A program made the translations under genes and the position numbers. DNA of 64,000 bases, taken from assembly GCF_014643735.1 (NCBI RefSeq), contig NZ_BMKA01000001.1, positions 62,001 through 126,000 of the forward strand, read 5' to 3'. The stretch is from Neptunicoccus cionae. Lineage in GTDB: Bacteria > Pseudomonadota > Alphaproteobacteria > Rhodobacterales > Rhodobacteraceae. Each line of letters begins with the position of its first letter. The stretch's first letter is position 1. The notes under the pieces are model-generated. The model searched no databases. It was given only the letters and a program-made list of their open reading frames with translations, and was not told where the DNA came from. Shown here in pieces: positions 1 through 64,000 of the stretch.

Positions 1-266
1 TTGGTTGCGCGGATCGCCGGTTTATCGGTGATCGCCTTGCCGGATTTTATCCGCGCCATCACGGATTGCAGCGCATCCGCACCCATTTCTGCGGCTTCGG
101 TCTCTTCCATGACCACGCCGCCTACGGCTTCGTAACCGCCTAACATGGCGCGGCTCTCGTCCGAGAGGCTCAGATGGGTGGCGACAACGAGGTCGAAGGC
201 CTCGGGCAGGATCCCAGCGGCATAGCCCATCAGAAGTTGTTCGTTCAAAAGATGCTTTACAGTCAT
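1..266 (-). CDS. chrR: Anti-sigma factor ChrR, N-terminal part (cut by window edge)
   Basis: The first 88 codons of a protein starting MTVKHLLNEQLLMGYAAGIL, with LPEAFDLVVATHLSLSD following. This matches the N-terminal zinc-binding anti-sigma domain of ChrR, including the H-x3-C-type region: the His of ATHLSLSD is visible, but the cysteines expected later are not within this fragment. ChrR binds and holds the sigma factor RpoE and releases it under singlet oxygen (family knowledge). Its ATG overlaps the rpoE stop in an ATGA junction, so the pair is translationally coupled. The C-terminal cupin domain lies beyond the window. The identification rests strongly on the rpoE neighbour. Confidence 0.88.
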   Translation of the reverse strand, partial: MTVKHLLNEQLLMGYAAGILPEAFDLVVATHLSLSDESRAMLGGYEAVGGVVMEETEAAEMGADALQSVMARIKSGKAITDKPAIRAT

Positions 267-832
267 TTCACAGGCTCGTTCAGTGTCTGGCGCAGACGTT
301 CCAGCGCCAGCCTAATGCGGGATTTGATTGTACCAAGCGGTAGGCCGGTTTCTTCGGCCAGTTCGGAATGGGACAGATCGCCGTAATAGGCGCGTTTCAC
401 AATGTCTCTTTGCGTTTCTGGCAGCGCATTCAGGGCTGTTGCCAGATGTTCGGTTTCTTGGCTCAGCGCCAGTGCATCCGCCGCTTCGGGTTCGGGTTCC
501 GGTCCCCAAGGCAAATCCTCGGGTTCGGGCCGCGCCGCACGACGGAAGGCGTCGATCTTTTTGTTACGCGCAATCGTGAAGATCCACGTAGCCGCAGAAG
601 CGCGGGACGGATCAAACAGATGGGCCTTGTGCCACAGGGTAATCATCGTTTCCTGCGCACACTCTTCAGCCGTTGCCCCGCTGGCCCCTGATTTGATGAG
701 GAAGCCTTTGATGCGTGGCGCGAAATGGCCGAACAGAGCTGCGAACGCCGCCTCGTCACGGTGATTGCGAACGCGCAGTATTTGCGCATTCCAATCGTCA
801 CCTTGACTGTGCCGCTGCTCAGTAGGGCTCAT
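263..832 (-). CDS. rpoE: ECF RNA polymerase sigma factor RpoE
   Basis: A 189-residue group-IV sigma factor. Region 2 spans about residues 20-95 (DEAAFAALFGHFAPRIKGFL, then AATWIFTIARNKKIDAFRR) and region 4 about 125-180 (LPETQRDIVKRAYYGDLSHSELAEETGLPLGTIKSRIRLALERLR). With ChrR it controls the response to singlet oxygen in Rhodobacter relatives. The reading frame is open further upstream to 1132, but family length and the predicted transcript start near 928 favour MSPTEQRHS at 832; an alternative ATG is at 907. A TGATCC-N18-TATAG promoter read by RpoE itself lies upstream at 934-962, implying autoregulation. Confidence 0.93.
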   Translation of the reverse strand: MSPTEQRHSQGDDWNAQILRVRNHRDEAAFAALFGHFAPRIKGFLIKSGASGATAEECAQETMITLWHKAHLFDPSRASAATWIFTIARNKKIDAFRRAARPEPEDLPWGPEPEPEAADALALSQETEHLATALNALPETQRDIVKRAYYGDLSHSELAEETGLPLGTIKSRIRLALERLRQTLNEPVK

Positions 833-933
833 CTTCAACCTTCGCTTCGACACTCTATGCGGAATAGCGGCTTGGCTATCCTTTCGAGAGGCGTCGTTTT
901 TTTCCATCAGTGATAAAGCGTGTAACATGAACT

Positions 934-962
934 CTATACGCGCGCAAAATGCTGTTGGATCA
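934..962 (-). promoter_or_regulatory. Sigma-E (RpoE) autoregulatory promoter
   Basis: On the minus strand TGATCC (957-962) is followed after exactly 18 bases by TATAG (934-938). This fits the TGATCC-N18-TA pattern of Rhodobacter RpoE promoters. It faces rpoE-chrR, and predicted transcription would begin near 926-929. Confidence 0.8.
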
Positions 963-995
963 TAGTGGCAAAAATTATTTGTGGCCTTGGCAAAG

Positions 996-1024
996 TGATC
1001 CAATCGAAATCGCACTACGTATGG
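996..1024 (+). promoter_or_regulatory. Sigma-E (RpoE) promoter of the 1052-6170 operon
   Basis: TGATCC (996-1001), 18 bases, then TATGG (1020-1024). It has the same geometry as the oppositely facing rpoE promoter 34 bases away. Transcription would start near 1031, about 20 bases before the first gene, whose ATG has the ribosome site AAGGAAG. Confidence 0.82.
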
Positions 1025-1051
1025 TTTGCACACCCTCAATAAGGAAGTCCC

Positions 1052-2338
1052 ATGCCATTTGAATTCGCCCCTGTCGCTCCGGTCAAGATTGCTGTTATCG
1101 GCGCAGGTGTCTCGGGTATGGGGGCGGCACATCTGCTGTCAAAGATCCATAACGTGACCCTGCTGGAAACGGAAACGCGGCTAGGTGGACATGCCCGCAC
1201 AGTGACGGCGGGCAAGAACGGCGACCAGCCGGTAGACACCGGATTTATCGTGTTCAACTACGCTAATTACCCGCGATTGACCGGTTTGTTTAATGAATTG
1301 GATGTTCCCGTCATCAAAAGCGACATGAGCTTTGGGGTGTCAGCGGATAATGGGCGCATTGAATACGCGCTGAACGATCTAGCCGCGTTATTTGCGCAGA
1401 AACGGAATATCGTAAATCCTCTGTTTCTGGGCATGTTGGTGGACATCATGCGGTTCAATTCTAAGGCGGTAGACATGGCCGCTGATCCAGATCTGACCTT
1501 GGGGGAGCTGATGGCCCGCTTGCGGTTGGGGGAGTGGTTCCAGAAATACTATCTACTGCCGTTTTCGGGTGCGATCTGGTCCACCCCATTGGAACAGATG
1601 CTGTCTTTCCCCGCCCAAGCGTTAACGCGGTTTTTCAAGAACCATAACCTGTTGAATATCTACGGACAGCACCAGTGGTACACGGTTAAGGGTGGCTCGG
1701 TCGAGTATGTGCGCAGACTGGAACTGGCGATGCGCCAGCAGGGCTGCGAAATTCGCACCGGCGCGAATGTGAAGGCCGTGCGCCGCAACGCTTCGGGTGT
1801 AGAGGTCCGCCTTGAGGGGGGCACGTGGGAACAGTTCGACCGTGTGGTCTTCGCCTGCCATTCAGATCAGGCGCTGGCGATGCTGACTGACCCAACGTCT
1901 GAAGAATCAGCGACGCTTGGTGCGATCGGCTATCAACTGAACCGCGCTGTTCTGCACGCGGATCCATCAATCATGCCCAAGCGTAAATCCTGCTGGGCAA
2001 GCTGGACCTACACGACCGGACAACAGAAAAAATCCGATCCGGTGGGCATTACCTATTGGATGAACACGCTGCAATCCATCCCCCATGACGACCTGCTGCT
2101 CAGCTCCCTGAACCCGACCAGTGCGATTCGCGAAGAACTGATTTATGAAGAAACCAGCTTCATGCATCCGGTGTTCGACCGTGGCGCATTGGAGGCGCAA
2201 AGCCGGATCAAGTCCTTGCAGGGCCTGAATAATACATGGTTTTGTGGTGCTTATCTGCGTAACGGCTTCCATGAGGACGGATATTCCAGCGCAGTGGATG
2301 TTGCCAACCACATGAAACTGATCCCGCAATGGGCGTAA
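1052..2338 (+). CDS. FAD-dependent amine oxidoreductase (COG2907 type)
   Basis: 428 residues. An N-terminal dinucleotide-binding motif GAGVSG (residues 17-22) is followed by the FAD-contacting stretch LLETETRLGGHARTV. The body (VDTGFIVFNYANYPRL, SFGVSADNGRIEYA, GSVEYVRRL) matches the amine-oxidase/desaturase-like flavoproteins that neighbour DUF1365 and cyclopropane-fatty-acid synthase genes in many proteobacteria. The C-terminus has CGAYLRNGFHEDGYSSAV, the second FAD-binding segment. The substrate is unknown; lipid modification is inferred from neighbours. It is the first gene after an RpoE-type promoter, and its stop overlaps the next gene by 10 bases. Confidence 0.88.
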   Translation: MPFEFAPVAPVKIAVIGAGVSGMGAAHLLSKIHNVTLLETETRLGGHARTVTAGKNGDQPVDTGFIVFNYANYPRLTGLFNELDVPVIKSDMSFGVSADNGRIEYALNDLAALFAQKRNIVNPLFLGMLVDIMRFNSKAVDMAADPDLTLGELMARLRLGEWFQKYYLLPFSGAIWSTPLEQMLSFPAQALTRFFKNHNLLNIYGQHQWYTVKGGSVEYVRRLELAMRQQGCEIRTGANVKAVRRNASGVEVRLEGGTWEQFDRVVFACHSDQALAMLTDPTSEESATLGAIGYQLNRAVLHADPSIMPKRKSCWASWTYTTGQQKKSDPVGITYWMNTLQSIPHDDLLLSSLNPTSAIREELIYEETSFMHPVFDRGALEAQSRIKSLQGLNNTWFCGAYLRNGFHEDGYSSAVDVANHMKLIPQWA

Positions 2339-3093
2339 CCCCCGAACATATCTGTGCAACCACCTATCACGGGCGGCACGGGGCGGTTAAAAACGCCTTC
2401 CGCTACCGTGTGGATTACGTGTTGTCAGACCTGTCCGAGGACGCGCCAAAACCCTTTCTGTTTTCGCGCAACCGCGCCAATCTGACAGCCCTGCATGACG
2501 TGGATCACGGCGGAGCACGTGGGGCGGGGCAAGGTGTTAACTGGGTGCATGAAGTCCTCGCCGATCAGGGAATGGCCCATCTGGCGGATGGCAAAATCCT
2601 GTTGCTCGCACAGCCCAGGGTCTTTGGGCATGTGTTCAATCCTGTCAGTTTCTGGCTGGTGTTCGACCCGCAAAACACCCTGCGCGTTGTGATTGCCGAG
2701 GTGAATAACACCTACGGGGACCGTCACTCCTATCTGTGCCACCACGCTGATCTGGCGCCGATCCTGCCGACGGACCGGCTGAAGGCGCGCAAAGTATTTC
2801 ATGTCTCGCCGTTTCAACCCGTCAGCGGCGAATACAGTTTCCGCTTTGACGTAACCGACGAACACATCGGCATCGTGATCGATTTTCGCAGCAAGGAAAG
2901 TGGTGTGATCGCCACTTTCCACGGCAGGCGGCGGCCCTTGTCCAATCGCTCCATTCTGGGGATGGCTGTGGCGCGGCCTTTCGGATCGCTGCGGGTCATC
3001 GGGTTGATCTACTGGCAGGCGCTGCGTTTGTGGTGGAAGGGGGCAGGCTTTCGCAACCGCCCCGACCCGCCGGAGCAGGAGGTGTCTTCATGA
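2329..3093 (+). CDS. DUF1365 family protein
   Basis: 254 residues with the hallmarks of DUF1365: an N-terminal HGRHGAVKNAFRYRVDY, a central LLLAQPRVFGHVFNPVSFWLVFD and VIAEVNNTYGDRHSYL, then KVFHVSPFQPVSGEYSFRF. The family has no settled biochemical function but co-occurs with FAD amine oxidases and cyclopropane-fatty-acid synthases. It starts inside the end of the preceding gene, so the two are probably co-translated. A C-terminal segment (SLRVIGLIYWQALRLWWKGAGF) could associate with the membrane. Confidence 0.9.
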   Translation: MGVTPEHICATTYHGRHGAVKNAFRYRVDYVLSDLSEDAPKPFLFSRNRANLTALHDVDHGGARGAGQGVNWVHEVLADQGMAHLADGKILLLAQPRVFGHVFNPVSFWLVFDPQNTLRVVIAEVNNTYGDRHSYLCHHADLAPILPTDRLKARKVFHVSPFQPVSGEYSFRFDVTDEHIGIVIDFRSKESGVIATFHGRRRPLSNRSILGMAVARPFGSLRVIGLIYWQALRLWWKGAGFRNRPDPPEQEVSS

Positions 3094-3638
3094 AATGTTC
3101 ATTTATCACCGCCATAGTCATCCTGATCGGGCTGGTCTCGGGCTTGGTAGGTGCTGGGCAGGCCATAGCACAATCGGCGCCGGTGGAAGTTGCGCGATCG
3201 CTTGGCGGTGCATCGTTGAAAGGTACCGCCAGCGCGCGGTTGTGGGGCAAAAAACTCTATGATGCAGAACTTTGGACGGCTTCGGGCGGAACATTTGACC
3301 AGCGGGAACCCTTCGCGCTGACCCTGCGCTATGCCCATGCGTTCAGCGCCGATCTTCTGGCGCGGACTTCGGTAAAAGAGATCGTGCGGGTGGAAGGGGG
3401 GCGTCTATCGGATCACGGCGCTTTGGAGCAACGGCTGCGACGTTGCCTTGTGGATGTTGCTAAGGGTGTTCGGGTGACGGGCGTGTCTCAGGGACCGGAT
3501 CGCGCCAGTCTCTTTGTGAACGGGCGCAAGACCTGTACGCTGACCTACCCGCGGCTGCGGGACCGCTTTTTTGGTATCTGGCTTGCGCCAACGTCCCGTG
3601 ACGCGCGCTCGGCTTCCAGATTGAAGGGGCATAGCTGA
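3090..3638 (+). CDS. Chalcone-isomerase-like exported protein
   Basis: 182 residues. The start at 3090 gives an ATGA overlap with the previous stop and follows the ribosome site GGAGCAGGAGG. Residues 1-28 form a signal peptide (hydrophobic ITAIVILIGLVSGLVGA, then AIAQSAP). The mature part (LKGTASARLWGKKLYDAELWT, FALTLRYAHAFSADLLARTSVKEI) matches the bacterial chalcone isomerase-like family, whose role is not catalysis of flavonoids but probably binding of an acyl or lipid ligand (inference from the fold family). It is part of the sigma-E operon. Confidence 0.8.
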   Translation: MKCSFITAIVILIGLVSGLVGAGQAIAQSAPVEVARSLGGASLKGTASARLWGKKLYDAELWTASGGTFDQREPFALTLRYAHAFSADLLARTSVKEIVRVEGGRLSDHGALEQRLRRCLVDVAKGVRVTGVSQGPDRASLFVNGRKTCTLTYPRLRDRFFGIWLAPTSRDARSASRLKGHS

Positions 3639-4886
3639 ATGGAGCATGGGACCCGCCTTGGTTTGCACCGGTATACGGCCTTTGCGGGTGTTCTCGCGGC
3701 GGCGGGACTGCCGCTTTATATACATGCGCCGAAATTCTATGTGGACCGTTACGACCTCAGCCTGTCTGCCATTGGTGTGGCGCTGCTGGGGCTTCGGGTG
3801 CTGGATTTTGCACAGGATCCGGTTCTGGGGTGGGTGGTAGATCACCTTGGGGCGTGGCGCGGCGTGTTTGCAGGCGGGATGACGGCACTGCTGGCGCTGG
3901 CTATGGTCGGGCTGTTCGCAGTGACAGCGCCGATCAACCCGTTGGTCTGGTTTACCTTATGTCTGGCGGTGCTGTTCACTGCATTCAGCGCCCTGTCGAT
4001 CCTGTTTTATGCGCGCGGTATCTCTAAGGGAAATACGCTCGGTCCGGAGGGGCATCTACGGCTGGCTGGTTGGCGGGAGAGCGGCAGCCTTGCGGGCATT
4101 TGTCTGGCGGCGATCCTGCCAACATTGTTTCTTTATGCAGATTTCAGCGCCCCCTTGGCCCTGTTTGCGCTGGTGTTTTGCGGTGCAGCGGCGGCGGGTG
4201 CGGTCCTGATGCGTCAAGAGTGGCATGCCGATACGGAGCTACCGGAGCAAGGCAGCGTTGCTGCGCTTTTGGCTGACCCCATCCTGCGCCGGTTGTTGCT
4301 GGTTGGCCTACTGAACGCAGCGCCTGCCGCAGTCAGCGCCAGTCTGTTCCTGTTTTTTGTCGAATATCGACTGGGCCATGAAACCGCCGCCGGTCCGTTG
4401 CTGCTGGTGTTCTTTGTCGCGGCTGCCGTTTCGGTTCCGGTCTGGGCGCGGATTGCGGCGCTGCGCGGGGTCCGTTGGACCTTGTTGGCCGGAATGGGGT
4501 TGTCGATTATCGCCTTTAGTTTTGCCATCACGCTGGGGCAGGGGGATGTCTGGCCTTTCGCGCTGGTGTGTCTGGCGTCCGGCGCGGCGCTTGGCGCGGA
4601 TATGACCCTGCTGCCAGCATTGTTTTCGGCGCGGGTGGAACGGGTCCACGGGGCGGGGGGGCAAGCCTTCGGTCTGTGGAATTTCTGCTCAAAACTCACG
4701 CTTGCGATCGCTGCAGCGACCGTGCTGCCGCTGCTGGATCAATCCGGTTTTTCGACCGTACTACCGAACCCACCACAGGTTCTATGGGTCTTGACCCTGA
4801 CCTACGCGGTGATCCCGTCTGTTTTAAAATCCATTGCTTTAGTGGTCCTTTACTGGACCCCGATAGAGGAGAGCTGTCATGCCTGA
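3639..4886 (+). CDS. GPH-family MFS transporter
   Basis: 415 residues with about twelve hydrophobic segments. The GPH/MelB-like features are visible at the N-terminus (YVDRYDLSLSAIGVALLGLRVLDFAQDPVLGWVVDH, the loop 2-3 motif) and in the middle loop (LRLAGWRESGSLAGICLAAILP). These carriers move sugars or other solutes with cations. No substrate can be read here; membership in a lipid-modification operon suggests something other than a sugar. The ATG follows the previous stop directly, and the 3' end overlaps the next gene by 8 bases. Confidence 0.85.
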   Translation: MEHGTRLGLHRYTAFAGVLAAAGLPLYIHAPKFYVDRYDLSLSAIGVALLGLRVLDFAQDPVLGWVVDHLGAWRGVFAGGMTALLALAMVGLFAVTAPINPLVWFTLCLAVLFTAFSALSILFYARGISKGNTLGPEGHLRLAGWRESGSLAGICLAAILPTLFLYADFSAPLALFALVFCGAAAAGAVLMRQEWHADTELPEQGSVAALLADPILRRLLLVGLLNAAPAAVSASLFLFFVEYRLGHETAAGPLLLVFFVAAAVSVPVWARIAALRGVRWTLLAGMGLSIIAFSFAITLGQGDVWPFALVCLASGAALGADMTLLPALFSARVERVHGAGGQAFGLWNFCSKLTLAIAAATVLPLLDQSGFSTVLPNPPQVLWVLTLTYAVIPSVLKSIALVVLYWTPIEESCHA

Positions 4887-5439
4887 TCTTATCCTTTTCG
4901 CGCTTGGTGCTTGTGTTGTGCTGGTGCTGTTTTGGCTGAAGGAACGCTCCACCGGTTTCCAAGCGCAACGCCCGCAGGACTATTTGGATGGCGGGCCGGA
5001 ATTCGATATCCGCCGCCATTTGAACGGGCCAATGTTGTGCGACGGGGTGCTTTACGGGCCGCTTGGCCGCGTGTCATCCCGTTTCACTGCACGGATGCAC
5101 GGCAGTTGGGAAGGAAACACTGGCACGTTGGTTGAGAATTTTCACTATGACAGCGGCACCGAGCAGCGGCGCGAATGGAGCCTGACCAGTGCGAATGACG
5201 GCACGTTCAAAGCAACGGCACCGGACGTGATCGGCACGGGTGAAGGGGTGCAGATGGGATCTGCTATTCGGCTGAAATACCGCATCAAATTGACCGATAG
5301 CGCGGGCGGGCATGAGCTGGATGTCACCGACTGGATTTACCTGCTTGAGAACGGATCGCTGGTGAACCGCAGCCAGATGCGCAAGTTCGGGATCAAGGTC
5401 GCGGAACTGGTCGCAACCATCCGGCCGGAGCCAGCGTGA
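4879..5439 (+). CDS. DUF3833 family membrane-anchored protein
   Basis: 186 residues. A single N-terminal hydrophobic segment (residues 3-19, LILFALGACVVLVLFWL) is followed by the DUF3833 pattern (FDIRRHLNGPMLCDGVLYGPLGRVSSRFTARMHGSWEGNTGTLVENFHYDSG and LTDWIYLLENGSLVNRSQMRKFGIKVAELV). No lipobox is evident, so it is probably a signal anchor facing the periplasm. Function is unknown; family members accompany cyclopropane-fatty-acid synthase and SDR genes. It overlaps both neighbours. Confidence 0.85.
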   Translation: MPDLILFALGACVVLVLFWLKERSTGFQAQRPQDYLDGGPEFDIRRHLNGPMLCDGVLYGPLGRVSSRFTARMHGSWEGNTGTLVENFHYDSGTEQRREWSLTSANDGTFKATAPDVIGTGEGVQMGSAIRLKYRIKLTDSAGGHELDVTDWIYLLENGSLVNRSQMRKFGIKVAELVATIRPEPA

Positions 5440-6170
5440 TGGAGGCGGGACAACGATACTGGCTGGTCGGTGCATCGGAGGGTTTGGGGCGTGCAGTGGC
5501 ACAAAAGCTGTCGGCGCGGGGTGTGGAACTGGCGTTGAGCGCGCGCAGTGAGGATCGCTTGAAAGACCTGTCCGACAGCCTGCCGACCAAGTCTAGCGTG
5601 CATCCGCTGGACGTGCGCAATCTGGATGAGGTGCGCAAGGTGGCGGACGATATCGGACCGCTCGACGGGGTGATTTTCGCCGCCGGTGTGTACTGGCCGA
5701 TGGTAGCGGCAGATTGGGACGGCGAAGCGGTTGAAGCGATGTGCGATATCAACTTCACGGGCGCTGCGCGGGTGATGGGGGCCGTGGTGCCCCAGATGAT
5801 CGCGCGGGATCGGGGCCACGTGGTGCTGATCGGCAGCCTGTCAGGGTTTCGCGGCCTTCCCGGCGCCATTGGCTACGGGGCGAGTAAGGCTGGAGTGATG
5901 CATCTGGCGGAAAACCTGCACGCTGAAACCGTTAAGACGAATGTGAAGGTGCAACTGGTTAATCCGGGCTTTATCAAGACCCGCCTGACCGACAAAAATG
6001 ACTTTAAGATGCCCTTTGTCATGGAGCCGGAACAGGGCGCGGACCATGTGGTCGCGGCAATGGAGGCGTCCCGTTTCCAGACCAGTTTTCCAAGACTGTT
6101 TTCGTGGTTGTTTCGCGGTGCAAATTTCCTGCCTGCACCGCTTTATTACCGGTTGTTTGGTAAAGGCTAA
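5439..6170 (+). CDS. Short-chain dehydrogenase/reductase
   Basis: 243 residues from the ATG that overlaps the previous stop as TGATG; a GTG three bases upstream would add one residue. The cofactor motif GASEGLG (residues 11-17) and the catalytic YGASK motif after SLSGFRGLPGAIG identify a classical SDR. The C-terminus (FPRLFSWLFRGANFLPAPLYYRLFGKG) is basic and amphipathic and may touch the membrane. It is the last gene of the sigma-E operon. Its TAA overlaps the stop of the convergent gene by 4 bases. Confidence 0.9.
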   Translation: MEAGQRYWLVGASEGLGRAVAQKLSARGVELALSARSEDRLKDLSDSLPTKSSVHPLDVRNLDEVRKVADDIGPLDGVIFAAGVYWPMVAADWDGEAVEAMCDINFTGAARVMGAVVPQMIARDRGHVVLIGSLSGFRGLPGAIGYGASKAGVMHLAENLHAETVKTNVKVQLVNPGFIKTRLTDKNDFKMPFVMEPEQGADHVVAAMEASRFQTSFPRLFSWLFRGANFLPAPLYYRLFGKG

Positions 6171-7240
6171 ACCTGCGCCACATGCGCATCAAACATTGCT
6201 TTTGCACCACTCCAGACGCCTTCGTCTATGGAGTTCAAAGTCAAAAGTGACGGCAAAAGCTGTGCTGCGTAGTCGTGCGAGCTTTCGACCGGCAACATCG
6301 AGGGCAAGTTATCAATCGCCGTCACATCTAGGGGCGGCGGACCAGCCGATACCCGCGTGAGGGGGGCGTCAAAGGTAGAGGATTCTTCGTAAATCGGAAT
6401 CGGGTTATAGTCCGAACTCGGGTCGCAACTGACATCTGCGATCACCGACAGTTTGCGCGGGGCGTTCACAGCTGATTTCGGGACAAAGACAGGCACCTGC
6501 GGGTTGGCAAGGATACAGTTAACGAACAGGCTGTGGTCCAGAATTTCGGGAAACGGTCCGCCGTGCGCAGTTTCCGCCATGTCCCATTTTGTGACCGACA
6601 GCCCAAGGGATTGCGCCAGATCAACCGCGCCGCTGCCCACACGCCCCAGCGCACCGATCACGATCATATCCGGCTTCTCAGCGCCCTCTGCCAGCGCGGA
6701 CTTAAGGTCTTGTTCCAGCTCGCTCAGCAGTGCGTTCCGTCCTTGATAGACGTTTATCCGATCAGGTCCGGGGCTATCGGCGGCCTGTTGTGCCGCCCAG
6801 ACTTTTAACCCGACAGCCGCCCCCGCATAGCCTGCCCAATAGCCAAAGGCAGCAACGCGGCGGCCTGACGGATCTGTCAGATATTCAAGATCATACAGTG
6901 TGCCATCACCGTTTTTGAACCGGCGCAGCAAGGCCGGACCGTCCGCCTGTCCCTTATAGGCATGGCCGAACATGATGTGACGATGACGCAAATCAGGGCC
7001 GTCTGGATCCAGTTCTTTTAGTCCAAAGATGATCGCATCGTCTGGGGCGTTCTGCCAGTCTCCAGCGGCTGCAATGGCACAACCTGTGGCGCGGTAGGCG
7101 TCGATCGGGATGGCGCGGGCGTCGGAATCCTCCACTGTGACAGCGTGTCCCGCGGCGATAAAGGCTGCAACGCCTTCAGGGGTGATGCCGACCCTTTGTT
7201 CAGCAGGGCGTTGTTCTGCGCGGACCCATAGATGTACCAT
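6167..7240 (-). CDS. Saccharopine dehydrogenase-like (LYS1-type) oxidoreductase
   Basis: 357 residues. The start MVHLWVRAEQRPAEQRVGITPEGV at 7240 matches the N-terminus of lysine-forming saccharopine dehydrogenases and alanine-dehydrogenase-fold enzymes (E/R-x-P-E-R-R-V pattern). The second domain carries IVIGALGRVGSGAVDLAQSLG, a nucleotide-binding loop, and the end has IDNLPSMLPVESSHDYAAQLLP, typical of the family. Proteobacteria generally use the DAP pathway for lysine, so this is probably in lysine catabolism or on another amino acid (inference). It stands alone as a minus-strand gene between two plus-strand units. Confidence 0.82.
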   Translation of the reverse strand: MVHLWVRAEQRPAEQRVGITPEGVAAFIAAGHAVTVEDSDARAIPIDAYRATGCAIAAAGDWQNAPDDAIIFGLKELDPDGPDLRHRHIMFGHAYKGQADGPALLRRFKNGDGTLYDLEYLTDPSGRRVAAFGYWAGYAGAAVGLKVWAAQQAADSPGPDRINVYQGRNALLSELEQDLKSALAEGAEKPDMIVIGALGRVGSGAVDLAQSLGLSVTKWDMAETAHGGPFPEILDHSLFVNCILANPQVPVFVPKSAVNAPRKLSVIADVSCDPSSDYNPIPIYEESSTFDAPLTRVSAGPPPLDVTAIDNLPSMLPVESSHDYAAQLLPSLLTLNSIDEGVWSGAKAMFDAHVAQV

Positions 7241-7444
7241 AAAGCGCCAATCCTTTGTTTCGGTGTTGTAAGGAACTCTGACGCAAAACTTGCTGCGCTT
7301 CCAGTGTGTACCGCACAAACGCCACGCTGCCTGTGCCAAGCCTTTGCGCGTAAACAGATGCTTATTGGTCGGTTCTTCGCTTTGCGAAACTGGCGGTGTG
7401 TGTTCTAACATCAGCAAATGCAAGATTACGGCGGAGGCTGCGCT

Positions 7445-10225
7445 ATGGCAGATGCAATTGAGTTTACCCTTGATGGACAGGTGGTTCTGGCTGCGCCCGA
7501 CGAAACGATCTGGGAGGTGGCGAAGCGGGAAGGCACGACGATTCCCCATCTGTGCCACTCTGGCGAAAAAGGCTACCGTTCGGATGGCAACTGCCGCGCC
7601 TGCATGGTTGAGGTGGACGGCGAACGCACGCTGGTGGCATCGTGTATCCGCAAACCAGCCGAAGGCATGGTGGTGAAATCCCAATCAGCACGGGCCAGTT
7701 CCGCCCGCAAGATGGTGATCGAGATGCTGATGGCGGACCAGCCAGCGCAAGAGCAGGCCCACGACAAGTCCTCTCACTTTTGGGATATGGCCGCACTTCA
7801 GGATGTCAGCGACAGCCGCTTTCCAGCGATGGAACCGGACCGGATTCCGCTGCTTGATGACAGCCATGTTGCGATGCGGGTCAATCTGGATGCCTGTATC
7901 CAGTGTAATCTATGTGTGCGGGCCTGCCGCGAAGTGCAGGTGAATGATGTGATCGGTATGGCGGGGCGCGGCCATGACAGCCAGATCGTCTTTGATATGA
8001 ATGACCCGATGGGCGACAGCAGCTGTGTGGCGTGTGGTGAATGTGTGCAGGCCTGCCCGACAGGGGCGCTGATGCCTGCAACCGCACTGGATGCGCAGCA
8101 GGTCGGGGACAGTCAGGATTACGACCGTGAAGTCAAATCCGTCTGCCCGTTCTGCGGTGTGGGGTGCCAGATCAGCCTGAAGATCAAGGACGACAAGGTC
8201 GCTTGGGTCGATGGTATTGACGGGCCTGCAAACGAAGGGCGGCTGTGCGTGAAGGGGCGGTTCGGGTTTGATTATATCCACCATGAACACCGCCTGACCA
8301 AACCGCTGATCCGCCGCGATGATGCGCCTGCCAAAGGGCTGAACGTGCATCCCGACGCTTTGCATGAATTCTTCCGAGAGGCCACTTGGGAAGAGGCCAT
8401 GACCGTCGCTGCCGGTGGACTGGCCAAGCTTCGGGATGAAAAGGGCGGTAAGTCTATCGCGGGTTTTGGGTCCGCCAAATGCTCCAATGAGGAAGCCTAT
8501 CTGTTCCAGAAACTGATCCGTCAGGGGTTTGGCCACAACAATGTGGATCACTGCACGCGGCTGTGTCATGCCTCTAGTGTGGCGGCGCTGATGGAGAACG
8601 TCGGTTCGGGCGCGGTTTCGGCCACGTTCAACGAAATTGAAAACGCGGATGTGGCGATTGTGATCGGCGCGAACCCGATTGAGAATCACCCCGTTGCGGC
8701 CACCTATTTCAAACAATTCACCAAACGGGGCGGCAAACTGATCGTCATGGACCCGCGCGGTGTCGGGCTTGGCAAATACGCGACCCACCGGCTGAAATTC
8801 CGTCCGGGCACTGATGTGGCCATGCTAAACGCGATCATGCACACGATTGTGGAGGAAGAGCTTTACGACAAACAGTATATCGCCGCCTATACCGAGAACT
8901 GGGAGGCGCAGAAGGCTCATCTCAAGGACTTCCCGCCGGAGAAAATGGCGGAACTTTGCGGTGTCGAAGCTGAAGAGTTGAAAGAAGTAGCGCGTCTGTT
9001 TGCCGGTGCCAAGGCGGGGATGATTTTCTGGGGGATGGGAATTTCCCAACACATCCACGGCACAGATAATTCACGATGCCTGATTTCATTGGCGCTGATG
9101 ACAGGGCAGGTGGGCCGTCCGGGAGCGGGCTTGCATCCGCTGCGGGGACAGAACAACGTGCAAGGGGCGTCTGATGCGGGGATGATCCCGATGTTCCTGC
9201 CCGATTACCAGCCCGTCGGCGAAGACGGCGTACGGTCTGCCTTTAATGAAATCTGGCAGTCGGACGTGGACTTTGGCGCTGAAAAGGGCCTGACGGTCGT
9301 CGAAATCATGGATGCGATCCACGACGGTAACATCCACGGCATGTATATTCTGGGCGAAAACCCTGCCATGTCCGACCCTGATGTAGAACACGCCCGCGAC
9401 GCGCTCGCCAAGCTGGAGCATCTGGTGGTGCAGGATATCTTCCTGACTGAAACCGCGAACTACGCGGATGTGATCCTCCCTGCGAGTGCCTTTGCCGAAA
9501 AGACCGGCACTGTGACGAATACCAACCGTCAGGTGCAGATGGGCCGCCCCGCCGTGCCGCCGCCGGGTGAGGCGCGGGAAGACTGGGCGATCACCACCGA
9601 TCTGGCGCAACGCTTGGGTCTGGACTGGACCTACACCCACCCGCGCGAGATTTTTGCCGAGATGAAAATGGGGATGGGTTCGCTCAACAACATCACGTGG
9701 GAGCGGTTGGAGAACGAGGCGGTCACTTATCCGTCCCTGTCGCCCACCGATCCGGGGCAGGCGATTGTTTTTGGCGATGGGTTCCCGCGCCCCGAAGGCC
9801 GTGCGAAATTCACCCCTGCCAGCATTATCCCGCCCGATGATGTGCCGGATGCGGAATATCCGATGATACTGACCACAGGTCGGCAGTTGGAACACTGGCA
9901 CACCGGTTCCATGACCCGCCGCGCATCGGTTCTGGATGCGGTAGAGCCGGAGGCAAACTGCTCCCTCCACCCCAAAACCCTGCGTAAAATGGGTGTGCAG
10001 CCTGGGGGTATGATCCGCTTGTCCACGAAACGGGGCTCTATCGTGACCATGGCCCGTGCGGACCGTGCCGTGGCCGAGGATATGGTCTTTCTGCCCTTTG
10101 CCTATGTGGAAGCGGCGGCGAATATTCTGACCAATTCGGCACTTGATCCTTATGGGAAAATTCCCGAGTTCAAGTTTTCAGCCGTGCGGGTGGAAAAAGC
10201 GGAAGATGCTATCGCGGCGGAGTAA
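7445..10225 (+). CDS. fdhF: Formate dehydrogenase, molybdenum-containing alpha subunit
   Basis: 926 residues from the ATG at 7445, chosen because GGAGG sits 7 bases upstream. An N-terminal [2Fe-2S] domain has C37, C50, C53 and C67. Two [4Fe-4S] ferredoxin motifs begin at C151 (CIQCNLCVRAC) and C194 (CVACGECVQACPTG). The catalytic domain has its own cluster (VCPFCGVGC, residues 233-241) and the active-site pair C374-H375 in HCTRLCHASS; cysteine, not selenocysteine, would ligate molybdenum. This is the electron-rich alpha subunit type of NAD-linked formate dehydrogenases. No beta, gamma, delta or FdhD gene is next to it. Confidence 0.93.
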   Translation: MADAIEFTLDGQVVLAAPDETIWEVAKREGTTIPHLCHSGEKGYRSDGNCRACMVEVDGERTLVASCIRKPAEGMVVKSQSARASSARKMVIEMLMADQPAQEQAHDKSSHFWDMAALQDVSDSRFPAMEPDRIPLLDDSHVAMRVNLDACIQCNLCVRACREVQVNDVIGMAGRGHDSQIVFDMNDPMGDSSCVACGECVQACPTGALMPATALDAQQVGDSQDYDREVKSVCPFCGVGCQISLKIKDDKVAWVDGIDGPANEGRLCVKGRFGFDYIHHEHRLTKPLIRRDDAPAKGLNVHPDALHEFFREATWEEAMTVAAGGLAKLRDEKGGKSIAGFGSAKCSNEEAYLFQKLIRQGFGHNNVDHCTRLCHASSVAALMENVGSGAVSATFNEIENADVAIVIGANPIENHPVAATYFKQFTKRGGKLIVMDPRGVGLGKYATHRLKFRPGTDVAMLNAIMHTIVEEELYDKQYIAAYTENWEAQKAHLKDFPPEKMAELCGVEAEELKEVARLFAGAKAGMIFWGMGISQHIHGTDNSRCLISLALMTGQVGRPGAGLHPLRGQNNVQGASDAGMIPMFLPDYQPVGEDGVRSAFNEIWQSDVDFGAEKGLTVVEIMDAIHDGNIHGMYILGENPAMSDPDVEHARDALAKLEHLVVQDIFLTETANYADVILPASAFAEKTGTVTNTNRQVQMGRPAVPPPGEAREDWAITTDLAQRLGLDWTYTHPREIFAEMKMGMGSLNNITWERLENEAVTYPSLSPTDPGQAIVFGDGFPRPEGRAKFTPASIIPPDDVPDAEYPMILTTGRQLEHWHTGSMTRRASVLDAVEPEANCSLHPKTLRKMGVQPGGMIRLSTKRGSIVTMARADRAVAEDMVFLPFAYVEAAANILTNSALDPYGKIPEFKFSAVRVEKAEDAIAAE

Positions 10226-10245
10226 TCCACCGCGCGGCGGGTTCT

Positions 10246-10270
10246 GAGTATTTTTGGAACATTGAAACGG
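10246..10270 (+). repeat. Intergenic short repeat, copy 1
   Basis: GAGTATTTTTGGAACATTGA followed by AACGG, 20 bases after the formate dehydrogenase stop. Near-identical copies occur at 23307 and 47092. Role unknown. Confidence 0.6.
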
Positions 10271-10405
10271 GGGCTGTTGTGCGGCCCCGTAAGGGCGTGG
10301 TGGTGGTTGGGGTGTGATCATCAGCACGACGCGCTTTTTCCGAAAGTTTCGTAGAACGCGGGAATGGGTTATGCTCTGTGTATTTTATCACAGGAGCGTT
10401 GATTC

Positions 10406-10825
10406 ATGATTAAGTTACGATATGCCCTACCGGCGGTTATGGTGATTATGACACAAGCCGCATTTTCTGATCCCATCCTTGCCTCTTATTATGCGACAAT
10501 CGACAGGCAGGATTTCTATAATTCCAGTGGCGCCCCGCTGAAGGATGTCGGATCGGTCATCCAGCAAGATCGCGCCAACTTTCACCGCTTTGGTGTGCGG
10601 CACTCCGGGGATGAATCAGATCCTTATTTTGGCGATCGGGCCATGCGCGCACGCATTCCAGATCTGGTGCGCGCTGGTGGTGTGGATCATTATCTCAGGC
10701 AATTGCTCGGGCGCGGGTGGCAGGGCTACAGCCAGACTTGGCTCATCCAAATCTGCGGCACACCCGGACGGATAACACATCTGCGGATTGCTCCGGCGGA
10801 TGGAGATGGTTATCCGGGTTGCTAA
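10406..10825 (+). CDS. Small secreted protein of unknown function
   Basis: 139 residues, ATG preceded by AGGAGCG. Residues 1-21 (MIKLRYALPAVMVIMTQAAFS) form a signal peptide with likely cleavage after AFS. The mature protein has only two cysteines (in LIQICGTPGR and the final GYPGC), which could form a disulfide. I do not recognise a domain. It stands alone between the formate dehydrogenase gene and the convergent SHMT-like gene, with a short repeat upstream. Confidence 0.7.
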   Translation: MIKLRYALPAVMVIMTQAAFSDPILASYYATIDRQDFYNSSGAPLKDVGSVIQQDRANFHRFGVRHSGDESDPYFGDRAMRARIPDLVRAGGVDHYLRQLLGRGWQGYSQTWLIQICGTPGRITHLRIAPADGDGYPGC

Positions 10826-10876
10826 CGTAAGATGGGGCCGCCTTGATCAAAGGCTACTGGGCGCCCCGCGCAAGCG

Positions 10877-12202
10877 TTACGAACCGTTTATATAATGCAG
10901 CTTGTTAAATCGCGCGCGCAAGGCTTTGGTTTCGGAGGCGAGTGTTTCGGGTGCATTTGCGTGTAGCGCTCGATTGAGAAGATCGGCCAGTTCGGGGACG
11001 TCTTTTGGTGTGACGCCCCAGCGGACGATTTCGGGGGTGCCGATGCGCAATCCGTTTAGATCGTTGCCCAGTTCCGTTATGGGCAGACCTATGCCGCAGG
11101 TCAGGAAGCCGGCTTTACGCAGTTTTTTGGAGGCGGTTTGCCCTCCGCCGAAAGCGGCGGCTTTGATTGCGAACTGATGGGATAGAGTGCCGCCTTTTGC
11201 TGCTTGAAACACAGGAACGTCCCTTTGGTGCAAGGCCGCTGCCAGCGCTTGGGCCACTGCGATCATCTGTGCTGCATAGGCTTTGCCGTGGTCGCGCCAG
11301 TCCAGTAGCGACATGGCCAGTGCCGCGGATTTGGCAGCGTCGAAATTGGCGGTCATGCCGGGGAAGGCAATGGCGTCAAGTTTTTCGGCAAGGTCGGGAT
11401 CATTGCTGACAATCAACCCGCCCGCCGGTCCACCAAGGGATTTATAAGTGCTCATCGTCATGAGGTGCGCACCCTGTTCCAGCGGATCGGGCCATGCTTG
11501 CCCTGCGATAATACCGCATTGGTGAGCCGCATCAAACAGCAGCTTCGCGCCGACCTCATCTGCAATGGTGCGGATTTCAGCCACTGGATGGGGGAAGAGG
11601 TTCAGTGAACAGCCGATTGTGATCAATTTGGGTCGGGCATCTTGCGCCAGTTTGCGCAAGCCCTCCAGATCAACCGTGTAACCGTCCGCATCTACGGGCG
11701 CGTGCAGCACGTTCAGCCCATAAAGCCCCGCACAACCGGCAGTGTGATGTGTAACGTGGCCACCGACGCTGGCAGGCGGGGCGATGATTGTGTCACCGGG
11801 TTTGCAGGTGGCCATGAAGGCGTAGAGATTCGCGATGGCTCCGGAGGGCACGCGGATTTCAGCAAACTTCGCGCGGAAGACTTCGGCGGCGAGTTCGGCG
11901 CAGATCACCTCAATTTCTTCGATGGCTTCAAGCCCCATTTCGTATTTGTCACCCGGATAGCCGAGCGAGGGGCGTTCCCCTATTCCGCTGCTTAACAGGG
12001 CGGCAGCGCGGGGGTTGATCACATTGGTGGCAGGGTTGAGATTAAAGCAATCGGATTCGTGGATGGTGCGGTTATCCATAGCAAGGGTTTCAAGCCGCGC
12101 GGCAATATCGCCAGACGTCGCGGTCGCAGTTTCAGAGGCGATCTTTTGCACCAGCGTTTCAGAGGTTTCAGGCACCCAGTGCCGGTTGGTCAATGCGGTC
12201 AT
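10877..12202 (-). CDS. Serine hydroxymethyltransferase-like PLP enzyme
   Basis: 441 residues. The fold-type I SHMT architecture is visible: NPRAAALLSSGIGERPSLGYPGDKYEMG near residue 80, the PLP-ring contact DAAHQCG (224-230) and the Schiff-base lysine K254 in STYKSLGGPAGG. Housekeeping GlyA usually has THKTLRGPRGG at this point, so this looks like a paralogue acting on a related beta-hydroxy amino acid (inference). It is divergent from a LysR regulator that probably controls it. A 12-base A-tract (minus strand) lies just upstream of its ribosome site GACAGGA. Confidence 0.8.
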   Translation of the reverse strand: MTALTNRHWVPETSETLVQKIASETATATSGDIAARLETLAMDNRTIHESDCFNLNPATNVINPRAAALLSSGIGERPSLGYPGDKYEMGLEAIEEIEVICAELAAEVFRAKFAEIRVPSGAIANLYAFMATCKPGDTIIAPPASVGGHVTHHTAGCAGLYGLNVLHAPVDADGYTVDLEGLRKLAQDARPKLITIGCSLNLFPHPVAEIRTIADEVGAKLLFDAAHQCGIIAGQAWPDPLEQGAHLMTMSTYKSLGGPAGGLIVSNDPDLAEKLDAIAFPGMTANFDAAKSAALAMSLLDWRDHGKAYAAQMIAVAQALAAALHQRDVPVFQAAKGGTLSHQFAIKAAAFGGGQTASKKLRKAGFLTCGIGLPITELGNDLNGLRIGTPEIVRWGVTPKDVPELADLLNRALHANAPETLASETKALRARFNKLHYINGS

Positions 12203-12216
12203 GGCGCAATCCTGTC

Positions 12217-12285
12217 TTTTTTTTTTTTCAGAATGAAAGCGGCGGCTTTCTTTTGCAAATCAGAATTGCTATGGGCTAGGCCTAG
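12217..12285. promoter_or_regulatory. Divergent regulatory gap with candidate LysR operator
   Basis: The 101-base gap holds a run of 12 T (12217-12228), an inverted GCAA-N7-TTGC (12255-12269) and a perfect 10-base palindrome CTAGGCCTAG (12276-12285). LysR proteins bind interrupted dyads between themselves and their target, so the first dyad is the likelier operator. Inference only. Confidence 0.4.
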
Positions 12286-12303
12286 AAAAAATGGGTCTTC
12301 ATT

Positions 12304-13200
12304 ATGGCTGTTAATCCACCCCGTCCTTCGCTGCCATCGCTCAACGGATTGCGGGCCTTTGAATCTGCGGCGCGTCTGGGGGGATTTAAACAGGCCGCGG
12401 CAGAGCTGAATGTCTCTGCGGGGGCGGTGGCGCAGCATGTAAAAGCACTAGAGGGCTGGTGTGGCGGGGCGCTTTTTGTGCGCCACGCCCAAGGGGTCAG
12501 CCTGTCTTCTTTAGGTCAGCAAGTGCTGCCGGAGTTTATCGCGGCCTTTGACGGGATCAGCGCGGCGAGCCAGCGATTGCGCAGTCTGGCGGCGCCTAAT
12601 AGCTTGAACATTGCCACCCTGCCAAGCGTGGCGCAATTGTTGCTGGCAGAATGGCTGCCCGATCTGCGCGTCGCCCTTCCAGAGGCACGGATCTCTGTTA
12701 CAGCGATGGAAACTCCGCCGAACCTTTCACGGGAGCCGTTTGATCTGAGCATATTTTTCGGAGCTGCAGCAGAGGACAAGGGAGCCATCCTGCTGGCGGG
12801 GCCGGATCATTTGGTGCCGGTGTGCGCGCCGACCCTTGCGCAAGGCGTGTCCGATTTTCACGAGCTGATGGCGTTACCCCATATTTCAGACCAGTTCTGG
12901 CCGGACGATTGGGCGCGCTGGGCGCAGGCGGCTTTTCCCGATCAGAATTACAGCGGCACTGGGCCGAGCTATTCGCTTTATAGTGTTGCCGTGCGCGAGG
13001 CGGTGAACGGTGGCGGTGTGCTGATGGGGCATCAGACGTTGGTGGCGCCGCTTCTGGCGCGGGGTGATCTGGTGCCGGTTCTGCCGGTCAAGGTCCCACT
13101 GGAGCTGAACCTGATCCTGTGGCGCAATCCGGTGCTGGCGCAGTCTGGTCTGCTGGATCAACTGATCGCGCAAATCAGGGAGCTGGCAATGCGAGGGTAG
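12304..13200 (+). CDS. LysR-family transcriptional regulator (GcvA-like)
   Basis: 298 residues. The N-terminal winged helix-turn-helix (LPSLNGLRAFESAARLGGFKQAAAELNVSAGAVAQHVKALEGWCGGALFVR, residues 10-60) is typical of the GcvA branch. The effector domain follows (LNIATLPSVAQLLLAEWLPDLR, FDLSIFFG). It is divergent from the SHMT-like gene, the usual arrangement for a LysR protein and its target. Its stop is immediately followed by the stop of the convergent response regulator with no gap. Confidence 0.9.
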   Translation: MAVNPPRPSLPSLNGLRAFESAARLGGFKQAAAELNVSAGAVAQHVKALEGWCGGALFVRHAQGVSLSSLGQQVLPEFIAAFDGISAASQRLRSLAAPNSLNIATLPSVAQLLLAEWLPDLRVALPEARISVTAMETPPNLSREPFDLSIFFGAAAEDKGAILLAGPDHLVPVCAPTLAQGVSDFHELMALPHISDQFWPDDWARWAQAAFPDQNYSGTGPSYSLYSVAVREAVNGGGVLMGHQTLVAPLLARGDLVPVLPVKVPLELNLILWRNPVLAQSGLLDQLIAQIRELAMRG

Positions 13201-13917
13201 TTACTGCCACTGCACATCGCCCAAAAAAATATAGCCCGCGCCGTAGATCGTTTTGATCAGCTTGGGGTTTTTCGGATCATCCCGCAGTTTGGTGCGCAGG
13301 CGGGACACGCGCACATCCATCGCGCGATCAAAGCTGTCTCCGGCTTCCCCGCCCAGTAGTTCCTGCATTTGTGCGCGGGTGATCAGGCGGTTCGGGGCCT
13401 CTAGGAACAGGCGCAGGACTTCGCCTTCGGCGTGGCTGAACGGGGTTGGCGCGCCGTCTTCGGGTTGCAACAGGAACTGGTCGAAATCAGCAGACCAACC
13501 TGCAAATCGCGCAATTCGGGATTTGGTTGTCGGGACCGAACGGCCCCGGCGCAACAAAGCGCGGGCGCGGGCAACCACCTCGGCAGGATCAAAGGGCTTG
13601 ATGATGTAATCATCGGCACCTAGTTCCAGCCCTGTTATTTTGTCCTGTACCTGATTACGTCCTGAAATGATGATGATAGCAGCGCCGAGGTTGGTCGCCA
13701 AACGGTGCACCAGCGCCAGTCCGTCCTTATCGGGCAGGCCAAGATCTACCAGACAAATGTCAGGGTTCAGTCCCGCCATCGCTGCTTCGAATTCGGTTGC
13801 GCGGCTGAAACCGGCGGTGCGAAAACCCGCAGCCTCCAAAGCTTCGGCCAGCATCAGGCGGATTTGCGGCTCGTCGTCGAGGATTGTCACCAGCGGGGCG
13901 GATGGGGGGGTGGTCAT
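13201..13917 (-). CDS. OmpR-family response regulator
   Basis: 238 residues. The receiver domain has acidic residues D14 and D15, phospho-acceptor D58 (ICLVDLGLPDKDG) and the KPFD lysine motif. The winged-helix DNA-binding domain occupies the C-terminal half (FSHAEGEVLRLFLEAPNRLITRAQMQELL, DVRVSRLRTKLRDDPKNPKLIKTIYGAGYIF). Its start overlaps the stop of the hybrid kinase at 13914-15845, so the two form one operon and presumably one phosphorelay. The divergent acyl-CoA ligase/ABC cassette is the obvious candidate target. Confidence 0.92.
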   Translation of the reverse strand: MTTPPSAPLVTILDDEPQIRLMLAEALEAAGFRTAGFSRATEFEAAMAGLNPDICLVDLGLPDKDGLALVHRLATNLGAAIIIISGRNQVQDKITGLELGADDYIIKPFDPAEVVARARALLRRGRSVPTTKSRIARFAGWSADFDQFLLQPEDGAPTPFSHAEGEVLRLFLEAPNRLITRAQMQELLGGEAGDSFDRAMDVRVSRLRTKLRDDPKNPKLIKTIYGAGYIFLGDVQWQ

Positions 13918-15845
13918 GCCTGAACCTCGTCAAATTTTTCGGCCAGTTGTGCCTCTGCGAACGGTTTGTTGACCAGAGGAAACTGTGCTTCGGCTTGTTG
14001 GCGCACAGGATCGTCCGCGGGTAGCCCCGTCATCATAATGACCGGTACATTAATGCCTGTATCCAGCAGCGCACGGGCCATGTCGAGCCCTGTCATACCC
14101 TCGCCAAGCATGATGTCAGAGAGGACATGGCTAATTCCGGGGACCTGTGACAGGACCAGCGCCTCTTCGGCGGTGTCAGTTTCCAGAACCACATGCCCCA
14201 TTGCCCGCAACATTTCGCGGGTGTTTTCACGCAGGTCATCCTTATCCTCTACCAGCAATACCATGCCCAGACCGGAAGTGAGAGAGCCATAGCGCAGGGG
14301 CAGTTGCACTGTAACCTTTGCCCCGCCCTCACTGCGGTTGTTGATGCGCACGCGTCCGCCCGAGAGTTGTGCAAAATCATATACCATGGTCAGGCCGAGC
14401 CCCGATCCTTCAGAAGCTTTAGAGGTAAAAAACGGATCAAGCGCGTTGCTTAGTCCTTGGTCCGAGAAACCCGGTCCGGTGTCACAAACAAGAAATTCGA
14501 CCCACGTCGTGCCGCGCAGGCGGGCGGTGACAGAGATCGTGCCGTCGTCCTGCCCGTGGCCTAAAATTGCATCCCGCGCGTTTAACACAAGGTTCAGCAA
14601 CCCGTCCTGCATAAATCCGCGATCAAGCATGACAGGACGCTCTATGCCTTCGTTTTCTATCTCTAGCGTGATGGTGTCGGGCAAGGCAGCTTTGGCGAGC
14701 GCGGAAAGATCCTCAAACAGCGCATCAATCCGAACGGCAGAAACCGACAGATCGCGGCGGCCCGATACGTCTGATAGCTTGTCCAGCAAGACTCCGCCGC
14801 GCAGGGCAGCGGCTTTGGTTGTGGCTATGGCCTCTGCCGCTTCGCCGGGCATGTTGTCCATCCGCTCCAATTGTCCCTGAAGGCCAAGGATGACCGTCAG
14901 CAAGTTGGCGAAGTCATGGGCCAGACCGCTGGTCAGTTGTGCGGCAAGTTCCCGTTTACGCGTCTGTTGCAGCGCGGCACGGGCCTGTGCCTCGGCGGTA
15001 ATGTCCATCGACAATACGTAGGCTCCGACGATATCCCCATCGGGGTTGATATCCGGTGTAAAAGCCGCGCGAACGCGGCGGGTGCCTTCGTGTAAGTCGA
15101 ATTCGCTAACATTGGCGTCGCCCGCCAACGCCTTGTCAAACATCGGACCAATCTGGCGGTGGGCATCCGGCCCAAGCGCTTCTTTCGTGCTCAGCCCGAT
15201 AATATCGCGGGGGGAGGCGCCGATCACCTCGAACAGTTTGCGGTTGGAGTAGGTGTAAACCTTGTTGCGATCTACGTGGGCAATATGGGCAGGGGTCATT
15301 TCTGCTGTGACACGGGCGCGGGCCTCGGCGTCGATCAGGTCGCGCTTTGCTTCTTCAAGCGCACTGTTGGTCGCAGCCAGTCTTCGGATGGTTTCGGTCA
15401 GTTCTTCGGAACGGGTTATCAGATCCGCCGAGAGCTTTTCACCCTCGGAACGCAACATCGCTTCTTGTCGCTTGATCTGGGTGATGTCGGTGTAAACCGT
15501 GACCCAACCACCGGTGCGCAGGGGGCTGCCCTCCACCGAAATCCAGTCGCCGTTGGCCCGCTGGCGTTCCATATAGTGGGGTTCAAAATCGCGGGCTTGA
15601 TCCACCCGCAACTGCACGAAACTCTCCAGATCATCGACGTGGCCATATTCTCCGCGTGATGCAAGATATCCGATGGTTTCGCGAAAACGGGCGCCGGTTT
15701 CCACCAGATGGTCTGGCAGGTCGAACATTTCCTGAAACCGCCGGTTAGAGACCGCCAGTTTAAGGTCCGCATCGTAAATCGTCAGCGCTTGCCCGATCAG
15801 GTTAAGCCCTGATCGCATCATCTGTGTGGTGGTTTGATCCGTCAT
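13914..15845 (-). CDS. Hybrid sensor histidine kinase (PAS-PAS-HK-receiver)
   Basis: 643 residues, no convincing transmembrane segment, so a cytoplasmic sensor. PAS domain 1 is residues about 10-125 (GQALTIYDADLKLAVSNRRFQEMFDLP), a coiled segment about 130-180, PAS 2 about 180-285. H310 in SGLAHDFANLL is the phospho-acceptor; the ATPase domain has N422 (LNLVLNARDAI), DTGPGF and GSGLGL. A C-terminal receiver (residues 528-643) carries D577 in LSDIMLGEG. It pairs with the adjacent OmpR-type regulator. With two receivers in the operon, signal flow could be a relay or a sink. Confidence 0.92.
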   Translation of the reverse strand: MTDQTTTQMMRSGLNLIGQALTIYDADLKLAVSNRRFQEMFDLPDHLVETGARFRETIGYLASRGEYGHVDDLESFVQLRVDQARDFEPHYMERQRANGDWISVEGSPLRTGGWVTVYTDITQIKRQEAMLRSEGEKLSADLITRSEELTETIRRLAATNSALEEAKRDLIDAEARARVTAEMTPAHIAHVDRNKVYTYSNRKLFEVIGASPRDIIGLSTKEALGPDAHRQIGPMFDKALAGDANVSEFDLHEGTRRVRAAFTPDINPDGDIVGAYVLSMDITAEAQARAALQQTRKRELAAQLTSGLAHDFANLLTVILGLQGQLERMDNMPGEAAEAIATTKAAALRGGVLLDKLSDVSGRRDLSVSAVRIDALFEDLSALAKAALPDTITLEIENEGIERPVMLDRGFMQDGLLNLVLNARDAILGHGQDDGTISVTARLRGTTWVEFLVCDTGPGFSDQGLSNALDPFFTSKASEGSGLGLTMVYDFAQLSGGRVRINNRSEGGAKVTVQLPLRYGSLTSGLGMVLLVEDKDDLRENTREMLRAMGHVVLETDTAEEALVLSQVPGISHVLSDIMLGEGMTGLDMARALLDTGINVPVIMMTGLPADDPVRQQAEAQFPLVNKPFAEAQLAEKFDEVQA

Positions 15846-16045
15846 ATCTATCGCTAGCAGAGCAATCGCGCGGAAAGCCAGCGAAGAATGCGATTGTTAC
15901 AATTTGATACAATTGCGCAAAATTTGAGAATAATTTTGACCGCAAGAATTGGGCAATCAATGATGATGCGTGGGGAATCATGGACCCTGCGCACACGCTC
16001 TCCACGTTTGGGAAACCGTGGAACGGGCAACTGGGAGGATATTCT

Positions 16046-18013
16046 GTGACATCTGGACCAACACCGACAGGTGAGCTCAATACGATTCCGCGCCTGCTGG
16101 CGCGGAATGCGTCTGTCTACGGCGACAAACCGGCCTACCGCGAAAAAGAATTCGGTATCTGGCAAAGCTGGAACTGGAAACAGGTTTCCGAGGAAATCAA
16201 CGCTTTGGCGCTGGGCCTGCTGGATATGGGGCTGAACCAAGGAGATCACGTTGCTATCATCGGGCGCAACCGACCCTATTTTTACTGGGCAATGGTCGCG
16301 ATCCAGTCCTGTGGCGCTGTGCCTGTGCCGCTTTATCGGGATGCTGTGGCCGAGGAGATGGCCTTTGTGCTGGACCATTGTTCCGCCCGTTTTGTGATCG
16401 CTGAAGATCAGGAGCAGGTGGATAAGGTGCTAGAAGTTCAGGAAGGCCTGAACATGCTGGAACAGGTGATCTATCTCGATCCACGCGGGATGCGCAAATA
16501 TGATCGTAGCAAGTTGCACGACTATAAGGAAGTTCAGGCCAAGGGCCGTGCAAGCGGTCTGCAAGCCGAACTGGACGCCCGTCTGGCAGTTCAGGATTTT
16601 GATACAACTTGTGTGATGCTTTACACCTCTGGCACCACCGGACGACCCAAAGGCGTGGTGCTGTCCAACCGCAATATCGTAAAATCCGGTCAGGCCGTGT
16701 CCGAGTTTGACAACCTGCGCGTGGATGATCGGGTGCTGGCCTATCTGCCGATGGCTTGGGTCGGGGATTTCATCTTTACGGTGGGGCAGGGTTATTGGAC
16801 CGGCTTTTGTGTGGCCTGTCCCGAAAGCCCTGATACCATGCAGGCGGACCTGCGGGAAATCGGCCCGACCTATTTCTTTGCGCCGCCCCGTTACTTTGAA
16901 GGGCTGCTGACCAATGTGATGATCCGCATGGAAGATGCGTCACCAATGAAGCAGCGCATGTTCAAGAAATACATGGATTTTGCAAAGGAAGTCGGCCCGA
17001 AACTGCTGGACGGTAAGCCCGTCACCTTCGGGGAGCGGATGAAATATGCGCTGGGCAATATACTGGTGTATGGCCCGCTGAAAAACACGCTCGGCCTAAG
17101 CCGTACGCGGGTTGGATACACTGCAGGGGAAGCGATCGGGCCGGAGATTTTCGATTTCTACCGCTCGCTCGGCATCAACCTGAAACAGCTTTACGGCCAG
17201 ACAGAAGCGTCGGTTTTTGTCACCGTACAACCCGACGGAGAGGTCCGCGCCGATACAGTTGGTGTGCCTGCACCGGGTGTGGAGCTGAAAATCTCTGACA
17301 CGGGAGAGGTCTTCTACCGCTCCCCCGGTGCCTTTGTGGAATATTACAAAAACCCCGAGAGCACCGCCGACACCAAAGACGCCGAGGGCTGGGTGGCCAC
17401 GGGCGATGCGGGCTTTATCGAAAAAGACAGCGGCCATCTTCGGATCATCGACCGCGCCAAAGACGTGGGTAAAATGGCCGATGGCAAGATGTTCGCGCCG
17501 AAATATGTCGAGAACAAACTGAAGTTCTATCCTAATATTCTCGAAGCGGTGGTCTTCGGGAACGAGCGGGAAAAATGCTGTGCTTTCATCAACATCGACC
17601 TGTCGTCGGTGGGCAACTGGGCGGAACGCAACAACATCGCCTATTCGTCCTATCAGGAACTGGCAGGCCATCCGCAGGTTCTCTCTACGGTGCAGGAACA
17701 CGTTGAGGCGGTGAATAAATCCGTTGCCGAAGACGAAATGTTGTCGGGCTGTCAGATCCACCGCTTCTGTATCCTGCACAAGCAACTGGATGCCGATGAC
17801 GGTGAATTGACCCGCACTCAGAAAGTGCGCCGCCGGATCATTGAAGAGAAGTTCAAGGACATCATCGACGCGCTTTATGACGGGTCGGAGAAAATCTCCA
17901 CCGAGACCGAAGTGACATATGAAGACGGGCGCAAAGGCTCCATCAAGGCAACGCTGGAACTGCGGGATGCAAAAGTGTTCCCAACGGCTGCGCAAAGGAT
18001 AGCAGCGGAATGA
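16046..18013 (+). CDS. Long-chain-type acyl-CoA synthetase (AMP-binding)
   Basis: 655 residues from a GTG at 16046 preceded by GGGAGGA with 6-base spacing. An ATG 22 codons upstream (15980) is possible but has a weaker site. The AMP-binding core LYTSGTTGRPKG, the later YGQTEAS and the WVATGDAGFIEKDSGHLRIIDRAKD motif identify the ANL family, long-chain branch. It ligates a carboxylic acid to CoA with ATP. Being first in an operon with a branched-chain-type ABC transporter, it probably traps the imported acid as its CoA ester. The stop overlaps the next ATG. Confidence 0.88.
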   Translation: MTSGPTPTGELNTIPRLLARNASVYGDKPAYREKEFGIWQSWNWKQVSEEINALALGLLDMGLNQGDHVAIIGRNRPYFYWAMVAIQSCGAVPVPLYRDAVAEEMAFVLDHCSARFVIAEDQEQVDKVLEVQEGLNMLEQVIYLDPRGMRKYDRSKLHDYKEVQAKGRASGLQAELDARLAVQDFDTTCVMLYTSGTTGRPKGVVLSNRNIVKSGQAVSEFDNLRVDDRVLAYLPMAWVGDFIFTVGQGYWTGFCVACPESPDTMQADLREIGPTYFFAPPRYFEGLLTNVMIRMEDASPMKQRMFKKYMDFAKEVGPKLLDGKPVTFGERMKYALGNILVYGPLKNTLGLSRTRVGYTAGEAIGPEIFDFYRSLGINLKQLYGQTEASVFVTVQPDGEVRADTVGVPAPGVELKISDTGEVFYRSPGAFVEYYKNPESTADTKDAEGWVATGDAGFIEKDSGHLRIIDRAKDVGKMADGKMFAPKYVENKLKFYPNILEAVVFGNEREKCCAFINIDLSSVGNWAERNNIAYSSYQELAGHPQVLSTVQEHVEAVNKSVAEDEMLSGCQIHRFCILHKQLDADDGELTRTQKVRRRIIEEKFKDIIDALYDGSEKISTETEVTYEDGRKGSIKATLELRDAKVFPTAAQRIAAE

Positions 18014-18825
18014 CTATGGCAGAGACATACCAAACACCCGACGGCCGCACCATTGGTGGTCAGGTCATGGAAATGAAGAACATCACCCTGCGTTTTGGCG
18101 GCGTGAAGGCGATTACCGATATCTCGTTTGATATCCGCGAAGGCGAGATCCGCGCGATCATCGGCCCGAACGGGGCGGGAAAATCGTCCATGTTGAACGT
18201 GATGAACGGTTTTTATCACCCACAAGAGGGCGAGGTTTGGTTCCACGGCAAGAAACGCGGGCCGATGAAGCCGCACCAGATCGCCAAGCAAGGCATCGCG
18301 CGGACGTTTCAAAACATCGCTTTGTTCAGCGGCATGTCCACGCTTGATAACATCATGACCGGACGGCTGACCCATATGAACACGGGCATCCTGAAGCAGG
18401 CGATGTGGTGGGGACCGGCGGAAAAGGAAGAAACCGAAAACCGCGAAGTGGTTGAGAAGGTGATCGACTTTCTGGAAATCCAGACGATCCGCAAAACGCC
18501 TGTTGGTCGTCTGCCCTATGGTTTGCAAAAGCGGGTGGAGCTCGGACGTGCGTTGGCCGCCGAACCCAAGCTGCTGCTGCTGGACGAACCGATGGCCGGC
18601 ATGAACGTCGAGGAAAAAGAGGACATGAGCCGCTTTATTCTGGATGTGAACGATGAATTTGGCACCACAATCGCCCTGATCGAACACGATATGGGCGTGG
18701 TGATGGACATCGCCGACCGCGTGGTGGTGATGGATTACGGCAAGAAAATCGGCGACGGCTCGCCCGATGAAGTGCGCAACAATCAGGACGTGATTGATGC
18801 CTATCTGGGGGTGGCCCATGACTGA
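18010..18825 (+). CDS. ABC transporter ATP-binding protein, LivG type
   Basis: 271 residues. Walker A GPNGAGKSS, signature LPYGLQKRVELGRALAAEPKLLLLDEP (signature and Walker B) and a downstream H in LIEHDMGVVMDIADRV. The long insertion before the signature and the ending DVIDAYLGVAHD are LivG-like. The start is in an ATGA overlap with the ligase; a second ATG two codons on is equally usable. It would power the permeases at 18862 and 19955 together with the LivF-type subunit at 22457. Confidence 0.92.
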   Translation: MTMAETYQTPDGRTIGGQVMEMKNITLRFGGVKAITDISFDIREGEIRAIIGPNGAGKSSMLNVMNGFYHPQEGEVWFHGKKRGPMKPHQIAKQGIARTFQNIALFSGMSTLDNIMTGRLTHMNTGILKQAMWWGPAEKEETENREVVEKVIDFLEIQTIRKTPVGRLPYGLQKRVELGRALAAEPKLLLLDEPMAGMNVEEKEDMSRFILDVNDEFGTTIALIEHDMGVVMDIADRVVVMDYGKKIGDGSPDEVRNNQDVIDAYLGVAHD

Positions 18826-18865
18826 TTTCGCGATAATGACAGACAAAGTGGAGACTATCCAATGA
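18818..18865 (+). CDS. Possible 15-codon linking ORF
   Basis: ATG at 18818 lies in the last codons of the LivG-type gene and the frame runs MTDFAIMTDKVETIQ to a TGA (18863-18865) that overlaps the next gene's ATG as ATGA. It would carry ribosomes across the 36-base gap and couple the two genes. No homology can be judged at this length, so it may be accidental. Confidence 0.3.
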   Translation: MTDFAIMTDKVETIQ

Positions 18866-19860
18866 GCGCCGGTTTTTACTACGGGATGGAAGTTTTCCTT
18901 AACGGGCTGATGACAGGCGTGCTCTATTCGCTGGTGGCGCTCGGGTTTGTGCTGATCTTTAAATCATCCGGTATTTTCAATTACGCCCAAGGGGTTATGG
19001 CGCTGTTTGCGGCCTTGACGCTTGTGGGCTTGCAAGATGGACAGGTGCCTTTCGCCCATCTGATCAACTCGATCTTTGGGACGCAAGTTCACCATTTCGG
19101 CTGGCATCTTCCGGCCCTGCTGGCAATCCTCCTGACAGCGGGTGTGATGGTGATCCTCGCCATTGTGGTGGAGCGATACATCCTGCGCCATCTTGTGAAC
19201 CAGCCCGATATTATCCTATTTATGGCGACCATCGGGCTGGCCTATTTCATGGAGGGTTTCGGCGATCTGATGTGGGGCTCCGAGATCAAGAAGCTGGATG
19301 TGGGTATTCCCCAAGGCGGCAATTTGTGGATCGAGGAAAGCACTGCCTTTCTGGGCGGTGACGATTTCTACGGCTTCTATCTCGACAGTCTGGACATTGT
19401 GGCCGCGGTGTTTGCAGGGCTTCTGGTTCTGTCGCTGGTGCTGTTTTCCCAATACACTAAAACCGGCCGCGCGTTGCGGGCTGTGGCGGATGATCACCAA
19501 GCGGCTTTGTCTGTTGGCATTTCCCTGCGGTTCATCTGGGTCGTGGTCTGGTCCATCGCCGGTTTCATCGCACTGGTTGCGGGGATCATGTGGGGCTCCA
19601 AATCCGGTGTGCAGTTCTCTCTGTCGCTGATTGCACTGAAGGCACTGCCGGTGCTGATGCTGGGCGGGTTCACCTCCATCCCCGGAGCGATTGTCGGTGG
19701 TCTGATCATCGGTGTGGGGGAAAAGATGTTTGAATTCCTCATTGGCGCGCCCTTCCTTGGCGGCGCAACCGAGAACTGGTTCGCTTATATGCTCGCGCTC
19801 GTCTTCCTTGTCTTCAGACCGCAGGGTCTGTTTGGCGACAAAATCATCGAAAGGGTGTGA
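18862..19860 (+). CDS. ABC transporter permease, LivH type
   Basis: 332 residues with about eight to nine hydrophobic segments. The N-terminus (EVFLNGLMTGVLYSLVALGFVLIFKSSGIFNYAQGVMALFAA) is the standard LivH opening, and GRALRAVADDHQAALSVGI is the conserved cytoplasmic EAA-like loop. It forms the inner-membrane pore with the LivM-type protein at 19955. Only a weak ribosome site (GGAG) precedes the ATG, which fits translation coupled to the upstream frame. Confidence 0.92.
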   Translation: MSAGFYYGMEVFLNGLMTGVLYSLVALGFVLIFKSSGIFNYAQGVMALFAALTLVGLQDGQVPFAHLINSIFGTQVHHFGWHLPALLAILLTAGVMVILAIVVERYILRHLVNQPDIILFMATIGLAYFMEGFGDLMWGSEIKKLDVGIPQGGNLWIEESTAFLGGDDFYGFYLDSLDIVAAVFAGLLVLSLVLFSQYTKTGRALRAVADDHQAALSVGISLRFIWVVVWSIAGFIALVAGIMWGSKSGVQFSLSLIALKALPVLMLGGFTSIPGAIVGGLIIGVGEKMFEFLIGAPFLGGATENWFAYMLALVFLVFRPQGLFGDKIIERV

Positions 19861-19880
19861 CGATGCAGCTTTTCGCAAAT

Positions 19881-19920
19881 GCCGGAGCCTCCGGCGGGGA
19901 TATTTTTAACCAGAAGAAGA
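19881..19920 (+). repeat. Hairpin plus GGATATTTTTAACCAGAAGA intergenic element
   Basis: A GCCGGA-GCC-TCCGGC hairpin (19881-19895) is followed by GGGGATATTTTTAACC and AGAAGAAGA between the two permease genes. The GGATATTTT part resembles the element at 44785-44814, also just after a stop codon. Possibly the same family as the GAGTATTT repeats. Confidence 0.5.
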
Positions 19921-19954
19921 CCCATGGTCGCAGAATTCAAAAGGGGCAGCGCTG

Positions 19955-21031
19955 ATGTTTTATCGTGAAGCGGGTGATTTCAAGACGTCTTACGCGGACG
20001 ACAGCCAGACGTTCCCGATCAAGTTCGACCGGTATCGGTATTGGGTTGTTCTGGCCTTCGCCTTTCTGGTGGTGCCGTTCATCATCAATGATTACTGGCT
20101 GAACGCGGTTGTTCTGCCGTTTCTGATCTATTCGGTAGCGGCGATCGGGCTGAACATTCTTACCGGCTATTGCGGGCAAGTCAGCCTTGGCAGCGGCGGT
20201 TTCATGGCGGTGGGGGCTTATGCCTGCTACAAGTTCATGACCTCTTTTCCGGGGATGGATATTTTCTCGGTGATCCTGCTGTCCGGTTTTGTGACTGCGG
20301 CGGTGGGCATTCTGTTCGGTCTACCAAGCCTTCGGATCAAAGGGTTCTATCTGGCGGTGGCCACACTGGCGGCGCAGTTCTTTCTGGTCTGGCTGTTTAA
20401 CAAGGTGCCTTGGTTCTACAACTATTCCGCGTCGGGCCAGATCAACGCGCCGGAGCGCACTGTTTTCGGATACGCGGTGACGGGTGCTGAAACGCAGGCT
20501 TGGGCAGTTTATCTGGTGGCGCTGGTTATTGTGGTGCTGCTGGCGGTTATTGCGCGGAACCTGACCCGTGGGTCATTGGGGCGCAAGTGGATGGCGATCC
20601 GTGATATGGATATCGCTGCCGAGATTATTGGCGTGAACCCGATGACTGCCAAGCTGTCGGCCTTTGCCATCAGCTCTTTCTACGTGGGTATAAGTGGCGC
20701 GATGTTCTTTGTGCTTTACCTTGGTGCTGTAGAAGTGGGTGAGGCGTTTGGGATCGGGAAATCCTTTATCATCCTGTTTATGGTCATCATCGGCGGGCTC
20801 GGGTCCATCTTTGGATCATTTGCAGGGGCTGCCTTTATGGTGCTGATGCCGGTGCTGCTGAAAAACGTGATGGTAGGGCAGTTGGGCTGGGCCACCGATC
20901 TGGCGGCGCATTTCGAATTTGTTATCGTGGGCGGGCTGATCATCGTGTTCCTTATTCTGGAACCGCATGGTCTGGCGCAACTATGGCGTCTGGCCAAAGA
21001 AAAACTGAGACTTTGGCCTTTCCCGCACTAG
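19955..21031 (+). CDS. ABC transporter permease, LivM type
   Basis: 358 residues. After a soluble N-terminal stretch of about 30 residues come roughly nine to ten membrane segments. LivM marks are LNILTGYCGQVSLGSGGFMAVGAYACY, LPSLRIKGFYLAVATLAAQF and the loop GRKWMAIRDMDIAAEIIGVNPMTAKLSAFAISSFYVGISGAM. It partners the LivH-type protein. The ATG follows GGGGCAG. The long hydrophilic N-terminal extension is somewhat unusual for LivM. Confidence 0.92.
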   Translation: MFYREAGDFKTSYADDSQTFPIKFDRYRYWVVLAFAFLVVPFIINDYWLNAVVLPFLIYSVAAIGLNILTGYCGQVSLGSGGFMAVGAYACYKFMTSFPGMDIFSVILLSGFVTAAVGILFGLPSLRIKGFYLAVATLAAQFFLVWLFNKVPWFYNYSASGQINAPERTVFGYAVTGAETQAWAVYLVALVIVVLLAVIARNLTRGSLGRKWMAIRDMDIAAEIIGVNPMTAKLSAFAISSFYVGISGAMFFVLYLGAVEVGEAFGIGKSFIILFMVIIGGLGSIFGSFAGAAFMVLMPVLLKNVMVGQLGWATDLAAHFEFVIVGGLIIVFLILEPHGLAQLWRLAKEKLRLWPFPH

Positions 21032-21095
21032 GGCCAAATTAATTGCGCCCTTTTGGGTGTGCATACTGTGTCAAAACCTTGGGAGGATAGAACAC

Positions 21096-22382
21096 ATGAA
21101 GTTTACGAAACTCGCAGCAGCAGCCGTGGCGGCTGTCATTACTGCGGCGCCGGTGATGGCGGATCTGGTGGTCCCATCGCTGAGCTACCGCACCGGACCT
21201 TATGCGGCTGGTGGTATCCCATTCGCTGATGGTTACGCGGATTACCTGACACTGCTCAACGAGCGCGACGGCGGTGTCGGCGGCGAGATGATCAAGGTCA
21301 CCGAGTGCGAAACCGGCTATAACACCGAAAAAGGTGTGGAGTGCTATGAAGCCACAAAAGGCGAAGGCGCACTGGTTTACGAACCGCTGTCCACTGGCAT
21401 CACCTATCAGTTGATCCCGAAAGCCACTGCGGATGACATTCCGGTTCACACATTGGGCTATGGCCGGACATCTGCCAAAAACGGCGATGTGTTCAGCCAC
21501 GTGTTCAACTATCCTGCGAACTATTGGGACGGCGCGTCCGGCATGGTTAACTACCTGCTGGAAACCAACAATGATGACATCAGCGGCAAGACCATCGCGC
21601 TGGTTTATCACAATTCCGCTTTCGGCAAGGAGCCGATCCGCACACTGGAAGAACTGGGCAAGAAGCACGGCTTTAAACTGACCCTGCTGCCCGTTGACCA
21701 CCCCGGTCAGGAGCAGAAATCCCAGTGGCTGCAAATCCGCCGCGAAAAACCCGACTATGTTCTGATGTGGGGTTGGGGCGTGATGAACCAGGTTGCGATT
21801 CAGGAAGCCGCAAACGTGCGTTTCCCGATGGAAAACTTCATTGGTATCTGGTGGTCCGGCGCGGAGCATGACGTTCTGCCTGCTGGCGAGGCTGCAAACG
21901 GGTATAAAGCTGTAACATTCCACGGTGTTGGCAGCGACTTCCCTGTTTACGACGACATCAAGAAACATGTGGTTGATGCGGGCAAGGCTGCGGGTTCCGG
22001 CGACAATGTTGGTTCGGTTCTGTACAACCGTGGTCTCTACGCAGCGATGCTTGCTGTTGAAGCGATCAAGGATGCGCAGGCTGCGACCGGCAAATCCGAC
22101 ATCACAGCGGGCGATCTGCGCGATGCGATGGAAGGTCTCGAAATCACCGAAGCGCGGATGGAAAGCCTTGGTCTGGGCGGTTTTGGCCCCGAGTTCAAAG
22201 TGACCTGTGAAAACCACGGCGGTGACGGCCTTGTGGGTGTTGCCCAGTGGGATGCCTCTGCGAAAACCTGGTCGCTCATTTCGGACTTCAAACCAACAGA
22301 TGCGGAAGTGATCGATGCGCTGATCAAAGAAGATTCCGAAGCCTACGCTAAGGAAAACAACATCGAATCCCGCTGCAACTAA
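21096..22382 (+). CDS. ABC transporter periplasmic substrate-binding protein (HAAT family)
   Basis: 428 residues from the ATG after GGGAGGAT. Residues 1-22 (MKFTKLAAAAVAAVITAAPVMA) are a Sec signal peptide cut before DLVVPSLSYRTGPYAAGG, which is the Leu/Ile/Val-binding-protein-type opening. The family binds amino acids, amides or aromatic and aliphatic acids; neighbouring CoA ligases suggest a carboxylic acid (inference). A stable hairpin follows the stop, which could protect this message so that the binding protein is made in excess over the membrane parts. Confidence 0.9.
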   Translation: MKFTKLAAAAVAAVITAAPVMADLVVPSLSYRTGPYAAGGIPFADGYADYLTLLNERDGGVGGEMIKVTECETGYNTEKGVECYEATKGEGALVYEPLSTGITYQLIPKATADDIPVHTLGYGRTSAKNGDVFSHVFNYPANYWDGASGMVNYLLETNNDDISGKTIALVYHNSAFGKEPIRTLEELGKKHGFKLTLLPVDHPGQEQKSQWLQIRREKPDYVLMWGWGVMNQVAIQEAANVRFPMENFIGIWWSGAEHDVLPAGEAANGYKAVTFHGVGSDFPVYDDIKKHVVDAGKAAGSGDNVGSVLYNRGLYAAMLAVEAIKDAQAATGKSDITAGDLRDAMEGLEITEARMESLGLGGFGPEFKVTCENHGGDGLVGVAQWDASAKTWSLISDFKPTDAEVIDALIKEDSEAYAKENNIESRCN

Positions 22383-22400
22383 GGCGCGGTTTCAAACAAT

Positions 22401-22426
22401 CACCGGGCGGAGTGTCCCGCCCGGTG
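22401..22426 (+). promoter_or_regulatory. Intercistronic hairpin after binding-protein gene
   Basis: A perfect 10-bp stem CACCGGGCGG / CCGCCCGGTG with a 6-base loop, with no T-run behind it. More consistent with mRNA stabilisation or partial termination than with a full terminator. Confidence 0.65.
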
Positions 22427-22456
22427 AACCCAAATGTAAAAGCTTGGAAGTGAACG

Positions 22457-23278
22457 ATGCTGGACGCTGGCAAAACCGAGACCCTGTTAGAGGTCAACAA
22501 CATCGAAGTGATCTACAATCACGTTATTCTCGTTCTGAAAGGGGTGAGCCTCTCTGTGCCCAAAGGCGGGATTACAGCGCTGCTTGGTGGGAATGGTGCG
22601 GGTAAGACCACGACGCTTAAGGCGATTTCCAATCTTCTGCATTCGGAACGCGGTGAAGTGACCAAAGGGTCGATCCTGTACCGCGACGATCCTGTAGCCG
22701 ACCTGTCGCCCGCCGAACTGGTGCGACGCGGGGTTATTCAGGTGATGGAAGGGCGGCATTGTTTCGAGCATCTGACCGTTGAGGAAAACCTTCTGACTGG
22801 CAGCTATACCCGCAACATCTCCCGTGCCCAGCTCGCGCAGGATCTGGATCTGGTCTACACCTATTTCCCGCGTCTCAAGGAACGGCGCAAGTCGCAGGCG
22901 GGCTATACCTCGGGCGGGGAGCAGCAAATGGTTGCTATTGGCCGTGCGTTGATGTCCAAGCCTGAAACTGTGTTGCTGGACGAGCCGTCGATGGGGTTGG
23001 CGCCCCAGCTGGTGGAAGAGATTTTCGGCATTGTAAAAAGCCTGAACGAGCAAGAGGGCGTGTCGTTCCTGCTGGCAGAGCAGAACACCAACGTCGCCCT
23101 GCGCTTTGCTCATTACGGTTACATACTAGAGAGCGGCCGTGTGGTGATGGACGGTCCTGCCGCCGAGTTGCGCGAAAATCCGGATGTGAAAGAATTCTAT
23201 CTCGGCATGTCGGATGACGGGCGTAAGTCCTTCCGCGATGTGCGTAGTTACCGCCGCCGCAAACGTTGGCTGAGCTGA
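22457..23278 (+). CDS. ABC transporter ATP-binding protein, LivF type
   Basis: 273 residues. Walker A GGNGAGKTTT, signature SGGEQQMVAIGRALMSKPETVLLDEPSMGLAP, H-loop replaced by LAEQNTNVALRFA as is usual in LivF. It is slightly longer than LivF at the C-terminus, with a basic tail (FRDVRSYRRRKRWLS). It pairs with the LivG-type ATPase at 18010. The ATG follows GGAAGTGAACG. Confidence 0.92.
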   Translation: MLDAGKTETLLEVNNIEVIYNHVILVLKGVSLSVPKGGITALLGGNGAGKTTTLKAISNLLHSERGEVTKGSILYRDDPVADLSPAELVRRGVIQVMEGRHCFEHLTVEENLLTGSYTRNISRAQLAQDLDLVYTYFPRLKERRKSQAGYTSGGEQQMVAIGRALMSKPETVLLDEPSMGLAPQLVEEIFGIVKSLNEQEGVSFLLAEQNTNVALRFAHYGYILESGRVVMDGPAAELRENPDVKEFYLGMSDDGRKSFRDVRSYRRRKRWLS

Positions 23279-23306
23279 TCCGGCGCGCTTTGGCGTAACG
23301 GGGATT

Positions 23307-23327
23307 GAGTATTTTAGGAACATTGAA
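23307..23327 (+). repeat. Intergenic short repeat, copy 2
   Basis: GAGTATTTTAGGAACATTGA plus A, 28 bases after the LivF-type stop. It matches the copies at 10246 and 47092 except for the base before GGAACATTGAA and a one-base length difference in the T-run. Confidence 0.6.
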
Positions 23328-23367
23328 GCCGCACCCGATGGGTCGCGGGGTGGAAGAGAGCAGTCTG

Positions 23368-24594
23368 ATGGCATTTTACGACGAGTTGGAAACACGCAAC
23401 GCAGAACAGCGGGCAGCGGATCTGGCCAAGGCCCTGCCGCGCCAGATCGCACAGGCGCAAGCCAACGCCAAAGGCTATGGTGCAGCGCTGGCGGATGTGG
23501 ATGCGGCGCAGGTGGTGGATTTGGCCGCGTTGGCGAAACTGCCGGTTTTGCGCAAATCCGATTTGGTGGCAGCACAGAAATCGACACCGCCCTTTGGTGG
23601 GTATGCTGCGCACGGGGTTGCGGGGTTTGACCATGTGTTTCAATCGCCCGGTCCGATCTATGAACCGGGGATGCGCGGGCGTGACTGGTGGCGCATGGGG
23701 CGCGGACTGTTCGCAGCCGGTGTTGGCAAGAATGATGTGGTGCAGAACTGTTTTTCCTATCACCTGACCCCTGCGGGTATGATGTTTGAAAACGGCGCGG
23801 CGGCTGTTGGGGCAACGGTTCTGCCAGCAGGAACGGGTCAGACCGAATTGCAGGTTCAGGCGGCAGCGGCGCTTGGGGTGACGGCCTATACCGGTACGCC
23901 AGACTATCTGAAGGTGATCCTTGATAAGGCGGCTGAAATGGGCGTTGAACTGGGGCAGTTGAAGAAAGCTGTCGTGGGCGGCGGGGCGTTGTTCCCGAGC
24001 TTGCGGGCCGAATATGCCGATCGTGGGATTGCCTGTCTGCAAGGCTATGGCACCGCTGATCTGGGCTCTATCGCCTATGAAACTCCGGCGATGGAGGGGA
24101 TGATCGTGGATGAGGGTGTGATTGTAGAGATTGTCACGCCGGGCACGGGCAACCCTGTGTCTGAAGGGGAGGTGGGCGAGGTTGTTGTGACCACGCTCAA
24201 CCCTGATTATCCGCTGATCCGTTTTGCCACGGGCGACATGAGCGCGGTTCTGGCGGGGCAGTCCCCTTGCGGGCGCACCAACATGCGCATCAAGGGCTGG
24301 ATGGGGCGTGCGGACCAGACGGCGAAGATCAAAGGTATGTTTGTGCGCCCTGAACAGGTGGCCGATCTGGTGGCGCGGCATGGTGAAGTGTCCAAGGCCC
24401 GCGTTGTCGTGACCCGTGACGGTGAGGCGGACAGCATGACAGTGCTGTGCGAGGCTGCGAACGGTGCGAACGTGGAGCAGATTGAAGCCTCAGTGCGCGA
24501 TGTGCTAAAACTGCGCGGTCGCGTGGAGTTGCAAGCATCTGGAAGCCTGCCAAACGACGGCAAGGTGATCGACGACCAGCGCAGCTATGACTGA
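23368..24594 (+). CDS. Phenylacetate-CoA ligase-like (PaaK family) AMP-binding enzyme
   Basis: 408 residues from ATG 23368; the frame is open to 23305, but that would translate the intergenic repeat. The family outline is visible: FYDELETRNAEQR at the N-terminus (as in PaaK), the GYGTADLGSIAYE nucleotide contact, IRFATGDMSAVL and RIKGWMGRADQTAKIKGMFVRPEQV. PaaK proteins activate aryl acids with ATP and CoA. This is the second ligase in the cassette, so substrate may be aromatic or the two may act on different imports (inference). Confidence 0.85.
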   Translation: MAFYDELETRNAEQRAADLAKALPRQIAQAQANAKGYGAALADVDAAQVVDLAALAKLPVLRKSDLVAAQKSTPPFGGYAAHGVAGFDHVFQSPGPIYEPGMRGRDWWRMGRGLFAAGVGKNDVVQNCFSYHLTPAGMMFENGAAAVGATVLPAGTGQTELQVQAAAALGVTAYTGTPDYLKVILDKAAEMGVELGQLKKAVVGGGALFPSLRAEYADRGIACLQGYGTADLGSIAYETPAMEGMIVDEGVIVEIVTPGTGNPVSEGEVGEVVVTTLNPDYPLIRFATGDMSAVLAGQSPCGRTNMRIKGWMGRADQTAKIKGMFVRPEQVADLVARHGEVSKARVVVTRDGEADSMTVLCEAANGANVEQIEASVRDVLKLRGRVELQASGSLPNDGKVIDDQRSYD

Positions 24595-24717
24595 CACCTG
24601 ACCGCCCGTCCGGGTGACGTGGTGTCCGAATTGTCCGGCGCGCGCGGCATTGCTATAGCGATCTGAGAAACGTTGCAGGCGGGGAATGACCCGCTTGCCC
24701 AACAGATGGACGCTGCC

Positions 24718-25533
24718 ATGCCGGATACCCACCCCTTTGACCTCGCCACTGCTCTGACAGCCACAGATACCGGTGTCTGGCGCGGTGCACCTGCACCGGA
24801 TTATGCCAATATGGTCGGCTCTTTCGGCGGGGCCACAACCGCGACCGTGCTGAATGCGGTGCTGAGCGATGATCGCTGTCAGAGTGATCCGGTGTCCATG
24901 ACCATCAACCTGCTGTCCGCGATGGGAACAGGCGGGTTCGAGGTTGTGTCCAAGCTGTGCCGGACCGGAAAATATACCCAGCACTGGACCCTTGAACTGG
25001 TGCAGGACGGGAACATCTGTGCCGCCGCAACTGTGGTCTGCGGACATCGCGGGGATACCTTTGCCTATCAGCCTGTGACGATGCCGGATGTGCCTCCGGC
25101 AGAGGCTGCCGGAATGCGGGACGGGCGCGGACCGCTGAAATGGCTGGAGCGCTACCGTTTTGGGTTTGTGTCCGGCGGGCCGGATTGGACCGGAAAACCG
25201 AAAGAGCAATTTGGTGCGTCGCGGACGGAAGTCTGGGTCGGGGATAACCCGCCACGGCCTATGGATTATTTGTCGTTGGCAGCCCTTGCGGACAGTTTCT
25301 TCCTGCGTCTTCTTCACGTGCGCGGCACAATGCAGCCGATGGGGTCGGTATCTATCACCACCCACTTTCTGGCGAATCGCGCGGATATCGCGGCACAGGG
25401 CAGTGCGCCGGTTCTCGGGGTGGCGGATGCGATGCGGTTTCAGGGGAATTTCCACGACCAGCAGATGCAGCTTTGGTCTACGGATGGCAAGGTGCTTGCC
25501 ACGGGGACACAACTGGTGTGGTACCGCCAGTAG
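24718..25533 (+). CDS. Acyl-CoA thioesterase (TesB-like double hotdog)
   Basis: 271 residues starting MPDTHPFDLATALT; a TTG at 24673 or the ATG at 24709 are alternatives and none has a strong ribosome site. Two hotdog halves are suggested by the pattern NMVGSFGGATTATVLNAVL and, in the second half, PMDYLSLAALADSFFLRL and GSVSITTHFLANRADIAAQG. Such enzymes release CoA from acyl-CoA and could act as a safety valve for the upstream ligases. It is the last gene of the cassette; a two-way terminator follows. Confidence 0.78.
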   Translation: MPDTHPFDLATALTATDTGVWRGAPAPDYANMVGSFGGATTATVLNAVLSDDRCQSDPVSMTINLLSAMGTGGFEVVSKLCRTGKYTQHWTLELVQDGNICAAATVVCGHRGDTFAYQPVTMPDVPPAEAAGMRDGRGPLKWLERYRFGFVSGGPDWTGKPKEQFGASRTEVWVGDNPPRPMDYLSLAALADSFFLRLLHVRGTMQPMGSVSITTHFLANRADIAAQGSAPVLGVADAMRFQGNFHDQQMQLWSTDGKVLATGTQLVWYRQ

Positions 25534-25577
25534 CCGCTCACGACGGGGGCGCTGCATTCATCACAGCCTACAAAAGC

Positions 25578-25607
25578 AAAAGGCCGCAGCGGGTGCTGCG
25601 GCCTTTT
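25578..25607. terminator. Bidirectional rho-independent terminator
   Basis: A perfect stem AAAGGCCGCAGC / GCTGCGGCCTTT with a GGGT loop, flanked by A and T on both sides. It separates the thioesterase gene from the convergent rpmJ. Confidence 0.9.
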
Positions 25608-25627
25608 GAATACCATATGTCGGAAAC

Positions 25628-25753
25628 TTAACCTTGGCGTGCTTTAAAGCGACGCTGGGTTTTGTTGATCACATATACGCGGCCCTTACGACGAACCACA
25701 CGGCAATCCCGGTGGCGCGCTTTGAGCGAGCGGAGCGAGTTTTTGACCTTCAT
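25628..25753 (-). CDS. rpmJ: 50S ribosomal protein L36
   Basis: 41 residues beginning [20 protein letters not shown] and ending [11 protein letters not shown], with the ribosome site AAAGGAG before the ATG. L36 is the smallest protein of the large subunit. Zinc-ribbon L36 has four metal ligands; this copy retains a single cysteine, so it is the zinc-free form. It lies between a terminator and tRNA-Val. Confidence 0.95.
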
Positions 25754-25824
25754 GGCCTTCTCCTTTTTCGCGGCGCGCGGGGAGGCGCCTTATTGTTTCA
25801 GTTATACCAGACCCGAGAGGGGAA

Positions 25825-25899
25825 TGGTGGGCGTAACTGGGATTGAACCAGTGACCCCTTCGATGTCAACGAAGTGCTCTCCCGCTGAGCTATACGCCC
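25825..25899 (-). tRNA. tRNA-Val (anticodon GAC)
   Basis: Read on the minus strand, the 75-base gene starts GGGCGTATAGCTCAGC and ends ACGCCCACCA with CCA encoded. Acceptor stem GGGCGTA/TACGCCC, anticodon stem CTTCG/CGAAG with loop TTGACAT, T-arm GGTTCAATC. Confidence 0.95.
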
Positions 25900-26028
25900 G
25901 AATCCAAGCATCTGTCGAACCTGACAGAAATTCGTGTTCGCGGTCTATATGCGGGTTCGGGGATGGGTTCAAGAGGTTTTGCATCTCTAATCGCGCAATG
26001 GTATCAGTTGATGACAAGAGAGACCGCC

Positions 26029-26889
26029 ATGACCCCTGTAGAATACCATTTGCACCTGCCCGAAACCATCACCTGCGGGGCGGTTTTTTCCTCTCCGCAC
26101 AGCGGGCGGGACTATCCGGCGGCGTTTTTACAGGAATCGGTTTTGGATTCGGTTGCGATTCGAAGTTCGGAAGATGCCTTCGTGGATGAACTCTTCGGGG
26201 CAGTGACCGATTTCGGCGCGCCCCTGCTGTGCGCCTCGGCGCCGCGGGCCTATGTGGATTTGAATCGTGGCATCGACGAACTGGATTCCGCCGTGATTGA
26301 GGGCGTTCGTGCCTTTAAAGGGAATCCCCGCGTTGCATCAGGGCTGGGGGTGATTCCCCGTGTGGTGTCCGAAGGGCGCGCCCTGATCAGTGGTAAGATC
26401 AGCATCAACGAGGCTGAGGCGCGGCTGGAGCGGTACTACACGCCTTATCATGACCAGCTTGGCGATCTGCTGCAGACCGCCCGTGCGGCCTTTGGGCAGG
26501 TGCTGCTGGTGGACTGTCATTCGATGCCCCATGAAGCAGTGGCCAATGTATCTGGAATGTTCGGTCGCGCGCCGGATATCGTGCTTGGGGACCGGTTCGG
26601 TTCGTCCTGTGACAACGCCTTTGTCGAAGAGATTGAGAGCTTTCTGAAACAGGAAGGATTCCGTGTGGCGCGGAACACGCCCTTTGCGGGGGCCTATATT
26701 GCGCAGGCCTACGGGCGGCCGAGTTCGGGACAGCATTGTGTGCAGATTGAAATTGACCGCTCCCTGTATCTGGACGAGAAAACAGTGACCAAAAGTGACC
26801 GGTTTGATGATGTGCGCAGAAGTCTGGGCAGAGTTGCCGCACAGATTTGTCAGTTGACCGACTGGCCGATGCAGATGGCGGCGGAATAG
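26029..26889 (+). CDS. N-formylglutamate amidohydrolase family protein
   Basis: 286 residues starting MTPVEYHLHLPE; an in-frame ATG at 26011 is possible. Family motifs are SSPHSGRDYP near the N-terminus (metal-binding histidine), RAYVDLNRGIDELD, LLVDCHSMPHEA and a Glu in QIEIDRSLYLDE. The enzyme class hydrolyses N-formylglutamate at the end of histidine breakdown, but no hut genes are adjacent, so substrate is not certain. It is convergent with the cyclase gene. Confidence 0.87.
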   Translation: MTPVEYHLHLPETITCGAVFSSPHSGRDYPAAFLQESVLDSVAIRSSEDAFVDELFGAVTDFGAPLLCASAPRAYVDLNRGIDELDSAVIEGVRAFKGNPRVASGLGVIPRVVSEGRALISGKISINEAEARLERYYTPYHDQLGDLLQTARAAFGQVLLVDCHSMPHEAVANVSGMFGRAPDIVLGDRFGSSCDNAFVEEIESFLKQEGFRVARNTPFAGAYIAQAYGRPSSGQHCVQIEIDRSLYLDEKTVTKSDRFDDVRRSLGRVAAQICQLTDWPMQMAAE

Positions 26890-26893
26890 CCAT

Positions 26894-26912
26894 GGCGCGC
26901 GTCTAGCGCGCC
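26894..26912. terminator. GC-rich hairpin between convergent genes
   Basis: A perfect 7-bp stem GGCGCGC / GCGCGCC with loop GTCTA sits in the gap and runs over the cyclase stop codon. No T-run on either side, so termination is uncertain. Confidence 0.4.
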
Positions 26913-28138
26913 CCTTCGAGATACCACAGATCCAGATCGCCTTTGCCTTTGATGCTGACTTTGCCCCGTTCTTCAAAGTTGAACTGGGACCCCAGAATAG
27001 CCTTTGTTTCCGCCGTGACTTGAATTTTGCCATTGGTGCCAAAGGTTTCCAGCCGCGCGGCTGTGTTCACGGTATCGCCCCAGACATCATAGAACGGTTT
27101 CTTGGTACCGATTACGCCCGCCACGACAGGGCCGGTATGAATGCCGATGCGCAATTCGATTGTTTCGCCCATCTCCTCGGCGAATTTGTTGGTTTCAGCG
27201 ACCATATCAAGCGCCATGCGTGCCACCCGTTCGGCGTGATCAGGTTGGGGTTCAGGCATCCCCCCTGCAACCATAAACGCATCGCCCAGCGTTTTGATCT
27301 TTTCCAGCCCGTGGCGGTTGGCCAATTCGTCAAAGCGGGTGAAAAGCTGGTTGAGGAATTTCACCAGCATGTCGGGGCTTTGGTGGCTGGCACGGGGGGT
27401 AAACCCGACAATATCTGCAAACAGGATCGTTGCTTCTTCGTGGCTGTCCGCAATGGTGCGGCCCGGATTGCGCTTGAGCTGCGCTGCAATCGGGCCAGGC
27501 AGCATGTTGGCGAGCAGGGCCTCGGAGTATTCGTATTCCTTTTGCAGAGCTTCCTCGGCAAGGCTGGCCTGTTTGAAGCCGTAAAACACCATGCAAAATA
27601 TGAACAGCATCGCGGTGGGGATCGAGAGGTAGTAAAACACATCAAGGAACCCGTCCGAGACGACGATGAACGGGGCAGGCTGGTCAAAATTGCGATCTGC
27701 GATGATGAAGCAGGCCAGCCCGAGCAGGATCGAAAGGATCGAAAGCGGGTTTTGCCGGATGCCAAAGATGGCAATCGCCGTCGTTGCGCCTGCCAGCAAG
27801 TAAAAATGCGCTCCGGAGCGGGCAGAAAACATCCACGCAATCGTCGTGGCAAACGCCAGCCAGAGTGTCAGATTATAAAGCCCCCCTGCATAAGGATTGG
27901 ACGCATGCAGAAGGGGGGTCAGCTGGAAGGCGATTGCGCAGAACATGGTCAGGCAAATCGGAATCCACAAGGCCTCTGCATCGTAAAGGGCAAAGAGGAT
28001 TGCATGAGGCACGGCAAGCGCGGTGATCAACATCACAAGAATGTTGGTCATGACAATCCGCCGCTTTGCCGGTCCTTCGAATTTCTCCGTGCCATAGGAG
28101 ATCCAGCCAAGCAGGCGCGATTTTAAAAGATCGCCCAC
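26903..28138 (-). CDS. Membrane-bound class III adenylate/guanylate cyclase
   Basis: 411 residues. The N-terminal half has about six hydrophobic segments (residues 25-190, e.g. ILVMLITALAVPHAILFALY and FYYLSIPTAMLFIFCMVFYG). The catalytic domain (about 215-405) has the metal aspartates in LFADIVGFT and KTLGDAFMVAGG, and the transition-state motif YDVWGDTVNTAARLE. The substrate-selecting lysine position appears as KIKTLGDAF, consistent with adenylate cyclase. It is a stand-alone gene; the clpA terminator lies in its upstream region. Confidence 0.9.
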   Translation of the reverse strand: MGDLLKSRLLGWISYGTEKFEGPAKRRIVMTNILVMLITALAVPHAILFALYDAEALWIPICLTMFCAIAFQLTPLLHASNPYAGGLYNLTLWLAFATTIAWMFSARSGAHFYLLAGATTAIAIFGIRQNPLSILSILLGLACFIIADRNFDQPAPFIVVSDGFLDVFYYLSIPTAMLFIFCMVFYGFKQASLAEEALQKEYEYSEALLANMLPGPIAAQLKRNPGRTIADSHEEATILFADIVGFTPRASHQSPDMLVKFLNQLFTRFDELANRHGLEKIKTLGDAFMVAGGMPEPQPDHAERVARMALDMVAETNKFAEEMGETIELRIGIHTGPVVAGVIGTKKPFYDVWGDTVNTAARLETFGTNGKIQVTAETKAILGSQFNFEERGKVSIKGKGDLDLWYLEGAR

Positions 28139-28161
28139 TTCGTCACCATTAATCTTTTGAA

Positions 28162-28195
28162 TAAAAAAACCCTCACGTCATGGTGACGTAAGGGT
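28162..28195 (-). terminator. Rho-independent terminator of clpA
   Basis: A 12-bp stem ACCCTCACGTCA / TGACGTAAGGGT with one C-A mismatch and a TGG loop, followed on the minus strand by a run of seven T. It lies 82 bases beyond the clpA stop. Confidence 0.9.
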
Positions 28196-28276
28196 AATTA
28201 GTACACAAGCGAATTTTGCTAGAAAGCTGGTAACAGTGGGAATTTCACAGCGTTTTCACGGAAATTTCCCGCTGGA

Positions 28277-30598
28277 TCAATCTGCCGTCAACAAAGGTGG
28301 CTTGGATTTGGGGATACGCCGTTTTTCCGGTGGCTCCATCTTCAATTCCAGTTTGCCGTCCTTAACGGAAACTTTCACCAGCCCGCCTTTGGTCAGTTTA
28401 CCAAACAGCAGTTCCTCGGCCAGCGGCTTTTTGACGTGTTCCTGAATCACACGGGCCAGAGGCCGCGCACCCATTTTGTCGTCATAGCCTTTTTCGCCAA
28501 GCCACGCAGAGGCCGCCGGTGTCAGTTCGAACACCACGTTACGGTCCATAAGCTGGGCTTCCAGTTGCAGGATGAATTTGTCCACAACTTTGGAGATGGT
28601 TTTCTTACCAAGCGGTGCAAAGGAAATGATCGCATCCAGACGGTTGCGGAATTCCGGTGTGAACAGTTTTTCAATCGCGGCGGTGTCTTCCCCTTCGCGT
28701 CGACCACGGCCAAAGCCAATTGATTCTTTCGCAGCATCGGCAGCGCCGGCGTTCGATGTCATGATCAACACCACGTTGCGGAAATCCGTTGTGCGGCCGT
28801 TGTGATCTGTCAGCTTGCCGTGGTCCATCACCTGCAACAGGATGTTGAATACATCGGGGTGGGCTTTCTCCACCTCGTCCAGCAGCAGCACACAGTGGGG
28901 GGTCTTATCCACGCCGTCTGTCAGCAGACCGCCCTGATCAAACCCGACATACCCCGGAGGCGCACCGATCAAACGGGAGATCGCGTGTTTTTCCATGTAT
29001 TCGGACATATCAAAGCGCAGCAGTTCCACACCCAGTGTATCTGCCAGCTGTTTGGCCACCTCGGTTTTACCCACACCCGTCGGTCCGGCGAACAGATAGT
29101 TGCCGATGGGCTTTTCCGGTTCGCGCAAACCGGCACGGGACAGTTTGATCGCAGAGGTCAGCGCCTCGATTGCGGGGTTCTGGCCAAACACAACGCGCTT
29201 CAGGCTTGCATCTAGATCGCGCAGCACTTCGGCATCGTCTTTGGAGACGGTTTTCGGCGGAATGCGGGCAATTTTTGCTACGACTTCCTCGATCTGGGAC
29301 ACGTCGATCTTGGTCGTACGCTTATCCTCGGGGATGATGTGCTGGTGGGCACCGGCCTCGTCGATCACGTCGATCGCTTTGTCTGGCAGCTTGCGGTCAT
29401 GGATGTAGCGCGCCGAAAGCTCTACCGCAGTGCGGATTGCTTCGGGGGTGTAGGTGATCTGGTGGTGTTCTTCGAAATGAGGCGTCAGCCCTTGAAGGAT
29501 CTTAACCGCATCTTCGACAGAGGGTTCATTCACGTCGATCTTCTGGAACCGGCGCGACAGGGCGCGGTCCTTTTCAAAGTGCTGGCGGTATTCCTTATAG
29601 GTGGTGGACCCCATGCAGCGCAGTTTCCCCCCCTGAAGCGCCGGCTTCAGCAGGTTGGAGGCATCCATTGCGCCGCCAGATGTGGCACCGGCACCGATTA
29701 CGGTGTGGATTTCGTCGATGAACAGAACCGCATCTTCGTGCTCTTCCATTTCGGTCATCACCGCCTTCAGGCGTTCCTCAAAATCCCCGCGATAGCGGGT
29801 ACCGGCTAGCAATGCGCCCATATCAAGAGAGTAGATCGTGGCACCGGACAGGATTTCAGGGGTTTCGCCCTTGATGATTTTATTGGCGAGCCCTTCAGCT
29901 ATGGCGGTTTTGCCCACACCGGGATCACCCACAAGAATCGGGTTGTTCTTACGGCGGCGGCAAAGCACCTGAATGCAGCGCTCTACTTCGTGGTCGCGCC
30001 CGATCAGCGGATCAATATCCCCTGCGGCAGCTTTCGCGTTCAGGTCCACGCAATATTTTTGCAGCGCGGTTTCTTCCTTGCTGCCCTCATCCGATTCAAA
30101 GTTCAGATCTTCGATGTCTTCAGAACCGTTCAAGGGGCGGGTGTCGGTAAAGCTCGGGTCTTTGGCAACACCATGAGAGATGAAGTTCACAGCATCGTAG
30201 CGGGTCATGTCCTGTTCTTGCAGGAAATAGGCCGCATGGCTTTCCCGTTCGGCGAAGATGGCAACCAGCACATTGGCGCCGGTGACTTCACTGCGTCCCG
30301 AGGATTGTACATGGATCGCGGCACGCTGAATCACCCGCTGGAAAGCGGTGGTAGGCGCGGCTTCGGACCCGTCGATTTCAGACACCAGACTGTCCAGTTC
30401 TGTATCGAGAAACTGGATGAGGGTGCTGCGCAATCCTTCGAGATCGACCTCACACGCGCGCATCACCTGCGCTGCATCGGTTTCATCGATCAGTGACAGC
30501 AGAAGGTGTTCCAGTGTTGCAAGCTCGTGCTTGCGATCATTGGCGTGCCCCAAGGCTGCGTGAATTGCGTTTTCTAGGCTGCTCGAAAAAGATGGCAT
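28277..30598 (-). CDS. clpA: ATP-dependent Clp protease ATP-binding subunit ClpA
   Basis: 773 residues. The N-terminal substrate/adaptor domain (residues 1-145, [34 protein letters not shown]) is followed by two AAA+ modules: the first with [22 protein letters not shown] and R-finger region, the second with GPTGVGKTE and [16 protein letters not shown]. No middle coiled coil is present, so it is ClpA rather than ClpB. It unfolds proteins for ClpP. The C-terminal tail is lysine- and proline-rich ([19 protein letters not shown]). The start at 30598 is the only ATG near the conserved N-terminus. No clpS is beside it. Confidence 0.96.
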
Positions 30599-30858
30599 AG
30601 ATCTGGACTTTCATTTTTGCAGCGTTCCCCGAAAACGCTGGTTAACCCCATAGTTTAAACTTCGGCGAGTTTAAGAAACCTTCAAGGGTTTTTTCGAAAA
30701 TTAACCGTAAAAATATGCCAAGAGAGTCTTTTCCGCCGCGTTCTGGCTTCGCTCTAGGCATTTCTACGGGACCAGACGAAAATGGTTCCGATCCGGTCCG
30801 GTTTCAAGGGCAAAGCAGCTACACGCTGCTGTGAGCACCCTTGTGATTTGGTGCCGCC
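30599..30858. other. Intergenic gap with one hairpin
   Basis: 260 bases upstream of clpA and downstream of the 30859-31635 gene. It has a CAGCGTT / AACGCTG hairpin (30620-30640) near the clpA start and an AT-rich stretch (30650-30720) that could hold the clpA promoter. I see no ORF or RNA gene. Confidence 0.4.
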
Positions 30859-31635
30859 TTAGCGTTTGACAGGCACCAGCAAGGTCTCCGGTCGCACCCG
30901 TTCAGCGTCTTTGAACAGAGAGAACGACTGGTTTACATAATTCACTGCCGCAGAGGTATGGTCAATGAAGCCTTCCAGTTCCGGCGTCATTTGTGCCTCT
31001 ACCACTGACACAGACCGGTCCTGCGGATAGGTTTCAAACTGCACATAGAACCACGGCTGGCCCCGTTTCAGGATCAGGTCTTGCGCGGTGTCATGCCATT
31101 CAAACGCCCACATCAGGGGGCGGGGCCAGTTGTTAATCGCAAAGCGGCCGCCAAAGATGGTGCCCGGCAGCGGTGTCTTGGTGTAGTGCATGAATGCTGA
31201 AAGCTGGGTCATAAAGACCGGTTCATCAGCAATAAACGTGTAGGGCAGAGAGATTTGCACAGTGGGCCGGTCTGCATAACGCCATTCGTGTTCCGCCGTC
31301 AGATGCAATTTCTTGGACAGAACATTGCCGCGCACCGGACTGGCATCGCCGTTCATATTACGCAGGCCCGGTTTGCCCTTGTCGTCCCTAACAAACCGCA
31401 GGTGCAGGTCGTAGGGGGCGCGGATCATAAAGTAGCGGCTCTCCATATTGATGATGGCAGGGCAACGGGAGGCAGATTTCGCATGGTTGCGGTTCACCTC
31501 GGCAGAGCGGATGCGTTCGGGGGGATAATAAACCACACCGGAGCGTTGCTCGTTCAGCAGCCAACCCACCCGCACCGGACCGGAGCGCGGGGCAGGGTGG
31601 GCGTCTTTTGGTTCAAACCAGTCTTTAAGGGCCAA
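30859..31635 (-). CDS. Conserved-looking protein of unknown function
   Basis: About 258 residues if it starts at the TTG at 31635 (LALKDWFEPKDAHPAPRSGPVRVGWLL); no ATG is available without running into gloB. The protein is rich in aromatic residues (ESRYFMIRAPYDLHLRFVRD, NNWPRPLMWAFEWHDTAQDLILKRGQPWFYVQFETYP) and shows no signal peptide or membrane segment. I do not recognise a domain. It follows gloB by 28 bases and is probably co-transcribed. Confidence 0.7.
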   Translation of the reverse strand: MALKDWFEPKDAHPAPRSGPVRVGWLLNEQRSGVVYYPPERIRSAEVNRNHAKSASRCPAIINMESRYFMIRAPYDLHLRFVRDDKGKPGLRNMNGDASPVRGNVLSKKLHLTAEHEWRYADRPTVQISLPYTFIADEPVFMTQLSAFMHYTKTPLPGTIFGGRFAINNWPRPLMWAFEWHDTAQDLILKRGQPWFYVQFETYPQDRSVSVVEAQMTPELEGFIDHTSAAVNYVNQSFSLFKDAERVRPETLLVPVKR

Positions 31636-31663
31636 ATCTATCGTCTCTTTACTAATGCAACTT

Positions 31664-32431
31664 TTAGAAGTTGTCTTTGCGGCTGCGGATTTCGGCGAAT
31701 ACCTCGGCGTCGCTGGCGTCTTCCATGCCAAGTGCCGCCTTCACCTTGGGGTGATTGGCGCGCAGGAACGGGTTTGTTGCCAGTTCCAGCCCCAGATTGG
31801 ATGGCACGGTCGGCTCTCCTTTGGCGCGGGCGTCTTCAGTGGCTTTCATGCGGGCGAGGTAGCTTTCGTTGTCCGGTTCGATCGTCAGGGCGAATTTGCC
31901 GTTGCTGGTGGTGTATTCATGCCCCGAATAGATCGTCATGGCGCGGGGCAGGGTGTGAAACTTCTGCAAGGTGTTCCACTGCTGATCCATCGTGCCTTCA
32001 AACACCCGCCCGCAACCCCAAGCCATCAGACTGTCTGCGGTAAAGGCGGCGAGGGCCTCGTCAAAAATAAACGCGATATGGCCAAGTGTGTGGCCCGACA
32101 CATCAATCACGCGGCAGGTTTCCGCGCCCAGTTGGAATGTGTCGCCATCCGACAGTTGCGTATCAAGCGGGGGCAGGCGGTAGGCATCCGGTGCGCCACC
32201 GGAAACAGAGGCGCCGGTTTCCTTGCGCAACTCCTCTACGCCCATGATATGATCGTCGTGGTGGTGCGTCAGCAGGATATGATCCAGCGACCATCCCTTT
32301 TCCTTTAGAACATCCAGAATAGGTTGCGCTTCGGGAACATCTACAACTGCAACCTGATCGCTTTCGGTTTCGCGCAGGACAAAGGCGTAGTTGTCTGACA
32401 AACAAGGAACTGTAATGATCTCTAGGGGCAT
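31664..32431 (-). CDS. gloB: Hydroxyacylglutathione hydrolase (glyoxalase II)
   Basis: 255 residues from the ATG at 32431 preceded by GAGGA. The metallo-beta-lactamase metal motif THHHDDH, the later SGHTLGHIAF histidine, the bridging Asp in FTADSLMAWGCGR and SGHEYTTSN histidine are all present. It hydrolyses S-lactoylglutathione to D-lactate and glutathione in methylglyoxal detoxification. It is divergent from the methyltransferase-like gene with 65 bases between starts. Confidence 0.94.
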   Translation of the reverse strand: MPLEIITVPCLSDNYAFVLRETESDQVAVVDVPEAQPILDVLKEKGWSLDHILLTHHHDDHIMGVEELRKETGASVSGGAPDAYRLPPLDTQLSDGDTFQLGAETCRVIDVSGHTLGHIAFIFDEALAAFTADSLMAWGCGRVFEGTMDQQWNTLQKFHTLPRAMTIYSGHEYTTSNGKFALTIEPDNESYLARMKATEDARAKGEPTVPSNLGLELATNPFLRANHPKVKAALGMEDASDAEVFAEIRSRKDNF

Positions 32432-32496
32432 AGTGTTGTGTTCCTCTTTTGGGTTTAACTTTCGGTTTAGTCTGGCCGAACTTGCAAGGTGATGCA

Positions 32497-33264
32497 ATGC
32501 ACTTGGATGTGGTCGATCTTCATTCCTTCTATTACCGCACCAAATTGGGGCGCATTGCCCAGCGTGCGCTGCGCGAACGCATCGTGGAGCTTTGGCCCAA
32601 CACCAAAGGGCAGACCTTGGCAGGCTTTGGTTTTGCAGGTCCGATGCTGCGCCCGTTTCTGGCAGACAGTCGGCGCGTATTAAACCTGATGCCCGGACAG
32701 CAGGGGGTAATGCCCTGGCCCGACGGTATGCCGAACCATTCGGTGATGATTGAAGAAACCCAGTGGCCGATGGGCACGGGGGTCATCGACCGGCTGATTG
32801 TGCTGCACGGCTTGGAAACCTGCGAACGGCAGGCAGACCTGCTGGACGAGATCTGGCGTGTTCTTGGCCCTGGTGGACGGGCGCTGTTTGTGGTGCCGAA
32901 CCGTTCGGGCCTTTGGGCGCGGCGGGACCAGACGCCCTTTGGCTTTGGACGGCCCTACAGCTTTAGCCAGCTTGAATCCCAGTTGCGCAAACACGGCTTT
33001 GTTCCAAGGCGACAGGTTTCGGCTCTGTTCCCGCTCCCCAGCCACCGCGCATCACTGGTGCGCTCTGCGCAGGTGTTTGAGCGTTTTGGCAGCAGGCTGT
33101 CATGGGTTCTGCCGGCAGGGGCAGTCATGATCGAAGTGACCAAACAGGTGCATGCCCCGACCCGCCCCGGATTAGGGGAGGCCGTGCGCCGTCCGTTAGA
33201 GGCGTTGGAGGGTATTGCTAAACCGGTAGGCAAGCCCGTGCGCGGACGCGATACGCTGGTGTAA
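32497..33264 (+). CDS. SAM-dependent methyltransferase-like protein
   Basis: 255 residues from the ATG at 32497. Similarity to class I methyltransferases is visible in the second half of the Rossmann core: [41 protein letters not shown], equivalent to the post-motif of UbiE/Methyltransf_11 proteins. The glycine-rich SAM loop is degenerate ([15 protein letters not shown]). Substrate unknown. It is divergent from gloB, and that pairing is seen in related alphaproteobacteria as far as I recall. Confidence 0.75.
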
Positions 33265-33268
33265 CTGA

Positions 33269-33299
33269 CCCGTGATCGCCGTTTAGCGGGCGAAACGGG
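33269..33299 (+). terminator. Possible terminator hairpin
   Basis: CCCGT-gat-CGCC loop GGCG-aa-ACGGG, an interrupted stem four bases after the methyltransferase stop, without a T-run. Confidence 0.35.
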
Positions 33300-33401
33300 C
33301 AGTGCTGCTGACAGGACAGGTCAGTAGGCCGCCGCAGGGTTGTCTTTGCGCCTTGGCAAGCGCGGGGCTGCACCGTTAGGTAGAAGCCACCCACACAGTT
33401 T

Positions 33402-34598
33402 ATGGATAAAACAATGTTTCGCATCGCACTTATACTCGGCCTGATGTCAGCCGTCGGCCCTTTTGCAATTGATATGTATCTGCCCGCCCTGCCGCTAATT
33501 GCACAGGATCTGAATGCCTCGGTCGCGGCGGTTCAGGGCACGATCACCGCCTTCTTTCTGGCCTTTGGCCTGTCGCAACTGGTTTACGGGCCTTGGTCCG
33601 ATCAGGTGGGGCGCAAGGTGCCGATCTATGTCGGGTTGGCGATCTTTGTGCTCGGTTCTATCGGGTGTATCTGGGCGCCGACGATCGGTTGGCTGACGGC
33701 GTTCCGCTTTGTGCAGGGGCTGGGCGCGGCGGTTGTCATGGTACTGCCCCGTGCGATTGTGCGCGATCTATACACCGGCAATGACGGCACGCGGTTGATG
33801 GCGATGATTATGCTGGTGATCAGCGTGTCGCCCATGCTGGCGCCACTGGCAGGAAGCCTGCTGCTGTTGTTGACCGAATGGCGCGCGATGTTTGCGGTCT
33901 TTGTGGTGACGGCCGGTGCAAGCCTTCTTATGGCGCGGTTTGCCCTGCCTGAAACCCTGCCGCAAGATCATCGTGTGAAGGTTAATGCCGCCAATCTGCT
34001 GCGCGGCTGCAAAATCCTGCTGACAGATCGCAGCTTTATGGCGCTGACGCTGGTGGGGGCCTTTGGCATGGCCTCGTTCTTTGTCTTCATCGCCAGCGGG
34101 TCTTTCGTTTACACCGGCGAATTCGGTCTGTCGCCTATCGGTTTCAGCATCGCCTTCGCTATCAATGCTGTCGGCTTCTTTGGTGCCTCCCAGATGGCGG
34201 CCCCGATTGGAGAGCGTTTGGGCATGGTGCGGGTGGTGCGTCTGGCAGTTTTGGGATTCGCTGCGAGCACTCTGTTCCTGCTGGCGATGGGGCTGGCTGG
34301 TCTGGTGAACCTTTATGTAATGGTAGGTGTGCTGTTCTGTGCAAACGGGTTCCTTGGTTTGGTGATTCCAACGACGATGGTGCTCGCGCTGGAAGAGCAC
34401 GGCGATATTGCGGGGCTGGCGTCCTCGCTTGGGGGGATGTTGCAGATGATGATCGGGGGCCTGATGGTCACGCTGGTCGGGCCGTTCTTTGACGGCACAG
34501 CGCTGCCAATGATTGCGGCGATCGCGGTCTGTGGCGTGCTGGCGCTGGGCGTGAGCAGTTCTATGATCCGCCCGCAAACCCTGCCTGCTGCATCCTAA
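33402..34598 (+). CDS. Bcr/CflA-type MFS drug-efflux transporter
   Basis: 398 residues with twelve predicted membrane segments. The opening LILGLMSAVGPFAIDMYLPALPLIAQDL and the loop 2-3 motif YGPWSDQVGRKVPIYVGLAIF are characteristic of the Bcr/CflA (DHA1) branch, as is the motif C region (LAPLAGSLLL). These pumps export bicyclomycin, chloramphenicol or sulfonamide-like compounds, or cysteine and dipeptides, in exchange for protons; the actual substrate is unknown. It stands alone, with a hairpin downstream. Confidence 0.9.
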   Translation: MDKTMFRIALILGLMSAVGPFAIDMYLPALPLIAQDLNASVAAVQGTITAFFLAFGLSQLVYGPWSDQVGRKVPIYVGLAIFVLGSIGCIWAPTIGWLTAFRFVQGLGAAVVMVLPRAIVRDLYTGNDGTRLMAMIMLVISVSPMLAPLAGSLLLLLTEWRAMFAVFVVTAGASLLMARFALPETLPQDHRVKVNAANLLRGCKILLTDRSFMALTLVGAFGMASFFVFIASGSFVYTGEFGLSPIGFSIAFAINAVGFFGASQMAAPIGERLGMVRVVRLAVLGFAASTLFLLAMGLAGLVNLYVMVGVLFCANGFLGLVIPTTMVLALEEHGDIAGLASSLGGMLQMMIGGLMVTLVGPFFDGTALPMIAAIAVCGVLALGVSSSMIRPQTLPAAS

Positions 34599-35051
34599 GT
34601 TCGACTGGAACGAACAGGCAGGTAGCTCTGCCAAATGACACGGGGCGGCCTTGCAATGGGTCGCCCCGCGTGATTCCGCCGGTTTGACATTAATGGAGCC
34701 GGTCCCATGTTAAGCGGCCCTGTTTATCTGATAGGCCGCGTGACGGTACAAAAACAGTATTCCATTCCTCCCCGCGTCGGGATTCGACAAAATTGCGACT
34801 GATTTCATCCGGAATCGACATTTCAGGGCCAAAAAAATGCGCCTAATCGGGCGCAGATTGTCGCGTTTTTTGTTAAGTTGCTGAACTTATTATATATTCC
34901 CTGCAAGCCGCCGCGTAATGCTTAGTTGCGCGACGGAGATACCTTTGCTATCACCGCGCTGATTTGAAGAGGCAGGCATTCGCTTGCCTCTGACTTGTGC
35001 AAATCTGATGTCGCCGATGAGCGGTGGCAAGACAAAATCGGAAGGGTTTTC
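34599..35051 (+). promoter_or_regulatory. Long leader region with atp operon promoter
   Basis: 453 bases without a gene. A GC-rich hairpin (CGGGGCG / CGCCCCG, 34641-34668) probably ends the efflux transcript. TTGACA (34684-34689) could be a -35 element but its -10 is poor. Two more hairpins follow: GCGGCC / GGCCGC (34714-34739) and TGCGCC / GGCGCA (34838-34855), the latter followed by a T-rich stretch. The best promoter is TTGTTA (34870-34875), 17 bases, TATATT (34893-34898), which would give a leader of about 145 bases before atpH. Confidence 0.6.
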
Positions 35052-35612
35052 GTGTCTGACAAAGGTTCGATATCGTCAGGGATCGCTGTGCGCTATGCCA
35101 CTGCTGTCTTTGAGCTGGCAAAAGAGGCCAATGAACTCCCCGCTTTGGAAAAAGATCTTGATACGTTGACAGCAGCGTTGGAGGAAAGCACCGATTTTGT
35201 CGAGCTGATCTCCAACCCCGTCTATACACGTGACGAGATGGCCGCTGCGGTTGCCGCCATTGGCAAGAAAATGAAACTGACTTCAACGGTTGCGAATACG
35301 CTCGGCCTGATGGCGCAAAAGCGCCGCCTGTTCGTGCTGCCCGCGTTGATTGATACCGTAAAAGGTATGATCGCCGACGAAAAAGGCGAAGTCAGCGCAG
35401 AGGTAACAGCTGCCAAAAAGCTGACCAAAGCACAGGAAGAAAAACTGACCAAGACGCTGAAAGCGTCTGTGGGCAAGGATGTGAATGTAAATGTAACCGT
35501 GGATGAAAGTCTCATCGGCGGTTTGATCGTTAAAGTGGGCTCGAAGATGATTGACTCGTCGATCAAATCCAAGCTCTCCAATCTTCAAAATGCAATGAAA
35601 GAGGTCGGATAA
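35052..35612 (+). CDS. atpH: ATP synthase F1 delta subunit
   Basis: 186 residues from a GTG start at 35052, with GGAAGGG 6 bases upstream; the frame is open upstream to 34995 but family length supports this start. The pattern [19 protein letters not shown], the helical N-terminal domain and the end ([33 protein letters not shown]) are standard. It links the F1 head to the peripheral stalk. First gene of atpHAGDC; its stop overlaps the atpA ATG. Confidence 0.96.
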
Positions 35613-37147
35613 TGGGTATCCAAGCTGCAGAAATCTCTGCGATCCTCAAGGACCAGATCAAGAGCTTTGGCGAAGAAGCCGAAGTGGCCGAAGTTGGCCG
35701 TGTTCTGTCCGTGGGTGATGGTATCGCGCGTGTACACGGGCTGGACAATGTTCAGGCTGGTGAGATGGTTGAATTCCCCGGCGGTATCCGCGGGATGGCG
35801 CTGAACCTTGAGAGCGACAACGTGGGTGTTGTTATCTTTGGTTCCGACCGCGACATTAAAGAGGGCGACGTTGTTAAGCGGACGAACTCTATCGTGGACG
35901 TTCCGGTTGGCCCCGAACTGCTGGGCCGCGTTGTAGACGGTCTGGGTAACCCGATTGACGGCAAAGGTCCGATCAACGCATCCCGCCGCGCACAAGCCGA
36001 AGTCAAAGCGCCGGGCATTATCCCGCGTAAATCGGTTCACGAGCCGATGTTGACTGGTCTGAAATCCGTTGACGCTCTGATCCCTGTTGGCCGTGGCCAG
36101 CGCGAGCTGATCATTGGGGACCGTCAGACAGGTAAAACAGCCATCGCGCTTGATACCATGCTGAACCAGAAGTCCTACAACGACGCTGCCAAAGACGATT
36201 CAGACAAACTGTTCTGTATCTACGTTGCGATCGGTCAAAAGCGTTCCACTGTTGCCCAGCTGGTGAAAAAGCTGGAAGAAACAGGCGCGATTGAATACTC
36301 CATCGTTGTTGCTGCGACTGCGTCCGACCCTGCACCTATGCAGTTCCTCGCACCTTATGCCGCGACTTCCATGGGTGAATACTTCCGTGAAAACGGCATG
36401 CACGGTCTGATGATTTATGATGACCTTACAAAACAAGCTGTGGCCTATCGTCAGATGTCCCTGCTTCTGCGTCGTCCACCAGGGCGTGAAGCTTACCCGG
36501 GTGACGTTTTCTACCTGCACTCTCGCTTGCTGGAACGCTCTGCGAAGATGAACGAAGAAAACGGTTCCGGCTCTTTGACTGCTCTGCCAGTGATCGAAAC
36601 CCAAGGCGGCGACGTTTCTGCGTTTATTCCGACGAACGTGATCTCCATCACCGACGGTCAGATCTTCCTTGAAACCGAACTGTTCTACCAAGGCATCCGT
36701 CCTGCGCTGAACACAGGTCTGTCCGTTTCCCGTGTTGGTTCGTCCGCACAAACAAACGCGATGAAATCTGTTGCGGGTTCGATCAAACTGGAACTGGCCC
36801 AGTATCGTGAAATGGCTGCCTTCGCGCAGTTCGGCTCTGATCTGGACGCGTCCACACAGGCCCTGCTGAACCGTGGTGCCCGTTTGACCGAGCTGCTGAA
36901 ACAGCCACAGTATTCGCCACTGACCAACGCTGAGCAGGTTGTTGTTCTGTACGCTGGTACGAACGGTTTCCTCGACAAGATCGCCGTGAGCGATGTAGGC
37001 CGCTTTGAAGCGGGTCTGCTGGCACACATGCGTGGCGCTGCCAAAGATGTTCTGGACTTCATCGCGAATGAAGACCCGAAAATCAAAGGTGACGCTGAAG
37101 AAAAAGTGAAAGCCGCCGTCGAAGCCTTTGCAAAAGACTTCGCTTAA
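35612..37147 (+). CDS. atpA: ATP synthase F1 alpha subunit
   Basis: 511 residues. Walker [10 protein letters not shown] (about residues 169-177), the arginine finger region [10 protein letters not shown] and the stretch [43 protein letters not shown] are invariant in the family. Non-catalytic nucleotide-binding subunit of F1. ATG overlaps the atpH stop. Confidence 0.99.
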
Positions 37148-37179
37148 ACATTGGCCCTTAGGAACAAGGAGTTTGCTTG

Positions 37180-39494
<2,315 letters not shown>

Positions 39495-39561
39495 GGCTAC
39501 GCGAAACCCGTCTGACCGGAACAGCTCCGGTCAGACGCTTTAAACAAAGGATTGGTTCCAA

Positions 39562-39951
39562 ATGGCTACCATGCAATTCGATCTGGTTTCCCCAGAACGC
39601 AAGCTGGCCTCGCTTGAAGCATCCGAGGTTCAAATCCCTGGTTCCGAAGGTGACTTCACTGCCATGGCCGATCACTCTCCTGTGCTGACCACCCTGCGCC
39701 CCGGCGTTCTGAAGGTCAAAGCGGGTTCGGATGTTAGCGAATACATCGTAACTGGTGGTTTCGTAGAAGTGTCCCCGAAGGCCACATCGGTACTGGCGGA
39801 ACATGCCGTGCCAAAGGCAGAAGCAACTGCCGATTTTGTTAACGGTCTGGTTGAAGAAGCCGAAACCGCAGCGAAAAACGTGTCCGGCCCGGATCTGGAC
39901 ATGGCGAACAAGCGTATCGCTGATACACGGGCTTTGCTGGATTTGATCTAA
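39562..39951 (+). CDS. atpC: ATP synthase F1 epsilon subunit
   Basis: 129 residues. The N-terminal beta-sandwich is clear (MQFDLVSPERKLASLEASEVQIPGSEGDFTAMADHSPVLTTLRPGVLKV). The C-terminal helical hairpin is somewhat short, as in other alphaproteobacteria. It follows atpD after a 67-base gap and a terminator follows, closing the operon. Confidence 0.97.
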   Translation: MATMQFDLVSPERKLASLEASEVQIPGSEGDFTAMADHSPVLTTLRPGVLKVKAGSDVSEYIVTGGFVEVSPKATSVLAEHAVPKAEATADFVNGLVEEAETAAKNVSGPDLDMANKRIADTRALLDLI

Positions 39952-39983
39952 ATCCTGACAAAATGTCGCCAAAAACAATAGCT

Positions 39984-40010
39984 AAACCCCGCCCTTGACG
40001 CGGGGTTTTG
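39984..40010 (+). terminator. Rho-independent terminator of the atp operon
   Basis: AAACCCCGC / GCGGGGTTT with a seven-base loop, followed by TGTTGTTTT, 33 bases after the atpC stop. Confidence 0.9.
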
Positions 40011-40050
40011 TTGTTTTAGGCTTCGCGGTGAAATTGATATAAAGCGCGAT

Positions 40051-40410
40051 ATGAAAAAACTGTATTCGTCAGTAACAGGAATAGACCAAGGCTCGGTGCA
40101 ACTCTTCTCGGATTTTGAAGACGGCGGAGAGATGTGGTCAGGGCAGGGGGATCGCGAGCGCTGGATGCCGGTTCAATTCTCAGAGCCGTTCAAAACCGTG
40201 CCGGCAGTGTTCATTTCGCTGCAACTGCTGGACCTTCACACAGGCGCCAACCACCGCACCGTCACAGTGGCTGAAAACATCACCGAGACCGGTTTTGACG
40301 CCGTTCTACGCACGTGGGGCGACACCCGCATCGCACGGGCCTCGGCGGCATGGATGGCGATCGGAGAGGTTAAGGGCGACGAGGACTGGGACATCGACTA
40401 CGGCAGCTAG
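40051..40410 (+). CDS. H-type lectin domain protein
   Basis: 119 residues, no signal peptide. Most of the protein matches the H-type lectin domain (FSDFEDGGEMWSGQGDRERWMPVQFSEPFKTVPAVFISLQLLDLHTGANHRTVTVAENITETGFDAVLRTWGDTRIARASAAWMAIG), which binds carbohydrates such as GalNAc in snail and slime-mould lectins. The bacterial role is unknown. It lies directly behind the ATP synthase terminator and is transcribed separately. Confidence 0.8.
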   Translation: MKKLYSSVTGIDQGSVQLFSDFEDGGEMWSGQGDRERWMPVQFSEPFKTVPAVFISLQLLDLHTGANHRTVTVAENITETGFDAVLRTWGDTRIARASAAWMAIGEVKGDEDWDIDYGS

Positions 40411-40420
40411 AGAACGGTCT

Positions 40421-41812
40421 CTATGCCATGTTCATGGACGGTGGCGTTTCTAGGATTGAAGCGATTGTTGTCAGCGCAGTTTCAAACTCGCTATCGGACA
40501 GTTTCGCGCCAAAAGTAATCCTTGCCGCATTCGGGGCTTTGCCGTCAAACAGGGCAAATTCATCGGCAGGGCGGATCAGGATGTTTTGCTGCTCGCAGGC
40601 CCGTTGTAGGGCAGAAGCCCGCCAGCCCGAAGGCATGTTAAGCCAGACAAACGGCACGGTCGGGCTCCAGTCGAGATGCCAGTGGCCAAGGATATTCGCC
40701 GTCATTCGTGCGCGGCGCTCGATGAACTCCAGCATAAGGGCGCGGATATGCGCCGCCTGACCGCTGGTGACCAACTCCTCCGCCAGATCGCAGATGACTT
40801 GGGACACCCCATAGCAGTTGGACAGCACAGTCGCGTGCGCGGCATCCCCTTGCCCCGGAGGTGTGACCAGATAGCCGATCCGCAAACCGGTGGCGACGGA
40901 TTTTGACAACGCCCCAATATGCCAGACCCGTTCGGGCGCGATGGCATACATGGAGGGAAGCTCGGCGGCGGCAATCCCGAAGGCATCATCGTCAATAATC
41001 TTCAGATCATATTTTGCGGCAATACGGGACAGGGCAACACGCCGCTTCAGGCTGGTGGTTTGCGTCGTGGGGCTGTGGACTGCAAAGGAGCTCACCAGAA
41101 CCTGCGGTCCGTGTTTGCGGCAGACCTGTTCCAGATCGTCGGGAATGATGCCTTCAGCGTCACGTTCGACCGACACGATACCCGCACGCAGCATATAGGC
41201 CGCGTGGCGCAGGCCCGGAAACACCAGTTCGTCACAGACGATCACCGGCGCGGGGCCGGCCAGAACTGTCTGTAAGGCGATCAGCATCGCATTTTGCGCC
41301 CCATAGGTGATCGCTACATCGGTTGGATCAGCGTGTACGCCGGTGTGGGCCAGCCAAGCAGTGATGGCTTTGGCGCTGCCAAGGGCGCGGTCCGGATCGG
41401 GGTAGTTCGCCAGATCATTGGTGCCCTCTGTGGCGATTCTGGTCAGGGCGGCGCGGATGATTCCGTCCTGCCCCAAATCGGGGGTTTTGGTGCCGCGCAG
41501 GTCCATGATTTCTTCCGCTGCGCCCAGATGCAGGGAATCCGGTGGCGGTGTGCGCTGGGTGTTTCGGGTCTGTGCCACATAAGTACCGCGCCCCACCGAC
41601 GCTTCCAGCAATCCGTCATCCGTGGCGCGGCGATAGGCGCGGGCAACGGTGCCAGGGGTGATCTTCAGATCCCATGCCAGATCGCGGACGGTAGGCAGTT
41701 TACAACCAGGCGCGAGCTCTCCGGCGGCAATCGCTTCGCGGAGGGCATGAACCACGGCGAGGTATTTCGCTCCGGTCGCGGTTTCAAGGTCTGGTGGCCA
41801 AATTGTACCCAT
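40421..41812 (-). CDS. MocR-type regulator (GntR DNA-binding plus aminotransferase domain)
   Basis: 463 residues. An N-terminal GntR winged helix (KYLAVVHALREAIAAGELAPGCKLPTVRDLAWDLKITPGTVARAYRRATDDGLLEASVGRGTYV) is joined by a linker to a fold-type I aminotransferase-like domain with the PLP lysine in IGALSKSVATGLRIGYL. Such proteins sense an amino compound or PLP. It is divergent from the small DUF1127 gene, and ATTGTA repeats lie between, including one at its own start. Confidence 0.92.
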   Translation of the reverse strand: MGTIWPPDLETATGAKYLAVVHALREAIAAGELAPGCKLPTVRDLAWDLKITPGTVARAYRRATDDGLLEASVGRGTYVAQTRNTQRTPPPDSLHLGAAEEIMDLRGTKTPDLGQDGIIRAALTRIATEGTNDLANYPDPDRALGSAKAITAWLAHTGVHADPTDVAITYGAQNAMLIALQTVLAGPAPVIVCDELVFPGLRHAAYMLRAGIVSVERDAEGIIPDDLEQVCRKHGPQVLVSSFAVHSPTTQTTSLKRRVALSRIAAKYDLKIIDDDAFGIAAAELPSMYAIAPERVWHIGALSKSVATGLRIGYLVTPPGQGDAAHATVLSNCYGVSQVICDLAEELVTSGQAAHIRALMLEFIERRARMTANILGHWHLDWSPTVPFVWLNMPSGWRASALQRACEQQNILIRPADEFALFDGKAPNAARITFGAKLSDSEFETALTTIASILETPPSMNMA

Positions 41813-41844
41813 TACAATGTTTCCCTAGCGTTATGCGAAGCGTG

Positions 41845-41884
41845 ATTGTATCACTTGATTGTACCATACGTACAAATTGTATCA
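41845..41884. promoter_or_regulatory. Candidate MocR operator (three ATTGTAYCA repeats)
   Basis: ATTGTATCA at 41845, ATTGTACCA at 41858 and ATTGTATCA at 41876, all in the same direction. TTGTAC-N5-GTACAA (41859-41875) is an inverted repeat across the middle copy. A further ATTGTACCC occurs at about 41802 within the regulator's first codons. Confidence 0.65.
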
Positions 41885-41904
41885 ACACAAAAATGGAGCG
41901 CGGT

Positions 41905-42138
41905 ATGCCACAAGCAAACGCAAGTCACATCGCGCTGGCAGAGGATCTCTGTTCGCGCGCAACCATCCCTTTCACTGCAGGGCTCGCCCTGAAGGTGGCC
42001 TATCTGGTGCTGGTCTGGAAAGAGCGTAAACAGGCGCGAACGATCCTGCGCCATATGGAAAAGCACCGCCGTGAGGATATCGGGCTGAGCCTTGAACAGG
42101 TCTATCTCGAAGCCCGGAAGCCGTTCTGGCGCCGCTAA
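41905..42138 (+). CDS. DUF1127 small arginine-rich protein
   Basis: 77 residues starting MPQANASHIALAEDLCSR, chosen because GGAG lies just upstream. The C-terminal half (LKVAYLVLVWKERKQARTILRHMEKHRREDIGLSLEQVYLEARKPFWRR) is the DUF1127 motif, known in other proteobacteria for RNA- or PhoB-related roles. It is the only gene on the other side of the MocR operator and so its probable target. A two-way terminator follows. Confidence 0.85.
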   Translation: MPQANASHIALAEDLCSRATIPFTAGLALKVAYLVLVWKERKQARTILRHMEKHRREDIGLSLEQVYLEARKPFWRR

Positions 42139-42154
42139 AACGGGCCGAACGGAA

Positions 42155-42192
42155 AAGGCCGGACCGCGTGTTTACCTCCGCAGTCCGGCCTT
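42155..42192. terminator. Bidirectional terminator
   Basis: AAGGCCGGAC / GTCCGGCCTT, a perfect 10-bp stem with an 18-base loop, between the DUF1127 gene and the convergent prs. Confidence 0.8.
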
Positions 42193-42203
42193 GATTTATT
42201 CAC

Positions 42204-43214
42204 TTATTTATAGTGGCCGTCGTAGATCGGGCCGAGCGTTTCTTCGTCAAACAGGGACGAAACGCTGGTGCCATTAGAGATGTTCATAATCGCCTGTGCC
42301 AGCATCGGCGCGGTTGGAACGATGCGGATTTTGTCACAGGCGGCAACAGCCGGAGTGGCTTGGATGCTGTCGGTGATCACAAGTTGCTTCATCGACGAAT
42401 TGGTGATCCGCTCTACCGCAGGGCCGGACAGAACGCCGTGGGTGATATAGGAGTGAACCTCCTTAGCGCCCATTTCGATCAGCGTATCGGCAGCTTTGCA
42501 CAATGTACCCGCAGTATCGCAAATGTCGTCTACGATGATACACTTCTTGCCGGTTACATCCCCGATCACAGTCATTTCGGCAATTTCACCCGGCGCATTG
42601 CGGCGTTTGTCCACAATCGCCAGAGGTGCGCCAATCCGTTTGGCCAGCTCACGGGCGCGGGCCACACCGCCAACGTCCGGTGAAATCACCATGACATCGG
42701 ACAGATCACCGAAATTGTGTTTCACGTCCAGCGCAAACACAGGGGCGGCGTAAAGGTTGTCCACCGGAATATCAAAGAAGCCCTGAATCTGCGTGGCGTG
42801 GAGATCCATGGTCAAGACCCGCTCGATCCCCGCTTCAGCGATCAGGTTGGCCACCAGTTTGGCCGAAATCGGAGTCCGCGCCTTGGTGCGACGATCCTGA
42901 CGGGCATAACCGAAATAAGGGATCACAGCCGTGATGCGATCCGCCGAAGACCGGCGCAGCGCGTCCGAAATGATCAGCAGTTCCATCAGGTTGTCATTGG
43001 CCGGATTGGACGTGGATTGGATGATGAACATATCCTCGCCGCGCACGTTTTCATAGACTTCGACAAAGATTTCCTGATCGTTGAAACGCTCTATCCGGGC
43101 GTCGACCGGCTTCACCGCCTTGCCACGGTGCATGGACATGCGCCGTGAAATCGCCTCGGAGAGGGTTTTGTTGGAATTACCGGCGATCAGTTTCGGCTCG
43201 ATATTGGATTTCAT
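42204..43214 (-). CDS. prs: Ribose-phosphate pyrophosphokinase
   Basis: 336 residues. Class I PRPP synthetase signatures: [55 protein letters not shown], the PRPP-binding [18 protein letters not shown] and the ATP-site HATQIQGFF. It makes PRPP from ribose 5-phosphate and ATP for nucleotide, His and Trp synthesis. Slightly longer than the usual 310-320 residues at the N-terminus. Confidence 0.97.
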
Positions 43215-43361
43215 GGCAGAGGGTCCCTAGCAGCGGATTGGACGTTACAGGCAGGTGGTACGTAACAGTTCTGTTAGGCGAGGCCATAGCAAAGCGTCAG
43301 GGGTTTGCATAGGGAATTTGGCGGGCTAAGCAGGGTTAAATGCCACAAAGGACATATCAGC

Positions 43362-43958
43362 ATGGCCCATATCGACTATTTTACAATCACGCTTTCCCCC
43401 TTTGCCTATCTCGCAGGCACCGGCCTTGAAGAGGTCGCGCAAAAGCACGGGGCGACGATCACCTACAAGCCGTTCAACCTCATGCAGGTGTTTGAACAGA
43501 CCGGCGGCACCCCGCCCGCACAGCGCCACCCCGCGCGGCAGGCTTACCGGATGCAGGAACTGGCGCGGATTGCCAAACGCAATGACCTGCCGATCAACCT
43601 CAAACCGGCCCATTTCCCCACCAATGCAGCGCCAAGCTGTTATGCACTGATCGCCGCACAGGACGCAGGGGGCGGTGATCTTGGTGCGCTGTGCCACAGT
43701 TTCCTGCGGGCCTGCTGGGCCGAAGAAAAGGACGTGGCGCAAGATGATGTGGTGCGCGCCTGTCTGGAACAGGCGGGGTTTGATCCCAAACTGGCGGACA
43801 GCGGGTTGCTGGCCGGCGCCCAAACCTTTGAGAAAAACACCGAAGAAGCCTTGCAACGCAACGTCTTTGGTGCACCGAGCTACGTTGTGGGCGATCAAGT
43901 GTTCTGGGGCCAAGATCGTCTAAGCTATCTGGACGATTACCTGTCAGAAATAGGATAA
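43362..43958 (+). CDS. 2-hydroxychromene-2-carboxylate isomerase family protein
   Basis: 198 residues from the ATG at 43362. The DsbA/GST-kappa fold is visible (IDYFTITLSPFAYLAG at the N-terminus, where a Ser occupies the usual catalytic position, and VFGAPSYVVGDQVFWGQDRLSYLDDYL at the end). Related enzymes act with glutathione in naphthalene breakdown, or have other glutathione-dependent roles. It is 5 bases from the alpha/beta hydrolase gene. Confidence 0.85.
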   Translation: MAHIDYFTITLSPFAYLAGTGLEEVAQKHGATITYKPFNLMQVFEQTGGTPPAQRHPARQAYRMQELARIAKRNDLPINLKPAHFPTNAAPSCYALIAAQDAGGGDLGALCHSFLRACWAEEKDVAQDDVVRACLEQAGFDPKLADSGLLAGAQTFEKNTEEALQRNVFGAPSYVVGDQVFWGQDRLSYLDDYLSEIG

Positions 43959-43963
43959 GTCAC

Positions 43964-44755
43964 GTGCCGGAATGTTACACCAGAACCGCAGGACAGGGGC
44001 CGCGCAAGGCCCTGTTCATCCACTGTTCCCTGTCATCAGGTAAAAGCCTGCTTCCCCTGATGGAGCATTTTGCCGATGAGATGACAATGGTTGCGGTGGA
44101 TCTGCCCGGACAGGGGAAATCCGCGATGCCCGATCCGGCACGGGATTATCAGACCCAATGCGTTGAGGCCTGTATCGCCCTGATCGAAGAATCAGGCGGC
44201 CCGCAGGATCTGGTGGGGCATTCCTTCGGGGCAACGGTGGCACTGCGTCTTGCAGCGCTGCGCCCCGATCTGGTGCGCTCGCTCGTGTTGTTTGAGCCGG
44301 TTTACTTCGGGTTGCTGCGGGATGCGGACCATCCGGCTTATGAATCCCTACAATCCGATGAAGGCGCGTTCAATATCGCCATTGCCGAGGGTGACATGAT
44401 GAAAGCGGCAGAGCTGTTCCTGACTCGCTGGGGCCTCCCCGGAGAGTGGGAACGTCTGCCCGACGTGGCCCGCAAGGTGATGTCCGAACGGATGTGGGTG
44501 ATCCCCGCACAGCACCTCGCGATCATCGACAACAGCGAAATCCGGATGCGCTTGCACGAACTGGAAGATATCACCTGCCCGACACTGGTGATGCGCGGCG
44601 GTGACAGCCCCGAAGTGATGACAGCCGTGACAGAAGTGATTTCTAAGACCATGCCGCACTGCGATCTTGGTGCGCTGGACGGATCGGGGCATATGCTGCC
44701 CATCACCCACGCCGCCGATTGCGCCAAGCGCCTGCGCGGGTTCTGGGATTTGTGA
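43964..44755 (+). CDS. Alpha/beta hydrolase
   Basis: 263 residues with a GTG start. Nucleophile S87 in VGHSFGATVALRL, acid in TLVMRGGDSPEVM and catalytic His in LDGSGHMLPITH complete a classical triad. The oxyanion region is HCSLSSGKSLLPLM. Substrate not evident. Co-transcribed with the isomerase-like gene, so both may act on one aromatic or ester substrate (inference). Confidence 0.87.
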   Translation: MPECYTRTAGQGPRKALFIHCSLSSGKSLLPLMEHFADEMTMVAVDLPGQGKSAMPDPARDYQTQCVEACIALIEESGGPQDLVGHSFGATVALRLAALRPDLVRSLVLFEPVYFGLLRDADHPAYESLQSDEGAFNIAIAEGDMMKAAELFLTRWGLPGEWERLPDVARKVMSERMWVIPAQHLAIIDNSEIRMRLHELEDITCPTLVMRGGDSPEVMTAVTEVISKTMPHCDLGALDGSGHMLPITHAADCAKRLRGFWDL

Positions 44756-44763
44756 CGGACCGG

Positions 44764-44814
44764 TCCCTCCCCGATGGGAGGGATGCCTGCGGCGCGGATA
44801 TTTTCCCCAAAAAG
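44764..44814 (+). repeat. Hairpin plus GGATATTTTCCCC intergenic element
   Basis: TCCCTCC / GGAGGGA hairpin (44764-44783), then a GGCGCGGATATTTTCC element and CCAAAAAG just after the hydrolase stop. It resembles the element at 19881-19920. Confidence 0.5.
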
Positions 44815-44828
44815 AGCTTGGGGTTGGT

Positions 44829-45881
44829 CTAGCCTTGTACCAGCGAGAGGAATTCGTCGATTTCTGCGTCTGTGGTGGACCAGCTGCACACAAGGCGGCA
44901 GGTCAGGATTTCGTCTGACGGGCCTGTTGCGGGGTGGTTTCCGGGCCAGGGGTGGTAGATGGCGCCGCCAGCTTGGGCCCTTTCATGGGCCGCGCGGGTC
45001 ATGCCGCAGAACAACATGTTGGCTTGTCTCGGGTGGAGCATTTCAAAGCTGTTGGTGCGGGTCAGGCCGGCCTCTAGCCGTGCGGCGGCGGCGTTGGCTT
45101 GGCGGGCGAGTTTGAGCCAGAGGTCATCTGTCAGGTAAGCTTCCATCTGGGCCGAAAGATAGCGGTGTTTGGAAAACAGGTGGCCGCCCCGTTTGCGGCG
45201 CAACTCGAACTCCCACGCTTTGGCCGGATCAAAGATGATCACCGCTTCCACGCCCATCAGCCCGTTCTTGGTGCCGCCAAAGGAGACCACGTCGATACCG
45301 GCCTTCCATGTCATTTCCGCAGGGGTGCAGCCAAGGGCGACGAGCGCGTTGGTAAAGCGGGCGCCATCAAGATGGGTGCCGATGCCCAGTTCCTTTGCCG
45401 TGCTGCACAAGCGGGAGATTTCATCGACGGTATAGACCGTGCCCATTTCGGTGACATTGGTGATTGAAAGCGCGCCGCGCTGGATGTTGTGCACGCCGAG
45501 AACACCAGTGCTTTCGGCGCGGTTGCGGAACTGGTCAGCGTCGATCTTGGCGTCGGCCCCTTCGAGCAGGGTAAGTTTTGCGCCGCCAGTGAAAAACTCC
45601 GGCGCGCCGCATTCGTCTTCTTCGATGTGGGAGTGGCGGTGGCAGAAGACGGTCTGCCACGGCTGGGTCAGGACAGATAGGGACAGGGCGTTTGCGGTGG
45701 TGCCGGTGGAGACCAGATAGACGGCGGCCTCTGGTGCCTCGAATATCTCGCGGATGCGGGCGGTGACGCGGTCCATGATTTCGTCGTTGCCGTAGGAACT
45801 GGCGTAACCTTCGTTGGCTTTACCGAGCGCCTCCATCACTTCGGGGGCGGCGGGGGCGGCGTTGTCTGATGCGAAATACAT
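44829..45881 (-). CDS. Low-specificity L-threonine aldolase family protein
   Basis: 350 residues. Active-site lysine K205 in SFGGTKNGLMG, the PLP contact HLDGARFTNA and the N-terminal SDNAAPAAPEVMEAL are typical. It cleaves L-threonine or other beta-hydroxy amino acids to glycine and an aldehyde, using PLP. The start overlaps the stop of the YcgN gene (TAATG), so they form an operon. Confidence 0.92.
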   Translation of the reverse strand: MYFASDNAAPAAPEVMEALGKANEGYASSYGNDEIMDRVTARIREIFEAPEAAVYLVSTGTTANALSLSVLTQPWQTVFCHRHSHIEEDECGAPEFFTGGAKLTLLEGADAKIDADQFRNRAESTGVLGVHNIQRGALSITNVTEMGTVYTVDEISRLCSTAKELGIGTHLDGARFTNALVALGCTPAEMTWKAGIDVVSFGGTKNGLMGVEAVIIFDPAKAWEFELRRKRGGHLFSKHRYLSAQMEAYLTDDLWLKLARQANAAAARLEAGLTRTNSFEMLHPRQANMLFCGMTRAAHERAQAGGAIYHPWPGNHPATGPSDEILTCRLVCSWSTTDAEIDEFLSLVQG

Positions 45882-46351
45882 TATTGGAACCCTTCCACGA
45901 TATAGTCTTCGTAATCCTCTTCCTCTACGTCATATTCGGGCACTGTTTGGCCTGCAACCGAATTGCCGCTTTGGGCTGTGCTGCCTTGATCACCCGTCAG
46001 CAGCGGGTGCCACGCGGGCAAGCGTTTGCCCTCGTGCAGCAGGCGATAGGCGCAGGTGCTGGGCATCCAGTGGGCGTTGCGTTCGATGTTTTCCGGTGTC
46101 AGCACAACGCAGCCCGCAACCATTTGCTTGCGCAGGGGATAGTTGCCACAGGAGCAGGATTTGTCGTCGAACAGGCGGCAGGCAATATTGGTATAGGCCA
46201 GATCGCCGCTGTCTTCGTCTTCCAGTTTCAACAGGCAGCATTTTCCGCAGCCGTCGCACAGTGCTTCCCATTCGGGTTTGCTCATGTCCGCCAGATCGGT
46301 GGTGCGCCAGAAATTCTTGGCCAGTTGGCCCCGTTTGATGTGTTCGCTCAT
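45881..46351 (-). CDS. YcgN-type cysteine-cluster protein (UPF0260)
   Basis: 156 residues. The signature is a CDGCGKCCLLKLED cluster near residue 32 followed by further cysteines (CRLF, SCSCGNYPLRKQMVAGC). These CxxCxxCC proteins probably bind a metal or iron-sulfur cluster; function unknown. The C-terminus is acidic (EEEDYEDYIVEGFQ). Upstream of and overlapping the threonine aldolase gene. Confidence 0.9.
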   Translation of the reverse strand: MSEHIKRGQLAKNFWRTTDLADMSKPEWEALCDGCGKCCLLKLEDEDSGDLAYTNIACRLFDDKSCSCGNYPLRKQMVAGCVVLTPENIERNAHWMPSTCAYRLLHEGKRLPAWHPLLTGDQGSTAQSGNSVAGQTVPEYDVEEEDYEDYIVEGFQ

Positions 46352-46413
46352 GCCCCTGTTCTTGAGCCGTTGGGCCGGATTGTCTAGGGTAAACAGAAAA
46401 AACGGAGCAGTTG

Positions 46414-47085
46414 ATGCGGGAAACCGATCTCTACGAACCAGTCAAAGCCTTTCTGGAAGGGCAGGGGTATGAGGTGAAAGCCGAGGTGCGCGACTGCGAT
46501 GTGGTGGCGGTGCGCGGCGGTGAAGACCCTGTGGTGGTGGAGCTGAAGCTGCAACTGTCGCTGGCGCTGTTGATGCAGGGTGTGGACCGGCAGGCGATCA
46601 CCGATGCGGTTTATGTGGCGGTGCCTGCGGGGAAAACCGCCCGATGGCGCGGGCAGGTGAAGGATGCGGTGCGGCTGTGTCGGCGTCTGGGGTTGGGGTT
46701 GATGAGTGTGCGCAACGGGGCGGTGCTGGTGCATGTGGACCCGGGACCATATGCGCCGCGCAAGATGAAGCGGCGGCGGGAGTTGTTGTTAAAGGAATTT
46801 CAAAACCGTGTGGGCGATCCCAACACCGGCGGGCAGACCAAGCGCAAGATTATCACGGCTTACCGGCAGGATGCGTTGCGTCTGGCGCTGCATCTGTCAG
46901 TGGCTGGCACCGTGAAACCGGCGGTGGCGCGTAAGGAATTGGGTGTAGTAAAGGCCGCGGCGATCCTGCAATCGGATCACTACGGCTGGTTCGAGCGGGT
47001 CGAGCGCGGGGTTTATACGTTGCGGCCAATCGGGGCAGAAGCGTTAGAGACCTATGCGGATGTGGTCGCTTTGCTGAAAGCGTAA
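46414..47085 (+). CDS. DUF2161 (PD-(D/E)XK-like) protein
   Basis: 223 residues from the ATG at 46414 (a TTG precedes it). The N-terminus VKAFLEGQGYEVKAEVRDCDVVAVRGGEDPVVVELKLQLSLALLMQGVDRQ has the D-x(n)-E-x-K arrangement of the PD-(D/E)XK nuclease fold (D in CDVV, E and K in VELKL). It resembles a restriction-like domain, but no activity has been shown for the family as far as I know. The rest is basic. Divergent from the YcgN-ltaE operon. Confidence 0.83.
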   Translation: MRETDLYEPVKAFLEGQGYEVKAEVRDCDVVAVRGGEDPVVVELKLQLSLALLMQGVDRQAITDAVYVAVPAGKTARWRGQVKDAVRLCRRLGLGLMSVRNGAVLVHVDPGPYAPRKMKRRRELLLKEFQNRVGDPNTGGQTKRKIITAYRQDALRLALHLSVAGTVKPAVARKELGVVKAAAILQSDHYGWFERVERGVYTLRPIGAEALETYADVVALLKA

Positions 47086-47091
47086 GGGTTT

Positions 47092-47117
47092 GAGTATTTC
47101 TGGAACATTGAAACGGG
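47092..47117 (+). repeat. Intergenic short repeat, copy 3
   Basis: GAGTATTTCTGGAACATTGA followed by AACGGG, seven bases after the DUF2161 stop and touching the convergent ribF stop. Very close to the copies at 10246 and 23307. Confidence 0.6.
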
Positions 47118-48062
47118 TTAGGCGTGGGCTGCCAGAATTTCGCGGGCTTTGGCGCAGTCTTGCTGCATTGCTGTGATCAGATCGTCCAGGCTGTCGAATT
47201 TCAGTTCGGGGCGCAGGAATTCCACCAGTGCCGTGGACAGGGTCGCGCCGTAAAGATCGCCTTTGAAGTCAAACAGATAGACTTCAAGGTTGGGGATGTC
47301 ATTGTCAGCAAATGTGGGTCGGTCGCCCAGTGAGGCAGCCCCGTGGTAGTGGCCCTTGTGCGGACCGTCGAGCACATCTACCAGCACCGCATAGACGCCG
47401 TATTTTGGCAAATGCAGATCGGTCAGCGGAATGTTGGCTGTCGGGAAGCCGAGATCGCGGCCCCGTTGGAAGCCTTTTTCCACCACACCTTCGATGCGGT
47501 GCCAGTGGCCGAGCATGCGCGTGGCATCCTGCGGGCGGCCTTCGGACAAGGCCGCGCGGATGGCGGTTGATGAGTAATCCCCCTGCGCATCATTCACCAG
47601 CGGCGCGATGGTGGTGCCAAAGCCGTGGGTTTTGCCCATCTCGGCCAGCAAGTCCACATCGCCGCTACGCCCCTTTCCAAAGCGGAAATCAGCGCCGACC
47701 ACCAGATGTTTGATGCCAAGCCCCTTTACCAGCACGTCCGTAACAAAGGTTTCGGCAGGGAGCGCGGCGAGTTCTTTGTTGAACGGAATCTCGTAAAGGT
47801 GATCAAGGCCCAGTTTATCAAACCGGTTGGCGCGGGTTTCTGCGGACATCAGTCGAAAGGCGGGTGCGTCTGGTTGAAACAGGCGGCGGGGGTGGGGTTC
47901 AAACGTGACCACACCGAGCGGCGCGCCGAGTTCGCCAGCCGCCGCGCGGGCCAGCGCCAGCACAGACTGGTGACCAAGGTGCACCCCGTCAAAGTTGCCC
48001 ATCGCAACAGAAGCGCCTTTGGCAGTTTCGGGCAGATCGCGGAAAGTCTGGTGTCTTTGCAT
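47118..48062 (-). CDS. ribF: Bifunctional riboflavin kinase/FAD synthetase
   Basis: 314 residues from the ATG at 48062. The N-terminal FAD synthetase domain has MGNFDGVHLGHQSVLA and VVGADFRFGKGRSGD; the C-terminal riboflavin kinase has LGFPTANI and GAASLGDRPTF. It converts riboflavin to FMN and FAD. It follows the MaoC gene by 25 bases and is probably in the same transcript. No riboswitch is visible upstream. Confidence 0.95.
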   Translation of the reverse strand: MQRHQTFRDLPETAKGASVAMGNFDGVHLGHQSVLALARAAAGELGAPLGVVTFEPHPRRLFQPDAPAFRLMSAETRANRFDKLGLDHLYEIPFNKELAALPAETFVTDVLVKGLGIKHLVVGADFRFGKGRSGDVDLLAEMGKTHGFGTTIAPLVNDAQGDYSSTAIRAALSEGRPQDATRMLGHWHRIEGVVEKGFQRGRDLGFPTANIPLTDLHLPKYGVYAVLVDVLDGPHKGHYHGAASLGDRPTFADNDIPNLEVYLFDFKGDLYGATLSTALVEFLRPELKFDSLDDLITAMQQDCAKAREILAAHA

Positions 48063-48087
48063 ATGGCCTTGGACGGGCCTGTGCCCG

Positions 48088-48543
48088 TTACGTCTGGGTA
48101 CGGCTCGGCGCGAGAACCAGCGCTTCACCCTTCAGAACAACCGTATCGCCCACTGTGCAGACACATTCAAGCGTAACCCGCCGTTTGGCCGCGTCAATTG
48201 CAGCCACAGTAACAGTGGCTGTCACATTGGCATCAGGGCGCACGGGGGCGGTGAACTTCAGATCCTGCTTCATATAGATCGTGCCATGGCCGGGCAATTG
48301 TTCCCCGATGACAGCAGAAATCAGCGAGGCCGACAGCATACCGTGAGCGATCCGGCCTTTGAACATGGTGTCCTTGGCGTAGTCGTCGTCCAAATGCACC
48401 GGATTGTGGTCAGTGCTGAGTTCGGCGAACATCTCGATCTCGCGGTCGCCAATGGTTTTAGAGATGGCGCGGGACATGCCCACTTCCATATCTTCCACAA
48501 AGATGGTTCCGATTTGGGGCGCGACGGAATTACTGTCTGGCAT
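48088..48543 (-). CDS. MaoC-like dehydratase (hotdog)
   Basis: 151 residues. The hydratase motif DHNPVHLDDDYAKDTMFKGRIAHGMLSASLISAVIGEQLPG carries the catalytic Asp and His of the R-specific enoyl-CoA hydratase group. The protein probably hydrates a trans-2-enoyl-CoA, but which acyl group is not clear. It precedes ribF on the same strand. Confidence 0.9.
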   Translation of the reverse strand: MPDSNSVAPQIGTIFVEDMEVGMSRAISKTIGDREIEMFAELSTDHNPVHLDDDYAKDTMFKGRIAHGMLSASLISAVIGEQLPGHGTIYMKQDLKFTAPVRPDANVTATVTVAAIDAAKRRVTLECVCTVGDTVVLKGEALVLAPSRTQT

Positions 48544-48651
48544 GGCGTTCTGTCCTGTGGCTGCTGTTTCTTCTGACTAGATCGAATTGCAGCGACAGGC
48601 AAGGCGCTTGCGCAACATATGTTCCGCAAGCTGCCGTTTCTTGTAATTTAA

Positions 48652-49530
48652 TTACCGCAGGTGCCCGATTGTGGCGGCCGGGCTAAGGCTGTGGGACGAT
48701 AGAAACGTCTCAAGCTTTTGCGGGTCGGGCTGTGGTGCGGTTGCGGTTTCTTCGGCTGCCAGACCGCCAGAGATGAACAGGCTGTCCATGTCTTCGTTGA
48801 TCGCGCCAAGGATGTCTGTGTGGATGCCATCGCCAATACACAGGATGCGGCGGTTTTCTATTTCGCGGCCTGCGACCTCTGACAGGCGGCGACGGGCGAG
48901 GTCATAGATCGGCGGATGGGGTTTGCCGAAATAATGGGAAGTGCCGCCCCGCGCCGTGTATTCCGCTGCCAGCGCACCGGCGCAGTAAATCCGCTTGTCG
49001 CCGTGATCTACCACAATGTCAGGGTTGGCGCAGAGCAGGTCCAGACCGTTGTTTTTGGCTTCCAGAAAGATGGCGGCGTAATCGTCCGGTGTCTCGGTCT
49101 GGTCGTCGAACAATCCAGTGCAGACAATGGCTTCGGCCTTATCAAGCGGCACGCGGTTGATGTTTTCCAGTCCGGGGATCGACGGGTCAGGGGCAAAGAA
49201 GGGCAAGTCCCGTTCCGGCCCGATGTGAAAGACGTTGGTGCCGTAATGCCCCGATGCAAGCGCCGCGCGGGCGCTGTCGCCGCTGGTGGCGACGGATTGG
49301 TACAGATCACGCGCCACGCCGATCCCGTCAAGCTGGACTTCTACGGATGGGGCCGGGCGGGGGGAGTTCGTCAGCAACAGGACAATACCGCCGCTGTCGC
49401 GGTAAGTTTCAAGGGCGCGCACGGCCTCGGCAAAAGGGCGCTGGCCGTTGTGCAGGCAGCCCCAGAGATCGCAAAACACGGCGTCATAATTGGCGGATAT
49501 TTCCGAGAGATTTTCGATGATACGTGTCAT
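48652..49530 (-). CDS. HAD-superfamily hydrolase, subfamily IIA
   Basis: 292 residues from the ATG at 49530 preceded by GAAGGGG. The nucleophile motif DAVFCDLWGCLHNGQRPF (D-x-W), the Thr/Ser motif VLLLTNSPRPAP and a cap domain, then FGKPHPPIYDLA and CIGDGIHTDILGA (metal aspartates) are all in order. This is the TIGR01459 type of phosphatase, near-relatives of NagD. Substrate unknown. The 269-base gap upstream holds only its promoter region and that of the divergent enoyl-CoA hydratase. Confidence 0.9.
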   Translation of the reverse strand: MTRIIENLSEISANYDAVFCDLWGCLHNGQRPFAEAVRALETYRDSGGIVLLLTNSPRPAPSVEVQLDGIGVARDLYQSVATSGDSARAALASGHYGTNVFHIGPERDLPFFAPDPSIPGLENINRVPLDKAEAIVCTGLFDDQTETPDDYAAIFLEAKNNGLDLLCANPDIVVDHGDKRIYCAGALAAEYTARGGTSHYFGKPHPPIYDLARRRLSEVAGREIENRRILCIGDGIHTDILGAINEDMDSLFISGGLAAEETATAPQPDPQKLETFLSSHSLSPAATIGHLR

Positions 49531-49799
49531 GGTGGCCCCTTCACTGTTTGGCGCGATCATTGCGAGATTGGCGGTCTTGGCAAGGTCAATTTCCCTAGAT
49601 GTGGGGGCTGTGGAAGAATTTGACCAGTATTTCGGGGGAAAACTGCAAAGTCGTGCCATATGACGTGTAGTCAGGCGGGTTGTGGGAAAAAATGAACCGG
49701 ATTAGGCTTTCAACGCCCGGACCCAAAGGCCTCGCCCCGCCGGTCCGGCCGGTTGCCATTGCCGCCCAGAAACAGGCGGCGCAGAGACAGGATACTTCG

Positions 49800-50558
49800 A
49801 TGACAGACCATATCACCGTTCACACAGAGGATCGTGTGACGACCGTGACCATCACGCGGCCGGAAAAGCGCAACGCGATTACGCAGGCCATGTACGGCAA
49901 AATGGCAGATGCGCTGGAAGAATACGCGGCACAGGACGAAGCGCGGGCGCTGATCCTGACCGGCGCAGAAGATTACTTTACCGCTGGCAACGATCTGAAG
50001 GATTTCTCCATGTCGGATCGCGCCAAGGACGTTCCGCCGGTGGGGCGGTTCCTGAACGCGATTTCTACCTGTCCCAAGCCAGTGATTGCCGCTGTTAACG
50101 GGCCTGCAATCGGGATCGGGCTGACGATGCTTTTGCACTGCGATCTGGCTTATGCGGCTCAATCGGCCACCTTTGATGCGCCGTTTGTCAAACTTGGTCT
50201 GGTGCCGGAGGCGGCGTCTTCGATGCTGTTGTCGGCCTCTGTCGGGATGGCCGTGGCCAATGATATTCTGCTGGCTGGGCGTAAGCTGAGCGCGCAGGAG
50301 GCCCATGACTACGGGCTGGTGTCCCGCGTGTTTGCGGATGACGATCTGATCACAGAAACCCGCAAGATCGCGCTTCACATCGCGGCGAGCGCGCCTGTCG
50401 CCCTGCAACGCTCCAAGGAATTGATCCGCAACCAGCGTGATCAGGTGGCCGCGCAAATGGCAGCGGAAGGTAAGGTGTTTGTAGAGCAGCTCCGCTCTCC
50501 GGAATTTGCCGAAACAGTGGCCGCGATCATGCAAAAGCGCACGCCGAATTATTCCTGA
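49800..50558 (+). CDS. Enoyl-CoA hydratase/isomerase family protein
   Basis: 252 residues starting MTDHITVHTEDRV; the frame is open upstream to 49680 but that part is not family-like. Crotonase features: the first oxyanion loop LTGAEDYFTAGNDLKDF, the second NGPAIGIGLTMLLHCDLAYAAQSATFDAPFVKLGLVPEAASSMLL. The catalytic acidic residue pattern fits hydratase or isomerase of fatty or aromatic acid degradation. Divergent from the HAD gene. Confidence 0.88.
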   Translation: MTDHITVHTEDRVTTVTITRPEKRNAITQAMYGKMADALEEYAAQDEARALILTGAEDYFTAGNDLKDFSMSDRAKDVPPVGRFLNAISTCPKPVIAAVNGPAIGIGLTMLLHCDLAYAAQSATFDAPFVKLGLVPEAASSMLLSASVGMAVANDILLAGRKLSAQEAHDYGLVSRVFADDDLITETRKIALHIAASAPVALQRSKELIRNQRDQVAAQMAAEGKVFVEQLRSPEFAETVAAIMQKRTPNYS

Positions 50559-50587
50559 ACCAGCGCCGGCTGCCCACAAACAACGAC

Positions 50588-50703
50588 GGCCCGCACAGAT
50601 CAACTGGGCGGGCCTACGCGTAAGTGAGTCAAATGTGCCGCTCCGGTGGGCCGGAACGGCACGTCACTAAAAACCCGTCCGATATTTGCATAAAGGACGG
50701 GTT
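50588..50703. terminator. Three tandem hairpins between convergent genes
   Basis: GGCCCGC / GCGGGCC (50588-50614), GTGCCGCTCCGG / CCGGAACGGCAC with one mismatch (50635-50662), and AACCCGTCC / GGACGGGTT (50672-50703). Together they separate the enoyl-CoA hydratase and RTX genes; the last fits a terminator for the RTX transcript. Confidence 0.65.
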
Positions 50704-50710
50704 ATCTCTT

Positions 50711-53662
50711 TTATTTGAACATCTTGGCTTCGAAAGCCTTCAGCGACAGGCGCGAGGACGTATAGGCTTCGCGGCCCTGTGCATGGGCGAGTTCAGGGAA
50801 AAGCTCCGTGATCTCGTCGCGCTGTTCGGCGGATACGCTGGCCATCGCCTGATCGCCCGGCTGGAAGCTTTCGGTCCATGCGCCATCGGACAGAACAACC
50901 TCGTGGTGGTCGAACATGAAGTGCACATAGGTAGCGTGTGAAGCGCTCACCAACGAGACACCTTTGTCTGCGTTCACTAGATGCTTGGCAGCGACCAGAA
51001 CTTCCGGTTCGTTGAACAGCAGGCCGACTTCGGCGTTGTTCACCAGAACGCGGTGGTTTTGGCTGACCAGCATATCCCGTTCCGGCAGCCCGTTGCCAAG
51101 CGCGCCTTTGCGGATCAGAACCGGTTGCAGATGCGGGCTGGCTTGCAGCTCGGCCCCTGTCATTGGTTTGGAACCGATCCAGCGAACCTCTTGTGCACCA
51201 TTGTCCCGAGTGATCACCCGATCCCCGACCTTAAGTGACTCAACCGGCTTCTCGCCTTGCATGGTCGCAATCAGCGTACCCGGTGTGAAACAGGGCGGAG
51301 GTGTCGTGTCGAGAATGTTCTCGATCTCGGTGAAGGTCAGCTCGCCGGTGACAGAACCACCCGGACGGTCGATGAACTGGACAGTCCCCGAGGTGGAGTC
51401 GCCATCCGGATCAACAGTCTCGTTGATGATCTTGTAGTGACCGACATTCGACAGGTCGAGCGTATCGTAGTCATCGCCGCCGCTGCCACCGTCTACGATA
51501 TCGCCAATCGCATCTTCCGCAGAGTCGTAGTTGAACGTATCTTTGTCTGCGCCGCCGTAAGCTGCATCCGTACCGTGACCACCGCCGAAGATATCGTCGC
51601 CTCTGTCACCGAACATGGTGTCATCGTCGATACCGCCATAGATTTCGTCGTCATCCGCACCGCCGTAGATTACATCGTCGTCGTCGCGGCCATAGAGAAC
51701 GTCATCACCGTCACCGCCAAAGATCGTGTCCATGCCATTGTCTGGGCGCAGGTCGGTTTCGTCCGGGATATCCAGAATATCCGTGCTTTCCAGCCCGCCG
51801 TAGACCACATCGTCGCCAGCGCCAGCCTCGATCACGTCGTTGCCTTCGCCACCAACGATCAGATCGTCGCCTTTGCCGCCGTCAATCGCATCGTCGTCGA
51901 TGCCAGAGTAGATGGAATCATCGCCAGCACCACCAGAGATGCTATCCGCATCGTCGCCTGTGGTGATAATGTCGTTACCACCACCACCATAGACCGTGTC
52001 CATGTCGTTGGTTGGATCCGCGTCATCATCATAAAGGCCAGGATATCCGCGATCAGGTGTGCCGATGTCATTTGCAACATCCACGGGACCGGATGTGTCG
52101 ATCACATCATCGCCTGCACTGCCGGTTGCTGTGTCAGAACCGTCACCACCGTAAAGCGTGTCGCCATCGCCGCCGCCGAACAATTCGTCGTCGCCGTTGC
52201 CACCAAAGAGCGTGTCATTCCCAGCGCGACCGCGCAGGATGTCGTCACCGTCTTCGCCGTAAATCTCGTCGTTGCCGCTGCCACCGTCAACACTGTCGTC
52301 GCCCGAGCCGCCTTCGATAAGGTCGTCACCGCCGCCGCCATAGATCTCGTCGTTGTCTTCACCACCGTAAAGCCGGTCATCGCCACCTTTGCCTTCGATG
52401 TAATCATCGCCCTTGCCGCCGAAAAATTCGTTGGTGAACGTGTCAGAGGAAGAGGTGCCTTCCTGATCAAATCCGATGAGCGTATCGTCAAAGTCCGAAC
52501 CAATTGCCCCGTCGATGCCGCTGATGATGCTGTCATTGTCAGCGTCGCCACCTGAAAGGGAACCGGAGGAAAGATCGACAGTCACAGCAGAACCGCTGCT
52601 GGAATAGTCCAGATTGTCCTGACCTTCGCCGCCTTCAAAAATGTCAGAGCCTTCGCCGCCGACGAAGACATCATCGCCGTCACCGCCATAAAGCGTGTTG
52701 GTGCCGGTGCCGCCAGCAAGCACATCGTTGCCATTTCCACCGTAGACGGTGTCATCGCCGTCGCCCGCATCAACAATATCGTTGCCGGAATAGGCGTAGA
52801 TCACATCGTTGTCGCCGTCAGCGCCATCAATGGTGTCGCATTGTTCATCAACATAGCCGGGCAGCATAATGTCGTCGCCGCTGGTGCCGTCAACCGGAGC
52901 AGCCGTTTTTGTGCCGCCAGTACCCGTGCCGCCAGTTCCGGTCCCGCCAGTACCGGTCCCACCAGTGCCAGTGCCACCTGTACCGGTCCCACCAGTACCC
53001 GTGCCGCCTGTGCCGGTCCCGCCAGTACCGGTCCCACCAGTACCCGTGCCACCTGTTCCGGTCCCGCCAGTACCCGTGCCACCTGTTCCGGTCCCGCCAG
53101 TACCCGTGCCACCTGTTCCGGTCCCGCCAGTACCCGTGCCACCTGTTCCGGTCCCACCAGTACCCGTGCCACCTGTTCCGGTCCCGCCAGTACCCGTGCC
53201 ACCTGTTCCGGTCCCGCCAGTACCCGTGCCACCTGTACCGGTCCCACCAGTGCCCGTGCCACCTGTACCGGTCCCACCAGTGCCAGTGCCACCAGTACCC
53301 GTGCCACCTGTGCCGGTCCCACCAGTGCCCGTGCCACCTGTTCCGGTCCCACCAGTGCCAGTGCCGCCTGTGCCGGTCCCGCCAGTACCCGTGCCACCTG
53401 TTCCGGTCCCACCAGTGCCAGTGCCGCCTGTACCGGTCCCACCAGTGCCAGTGCCGCCTGTACCGGTCCCACCAGTACCCGTGCCACCTGTACCGGTCCC
53501 ACCAGTACCCGTGCCACCTGTACCGGTCCCACCAGTGCCCGTGCCACCTGTACCGGTCCCACCAGTACCCGTGCCACCTGTTCCGGTCCCGCCAGTACCC
53601 GTGCCGCCTGTTCCGGCAGTCGAATATGTGTCGTCTTTGGTTGCGTCCGTTACATCACTCAT
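50711..53662 (-). CDS. RTX (hemolysin-type Ca-binding) protein with Hint domain and pentapeptide stalk
   Basis: 983 residues from ATG 53662 (ribosome site TGGAG). After 16 residues come 47 tandem GTGGT-type pentapeptides (17-251), then a region of nonapeptide RTX repeats such as GGDGDDVFVGGEGSDIFEGG and many GGxGxDx motifs to about residue 760, which fold into calcium-bound beta-rolls. From C791 (PPPCFTPGTLIATMQGEKPVESLKVGDRVITRD) the C-terminus is a Hint_2-type domain with the VSQNHRVLV histidine block. No Sec signal; such proteins leave by type I secretion. No secretion genes are adjacent. Aspartate-rich RTX parts and a calcium-free stalk suggest a surface or extracellular protein. Confidence 0.92.
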   Translation of the reverse strand: MSDVTDATKDDTYSTAGTGGTGTGGTGTGGTGTGGTGTGGTGTGGTGTGGTGTGGTGTGGTGTGGTGTGGTGTGGTGTGGTGTGGTGTGGTGTGGTGTGGTGTGGTGTGGTGTGGTGTGGTGTGGTGTGGTGTGGTGTGGTGTGGTGTGGTGTGGTGTGGTGTGGTGTGGTGTGGTGTGGTGTGGTGTGGTGTGGTGTGGTGTGGTGTGGTGTGGTGTGGTGTGGTGTGGTGTGGTGTGGTGTGGTGTGGTKTAAPVDGTSGDDIMLPGYVDEQCDTIDGADGDNDVIYAYSGNDIVDAGDGDDTVYGGNGNDVLAGGTGTNTLYGGDGDDVFVGGEGSDIFEGGEGQDNLDYSSSGSAVTVDLSSGSLSGGDADNDSIISGIDGAIGSDFDDTLIGFDQEGTSSSDTFTNEFFGGKGDDYIEGKGGDDRLYGGEDNDEIYGGGGDDLIEGGSGDDSVDGGSGNDEIYGEDGDDILRGRAGNDTLFGGNGDDELFGGGDGDTLYGGDGSDTATGSAGDDVIDTSGPVDVANDIGTPDRGYPGLYDDDADPTNDMDTVYGGGGNDIITTGDDADSISGGAGDDSIYSGIDDDAIDGGKGDDLIVGGEGNDVIEAGAGDDVVYGGLESTDILDIPDETDLRPDNGMDTIFGGDGDDVLYGRDDDDVIYGGADDDEIYGGIDDDTMFGDRGDDIFGGGHGTDAAYGGADKDTFNYDSAEDAIGDIVDGGSGGDDYDTLDLSNVGHYKIINETVDPDGDSTSGTVQFIDRPGGSVTGELTFTEIENILDTTPPPCFTPGTLIATMQGEKPVESLKVGDRVITRDNGAQEVRWIGSKPMTGAELQASPHLQPVLIRKGALGNGLPERDMLVSQNHRVLVNNAEVGLLFNEPEVLVAAKHLVNADKGVSLVSASHATYVHFMFDHHEVVLSDGAWTESFQPGDQAMASVSAEQRDEITELFPELAHAQGREAYTSSRLSLKAFEAKMFK
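52910..53614. repeat. 15-bp-period minisatellite, 47 units (705 bp)
   Basis: Exactly 705 bases, 47 x 15, in frame with the RTX gene and coding for GTGGT units. Units pair into a 30-bp higher-order repeat: six consecutive 30-bp copies at 53041-53220 differ at a single base. Repeat units elsewhere differ by silent changes. Confidence 0.95.
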
Positions 53663-54089
53663 TACAAACTCCACTCATCATGCTGGTTCGACCGGTCCGT
53701 TTCCGGCGAAGAACGAAAATATCGATTAGAAGCAACGTATCCGAACAGATGGACTCTTGAGTTGCCGCAAATTCTCGTCCCCAGTTACACAGCACTTGGA
53801 TCAAAACTCAAGGAAAACCGTCCAATTTTGCCCAATTTTGGACAAATTTTGCCATAATTCGATATTTTCTGCCTTTTTTGGGAACATTGCGGTTGAGGAC
53901 GGTTCTTTGTCTCTCAATCGTGGACAATGGTTCTGATCCTCAAGCGCATAAGGCTATTGCAAAAAGCACACGTATGCTGCGATTCGCCGCTTTTGAGCCG
54001 CTTTGCATGCAAATGTGGCGGTATTTGCCACAATTTAGACTTAAACCGTCCCCATACAGCGCGGACAGAACTAATTCGACAGAGTCATT
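53663..54089. other. Divergent 427-bp promoter region with phased repeats
   Basis: It separates the RTX gene from the kinase-like gene. AATTTTG occurs three times at 53824, 53834 and 53845, spaced 10 and 11 bases, i.e. on one face of the helix. A GTGGC / GCCAC hairpin lies at 54015-54031 near the kinase-like start. The stretch 53800-53880 is AT-rich relative to the rest. I see no gene or RNA in it. Confidence 0.5.
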
Positions 54090-55094
54090 ATGGTAGAGCA
54101 AATCTGGAACGGAGTTGACATCGCACAGCGGGCAGAACGCCTGTTTGAAAAGCGTGTCTTGAAGGTCATCGCGCCGGGGGGGCGCAAACGCGGGAGCATT
54201 CGGATCGTTTTCACCGATGAAACAATCATCGCCACGCGGCGCGACAGTCTGGAAGAAACCAAAGCCGAGGCGCATATTCTTGAGCAGCTGACGAAGCACA
54301 CCACGTCCTGCGCAGGTTTCCTGGCGATGGACGGGGATGTGATGTTTCAGACGGATGTGGGTCAGCACCGCTTGGGGCAATACATACGTTTGCAGGATGT
54401 GTCCGATTGGGAAGATGTCGCGGTGAACAGCGTACGCTCTCTGTTTGATGTGCATGTGGCGGGCAATGCATCAACCCTGCCGCAGGATCTGAAATCGTGT
54501 TTCCTAAGCTCCAGATGGATCAAAATGTTTGTGAATGATCCGGCGCGGGTTGCGAAGAAACTGGGCCAGCCGATTCCTGAATATGATATGGATGCGCTGG
54601 CCGAGATCGTCAAAACACCAGAGCGGCGCTTTATCAAATGGGATTGCAGGGCAGGCAACGCGGCCACCGATGAAACCGGAAAAATCCGGTGGTTCGATTT
54701 TGAATATGCTGGCCTGCGTCATGGTGCCGAAGATTTCGCATGGCTGGTCGCGGATGAAAACTGGCCGCTTCAGGCGGATACGATGGTGTCGATCATAAAG
54801 CAGGAATACGGACGCGGTGAAGACCGCAGTTGGGAATCCTATCGTTCTTATCTAGAGGTCTTTGCAACGCTTCAGGCCATCAACCGTATTTTACAGGTTT
54901 TCCGCGGCGTGAAGCGCAAGGGCTGGATCAGCGAACAGCGGGCGCTGCATTATGATGACGTCGGAATTAACCCGCGCCTTGCGATCCACCTGTGTGAGAA
55001 TGGCCGGATATTGGCAGACCGCAACACAGTGACACGCCCGATTGTTCCGGTGTTTGAAGCAGCGCGCAGGGCTTTTGCTGAGACGATGAACTAA
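54090..55094 (+). CDS. APH/choline-kinase-fold phosphotransferase-like protein
   Basis: 334 residues. The second lobe has the kinase pattern F-I-K-W-D185-C-R-A-G-N190 and W-F-D203-F-E-Y-A-G, equivalent to the catalytic loop (HxDxxxxN) and the DFE/DFG metal aspartate of aminoglycoside phosphotransferases, although the usual histidine is replaced by Trp. Upstream, IRIVFTDETIIATRRD and EAHILEQL resemble the N-lobe. No signal or membrane segment. Substrate cannot be read. It is divergent from the RTX gene. Confidence 0.7.
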   Translation: MVEQIWNGVDIAQRAERLFEKRVLKVIAPGGRKRGSIRIVFTDETIIATRRDSLEETKAEAHILEQLTKHTTSCAGFLAMDGDVMFQTDVGQHRLGQYIRLQDVSDWEDVAVNSVRSLFDVHVAGNASTLPQDLKSCFLSSRWIKMFVNDPARVAKKLGQPIPEYDMDALAEIVKTPERRFIKWDCRAGNAATDETGKIRWFDFEYAGLRHGAEDFAWLVADENWPLQADTMVSIIKQEYGRGEDRSWESYRSYLEVFATLQAINRILQVFRGVKRKGWISEQRALHYDDVGINPRLAIHLCENGRILADRNTVTRPIVPVFEAARRAFAETMN

Positions 55095-55104
55095 GCTGGC
55101 AGCT

Positions 55105-57795
55105 TCAGGCGCTGACCGGCGTTTCTGCGGCCTGAAGCGGTAGGGTGATGCGAAACACTGCGCCCTTGCTGCTGCCTGCGTAAACCAGTGTTCCGCCAAG
55201 GTTTTTCACAATCTCGCGGCTGATGGGCAGGCCCAACCCTGCGCTGCCGGAGGTGAATTTCTTCGACAGCTTCGAGAACTTTTCGAATATCAGGTCGATG
55301 TCATCCTCGCTGATGCCCTTGCCGTTATCGGCCACGGTAATCACCAGCTTGCCCATGTGCAGCCCGCTTAGCACGCTGACTTCGGGCGGGGTTGTGCCGC
55401 AATGTTTCAGCGCGTTTGTCACCAGATTGATCAGCACTTGGGACAGCCGGTCGGGATCGGTGTAAAGCGTGACCTGTTCGGCTGTTGTATTGCGCCGGAT
55501 CACAGCGCCCAGTTCGTTGGCCTGTGCTTGCGTGGTCGCAAGGGCGCGGTCGATGATGCTGTGCAAAGGGACGGTTTCAAGGTTCAACTGCACCCGCCCG
55601 TTTTCCATAAAGCTGAGGTCGAGAATATCGTCGAGCAACCGCGTCAACCGGATGCTCTCGCTGTGGATGATCGTTGCGAAATGGTTGAGCTGTTCGGGGT
55701 CCAGCGTATCGCCGTCCTGTAGGATTTCCGAAAATGTGCGGATCGAAGTCATCGGCGTGCGCAGTTCGTGGCTGACCTGACTGAGGAACGTATCCTTTTG
55801 CGCGCCAAGCTCTGTCAGTTTCGCATTGGCATTGCGCAGTTGAACGGCGGCTTGTTCCAGTTCTTTTGACTGGGTTTCAAGACGTGCGGAGTACTCCATG
55901 ATCTGGGCGGTTTCATCAGCCACCGCAATCATGTCTTCAAAGGAAATCTCTGCCCCGCCTGTCACCTGCGCCATCATCGCATGGGCCGCCGCCGCCCCGA
56001 CAGATCCTGCGATCTCGCGCTCCAGCGTGGCGATCAACTCGTTTGTGGCGTCCGGCAGGGGGGAGTCCTTTCCCTGATGCCGTGCCTGCGCTTTGAACAG
56101 GGTCATGGCTTCTTCGCGTCCCAAAATGCGCTGGGCGAGGACCAGCAGGTCTTCGATTGTGGTGTTGCGGGTGATGCCGCGCCGGGGGGAGACTTGCCCG
56201 AACACATTGATGAACTGGACCGATTGCAGCCGTTCTATGGCGCTGGGTGTGGTCAGCAGTGATACACTTATAAAGACCAGTGTGTTCAGCCCCAAGGACC
56301 AGAATACGGCGTGGACCAGTGGATCGGTTATGCCAACCCCCAGCAAGTTTTGCGGTGCCAGCCAGAGGATGCCGAAAGGGCCGCTTTGCAGCGTTTCCGG
56401 CCCCATCAGGGCTGCGCCGCCAAAGCTCGGGATGAACAGTGTATAGGCCCATATGAAAAAGCCGGTGCAAATGCTGGCGATGGCGGCGGGGCGGGTGGCG
56501 CTGTGCCAGAACAATCCGCCGAGCAGGGCGGGCAACACTTGCGCTACCCCCAGAAATGCGATCAAGCCGATAGAGGCCAGCGCCCCCGTTCCGCCGTTGA
56601 ACTGAAAATAGACATAGCCGAGCGCCACAACCACCGCGATGCTGAGCCTGCGCGAGCGGAGCAGCAGATCACGCACGTCGTCACTCGCCGGATTGCGGCT
56701 GGCGTTCATCCGTAGCCAAAGCGGCAAGACGATATGGTTCGACATCATCGTAGACAACGCAATGGAGGCGACGATCACCATCGAAGTGGCAGAGGAAAAC
56801 CCACCCAGAAACGCCAGTGTGGCCAGTGTTTGTTGGCCCTGATCCAAGGGCACTGTCAGAACAAACAGGTCGGGGTTGGCATCGGGGGCCAGAATGGACT
56901 GTCCGGCGATAGCGATGGGCAGAACGAACAGGCTCATTAAAAACAGATAAAGCGGGAAGGCCCAGCTTGCCGTGGCCAGATGCCGCTCGTTGGCGTTTTC
57001 CACGACGATCACCTGAAACATACGGGGCAGGCAGATGATGGCACAGGCGGACAGGAAATTCAGCGTTAACCAGCGGGTGTTAAAGACCTGACTGCTTTGC
57101 AACAATTCGGGGTCCATCCGTGCAAAAATATCCGCCGGACCGCTCGCCACGCCCCAAACGACGAAGATGCCCACCGAAAGCAGCGCTGCCAGCTTTACCA
57201 CCGCTTCAACCGCGATGGCGGTGACAACGCCGTGGTGGCGCTCGTTCGCGTCCAGATTGCGGGTGCCAAAGATGATGGTGAAGACCGCAAGCCCCGCTGC
57301 CACATAAAATGCGGTCACCGTGGGGGAGGGCGCAGGCGCGCCGGTGGCTGTCGTGAACACCGCAAAGCTGAGCGTCATGGATTGCAGTTGCAGCGCGATA
57401 TAGGGCGTGGTGCCCACCACCGCCAGCACCGTGACCAGCACCGCCAGCCCACCGCTTTTACCATAGCGGGAGGACAGTAGGTCGGCGATAGAGGTGATCC
57501 GCTGCACCCGCCCGATCCGCACCAGTTTATGCAACAGCCACCACCAGCCGACAAAAACCAGCGTTGGGCCAAGGTAGATCGCCACAAACTCCAGCCCGTT
57601 GCGCGCCGCCGAGCCGACAGCGCCGTAGAACGTCCATGCGGTGCAATAGACCGAAATCGACAGCGTGTAGATCAGCGGGGAACGCAGAATTGCAAACCGC
57701 CCCGTTTCGGCCCAGCGCTCCGCAGCATAGGCCACAGCGAACAGCCCAAGCACATAGAGCAGGCAGATTGAAACGAGAACATTAAAGCTGATCAT
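55105..57795 (-). CDS. Sodium/solute symporter-type sensor histidine kinase
   Basis: 896 residues. The N-terminal part (about 1-500) is a sodium:solute symporter-like membrane domain of about thirteen helices (GAVGSAARNGLEFVAIYLGPTLVFVGWWWL, GGFSSATSMVIVASIALSTMMSNHIVLPLW). After a coiled linker (about 560-670) follow H676 in LSQVSHELRTPMTS and an ATPase domain with N-box LINLVTNALKH, DNGKGIS and GSAGLGLPIS. This CrbS-type kinase group senses acetate or related acids in Vibrio and Pseudomonas. It overlaps the small gene upstream by 4 bases. Confidence 0.93.
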   Translation of the reverse strand: MISFNVLVSICLLYVLGLFAVAYAAERWAETGRFAILRSPLIYTLSISVYCTAWTFYGAVGSAARNGLEFVAIYLGPTLVFVGWWWLLHKLVRIGRVQRITSIADLLSSRYGKSGGLAVLVTVLAVVGTTPYIALQLQSMTLSFAVFTTATGAPAPSPTVTAFYVAAGLAVFTIIFGTRNLDANERHHGVVTAIAVEAVVKLAALLSVGIFVVWGVASGPADIFARMDPELLQSSQVFNTRWLTLNFLSACAIICLPRMFQVIVVENANERHLATASWAFPLYLFLMSLFVLPIAIAGQSILAPDANPDLFVLTVPLDQGQQTLATLAFLGGFSSATSMVIVASIALSTMMSNHIVLPLWLRMNASRNPASDDVRDLLLRSRRLSIAVVVALGYVYFQFNGGTGALASIGLIAFLGVAQVLPALLGGLFWHSATRPAAIASICTGFFIWAYTLFIPSFGGAALMGPETLQSGPFGILWLAPQNLLGVGITDPLVHAVFWSLGLNTLVFISVSLLTTPSAIERLQSVQFINVFGQVSPRRGITRNTTIEDLLVLAQRILGREEAMTLFKAQARHQGKDSPLPDATNELIATLEREIAGSVGAAAAHAMMAQVTGGAEISFEDMIAVADETAQIMEYSARLETQSKELEQAAVQLRNANAKLTELGAQKDTFLSQVSHELRTPMTSIRTFSEILQDGDTLDPEQLNHFATIIHSESIRLTRLLDDILDLSFMENGRVQLNLETVPLHSIIDRALATTQAQANELGAVIRRNTTAEQVTLYTDPDRLSQVLINLVTNALKHCGTTPPEVSVLSGLHMGKLVITVADNGKGISEDDIDLIFEKFSKLSKKFTSGSAGLGLPISREIVKNLGGTLVYAGSSKGAVFRITLPLQAAETPVSA

Positions 57796-58040
57796 TTGGA
57801 GACGTTGATCCGCAAGGCGCGCCGCCCCAAGAGTAGCGCCAGCAGGATCAGTCCGCCCCAGACGCTGAACACATAAACAAAGGGCGTAGGAAGGCCAAAC
57901 AGACTGTCAGCGCGGGTGAAAACCGTCATGACCGGAGTAATCAGCAAAGCCACGCCGACCACGGGCAACAAGGTGGCGGCATCGCGGAACCGGCGGCCCG
58001 GTCGGCTGGGCAGAGTGGGGCGTTTGGAGGGGTCAGCCAT
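57792..58040 (-). CDS. Small membrane protein of the kinase operon
   Basis: 82 residues. Two hydrophobic stretches are visible: TLLPVVGVALLITPVMTVF and FVYVFSVWGGLILLALLLG, separated by a short loop (TRADSLFGLPTP). The N-terminal 20 residues are basic and proline-rich. It overlaps the histidine kinase start by 4 bases, suggesting it acts with that protein; I do not recognise a named family. Confidence 0.75.
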   Translation of the reverse strand: MADPSKRPTLPSRPGRRFRDAATLLPVVGVALLITPVMTVFTRADSLFGLPTPFVYVFSVWGGLILLALLLGRRALRINVSK

Positions 58041-58049
58041 CAGTCGGCA

Positions 58050-58415
58050 TCACTCCAGCAGGGCTTTGATATTGGCGACGATCTCGCGGTTGGAGAAGGG
58101 TTTGGTCATAAACATCGACGCACCCGCTGCTTGCGCTGCGGCGCGGTCGCGGGACTGGCCCTTGGCGGTCAGCATCAAGACCGGCGTATCGGCCATGCCT
58201 TCGGTGCCGCGAATTTCATTGAGGATGTCAAAGCCGCTTTTGCCCGGCAGCATCACATCAAGAATTACCAGATCCGGCGTTAGCCGAGCGGCTGTTTCAG
58301 CGGCATTGCTACCATCCGCATGAGTGCTGACAGACAAGCCTTCCCGTGTGAGAAGAAAGCTCAGCGCCTCTACTATGTGGGGTTCGTCCTCGATCAATAA
58401 CACCCGTTCGTGCAT
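58050..58415 (-). CDS. Single-domain response regulator
   Basis: 121 residues, receiver only. D10 and phospho-acceptor D53 (LVILDVMLPGKSGFD), Thr in MLTAKGQ, and KPFSNREI lysine are all present. With no output domain it must work through another protein or as a phosphate sink for the histidine kinase in the same operon. It lies 49 bases downstream of the XRE regulator gene on the same strand. Confidence 0.93.
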   Translation of the reverse strand: MHERVLLIEDEPHIVEALSFLLTREGLSVSTHADGSNAAETAARLTPDLVILDVMLPGKSGFDILNEIRGTEGMADTPVLMLTAKGQSRDRAAAQAAGASMFMTKPFSNREIVANIKALLE

Positions 58416-58464
58416 TACAGCCTCCCAACCGTTAGCTTGGTGAAACTACGGCAAGCGAGTGCTT

Positions 58465-59721
58465 TTACGCAAGGATGTAATCCACCCGCCGTGCATCGCA
58501 GTGTTTTCGCGGACAGACGCTGCAATGGAGCCCTGCCAGAACTGGCGCTGCCGGTGCTTGTGACATGACACGGTGGTCGGCGCTGAAAATCATGGTGGAG
58601 CGCAACAGTGCGGGTAGATCATAGCCTCCATTGCCAAGCGGTTCGGACAGTGCATAGGTCAACACACGGTCGCCCGAAGGCATTTCCAACGTAGCTCGCA
58701 AAACCTGTCCGGGTTGCGCAAAGGCGCGGTAGATCGGCCAAAGCGGACAAGCCGAGGAATAAAGTGGCAGCGCCAGTTCGGGGGTCGGTTTGCGCATCAA
58801 GACCGCGCCGGACATATCCACTTCGATCAGGCCGAACACCGGAAACCCCATGTCGGGGGGCATCTGCGCCATGCGAAACAGGATCGCCATGACGCTGGTA
58901 TCATATTGCTGTGCAAGGGTGAGGGGATCAAACCCGTGTTTGGCGGCGGTGCTGGCAAAGGCTTCTGCGGGAAGGGCGCTTTGGATAGATTGGTAGCGCT
59001 CCAGCGTGCTGTGCAGAACCGGCGCATCATGGGGGCCGCATTTCAGTGCGGGTTGCGCATCGGGGGGTGGTACGTGGTCGTGGCTGGCCCAAAAATCATG
59101 CGCCACGGCGGTGGCTGGGCCGCTCGGGTCGGTCTCGCCGTCATGGTCAAAGAAATCCACCATCTTTTGCGCGGTTTCGGACAGGCGCTGGCTGTCACCG
59201 TGCAGATTGGCGAGAAAGCGGGCCTGCATATCCGCCGGAATATCCCCCGCAGTCGCCAGAATGCTGGCGGTGGAGCGGATCGCGGTGATGTTGGACAGGA
59301 TTTGGTGCATGGTTTCGGACACAAACGGGTCATGGGCCATCTGGTCTGTCATCGCTGTCAACGTCTCGCGCTGTTCGCGGGAAACGCGGGACAGCTCGCT
59401 AAGCAGTTTTGCCCAGCCGGGGTAGCGCCCGACGAATTCTTCGATCCGGTCTACTTCGGGCTGGGCAGAACTGTGAGTTTTGGCCGTTTCGGTCAGCGCA
59501 TTGATCAACGAGGCATCCGCCCCCTCAGTCAGTTCGGAGGGCTGCAATTCCAGTTCCCGCGCGATGGCCAACAAGGTGCGCCCCGCGATTCCCCGCCGGT
59601 TGTGTTCTATCAGGTTAAGGTAGCTCGCAGAGATCCCCACAGCACGGGCCAGCGCGGTTTGGGTCAGTTTGCGGGTCTGACGGCGTTCCCTGATACGGGT
59701 TCCGATAAGTGTGCGGGCCAG
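58465..59721 (-). CDS. XRE-family short-chain-acyl-type regulator (DUF2083)
   Basis: 418 residues if initiated at the CTG at 59721, giving (M)ARTLIGTRIRERRQTRKLTQTALARAVGISASYLNLIEHNRRGIAG, a complete HTH. The nearest ATG/GTG start (GTG 59640) would cut the HTH in half, and an in-frame stop lies upstream, so a non-standard start (CTG or the adjacent ATA) is likely; AAAGGA is 8-9 bases before. The C-terminal region ends CSVCPRKHCDARR, the cysteine cluster of the DUF2083 group that includes RamB and ScfR-type regulators of short-chain acyl-CoA metabolism. Confidence 0.82.
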   Translation of the reverse strand: MARTLIGTRIRERRQTRKLTQTALARAVGISASYLNLIEHNRRGIAGRTLLAIARELELQPSELTEGADASLINALTETAKTHSSAQPEVDRIEEFVGRYPGWAKLLSELSRVSREQRETLTAMTDQMAHDPFVSETMHQILSNITAIRSTASILATAGDIPADMQARFLANLHGDSQRLSETAQKMVDFFDHDGETDPSGPATAVAHDFWASHDHVPPPDAQPALKCGPHDAPVLHSTLERYQSIQSALPAEAFASTAAKHGFDPLTLAQQYDTSVMAILFRMAQMPPDMGFPVFGLIEVDMSGAVLMRKPTPELALPLYSSACPLWPIYRAFAQPGQVLRATLEMPSGDRVLTYALSEPLGNGGYDLPALLRSTMIFSADHRVMSQAPAAPVLAGLHCSVCPRKHCDARRVDYILA

Positions 59722-59770
59722 TATTTTTTTCCTTTGATTGCTTTACGTTGCGGGAAGTTTGGTCACTAAA

Positions 59771-59811
59771 TTTACAAAATGCTGCGTTGCGTCGAGAAAA
59801 ATTTTACAAAA
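59771..59811. promoter_or_regulatory. Candidate regulator sites: two TTTACAAAA repeats
   Basis: TTTACAAAA at 59771-59779 and at 59803-59811, direct and 32 bases apart, between the XRE gene and the divergent binding-protein gene. They resemble the TTTGCAAA-type sites reported for RamB relatives. Inference. Confidence 0.5.
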
Positions 59812-59957
59812 AAATTCAACTAAAGCAACTGTTTATTGTATTTTTAACGGATCGAACGGAAAATGCCAGTGTCAATTATTTGACTAAGTGTCCGGGCGCG
59901 TGTCCATGGGAGGATGCACGGGTCGGTCAAAAAATTGAGTTCATTGGGAGGAAATCT

Positions 59958-61316
59958 ATGACTCTGATTAAACCAACACGGCGTGGTGTCATTCAGGCTG
60001 GCGCTTTGGCGGGGGCCGGTATGGCAATGCCGACGATCCTGACAGCTGCAAGCCATGCAGGCTATCGCAATGCACCGCAGGGCGGTTCGGTAACGCTGGG
60101 CTTTAACGTGCCACAGTCCGGTCCTTATGCGGATGAAGGCGCGGACGAGCTGCGTGCCTATGAGCTGGCGGTCGAGCACCTGAATGGTGAAGGCGACGGC
60201 GGCATGATGAATACGTTCATGACCAACGGCAGCAAAGCTGCGCTGAAAGGCAACGGTATTCTGGGTAAGAAGGTGGAATTCGTCACCGGCGATACACAGA
60301 CTAAATCCGATGCGGCGCGGGCTTCTGCGAAATCCATGATCGAAAAAGACGGCGCAATTATGATCACCGGCGGCTCGTCCTCTGGTGTTGCGATTGCGGT
60401 TCAAGGCCTGTGTCAGGAAGCTGGCGTGATCTTTATGGCGGGTCTGACCCACTCTAACGACACCACAGGTAAAGACAAAAAAGCCAACGGTTTCCGCCAC
60501 TTCTTCAACGGTTACATGTCCGCCGCTGCGCTGGCACCTGTGCTTGAGAAAATGTACGGCAAAGACCGCAAGGCCTATCACCTGACAGCGGATTATACAT
60601 GGGGCTGGACGCAACAGGAATCCATTGCTGCTGCAACCGAAGCCAAAGGCTGGGAAACGGTTAAAAACGTCCTGACACCGCTGGCGACGACCGACTTCTC
60701 GTCCTATGTGGCGCCTGTTCTGAACTCTGGCGCGGATGTGCTGGTTCTGAACCACTACGGCGGGAACATGGTGAACTCGCTGACCTCTGCTGTGCAGTTT
60801 GGTCTGCGCGACAAGCAGGTGAACGGCAAGAACTTTGAAATCGTCGTGCCTTTGTACTCTCGCCTGATGGCGCGTGGTGCGGGTGAAAACGTGAAAGGGA
60901 TCTTCGGGTCTACAAACTGGCACTGGTCCCTTCAGGACGAAGCGTCCAAAGCGTTTGTTAAATCGTTCGGCACCAAATACGGCTTCCCGCCGTCCCAGGC
61001 AGCCCACACGGTTTACTGTCAGACCCTGCTTTATGCGAACGCCTGTGAAATGGCCGGCACGTTCAACCCGTGCGGCGTAGGCGAAGCCCTTGAGGGCTTG
61101 CAGTTTGACGGTCTGGGCAATGGCGCCACCGAATACCGCGCCGATGACCACCAGTGCTTCAAAGACGTTCTGGTTGTGAAGGGTAAAGACAACCCTACAT
61201 CCGAGTTCGACCTTCTGGAAGTGGTTGAAGTCACCCCGCGTGCACAGGTGGAATACGCACCCGACCACGCCATGTTCGCCGGTGGCGATCTGGGCCAATG
61301 CAATCCGGGCGCGTAA
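59958..61316 (+). CDS. ABC transporter substrate-binding protein with Tat-type signal
   Basis: 452 residues from the ATG after GGGAGGA; the frame is open far upstream but without family character. The N-terminus KPTRRGVIQAGALAGAGMAMPTILTAASHAG has a twin-arginine motif (TRRGVI) before its hydrophobic stretch, so export by Tat is likely. The mature part (VTLGFNVPQSGPYADEGADELRAYELAVEHLN) is the branched-chain amino-acid/amide-binding fold. Longer than most LivK proteins by 60-80 residues. A terminator-like hairpin follows, then the permeases. Confidence 0.9.
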   Translation: MTLIKPTRRGVIQAGALAGAGMAMPTILTAASHAGYRNAPQGGSVTLGFNVPQSGPYADEGADELRAYELAVEHLNGEGDGGMMNTFMTNGSKAALKGNGILGKKVEFVTGDTQTKSDAARASAKSMIEKDGAIMITGGSSSGVAIAVQGLCQEAGVIFMAGLTHSNDTTGKDKKANGFRHFFNGYMSAAALAPVLEKMYGKDRKAYHLTADYTWGWTQQESIAAATEAKGWETVKNVLTPLATTDFSSYVAPVLNSGADVLVLNHYGGNMVNSLTSAVQFGLRDKQVNGKNFEIVVPLYSRLMARGAGENVKGIFGSTNWHWSLQDEASKAFVKSFGTKYGFPPSQAAHTVYCQTLLYANACEMAGTFNPCGVGEALEGLQFDGLGNGATEYRADDHQCFKDVLVVKGKDNPTSEFDLLEVVEVTPRAQVEYAPDHAMFAGGDLGQCNPGA

Positions 61317-61339
61317 GTGTAGCCTGATGCAAAACAGGA

Positions 61340-61367
61340 CCACGGCAAGCCAATTGCCGTGGTTTTT
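61340..61367 (+). terminator. Attenuating terminator after the binding-protein gene
   Basis: CCACGGCAA / TTGCCGTGG with loop GCCAA, followed by five T. Being inside the operon, it probably cuts transcription partly, leaving more binding protein than permease. Confidence 0.8.
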
Positions 61368-61404
61368 CACGATACAACCCTCCATATAGAAGAAGGGCGG
61401 GACA

Positions 61405-62451
61405 ATGGACGCAATCCTCCTGCAAATTCTGAACGGACTGGACAAAGGCTCCGCCTATGCGTTGATCGCCCTTGGCCTGACCTTGATTTTTGGTACTCTG
61501 GGCGTGGTCAACTTCGCTCACGGTGCCTTGTTCATGATCGGTGCGTTCTGCGCCGTCACCTTGCAAAAAATTCTCACGATCAGTTCCATTAGTATTGATC
61601 CGGAAAAGAAAGACTTTCTGGGCAATCCGATGGAGGTAAAGACCCCCTATGTGGAATCCTGGTTCGGAGAGGCCACCGGACAGTTGATTATCAACTGGTC
61701 CGTCCCGCTGGCCATTCTGTTCGCGATTCCGGTGATGCTGGCTGTCGGCTACATCATGGAGCGGGGTCTGATCAAACACTTCTACAAACGCCCCCATGCG
61801 GACCAGATTCTTGTGACCTTCGGTCTGGCGATCGTCATTCAGGAGATCGTGAAACACTATTATGGTGCCAACCCGATCCCGACGCCTGCACCCGACGCGC
61901 TGCGTGGTTCGTTTGATTTCGGCGTCTTGCTCGGCTTTGATCCAAATGCTGTGATCTATCCGCTGTGGCGTCTGGTCTATTTCGCCTTTTCCGCACTGGT
62001 GATCGGCGCTGTATTCGCCTTTTTGCAATTCACCACGTTTGGCATGGTGGTTCGGGCTGGCATGGCCGACCGCGAAACTGTGGGCTTGCTTGGCATCAAC
62101 ATCGACCGCCGCTTTACGCTGACCTTTGGTATTGCTGCGGCTGTGGCTGGTCTAGCGGGGGTGATGTACACGCCGATCAACAGTCCGAACTATCACATGG
62201 GTATGGACTTTCTGGTGCTGAGCTTTGTGGTTGTGGTCGTCGGCGGCATGGGCAGTCTGCCCGGTGCGGTGCTGGCAGGGTTCCTTCTGGGTATCCTCGA
62301 AAGCTTTGCCGCGATGAACGAGGTCAAAAGCTTCTTTGACGCGATCTACCTGCCGTCCATTGACCAGATCATCATCTACCTAGTTGCAATTATCGTTTTG
62401 TTGGCCCGCCCGCGCGGTCTGATGGGGCGCAAAGGCGTGATGGAGGAATAA
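61405..62451 (+). CDS. ABC transporter permease, LivH type
   Basis: 348 residues. The standard opening ILLQILNGLDKGSAYALIALGLTLIFGTLGVVNFAHGALFMIGAFCAV, a periplasmic insertion (about 50-90, SSISIDPEKKDFLGNPMEVKTPYVES) longer than in the first cassette, and GMVVRAGMADRETVGLLGINIDRRFTLTFGI. It forms the inner-membrane channel with the following gene, from which it is separated by 3 bases. Confidence 0.92.
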   Translation: MDAILLQILNGLDKGSAYALIALGLTLIFGTLGVVNFAHGALFMIGAFCAVTLQKILTISSISIDPEKKDFLGNPMEVKTPYVESWFGEATGQLIINWSVPLAILFAIPVMLAVGYIMERGLIKHFYKRPHADQILVTFGLAIVIQEIVKHYYGANPIPTPAPDALRGSFDFGVLLGFDPNAVIYPLWRLVYFAFSALVIGAVFAFLQFTTFGMVVRAGMADRETVGLLGINIDRRFTLTFGIAAAVAGLAGVMYTPINSPNYHMGMDFLVLSFVVVVVGGMGSLPGAVLAGFLLGILESFAAMNEVKSFFDAIYLPSIDQIIIYLVAIIVLLARPRGLMGRKGVMEE

Positions 62452-62454
62452 CCC

Positions 62455-63642
62455 ATGCTCGGACTTACCAAAAGAGACACCGGCCTTTTCATCCTTGTGA
62501 TCTGCGTTACAGCACTTGCGCCGTTTATCATGAACCCGTTTCCCGCAGACAGTGCGATGGCACAGTTCAACGCGGGCTATCCCGACCTGATGCAACGCTT
62601 TGTGATCTTTGGCATCTTTGCCATCGGATTTAACATCCTGTTCGGGTTGACCGGATACCTGTCCTTCGGCCACGCGGCCTTCCTGGGGGCGGGGTCCTAT
62701 GCGGCGGTGTGGATGTTCAAACTGCTAAGCTACAATATTCTGCCAGCGATTGTGCTGTCGGTAATCGTGGCGGGGCTGTTCTCGGTCATCATCGGGTTTA
62801 TCTCACTGCGCCGTTCGGGGATCTACTTTTCGATCCTCACACTGGCCTTTGCGCAGATGTCCTTTGCGATGGCCTATTCGGTGCTGACACCGCTGACAAA
62901 CGGGGAAACCGGTTTGCAGGTCTATAACGACGATCCACAATGGCTGAAGGGCAATGGTCCGGATGCGACCCATTTCTTCGGGCTGGAGATGCGGTCTACC
63001 TTTGATCTGGACATCGGTGCATGGTCCTTTGCCTTTAACGTCGGCTATTATTTCTGTGCGGTGTTGATGCTGGTGGCGTTCTATCTGTCCATGCGCATCT
63101 TCCGTTCGCCTTTCGGGCTGATGCTGCGGGCGATCAAGACGAACCAGACACGGTTGAACTATACCGGATTGAATTCGCGCCCCTATACGCTCGCCGCTTT
63201 TGTGATCTCTGGCATGTATGCCGGTCTGGCGGGCGGGTTGATGGCCTCTATGGACCCTCTGGCCGGTGCTGAACGGATGCAATGGACCGCTTCGGGTGAG
63301 GTTGTGTTGATGACGATCCTTGGCGGAGCAGGCACGTTGCTTGGACCGCTGCTGGGTGCAGGTTTCATCAAGTACTTTGAAAACATCTTCTCCAAGATCA
63401 ACGAGAGCGTGCTGCACGGTTGGTTCGGTTTCCTGCCGGACGGAATAGAAAACGGGCTGATCTGGGTGGCGGAACATTTCGTTGGCTCCGGCTGGCACCT
63501 GACACTCGGTCTGCTGTTCATGCTGATCGTGATCTTCCTGCCCGGTGGCCTGATGGAGGGCGCAACCCGCATCCGGAACCGCTTTGGCGGGGATAAGAAC
63601 AAAAAAGACACCGAGGGCAAATACGCCCCGGCTGGCGAATAG
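62455..63642 (+). CDS. ABC transporter permease, LivM type
   Basis: 395 residues with the LivM loops [48 protein letters not shown] and [41 protein letters not shown]. Longer than the first-cassette LivM by a loop around residues 150-185 and a basic tail ([18 protein letters not shown]). Partner of the LivH-type protein upstream. Confidence 0.92.
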
Positions 63643-63656
63643 GGAGGGGCGGTTTC

Positions 63657-64000
63657 ATGGGAATTCTTGAAATCCAGAATGTGAACAAATCCTTTGGTGG
63701 TCTGAAAGCGTTGCAGAACGTCAATCTGAACATCGAGGAAGGCACAATCCACGCAATCATCGGCCCCAACGGTGCAGGCAAGTCTACGTTGCTGAACTGC
63801 TTTGTCGGCAAGCTGATGCCGGACACGGGCACTGTGACCTTCGACGGCCACTCTCTGCTGGGGAAAAAACCACATGAGATCAATCAGATCGGTGTAAGCC
63901 GTGTATTCCAGACGCCGGAAATCTTTTCTGACCTCAGCGTGTTCGAAAACGTGATGATCCCCTGTTTCGCCAAAAGGGACGGCGCGTTTGAATTGAACGC
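63657..64000 (+). CDS. ABC transporter ATP-binding protein, LivG type (cut by window edge)
   Basis: The first 114 codons from the ATG after AGGGAGGGG. MGILEIQNVNKSFGGLKALQNVNLNI is followed by Walker A GPNGAGKST and a Q-loop SRVFQTPEIFSDLSVFENVM. The rest, including the signature and Walker B, is outside the window. It belongs to the operon that starts at 59958. Confidence 0.92.
   Translation, partial: MGILEIQNVNKSFGGLKALQNVNLNIEEGTIHAIIGPNGAGKSTLLNCFVGKLMPDTGTVTFDGHSLLGKKPHEINQIGVSRVFQTPEIFSDLSVFENVMIPCFAKRDGAFELN

What the first reader, a model, noticed from the sequence alone, without database searches (positions are those of the whole stretch)
52910..53614. 47-unit coding minisatellite in an RTX-Hint gene
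A 705-bp block is made of exactly 47 fifteen-base units encoding a Gly/Thr pentapeptide. Six consecutive 30-bp double units at 53041-53220 differ by one base, which points to recent slippage or unequal crossing-over. Copy number changes would lengthen or shorten a flexible stalk between the N-terminus and the calcium-bound RTX part without breaking the frame, because 15 is divisible by 3. A length-variable stalk on a secreted protein could tune adhesion or display.
Basis: partly seen in the sequence, partly recalled or inferred. Interest (0 to 1): 0.7.

Follow-up and report, generated by a model that had tools for sequence, protein, structure and literature searches.

The report
Kinase-linked glycine-threonine repeat tract
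A marine bacterium carries a fast-changing run of 47 identical five-amino-acid repeats in a probably secreted protein, and related bacteria often keep such repeat tracts beside the same kinase-like gene, which suggests that the enzyme modifies the repeats.

Summary
Window 52910-53614 is exactly 47 fifteen-base units encoding (GTGGT)47. All variation is silent, and six 30-bp doublets at 53041-53220 differ by one base. Three syntenic orthologs (flanks 84-88% identical) carry 35, 13 and about 5 units with few or no unit types in common: DNA turns over between species while the peptide is kept. Within-species change could not be tested.

The 'display stalk' reading is only partly supported: just 16 residues precede the tract, no anchor was found, and the RTX part varies in length too.

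The larger finding is next door. The divergent gene (54090-55094) encodes a kinase-fold (APH-type) protein with invariant catalytic residues. Its homologs lie beside a Gly/Ser/Thr-array or RTX gene in 44 of 54 genomes, against 0 of 40 control regions. Many partners have no RTX or Hint part, only arrays such as (GSGGTK)n after a YHNGGVEG..F..WY motif. One syntenic locus (L122) lacks both array and kinase.

Best explanation: the kinase modifies Thr/Ser of the array before export, as CotH does for CotB and CaoK for CaoA. The genomic coupling is shown; phosphorylation is inferred.

The parts
52910..53614 (-). (GTGGT)47 coding minisatellite, 47 x 15 bp, 30-bp higher-order unit
53041..53220 (-). Six nearly identical 30-bp doublets (one base differs), probably the most recently homogenised part of the array
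50711..53662 (-). Whole gene of array, RTX and Hint_2, 983 aa plus stop; ATG at 53662 (an upstream GTG at 53674 is the alternative start)
   Evidence: the bases just before the ATG, with GGAG, are identical in four genomes
53615..53662 (-). 16-residue N-terminal leader MSDVTDATKDDTYSTA, perhaps a worn-down form of the Y.NGG(V/I) motif of distant relatives (a comparison by eye only)
51296..52909 (-). RTX calcium-binding repeat region; its length also varies among orthologs
   Evidence: PF00353, 12 stretches; ortholog alignment
50852..51295 (-). Hint_2 domain (PF13403, 147 of 147 profile positions), Cys791 invariant in the 7 sequences aligned
53663..54089 (.). Divergent intergenic region with stretches conserved in four genomes
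   Evidence: alignment
54090..55094 (+). APH-like kinase-fold protein; E60, D185, N190, D203 and R51 in 54 of 54 homologs (R51 where a beta-3 Lys would be expected; recalled)

Best explanation
The tract is a real coding minisatellite forming a probably unstructured (GTGGT)47 chain at the N-terminus of an RTX-Hint protein that is probably exported by a type I secretion system. Slippage or unequal exchange changes and homogenises it quickly, while selection holds the pentapeptide (read from the sequences). It belongs to a series of Gly/Ser/Thr tandem arrays whose stable partner is an adjacent APH-fold kinase-like protein; the RTX-Hint part is exchangeable (shown by gene neighbourhoods). Inferred: the kinase acts on Thr/Ser of the array in the cytoplasm before export, most likely phosphorylating many residues in turn. 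In distant members the YHNGGVEG..F..WY motif before the array would be its docking site. Unit number would then set how many modified sites and how long a chain each exported molecule carries.
Against: No phosphorylation is shown. Most listed fold matches, the best included, are small-molecule kinases (corramycin phosphotransferase, MTR kinase, glucosamine kinase). 10 of 54 loci have no partner by my criteria. In several distant loci the neighbour is an RTX protein with little or no array (L217, L222, L223). In two of six proteins with two motif copies (L199, L208) no array follows the second copy, and in L203 the motif is in an ORF without an array. In a class-wide sample the link is weaker: 4 of 11 new loci, seen with about 1.5 kb of flank. 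L122 lacks the enoyl-CoA hydratase gene as well, so more than the pair has changed there. The window protein has no Ser or Lys in its array and no clear YHNGGVEG motif.
Confidence: 0.4

Rival explanations
1. Passive flexible linker or stalk: the array only spaces or tethers the RTX part, and its length is tuned or drifts. The kinase gene is a neighbour for another reason.
For: Flexible composition, predicted unstructured; length differs between species; length variation of stalk-like surface proteins is known (Periscope Proteins, PMC8201768, passages).
Against: Only 16 residues lie beyond the array. Does not explain the linkage in 44 of 54 loci against 0 of 40 controls, 11 of 16 against 1 of 68 RTX ORFs, or the joint absence in L122.
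Confidence: 0.25
2. The kinase makes a phosphorylated small molecule (sugar, amino alcohol or lipid head group) that is then attached to Ser/Thr of the array or serves its attachment to the cell surface.
For: Top fold matches are small-molecule kinases, with glucosamine and N-acetylhexosamine kinases on the list. In L160, L161 and L163 the gene after the kinase gene is an Acetyltransf_6 GNAT.
Against: No glycosyltransferase search was made, so this is open. In the window the gene after the kinase gene is a histidine kinase on the other strand, not a GNAT.
Confidence: 0.2
3. Neutral slippage: a tolerated low-complexity insertion with no function; silent-only variation reflects homogenisation of one founder unit.
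For: Homogenisation is evident; ortholog L003 manages with about 24 residues, one unit with a Cys.
Against: Silent substitutions are abundant (14 unit types) and replacements none in 235 codons; the peptide persists in four genomes while unit types mostly do not; arrays of different units recur in the same place in L120, L121 and L192.
Confidence: 0.1
4. Assembly artefact: copy number inflated or collapsed.
For: No reads available. In relatives a contig starts (L198) or N runs lie (L193, 100 N; L210, 688 N) inside or beside such arrays.
Against: The array occurs in three other assemblies; units in the window differ from one another in an ordered way; the 13-copy and about 5-copy arrays (195 and 72 bp) are short enough for one read.
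Confidence: 0.03

Closest known systems
CotH kinase with CotB/CotG of the Bacillus spore coat
   Same: A protein-kinase-like enzyme encoded beside proteins with short, probably disordered tandem repeats (CotG: 19 repeats of 5-7 residues, rich in Ser/Lys/Arg), which it phosphorylates many times (PMC7821199, passages).
   Different: The window kinase matches the APH model of Pfam (below cut-off) and not CotH; the partner is Gly/Thr-rich with RTX-Hint and probably secreted; phosphorylation untested.
CaoK/LxmK/TvaE APH-like kinases of class V lanthipeptides and thioamitides
   Same: APH fold; LxmK and TvaE are among the structural matches; CaoK iteratively phosphorylates Ser/Thr and needs a conserved leader Tyr (PMC9486802, passages), comparable with the Y of YHNGGVEG before arrays.
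   Different: Partners here are proteins of hundreds of residues with RTX-Hint or often acidic C-termini; a lyase partner was not looked for.
Periscope Proteins
   Same: Repetitive protein whose unit number differs between related genomes (PMC8201768, passages).
   Different: Those stalks are folded domains carrying an N-terminal binding domain; here a pentapeptide chain without predicted structure at a free N-terminus.
PaxA-like RTX exoprotein of Ruegeria pomeroyi with 18 PEPEPK repeats
   Same: Abundant secreted RTX-type protein of a marine Roseobacter with a short-unit tandem tract (PMC2953401, passages).
   Different: Different repeat chemistry; no kinase link in the passages I saw.
Thr-Gly repeat of Drosophila PERIOD
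   Same: Length-polymorphic Thr-Gly coding repeat (recalled; search listing only).
   Different: Eukaryotic clock protein; no relation by descent.

Membership tests
RTX proteins | GGxGxD-type calcium-binding nonapeptide repeats | tested here: met
   PF00353, E 6.4e-54, 12 stretches. NCBIfam models of RTX toxins and proteases match the repeats far below their cut-offs (best 132.4 bits against 1000)
RTX proteins | Export by a type I secretion system | not testable with these tools
   A PrtD-type ABC exporter over the curated cut-off is present in 5 of 6 related genomes; the window was not searched for one
Hint_2 proteins (PF13403) | Complete Hint_2 domain | tested here: met
   E 1.2e-57, 147 of 147 profile positions; Cys791 and N869-H870 invariant in 7 sequences
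Periscope Proteins | Stalk of highly similar folded domains | tested here: not met
   No Pfam domain in the tract; no secondary structure, pLDDT 25-33
Periscope Proteins | N-terminal ligand-binding domain carried on the stalk | tested here: not met
   16 residues before the array
Periscope Proteins | Unit number varies between close strains | tested here: inconclusive
   Varies between four genomes with flanks 84-88% identical to the window; no second strain of one species available
APH phosphotransferases (PF01636) | Match over the family cut-off | tested here: not met
   19.3 bits against a cut-off of 23.2; 11 of 30 homologs match at E <= 0.01
APH phosphotransferases (PF01636) | APH fold with catalytic Asp/Asn and metal-binding Asp | tested here: met
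CotH-CotB phosphorylation module | Kinase of the CotH family | tested here: not met
   By sequence only: APH is the one Pfam match at E <= 0.01; a distant relation is not excluded
CotH-CotB phosphorylation module | Repeat array phosphorylated by the neighbouring kinase | not testable with these tools
   Needs biochemistry
Class V lanthipeptide kinase systems | HopA1/OspF-like lyase partner | not tested
   No neighbourhood search for one was made

The most novel reading that the evidence does not exclude
A RiPP-like logic applied to large exported structural proteins: a dedicated APH-fold kinase docks on a conserved leader motif (YHNGGVEG..F..WY in distant members) and modifies dozens of Thr/Ser in a tandem array, whose unit number is set by DNA slippage. 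In the window lineage this machinery acts on (GTGGT)47 fused to RTX-Hint.
Probability: 0.26. Interest if true: 0.85.

Novelty: new variant of a known kind. Interest (0 to 1): 0.62.

Why it matters
Coding minisatellites are usually read as length dials. Here the array, not the calcium-binding part, is what most often stays with a particular enzyme gene over large evolutionary distances, which turns a curiosity into a testable enzyme-substrate pair in free-living marine bacteria. If the kinase modifies the array, slippage would change the number of modified sites per molecule, linking replication errors to surface chemistry. It would also give a group of uncharacterised APH-like proteins a substrate.

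Tried and rejected
Antisense gene: the (VPPVP)n frame on the + strand is as invariant as the sense frame, because third positions coincide. All six frames are open through the tract, which the unit makes unavoidable, so openness is no evidence. Rejected because the sense frame continues into RTX-Hint, conserved in four genomes.

DNA secondary structure as driver: mixed. The coding strand has z -4.35 at 53460-53579 but -0.91 at 53041-53160; the other strand has 0.46 and 3.07. No general claim is made.

Codon usage: the array uses ACT (0.33) and GGT (0.40) more than 13 other ORFs do (0.08, 0.18). I read this as a founder effect of duplication.

Solved structure for the Hint part: none at E <= 0.01. 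Promoter scan: two weak + strand matches, expected 0.6. The N-terminal search in relatives mixed orthologs with unrelated RTX genes, so orthology was taken from gene order. One search looked only for Gly/Thr tracts and missed arrays of other units; searches corrected this. The strict array detector gave 24 of 54. The looser rule was written after seeing those loci, then applied unchanged to the 40 controls; the 11 class-level loci were a separate check and gave 4 of 11. L003 and L193 score positive through RTX, not through the array criterion. The 40 control places were chosen by me, not drawn at random. NCBIfam collagen-like adhesin models match the L163 array protein far below cut-off (45.8 bits against 325). 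The fold lists show 50 rows each and cannot exclude other relatives. Paper searches aimed at this coupling listed nothing that describes it by title and abstract start; they cover open-licence papers only.

Changed on re-checking: I first wrote that arrays follow both motif copies in five proteins; it is four of six. Confidence lowered slightly for that (0.42 to 0.40; novel case 0.28 to 0.26).

Full report
OBSERVATION. The tract is exactly as described: 47 x 15 bp at 52910-53614 on the - strand, (GTGGT)47, no replacement change, 14 unit types, all differences at third positions. The higher-order unit is 30 bp, and 53041-53220 holds six doublets with one difference. The gene runs from ATG 53662 to 50711 (983 aa) and carries RTX repeats and a complete Hint_2 domain.

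TURNOVER. Three orthologs share gene order on both sides: Neptunicoccus sediminis (L001), Amylibacter cionae (L002) and a MAG (L003). DNA flanks are 84-88% identical to the window. Their arrays hold 35 units (33 perfect GTGGT plus two irregular, 171 aa), 13 units (65 aa) and about 5 units (24 aa, 3 perfect). The window shares 3, 1 and 1 unit types with them; L001 shares none with L002 or L003; L002 and L003 share 2. Between species the DNA has been replaced and homogenised while the peptide stayed. The RTX part varies as well: L002 and L003 lack much of its middle and L001 has extra. Whether unit number varies within a species could not be tested. Draft assemblies break at such arrays (N runs in L193 and L210, contig start in L198), so long counts in drafts are uncertain.

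SAME PLACE, DIFFERENT UNITS. L120 and L121, which share the divergent APH-like neighbour (47 and 46% identical), carry KGTGGSGGS and SDSGSGGSGS arrays before RTX. L122 keeps RTX-Hint with MaoC, HAD, RibF, histidine kinase, response regulator and regulator genes, but has a different N-terminus, no APH gene and no enoyl-CoA hydratase gene; its genome had no APH match at E <= 1e-20.

THE KINASE IS THE CONSTANT NEIGHBOUR. Searches with the APH-like protein hit 15 of 148 and 47 of 394 genomes, 53 different ones. All 53 plus the window were examined. Within 2.5 kb, 33 of 54 have a Gly/Ser/Thr low-complexity array, 23 the Y.NGG(V/I)..WY motif, 17 RTX; 44 have at least one and 10 none (L166, L202, L212, L213, L219, L220, L221, L225, L228, L231). 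At 35.5% identity or more the count is 30 of 33, below it 14 of 21. Forty regions elsewhere on the same contigs of 40 of these genomes, at places I chose, gave 0. L166, counted as none, has an RTX end and HlyD and ABC exporter genes just upstream. RTX ORFs within 3 kb of the kinase gene have a G/S/T-rich 20-mer in 11 of 16, RTX ORFs in loci without it in 1 of 68 from 59 loci. Dropping L001-L003 as close kin leaves 8 of 13. P-values ignore relatedness. In a class-wide sample 13 of 385 genomes had a homolog at E <= 1e-30; of the 11 not seen before, 4 had an array or RTX ORF within about 1.5 kb, against 0 of 40 four-kb control stretches.

MANY PARTNERS HAVE NO RTX. In L159-L163 and many of L194-L216 the neighbour is an array protein with motif YHNGGVEG..F..WY, arrays such as (GSGGTK)n or (GSGSGGTK)n and often an acidic C-terminus; the two scanned against Pfam (L162, L163) had no match. 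The motif occurs twice in six proteins. In four (L160, L163, L195, L197) an array starts 19-33 residues after each copy; in L199 and L208 none follows the second. The gene is divergent in most loci and co-directional in others.

MECHANISM. Shown: array, turnover between species, conserved peptide, neighbourhood coupling, kinase fold and conserved active-site residues. Inferred: export by type I secretion (RTX; PrtD-type exporter over cut-off in 5 of 6 relatives); modification of array Thr/Ser by the kinase; unit number as number of sites. Precedents are CotH-CotB (PMC7821199, passages) and CaoK-CaoA (PMC9486802, passages). Against: the closest folds act on small molecules, some distant partners have little array, and the motif is not always followed by an array.

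VERDICT. The minisatellite is real and changes between species. The stalk reading is incomplete. The more interesting object is a kinase-linked series of repeat-array proteins, of which this is an RTX-Hint-fused member.

Noticed in passing
window 53824-53851: Three CAAAATT copies (read on the - strand) 11 and 10 bp apart in the divergent intergenic region; all three are kept in L001, only the third is unchanged in all four genomes (alignment). Possible regulatory site.
   Followed up: partly
L160 1974-3359, L161 6500-7732, L163 7195-8445: The gene next to the kinase gene encodes an Acetyltransf_6 (PF13480) protein in these array-type loci; the window lacks it there.
   Followed up: partly
L203, 9 bp downstream of the kinase gene: A 205-residue ORF without an array carries the motif YHNGGVEGRPLAEWY, so the motif can occur apart from an array.
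   Followed up: no
L166 1-4793: An APH-like gene directly after ABC exporter and HlyD genes, with the end of an RTX-like ORF before them.
   Followed up: partly
L127 (G179): The only control RTX protein with a G/S-rich array, (GGSGGSGKGS)n inside an N-terminal domain; no kinase homolog in the stretch held.
   Followed up: no
L277, L278: Kinase homologs in two distant genomes show one stop codon inside the matched stretch; possibly decayed genes or matches that run past the gene end.
   Followed up: no
window 52869-53729 +: A long (VPPVP)n antisense ORF whose repeat is as invariant as the sense frame; an automatic consequence of the unit.
   Followed up: yes
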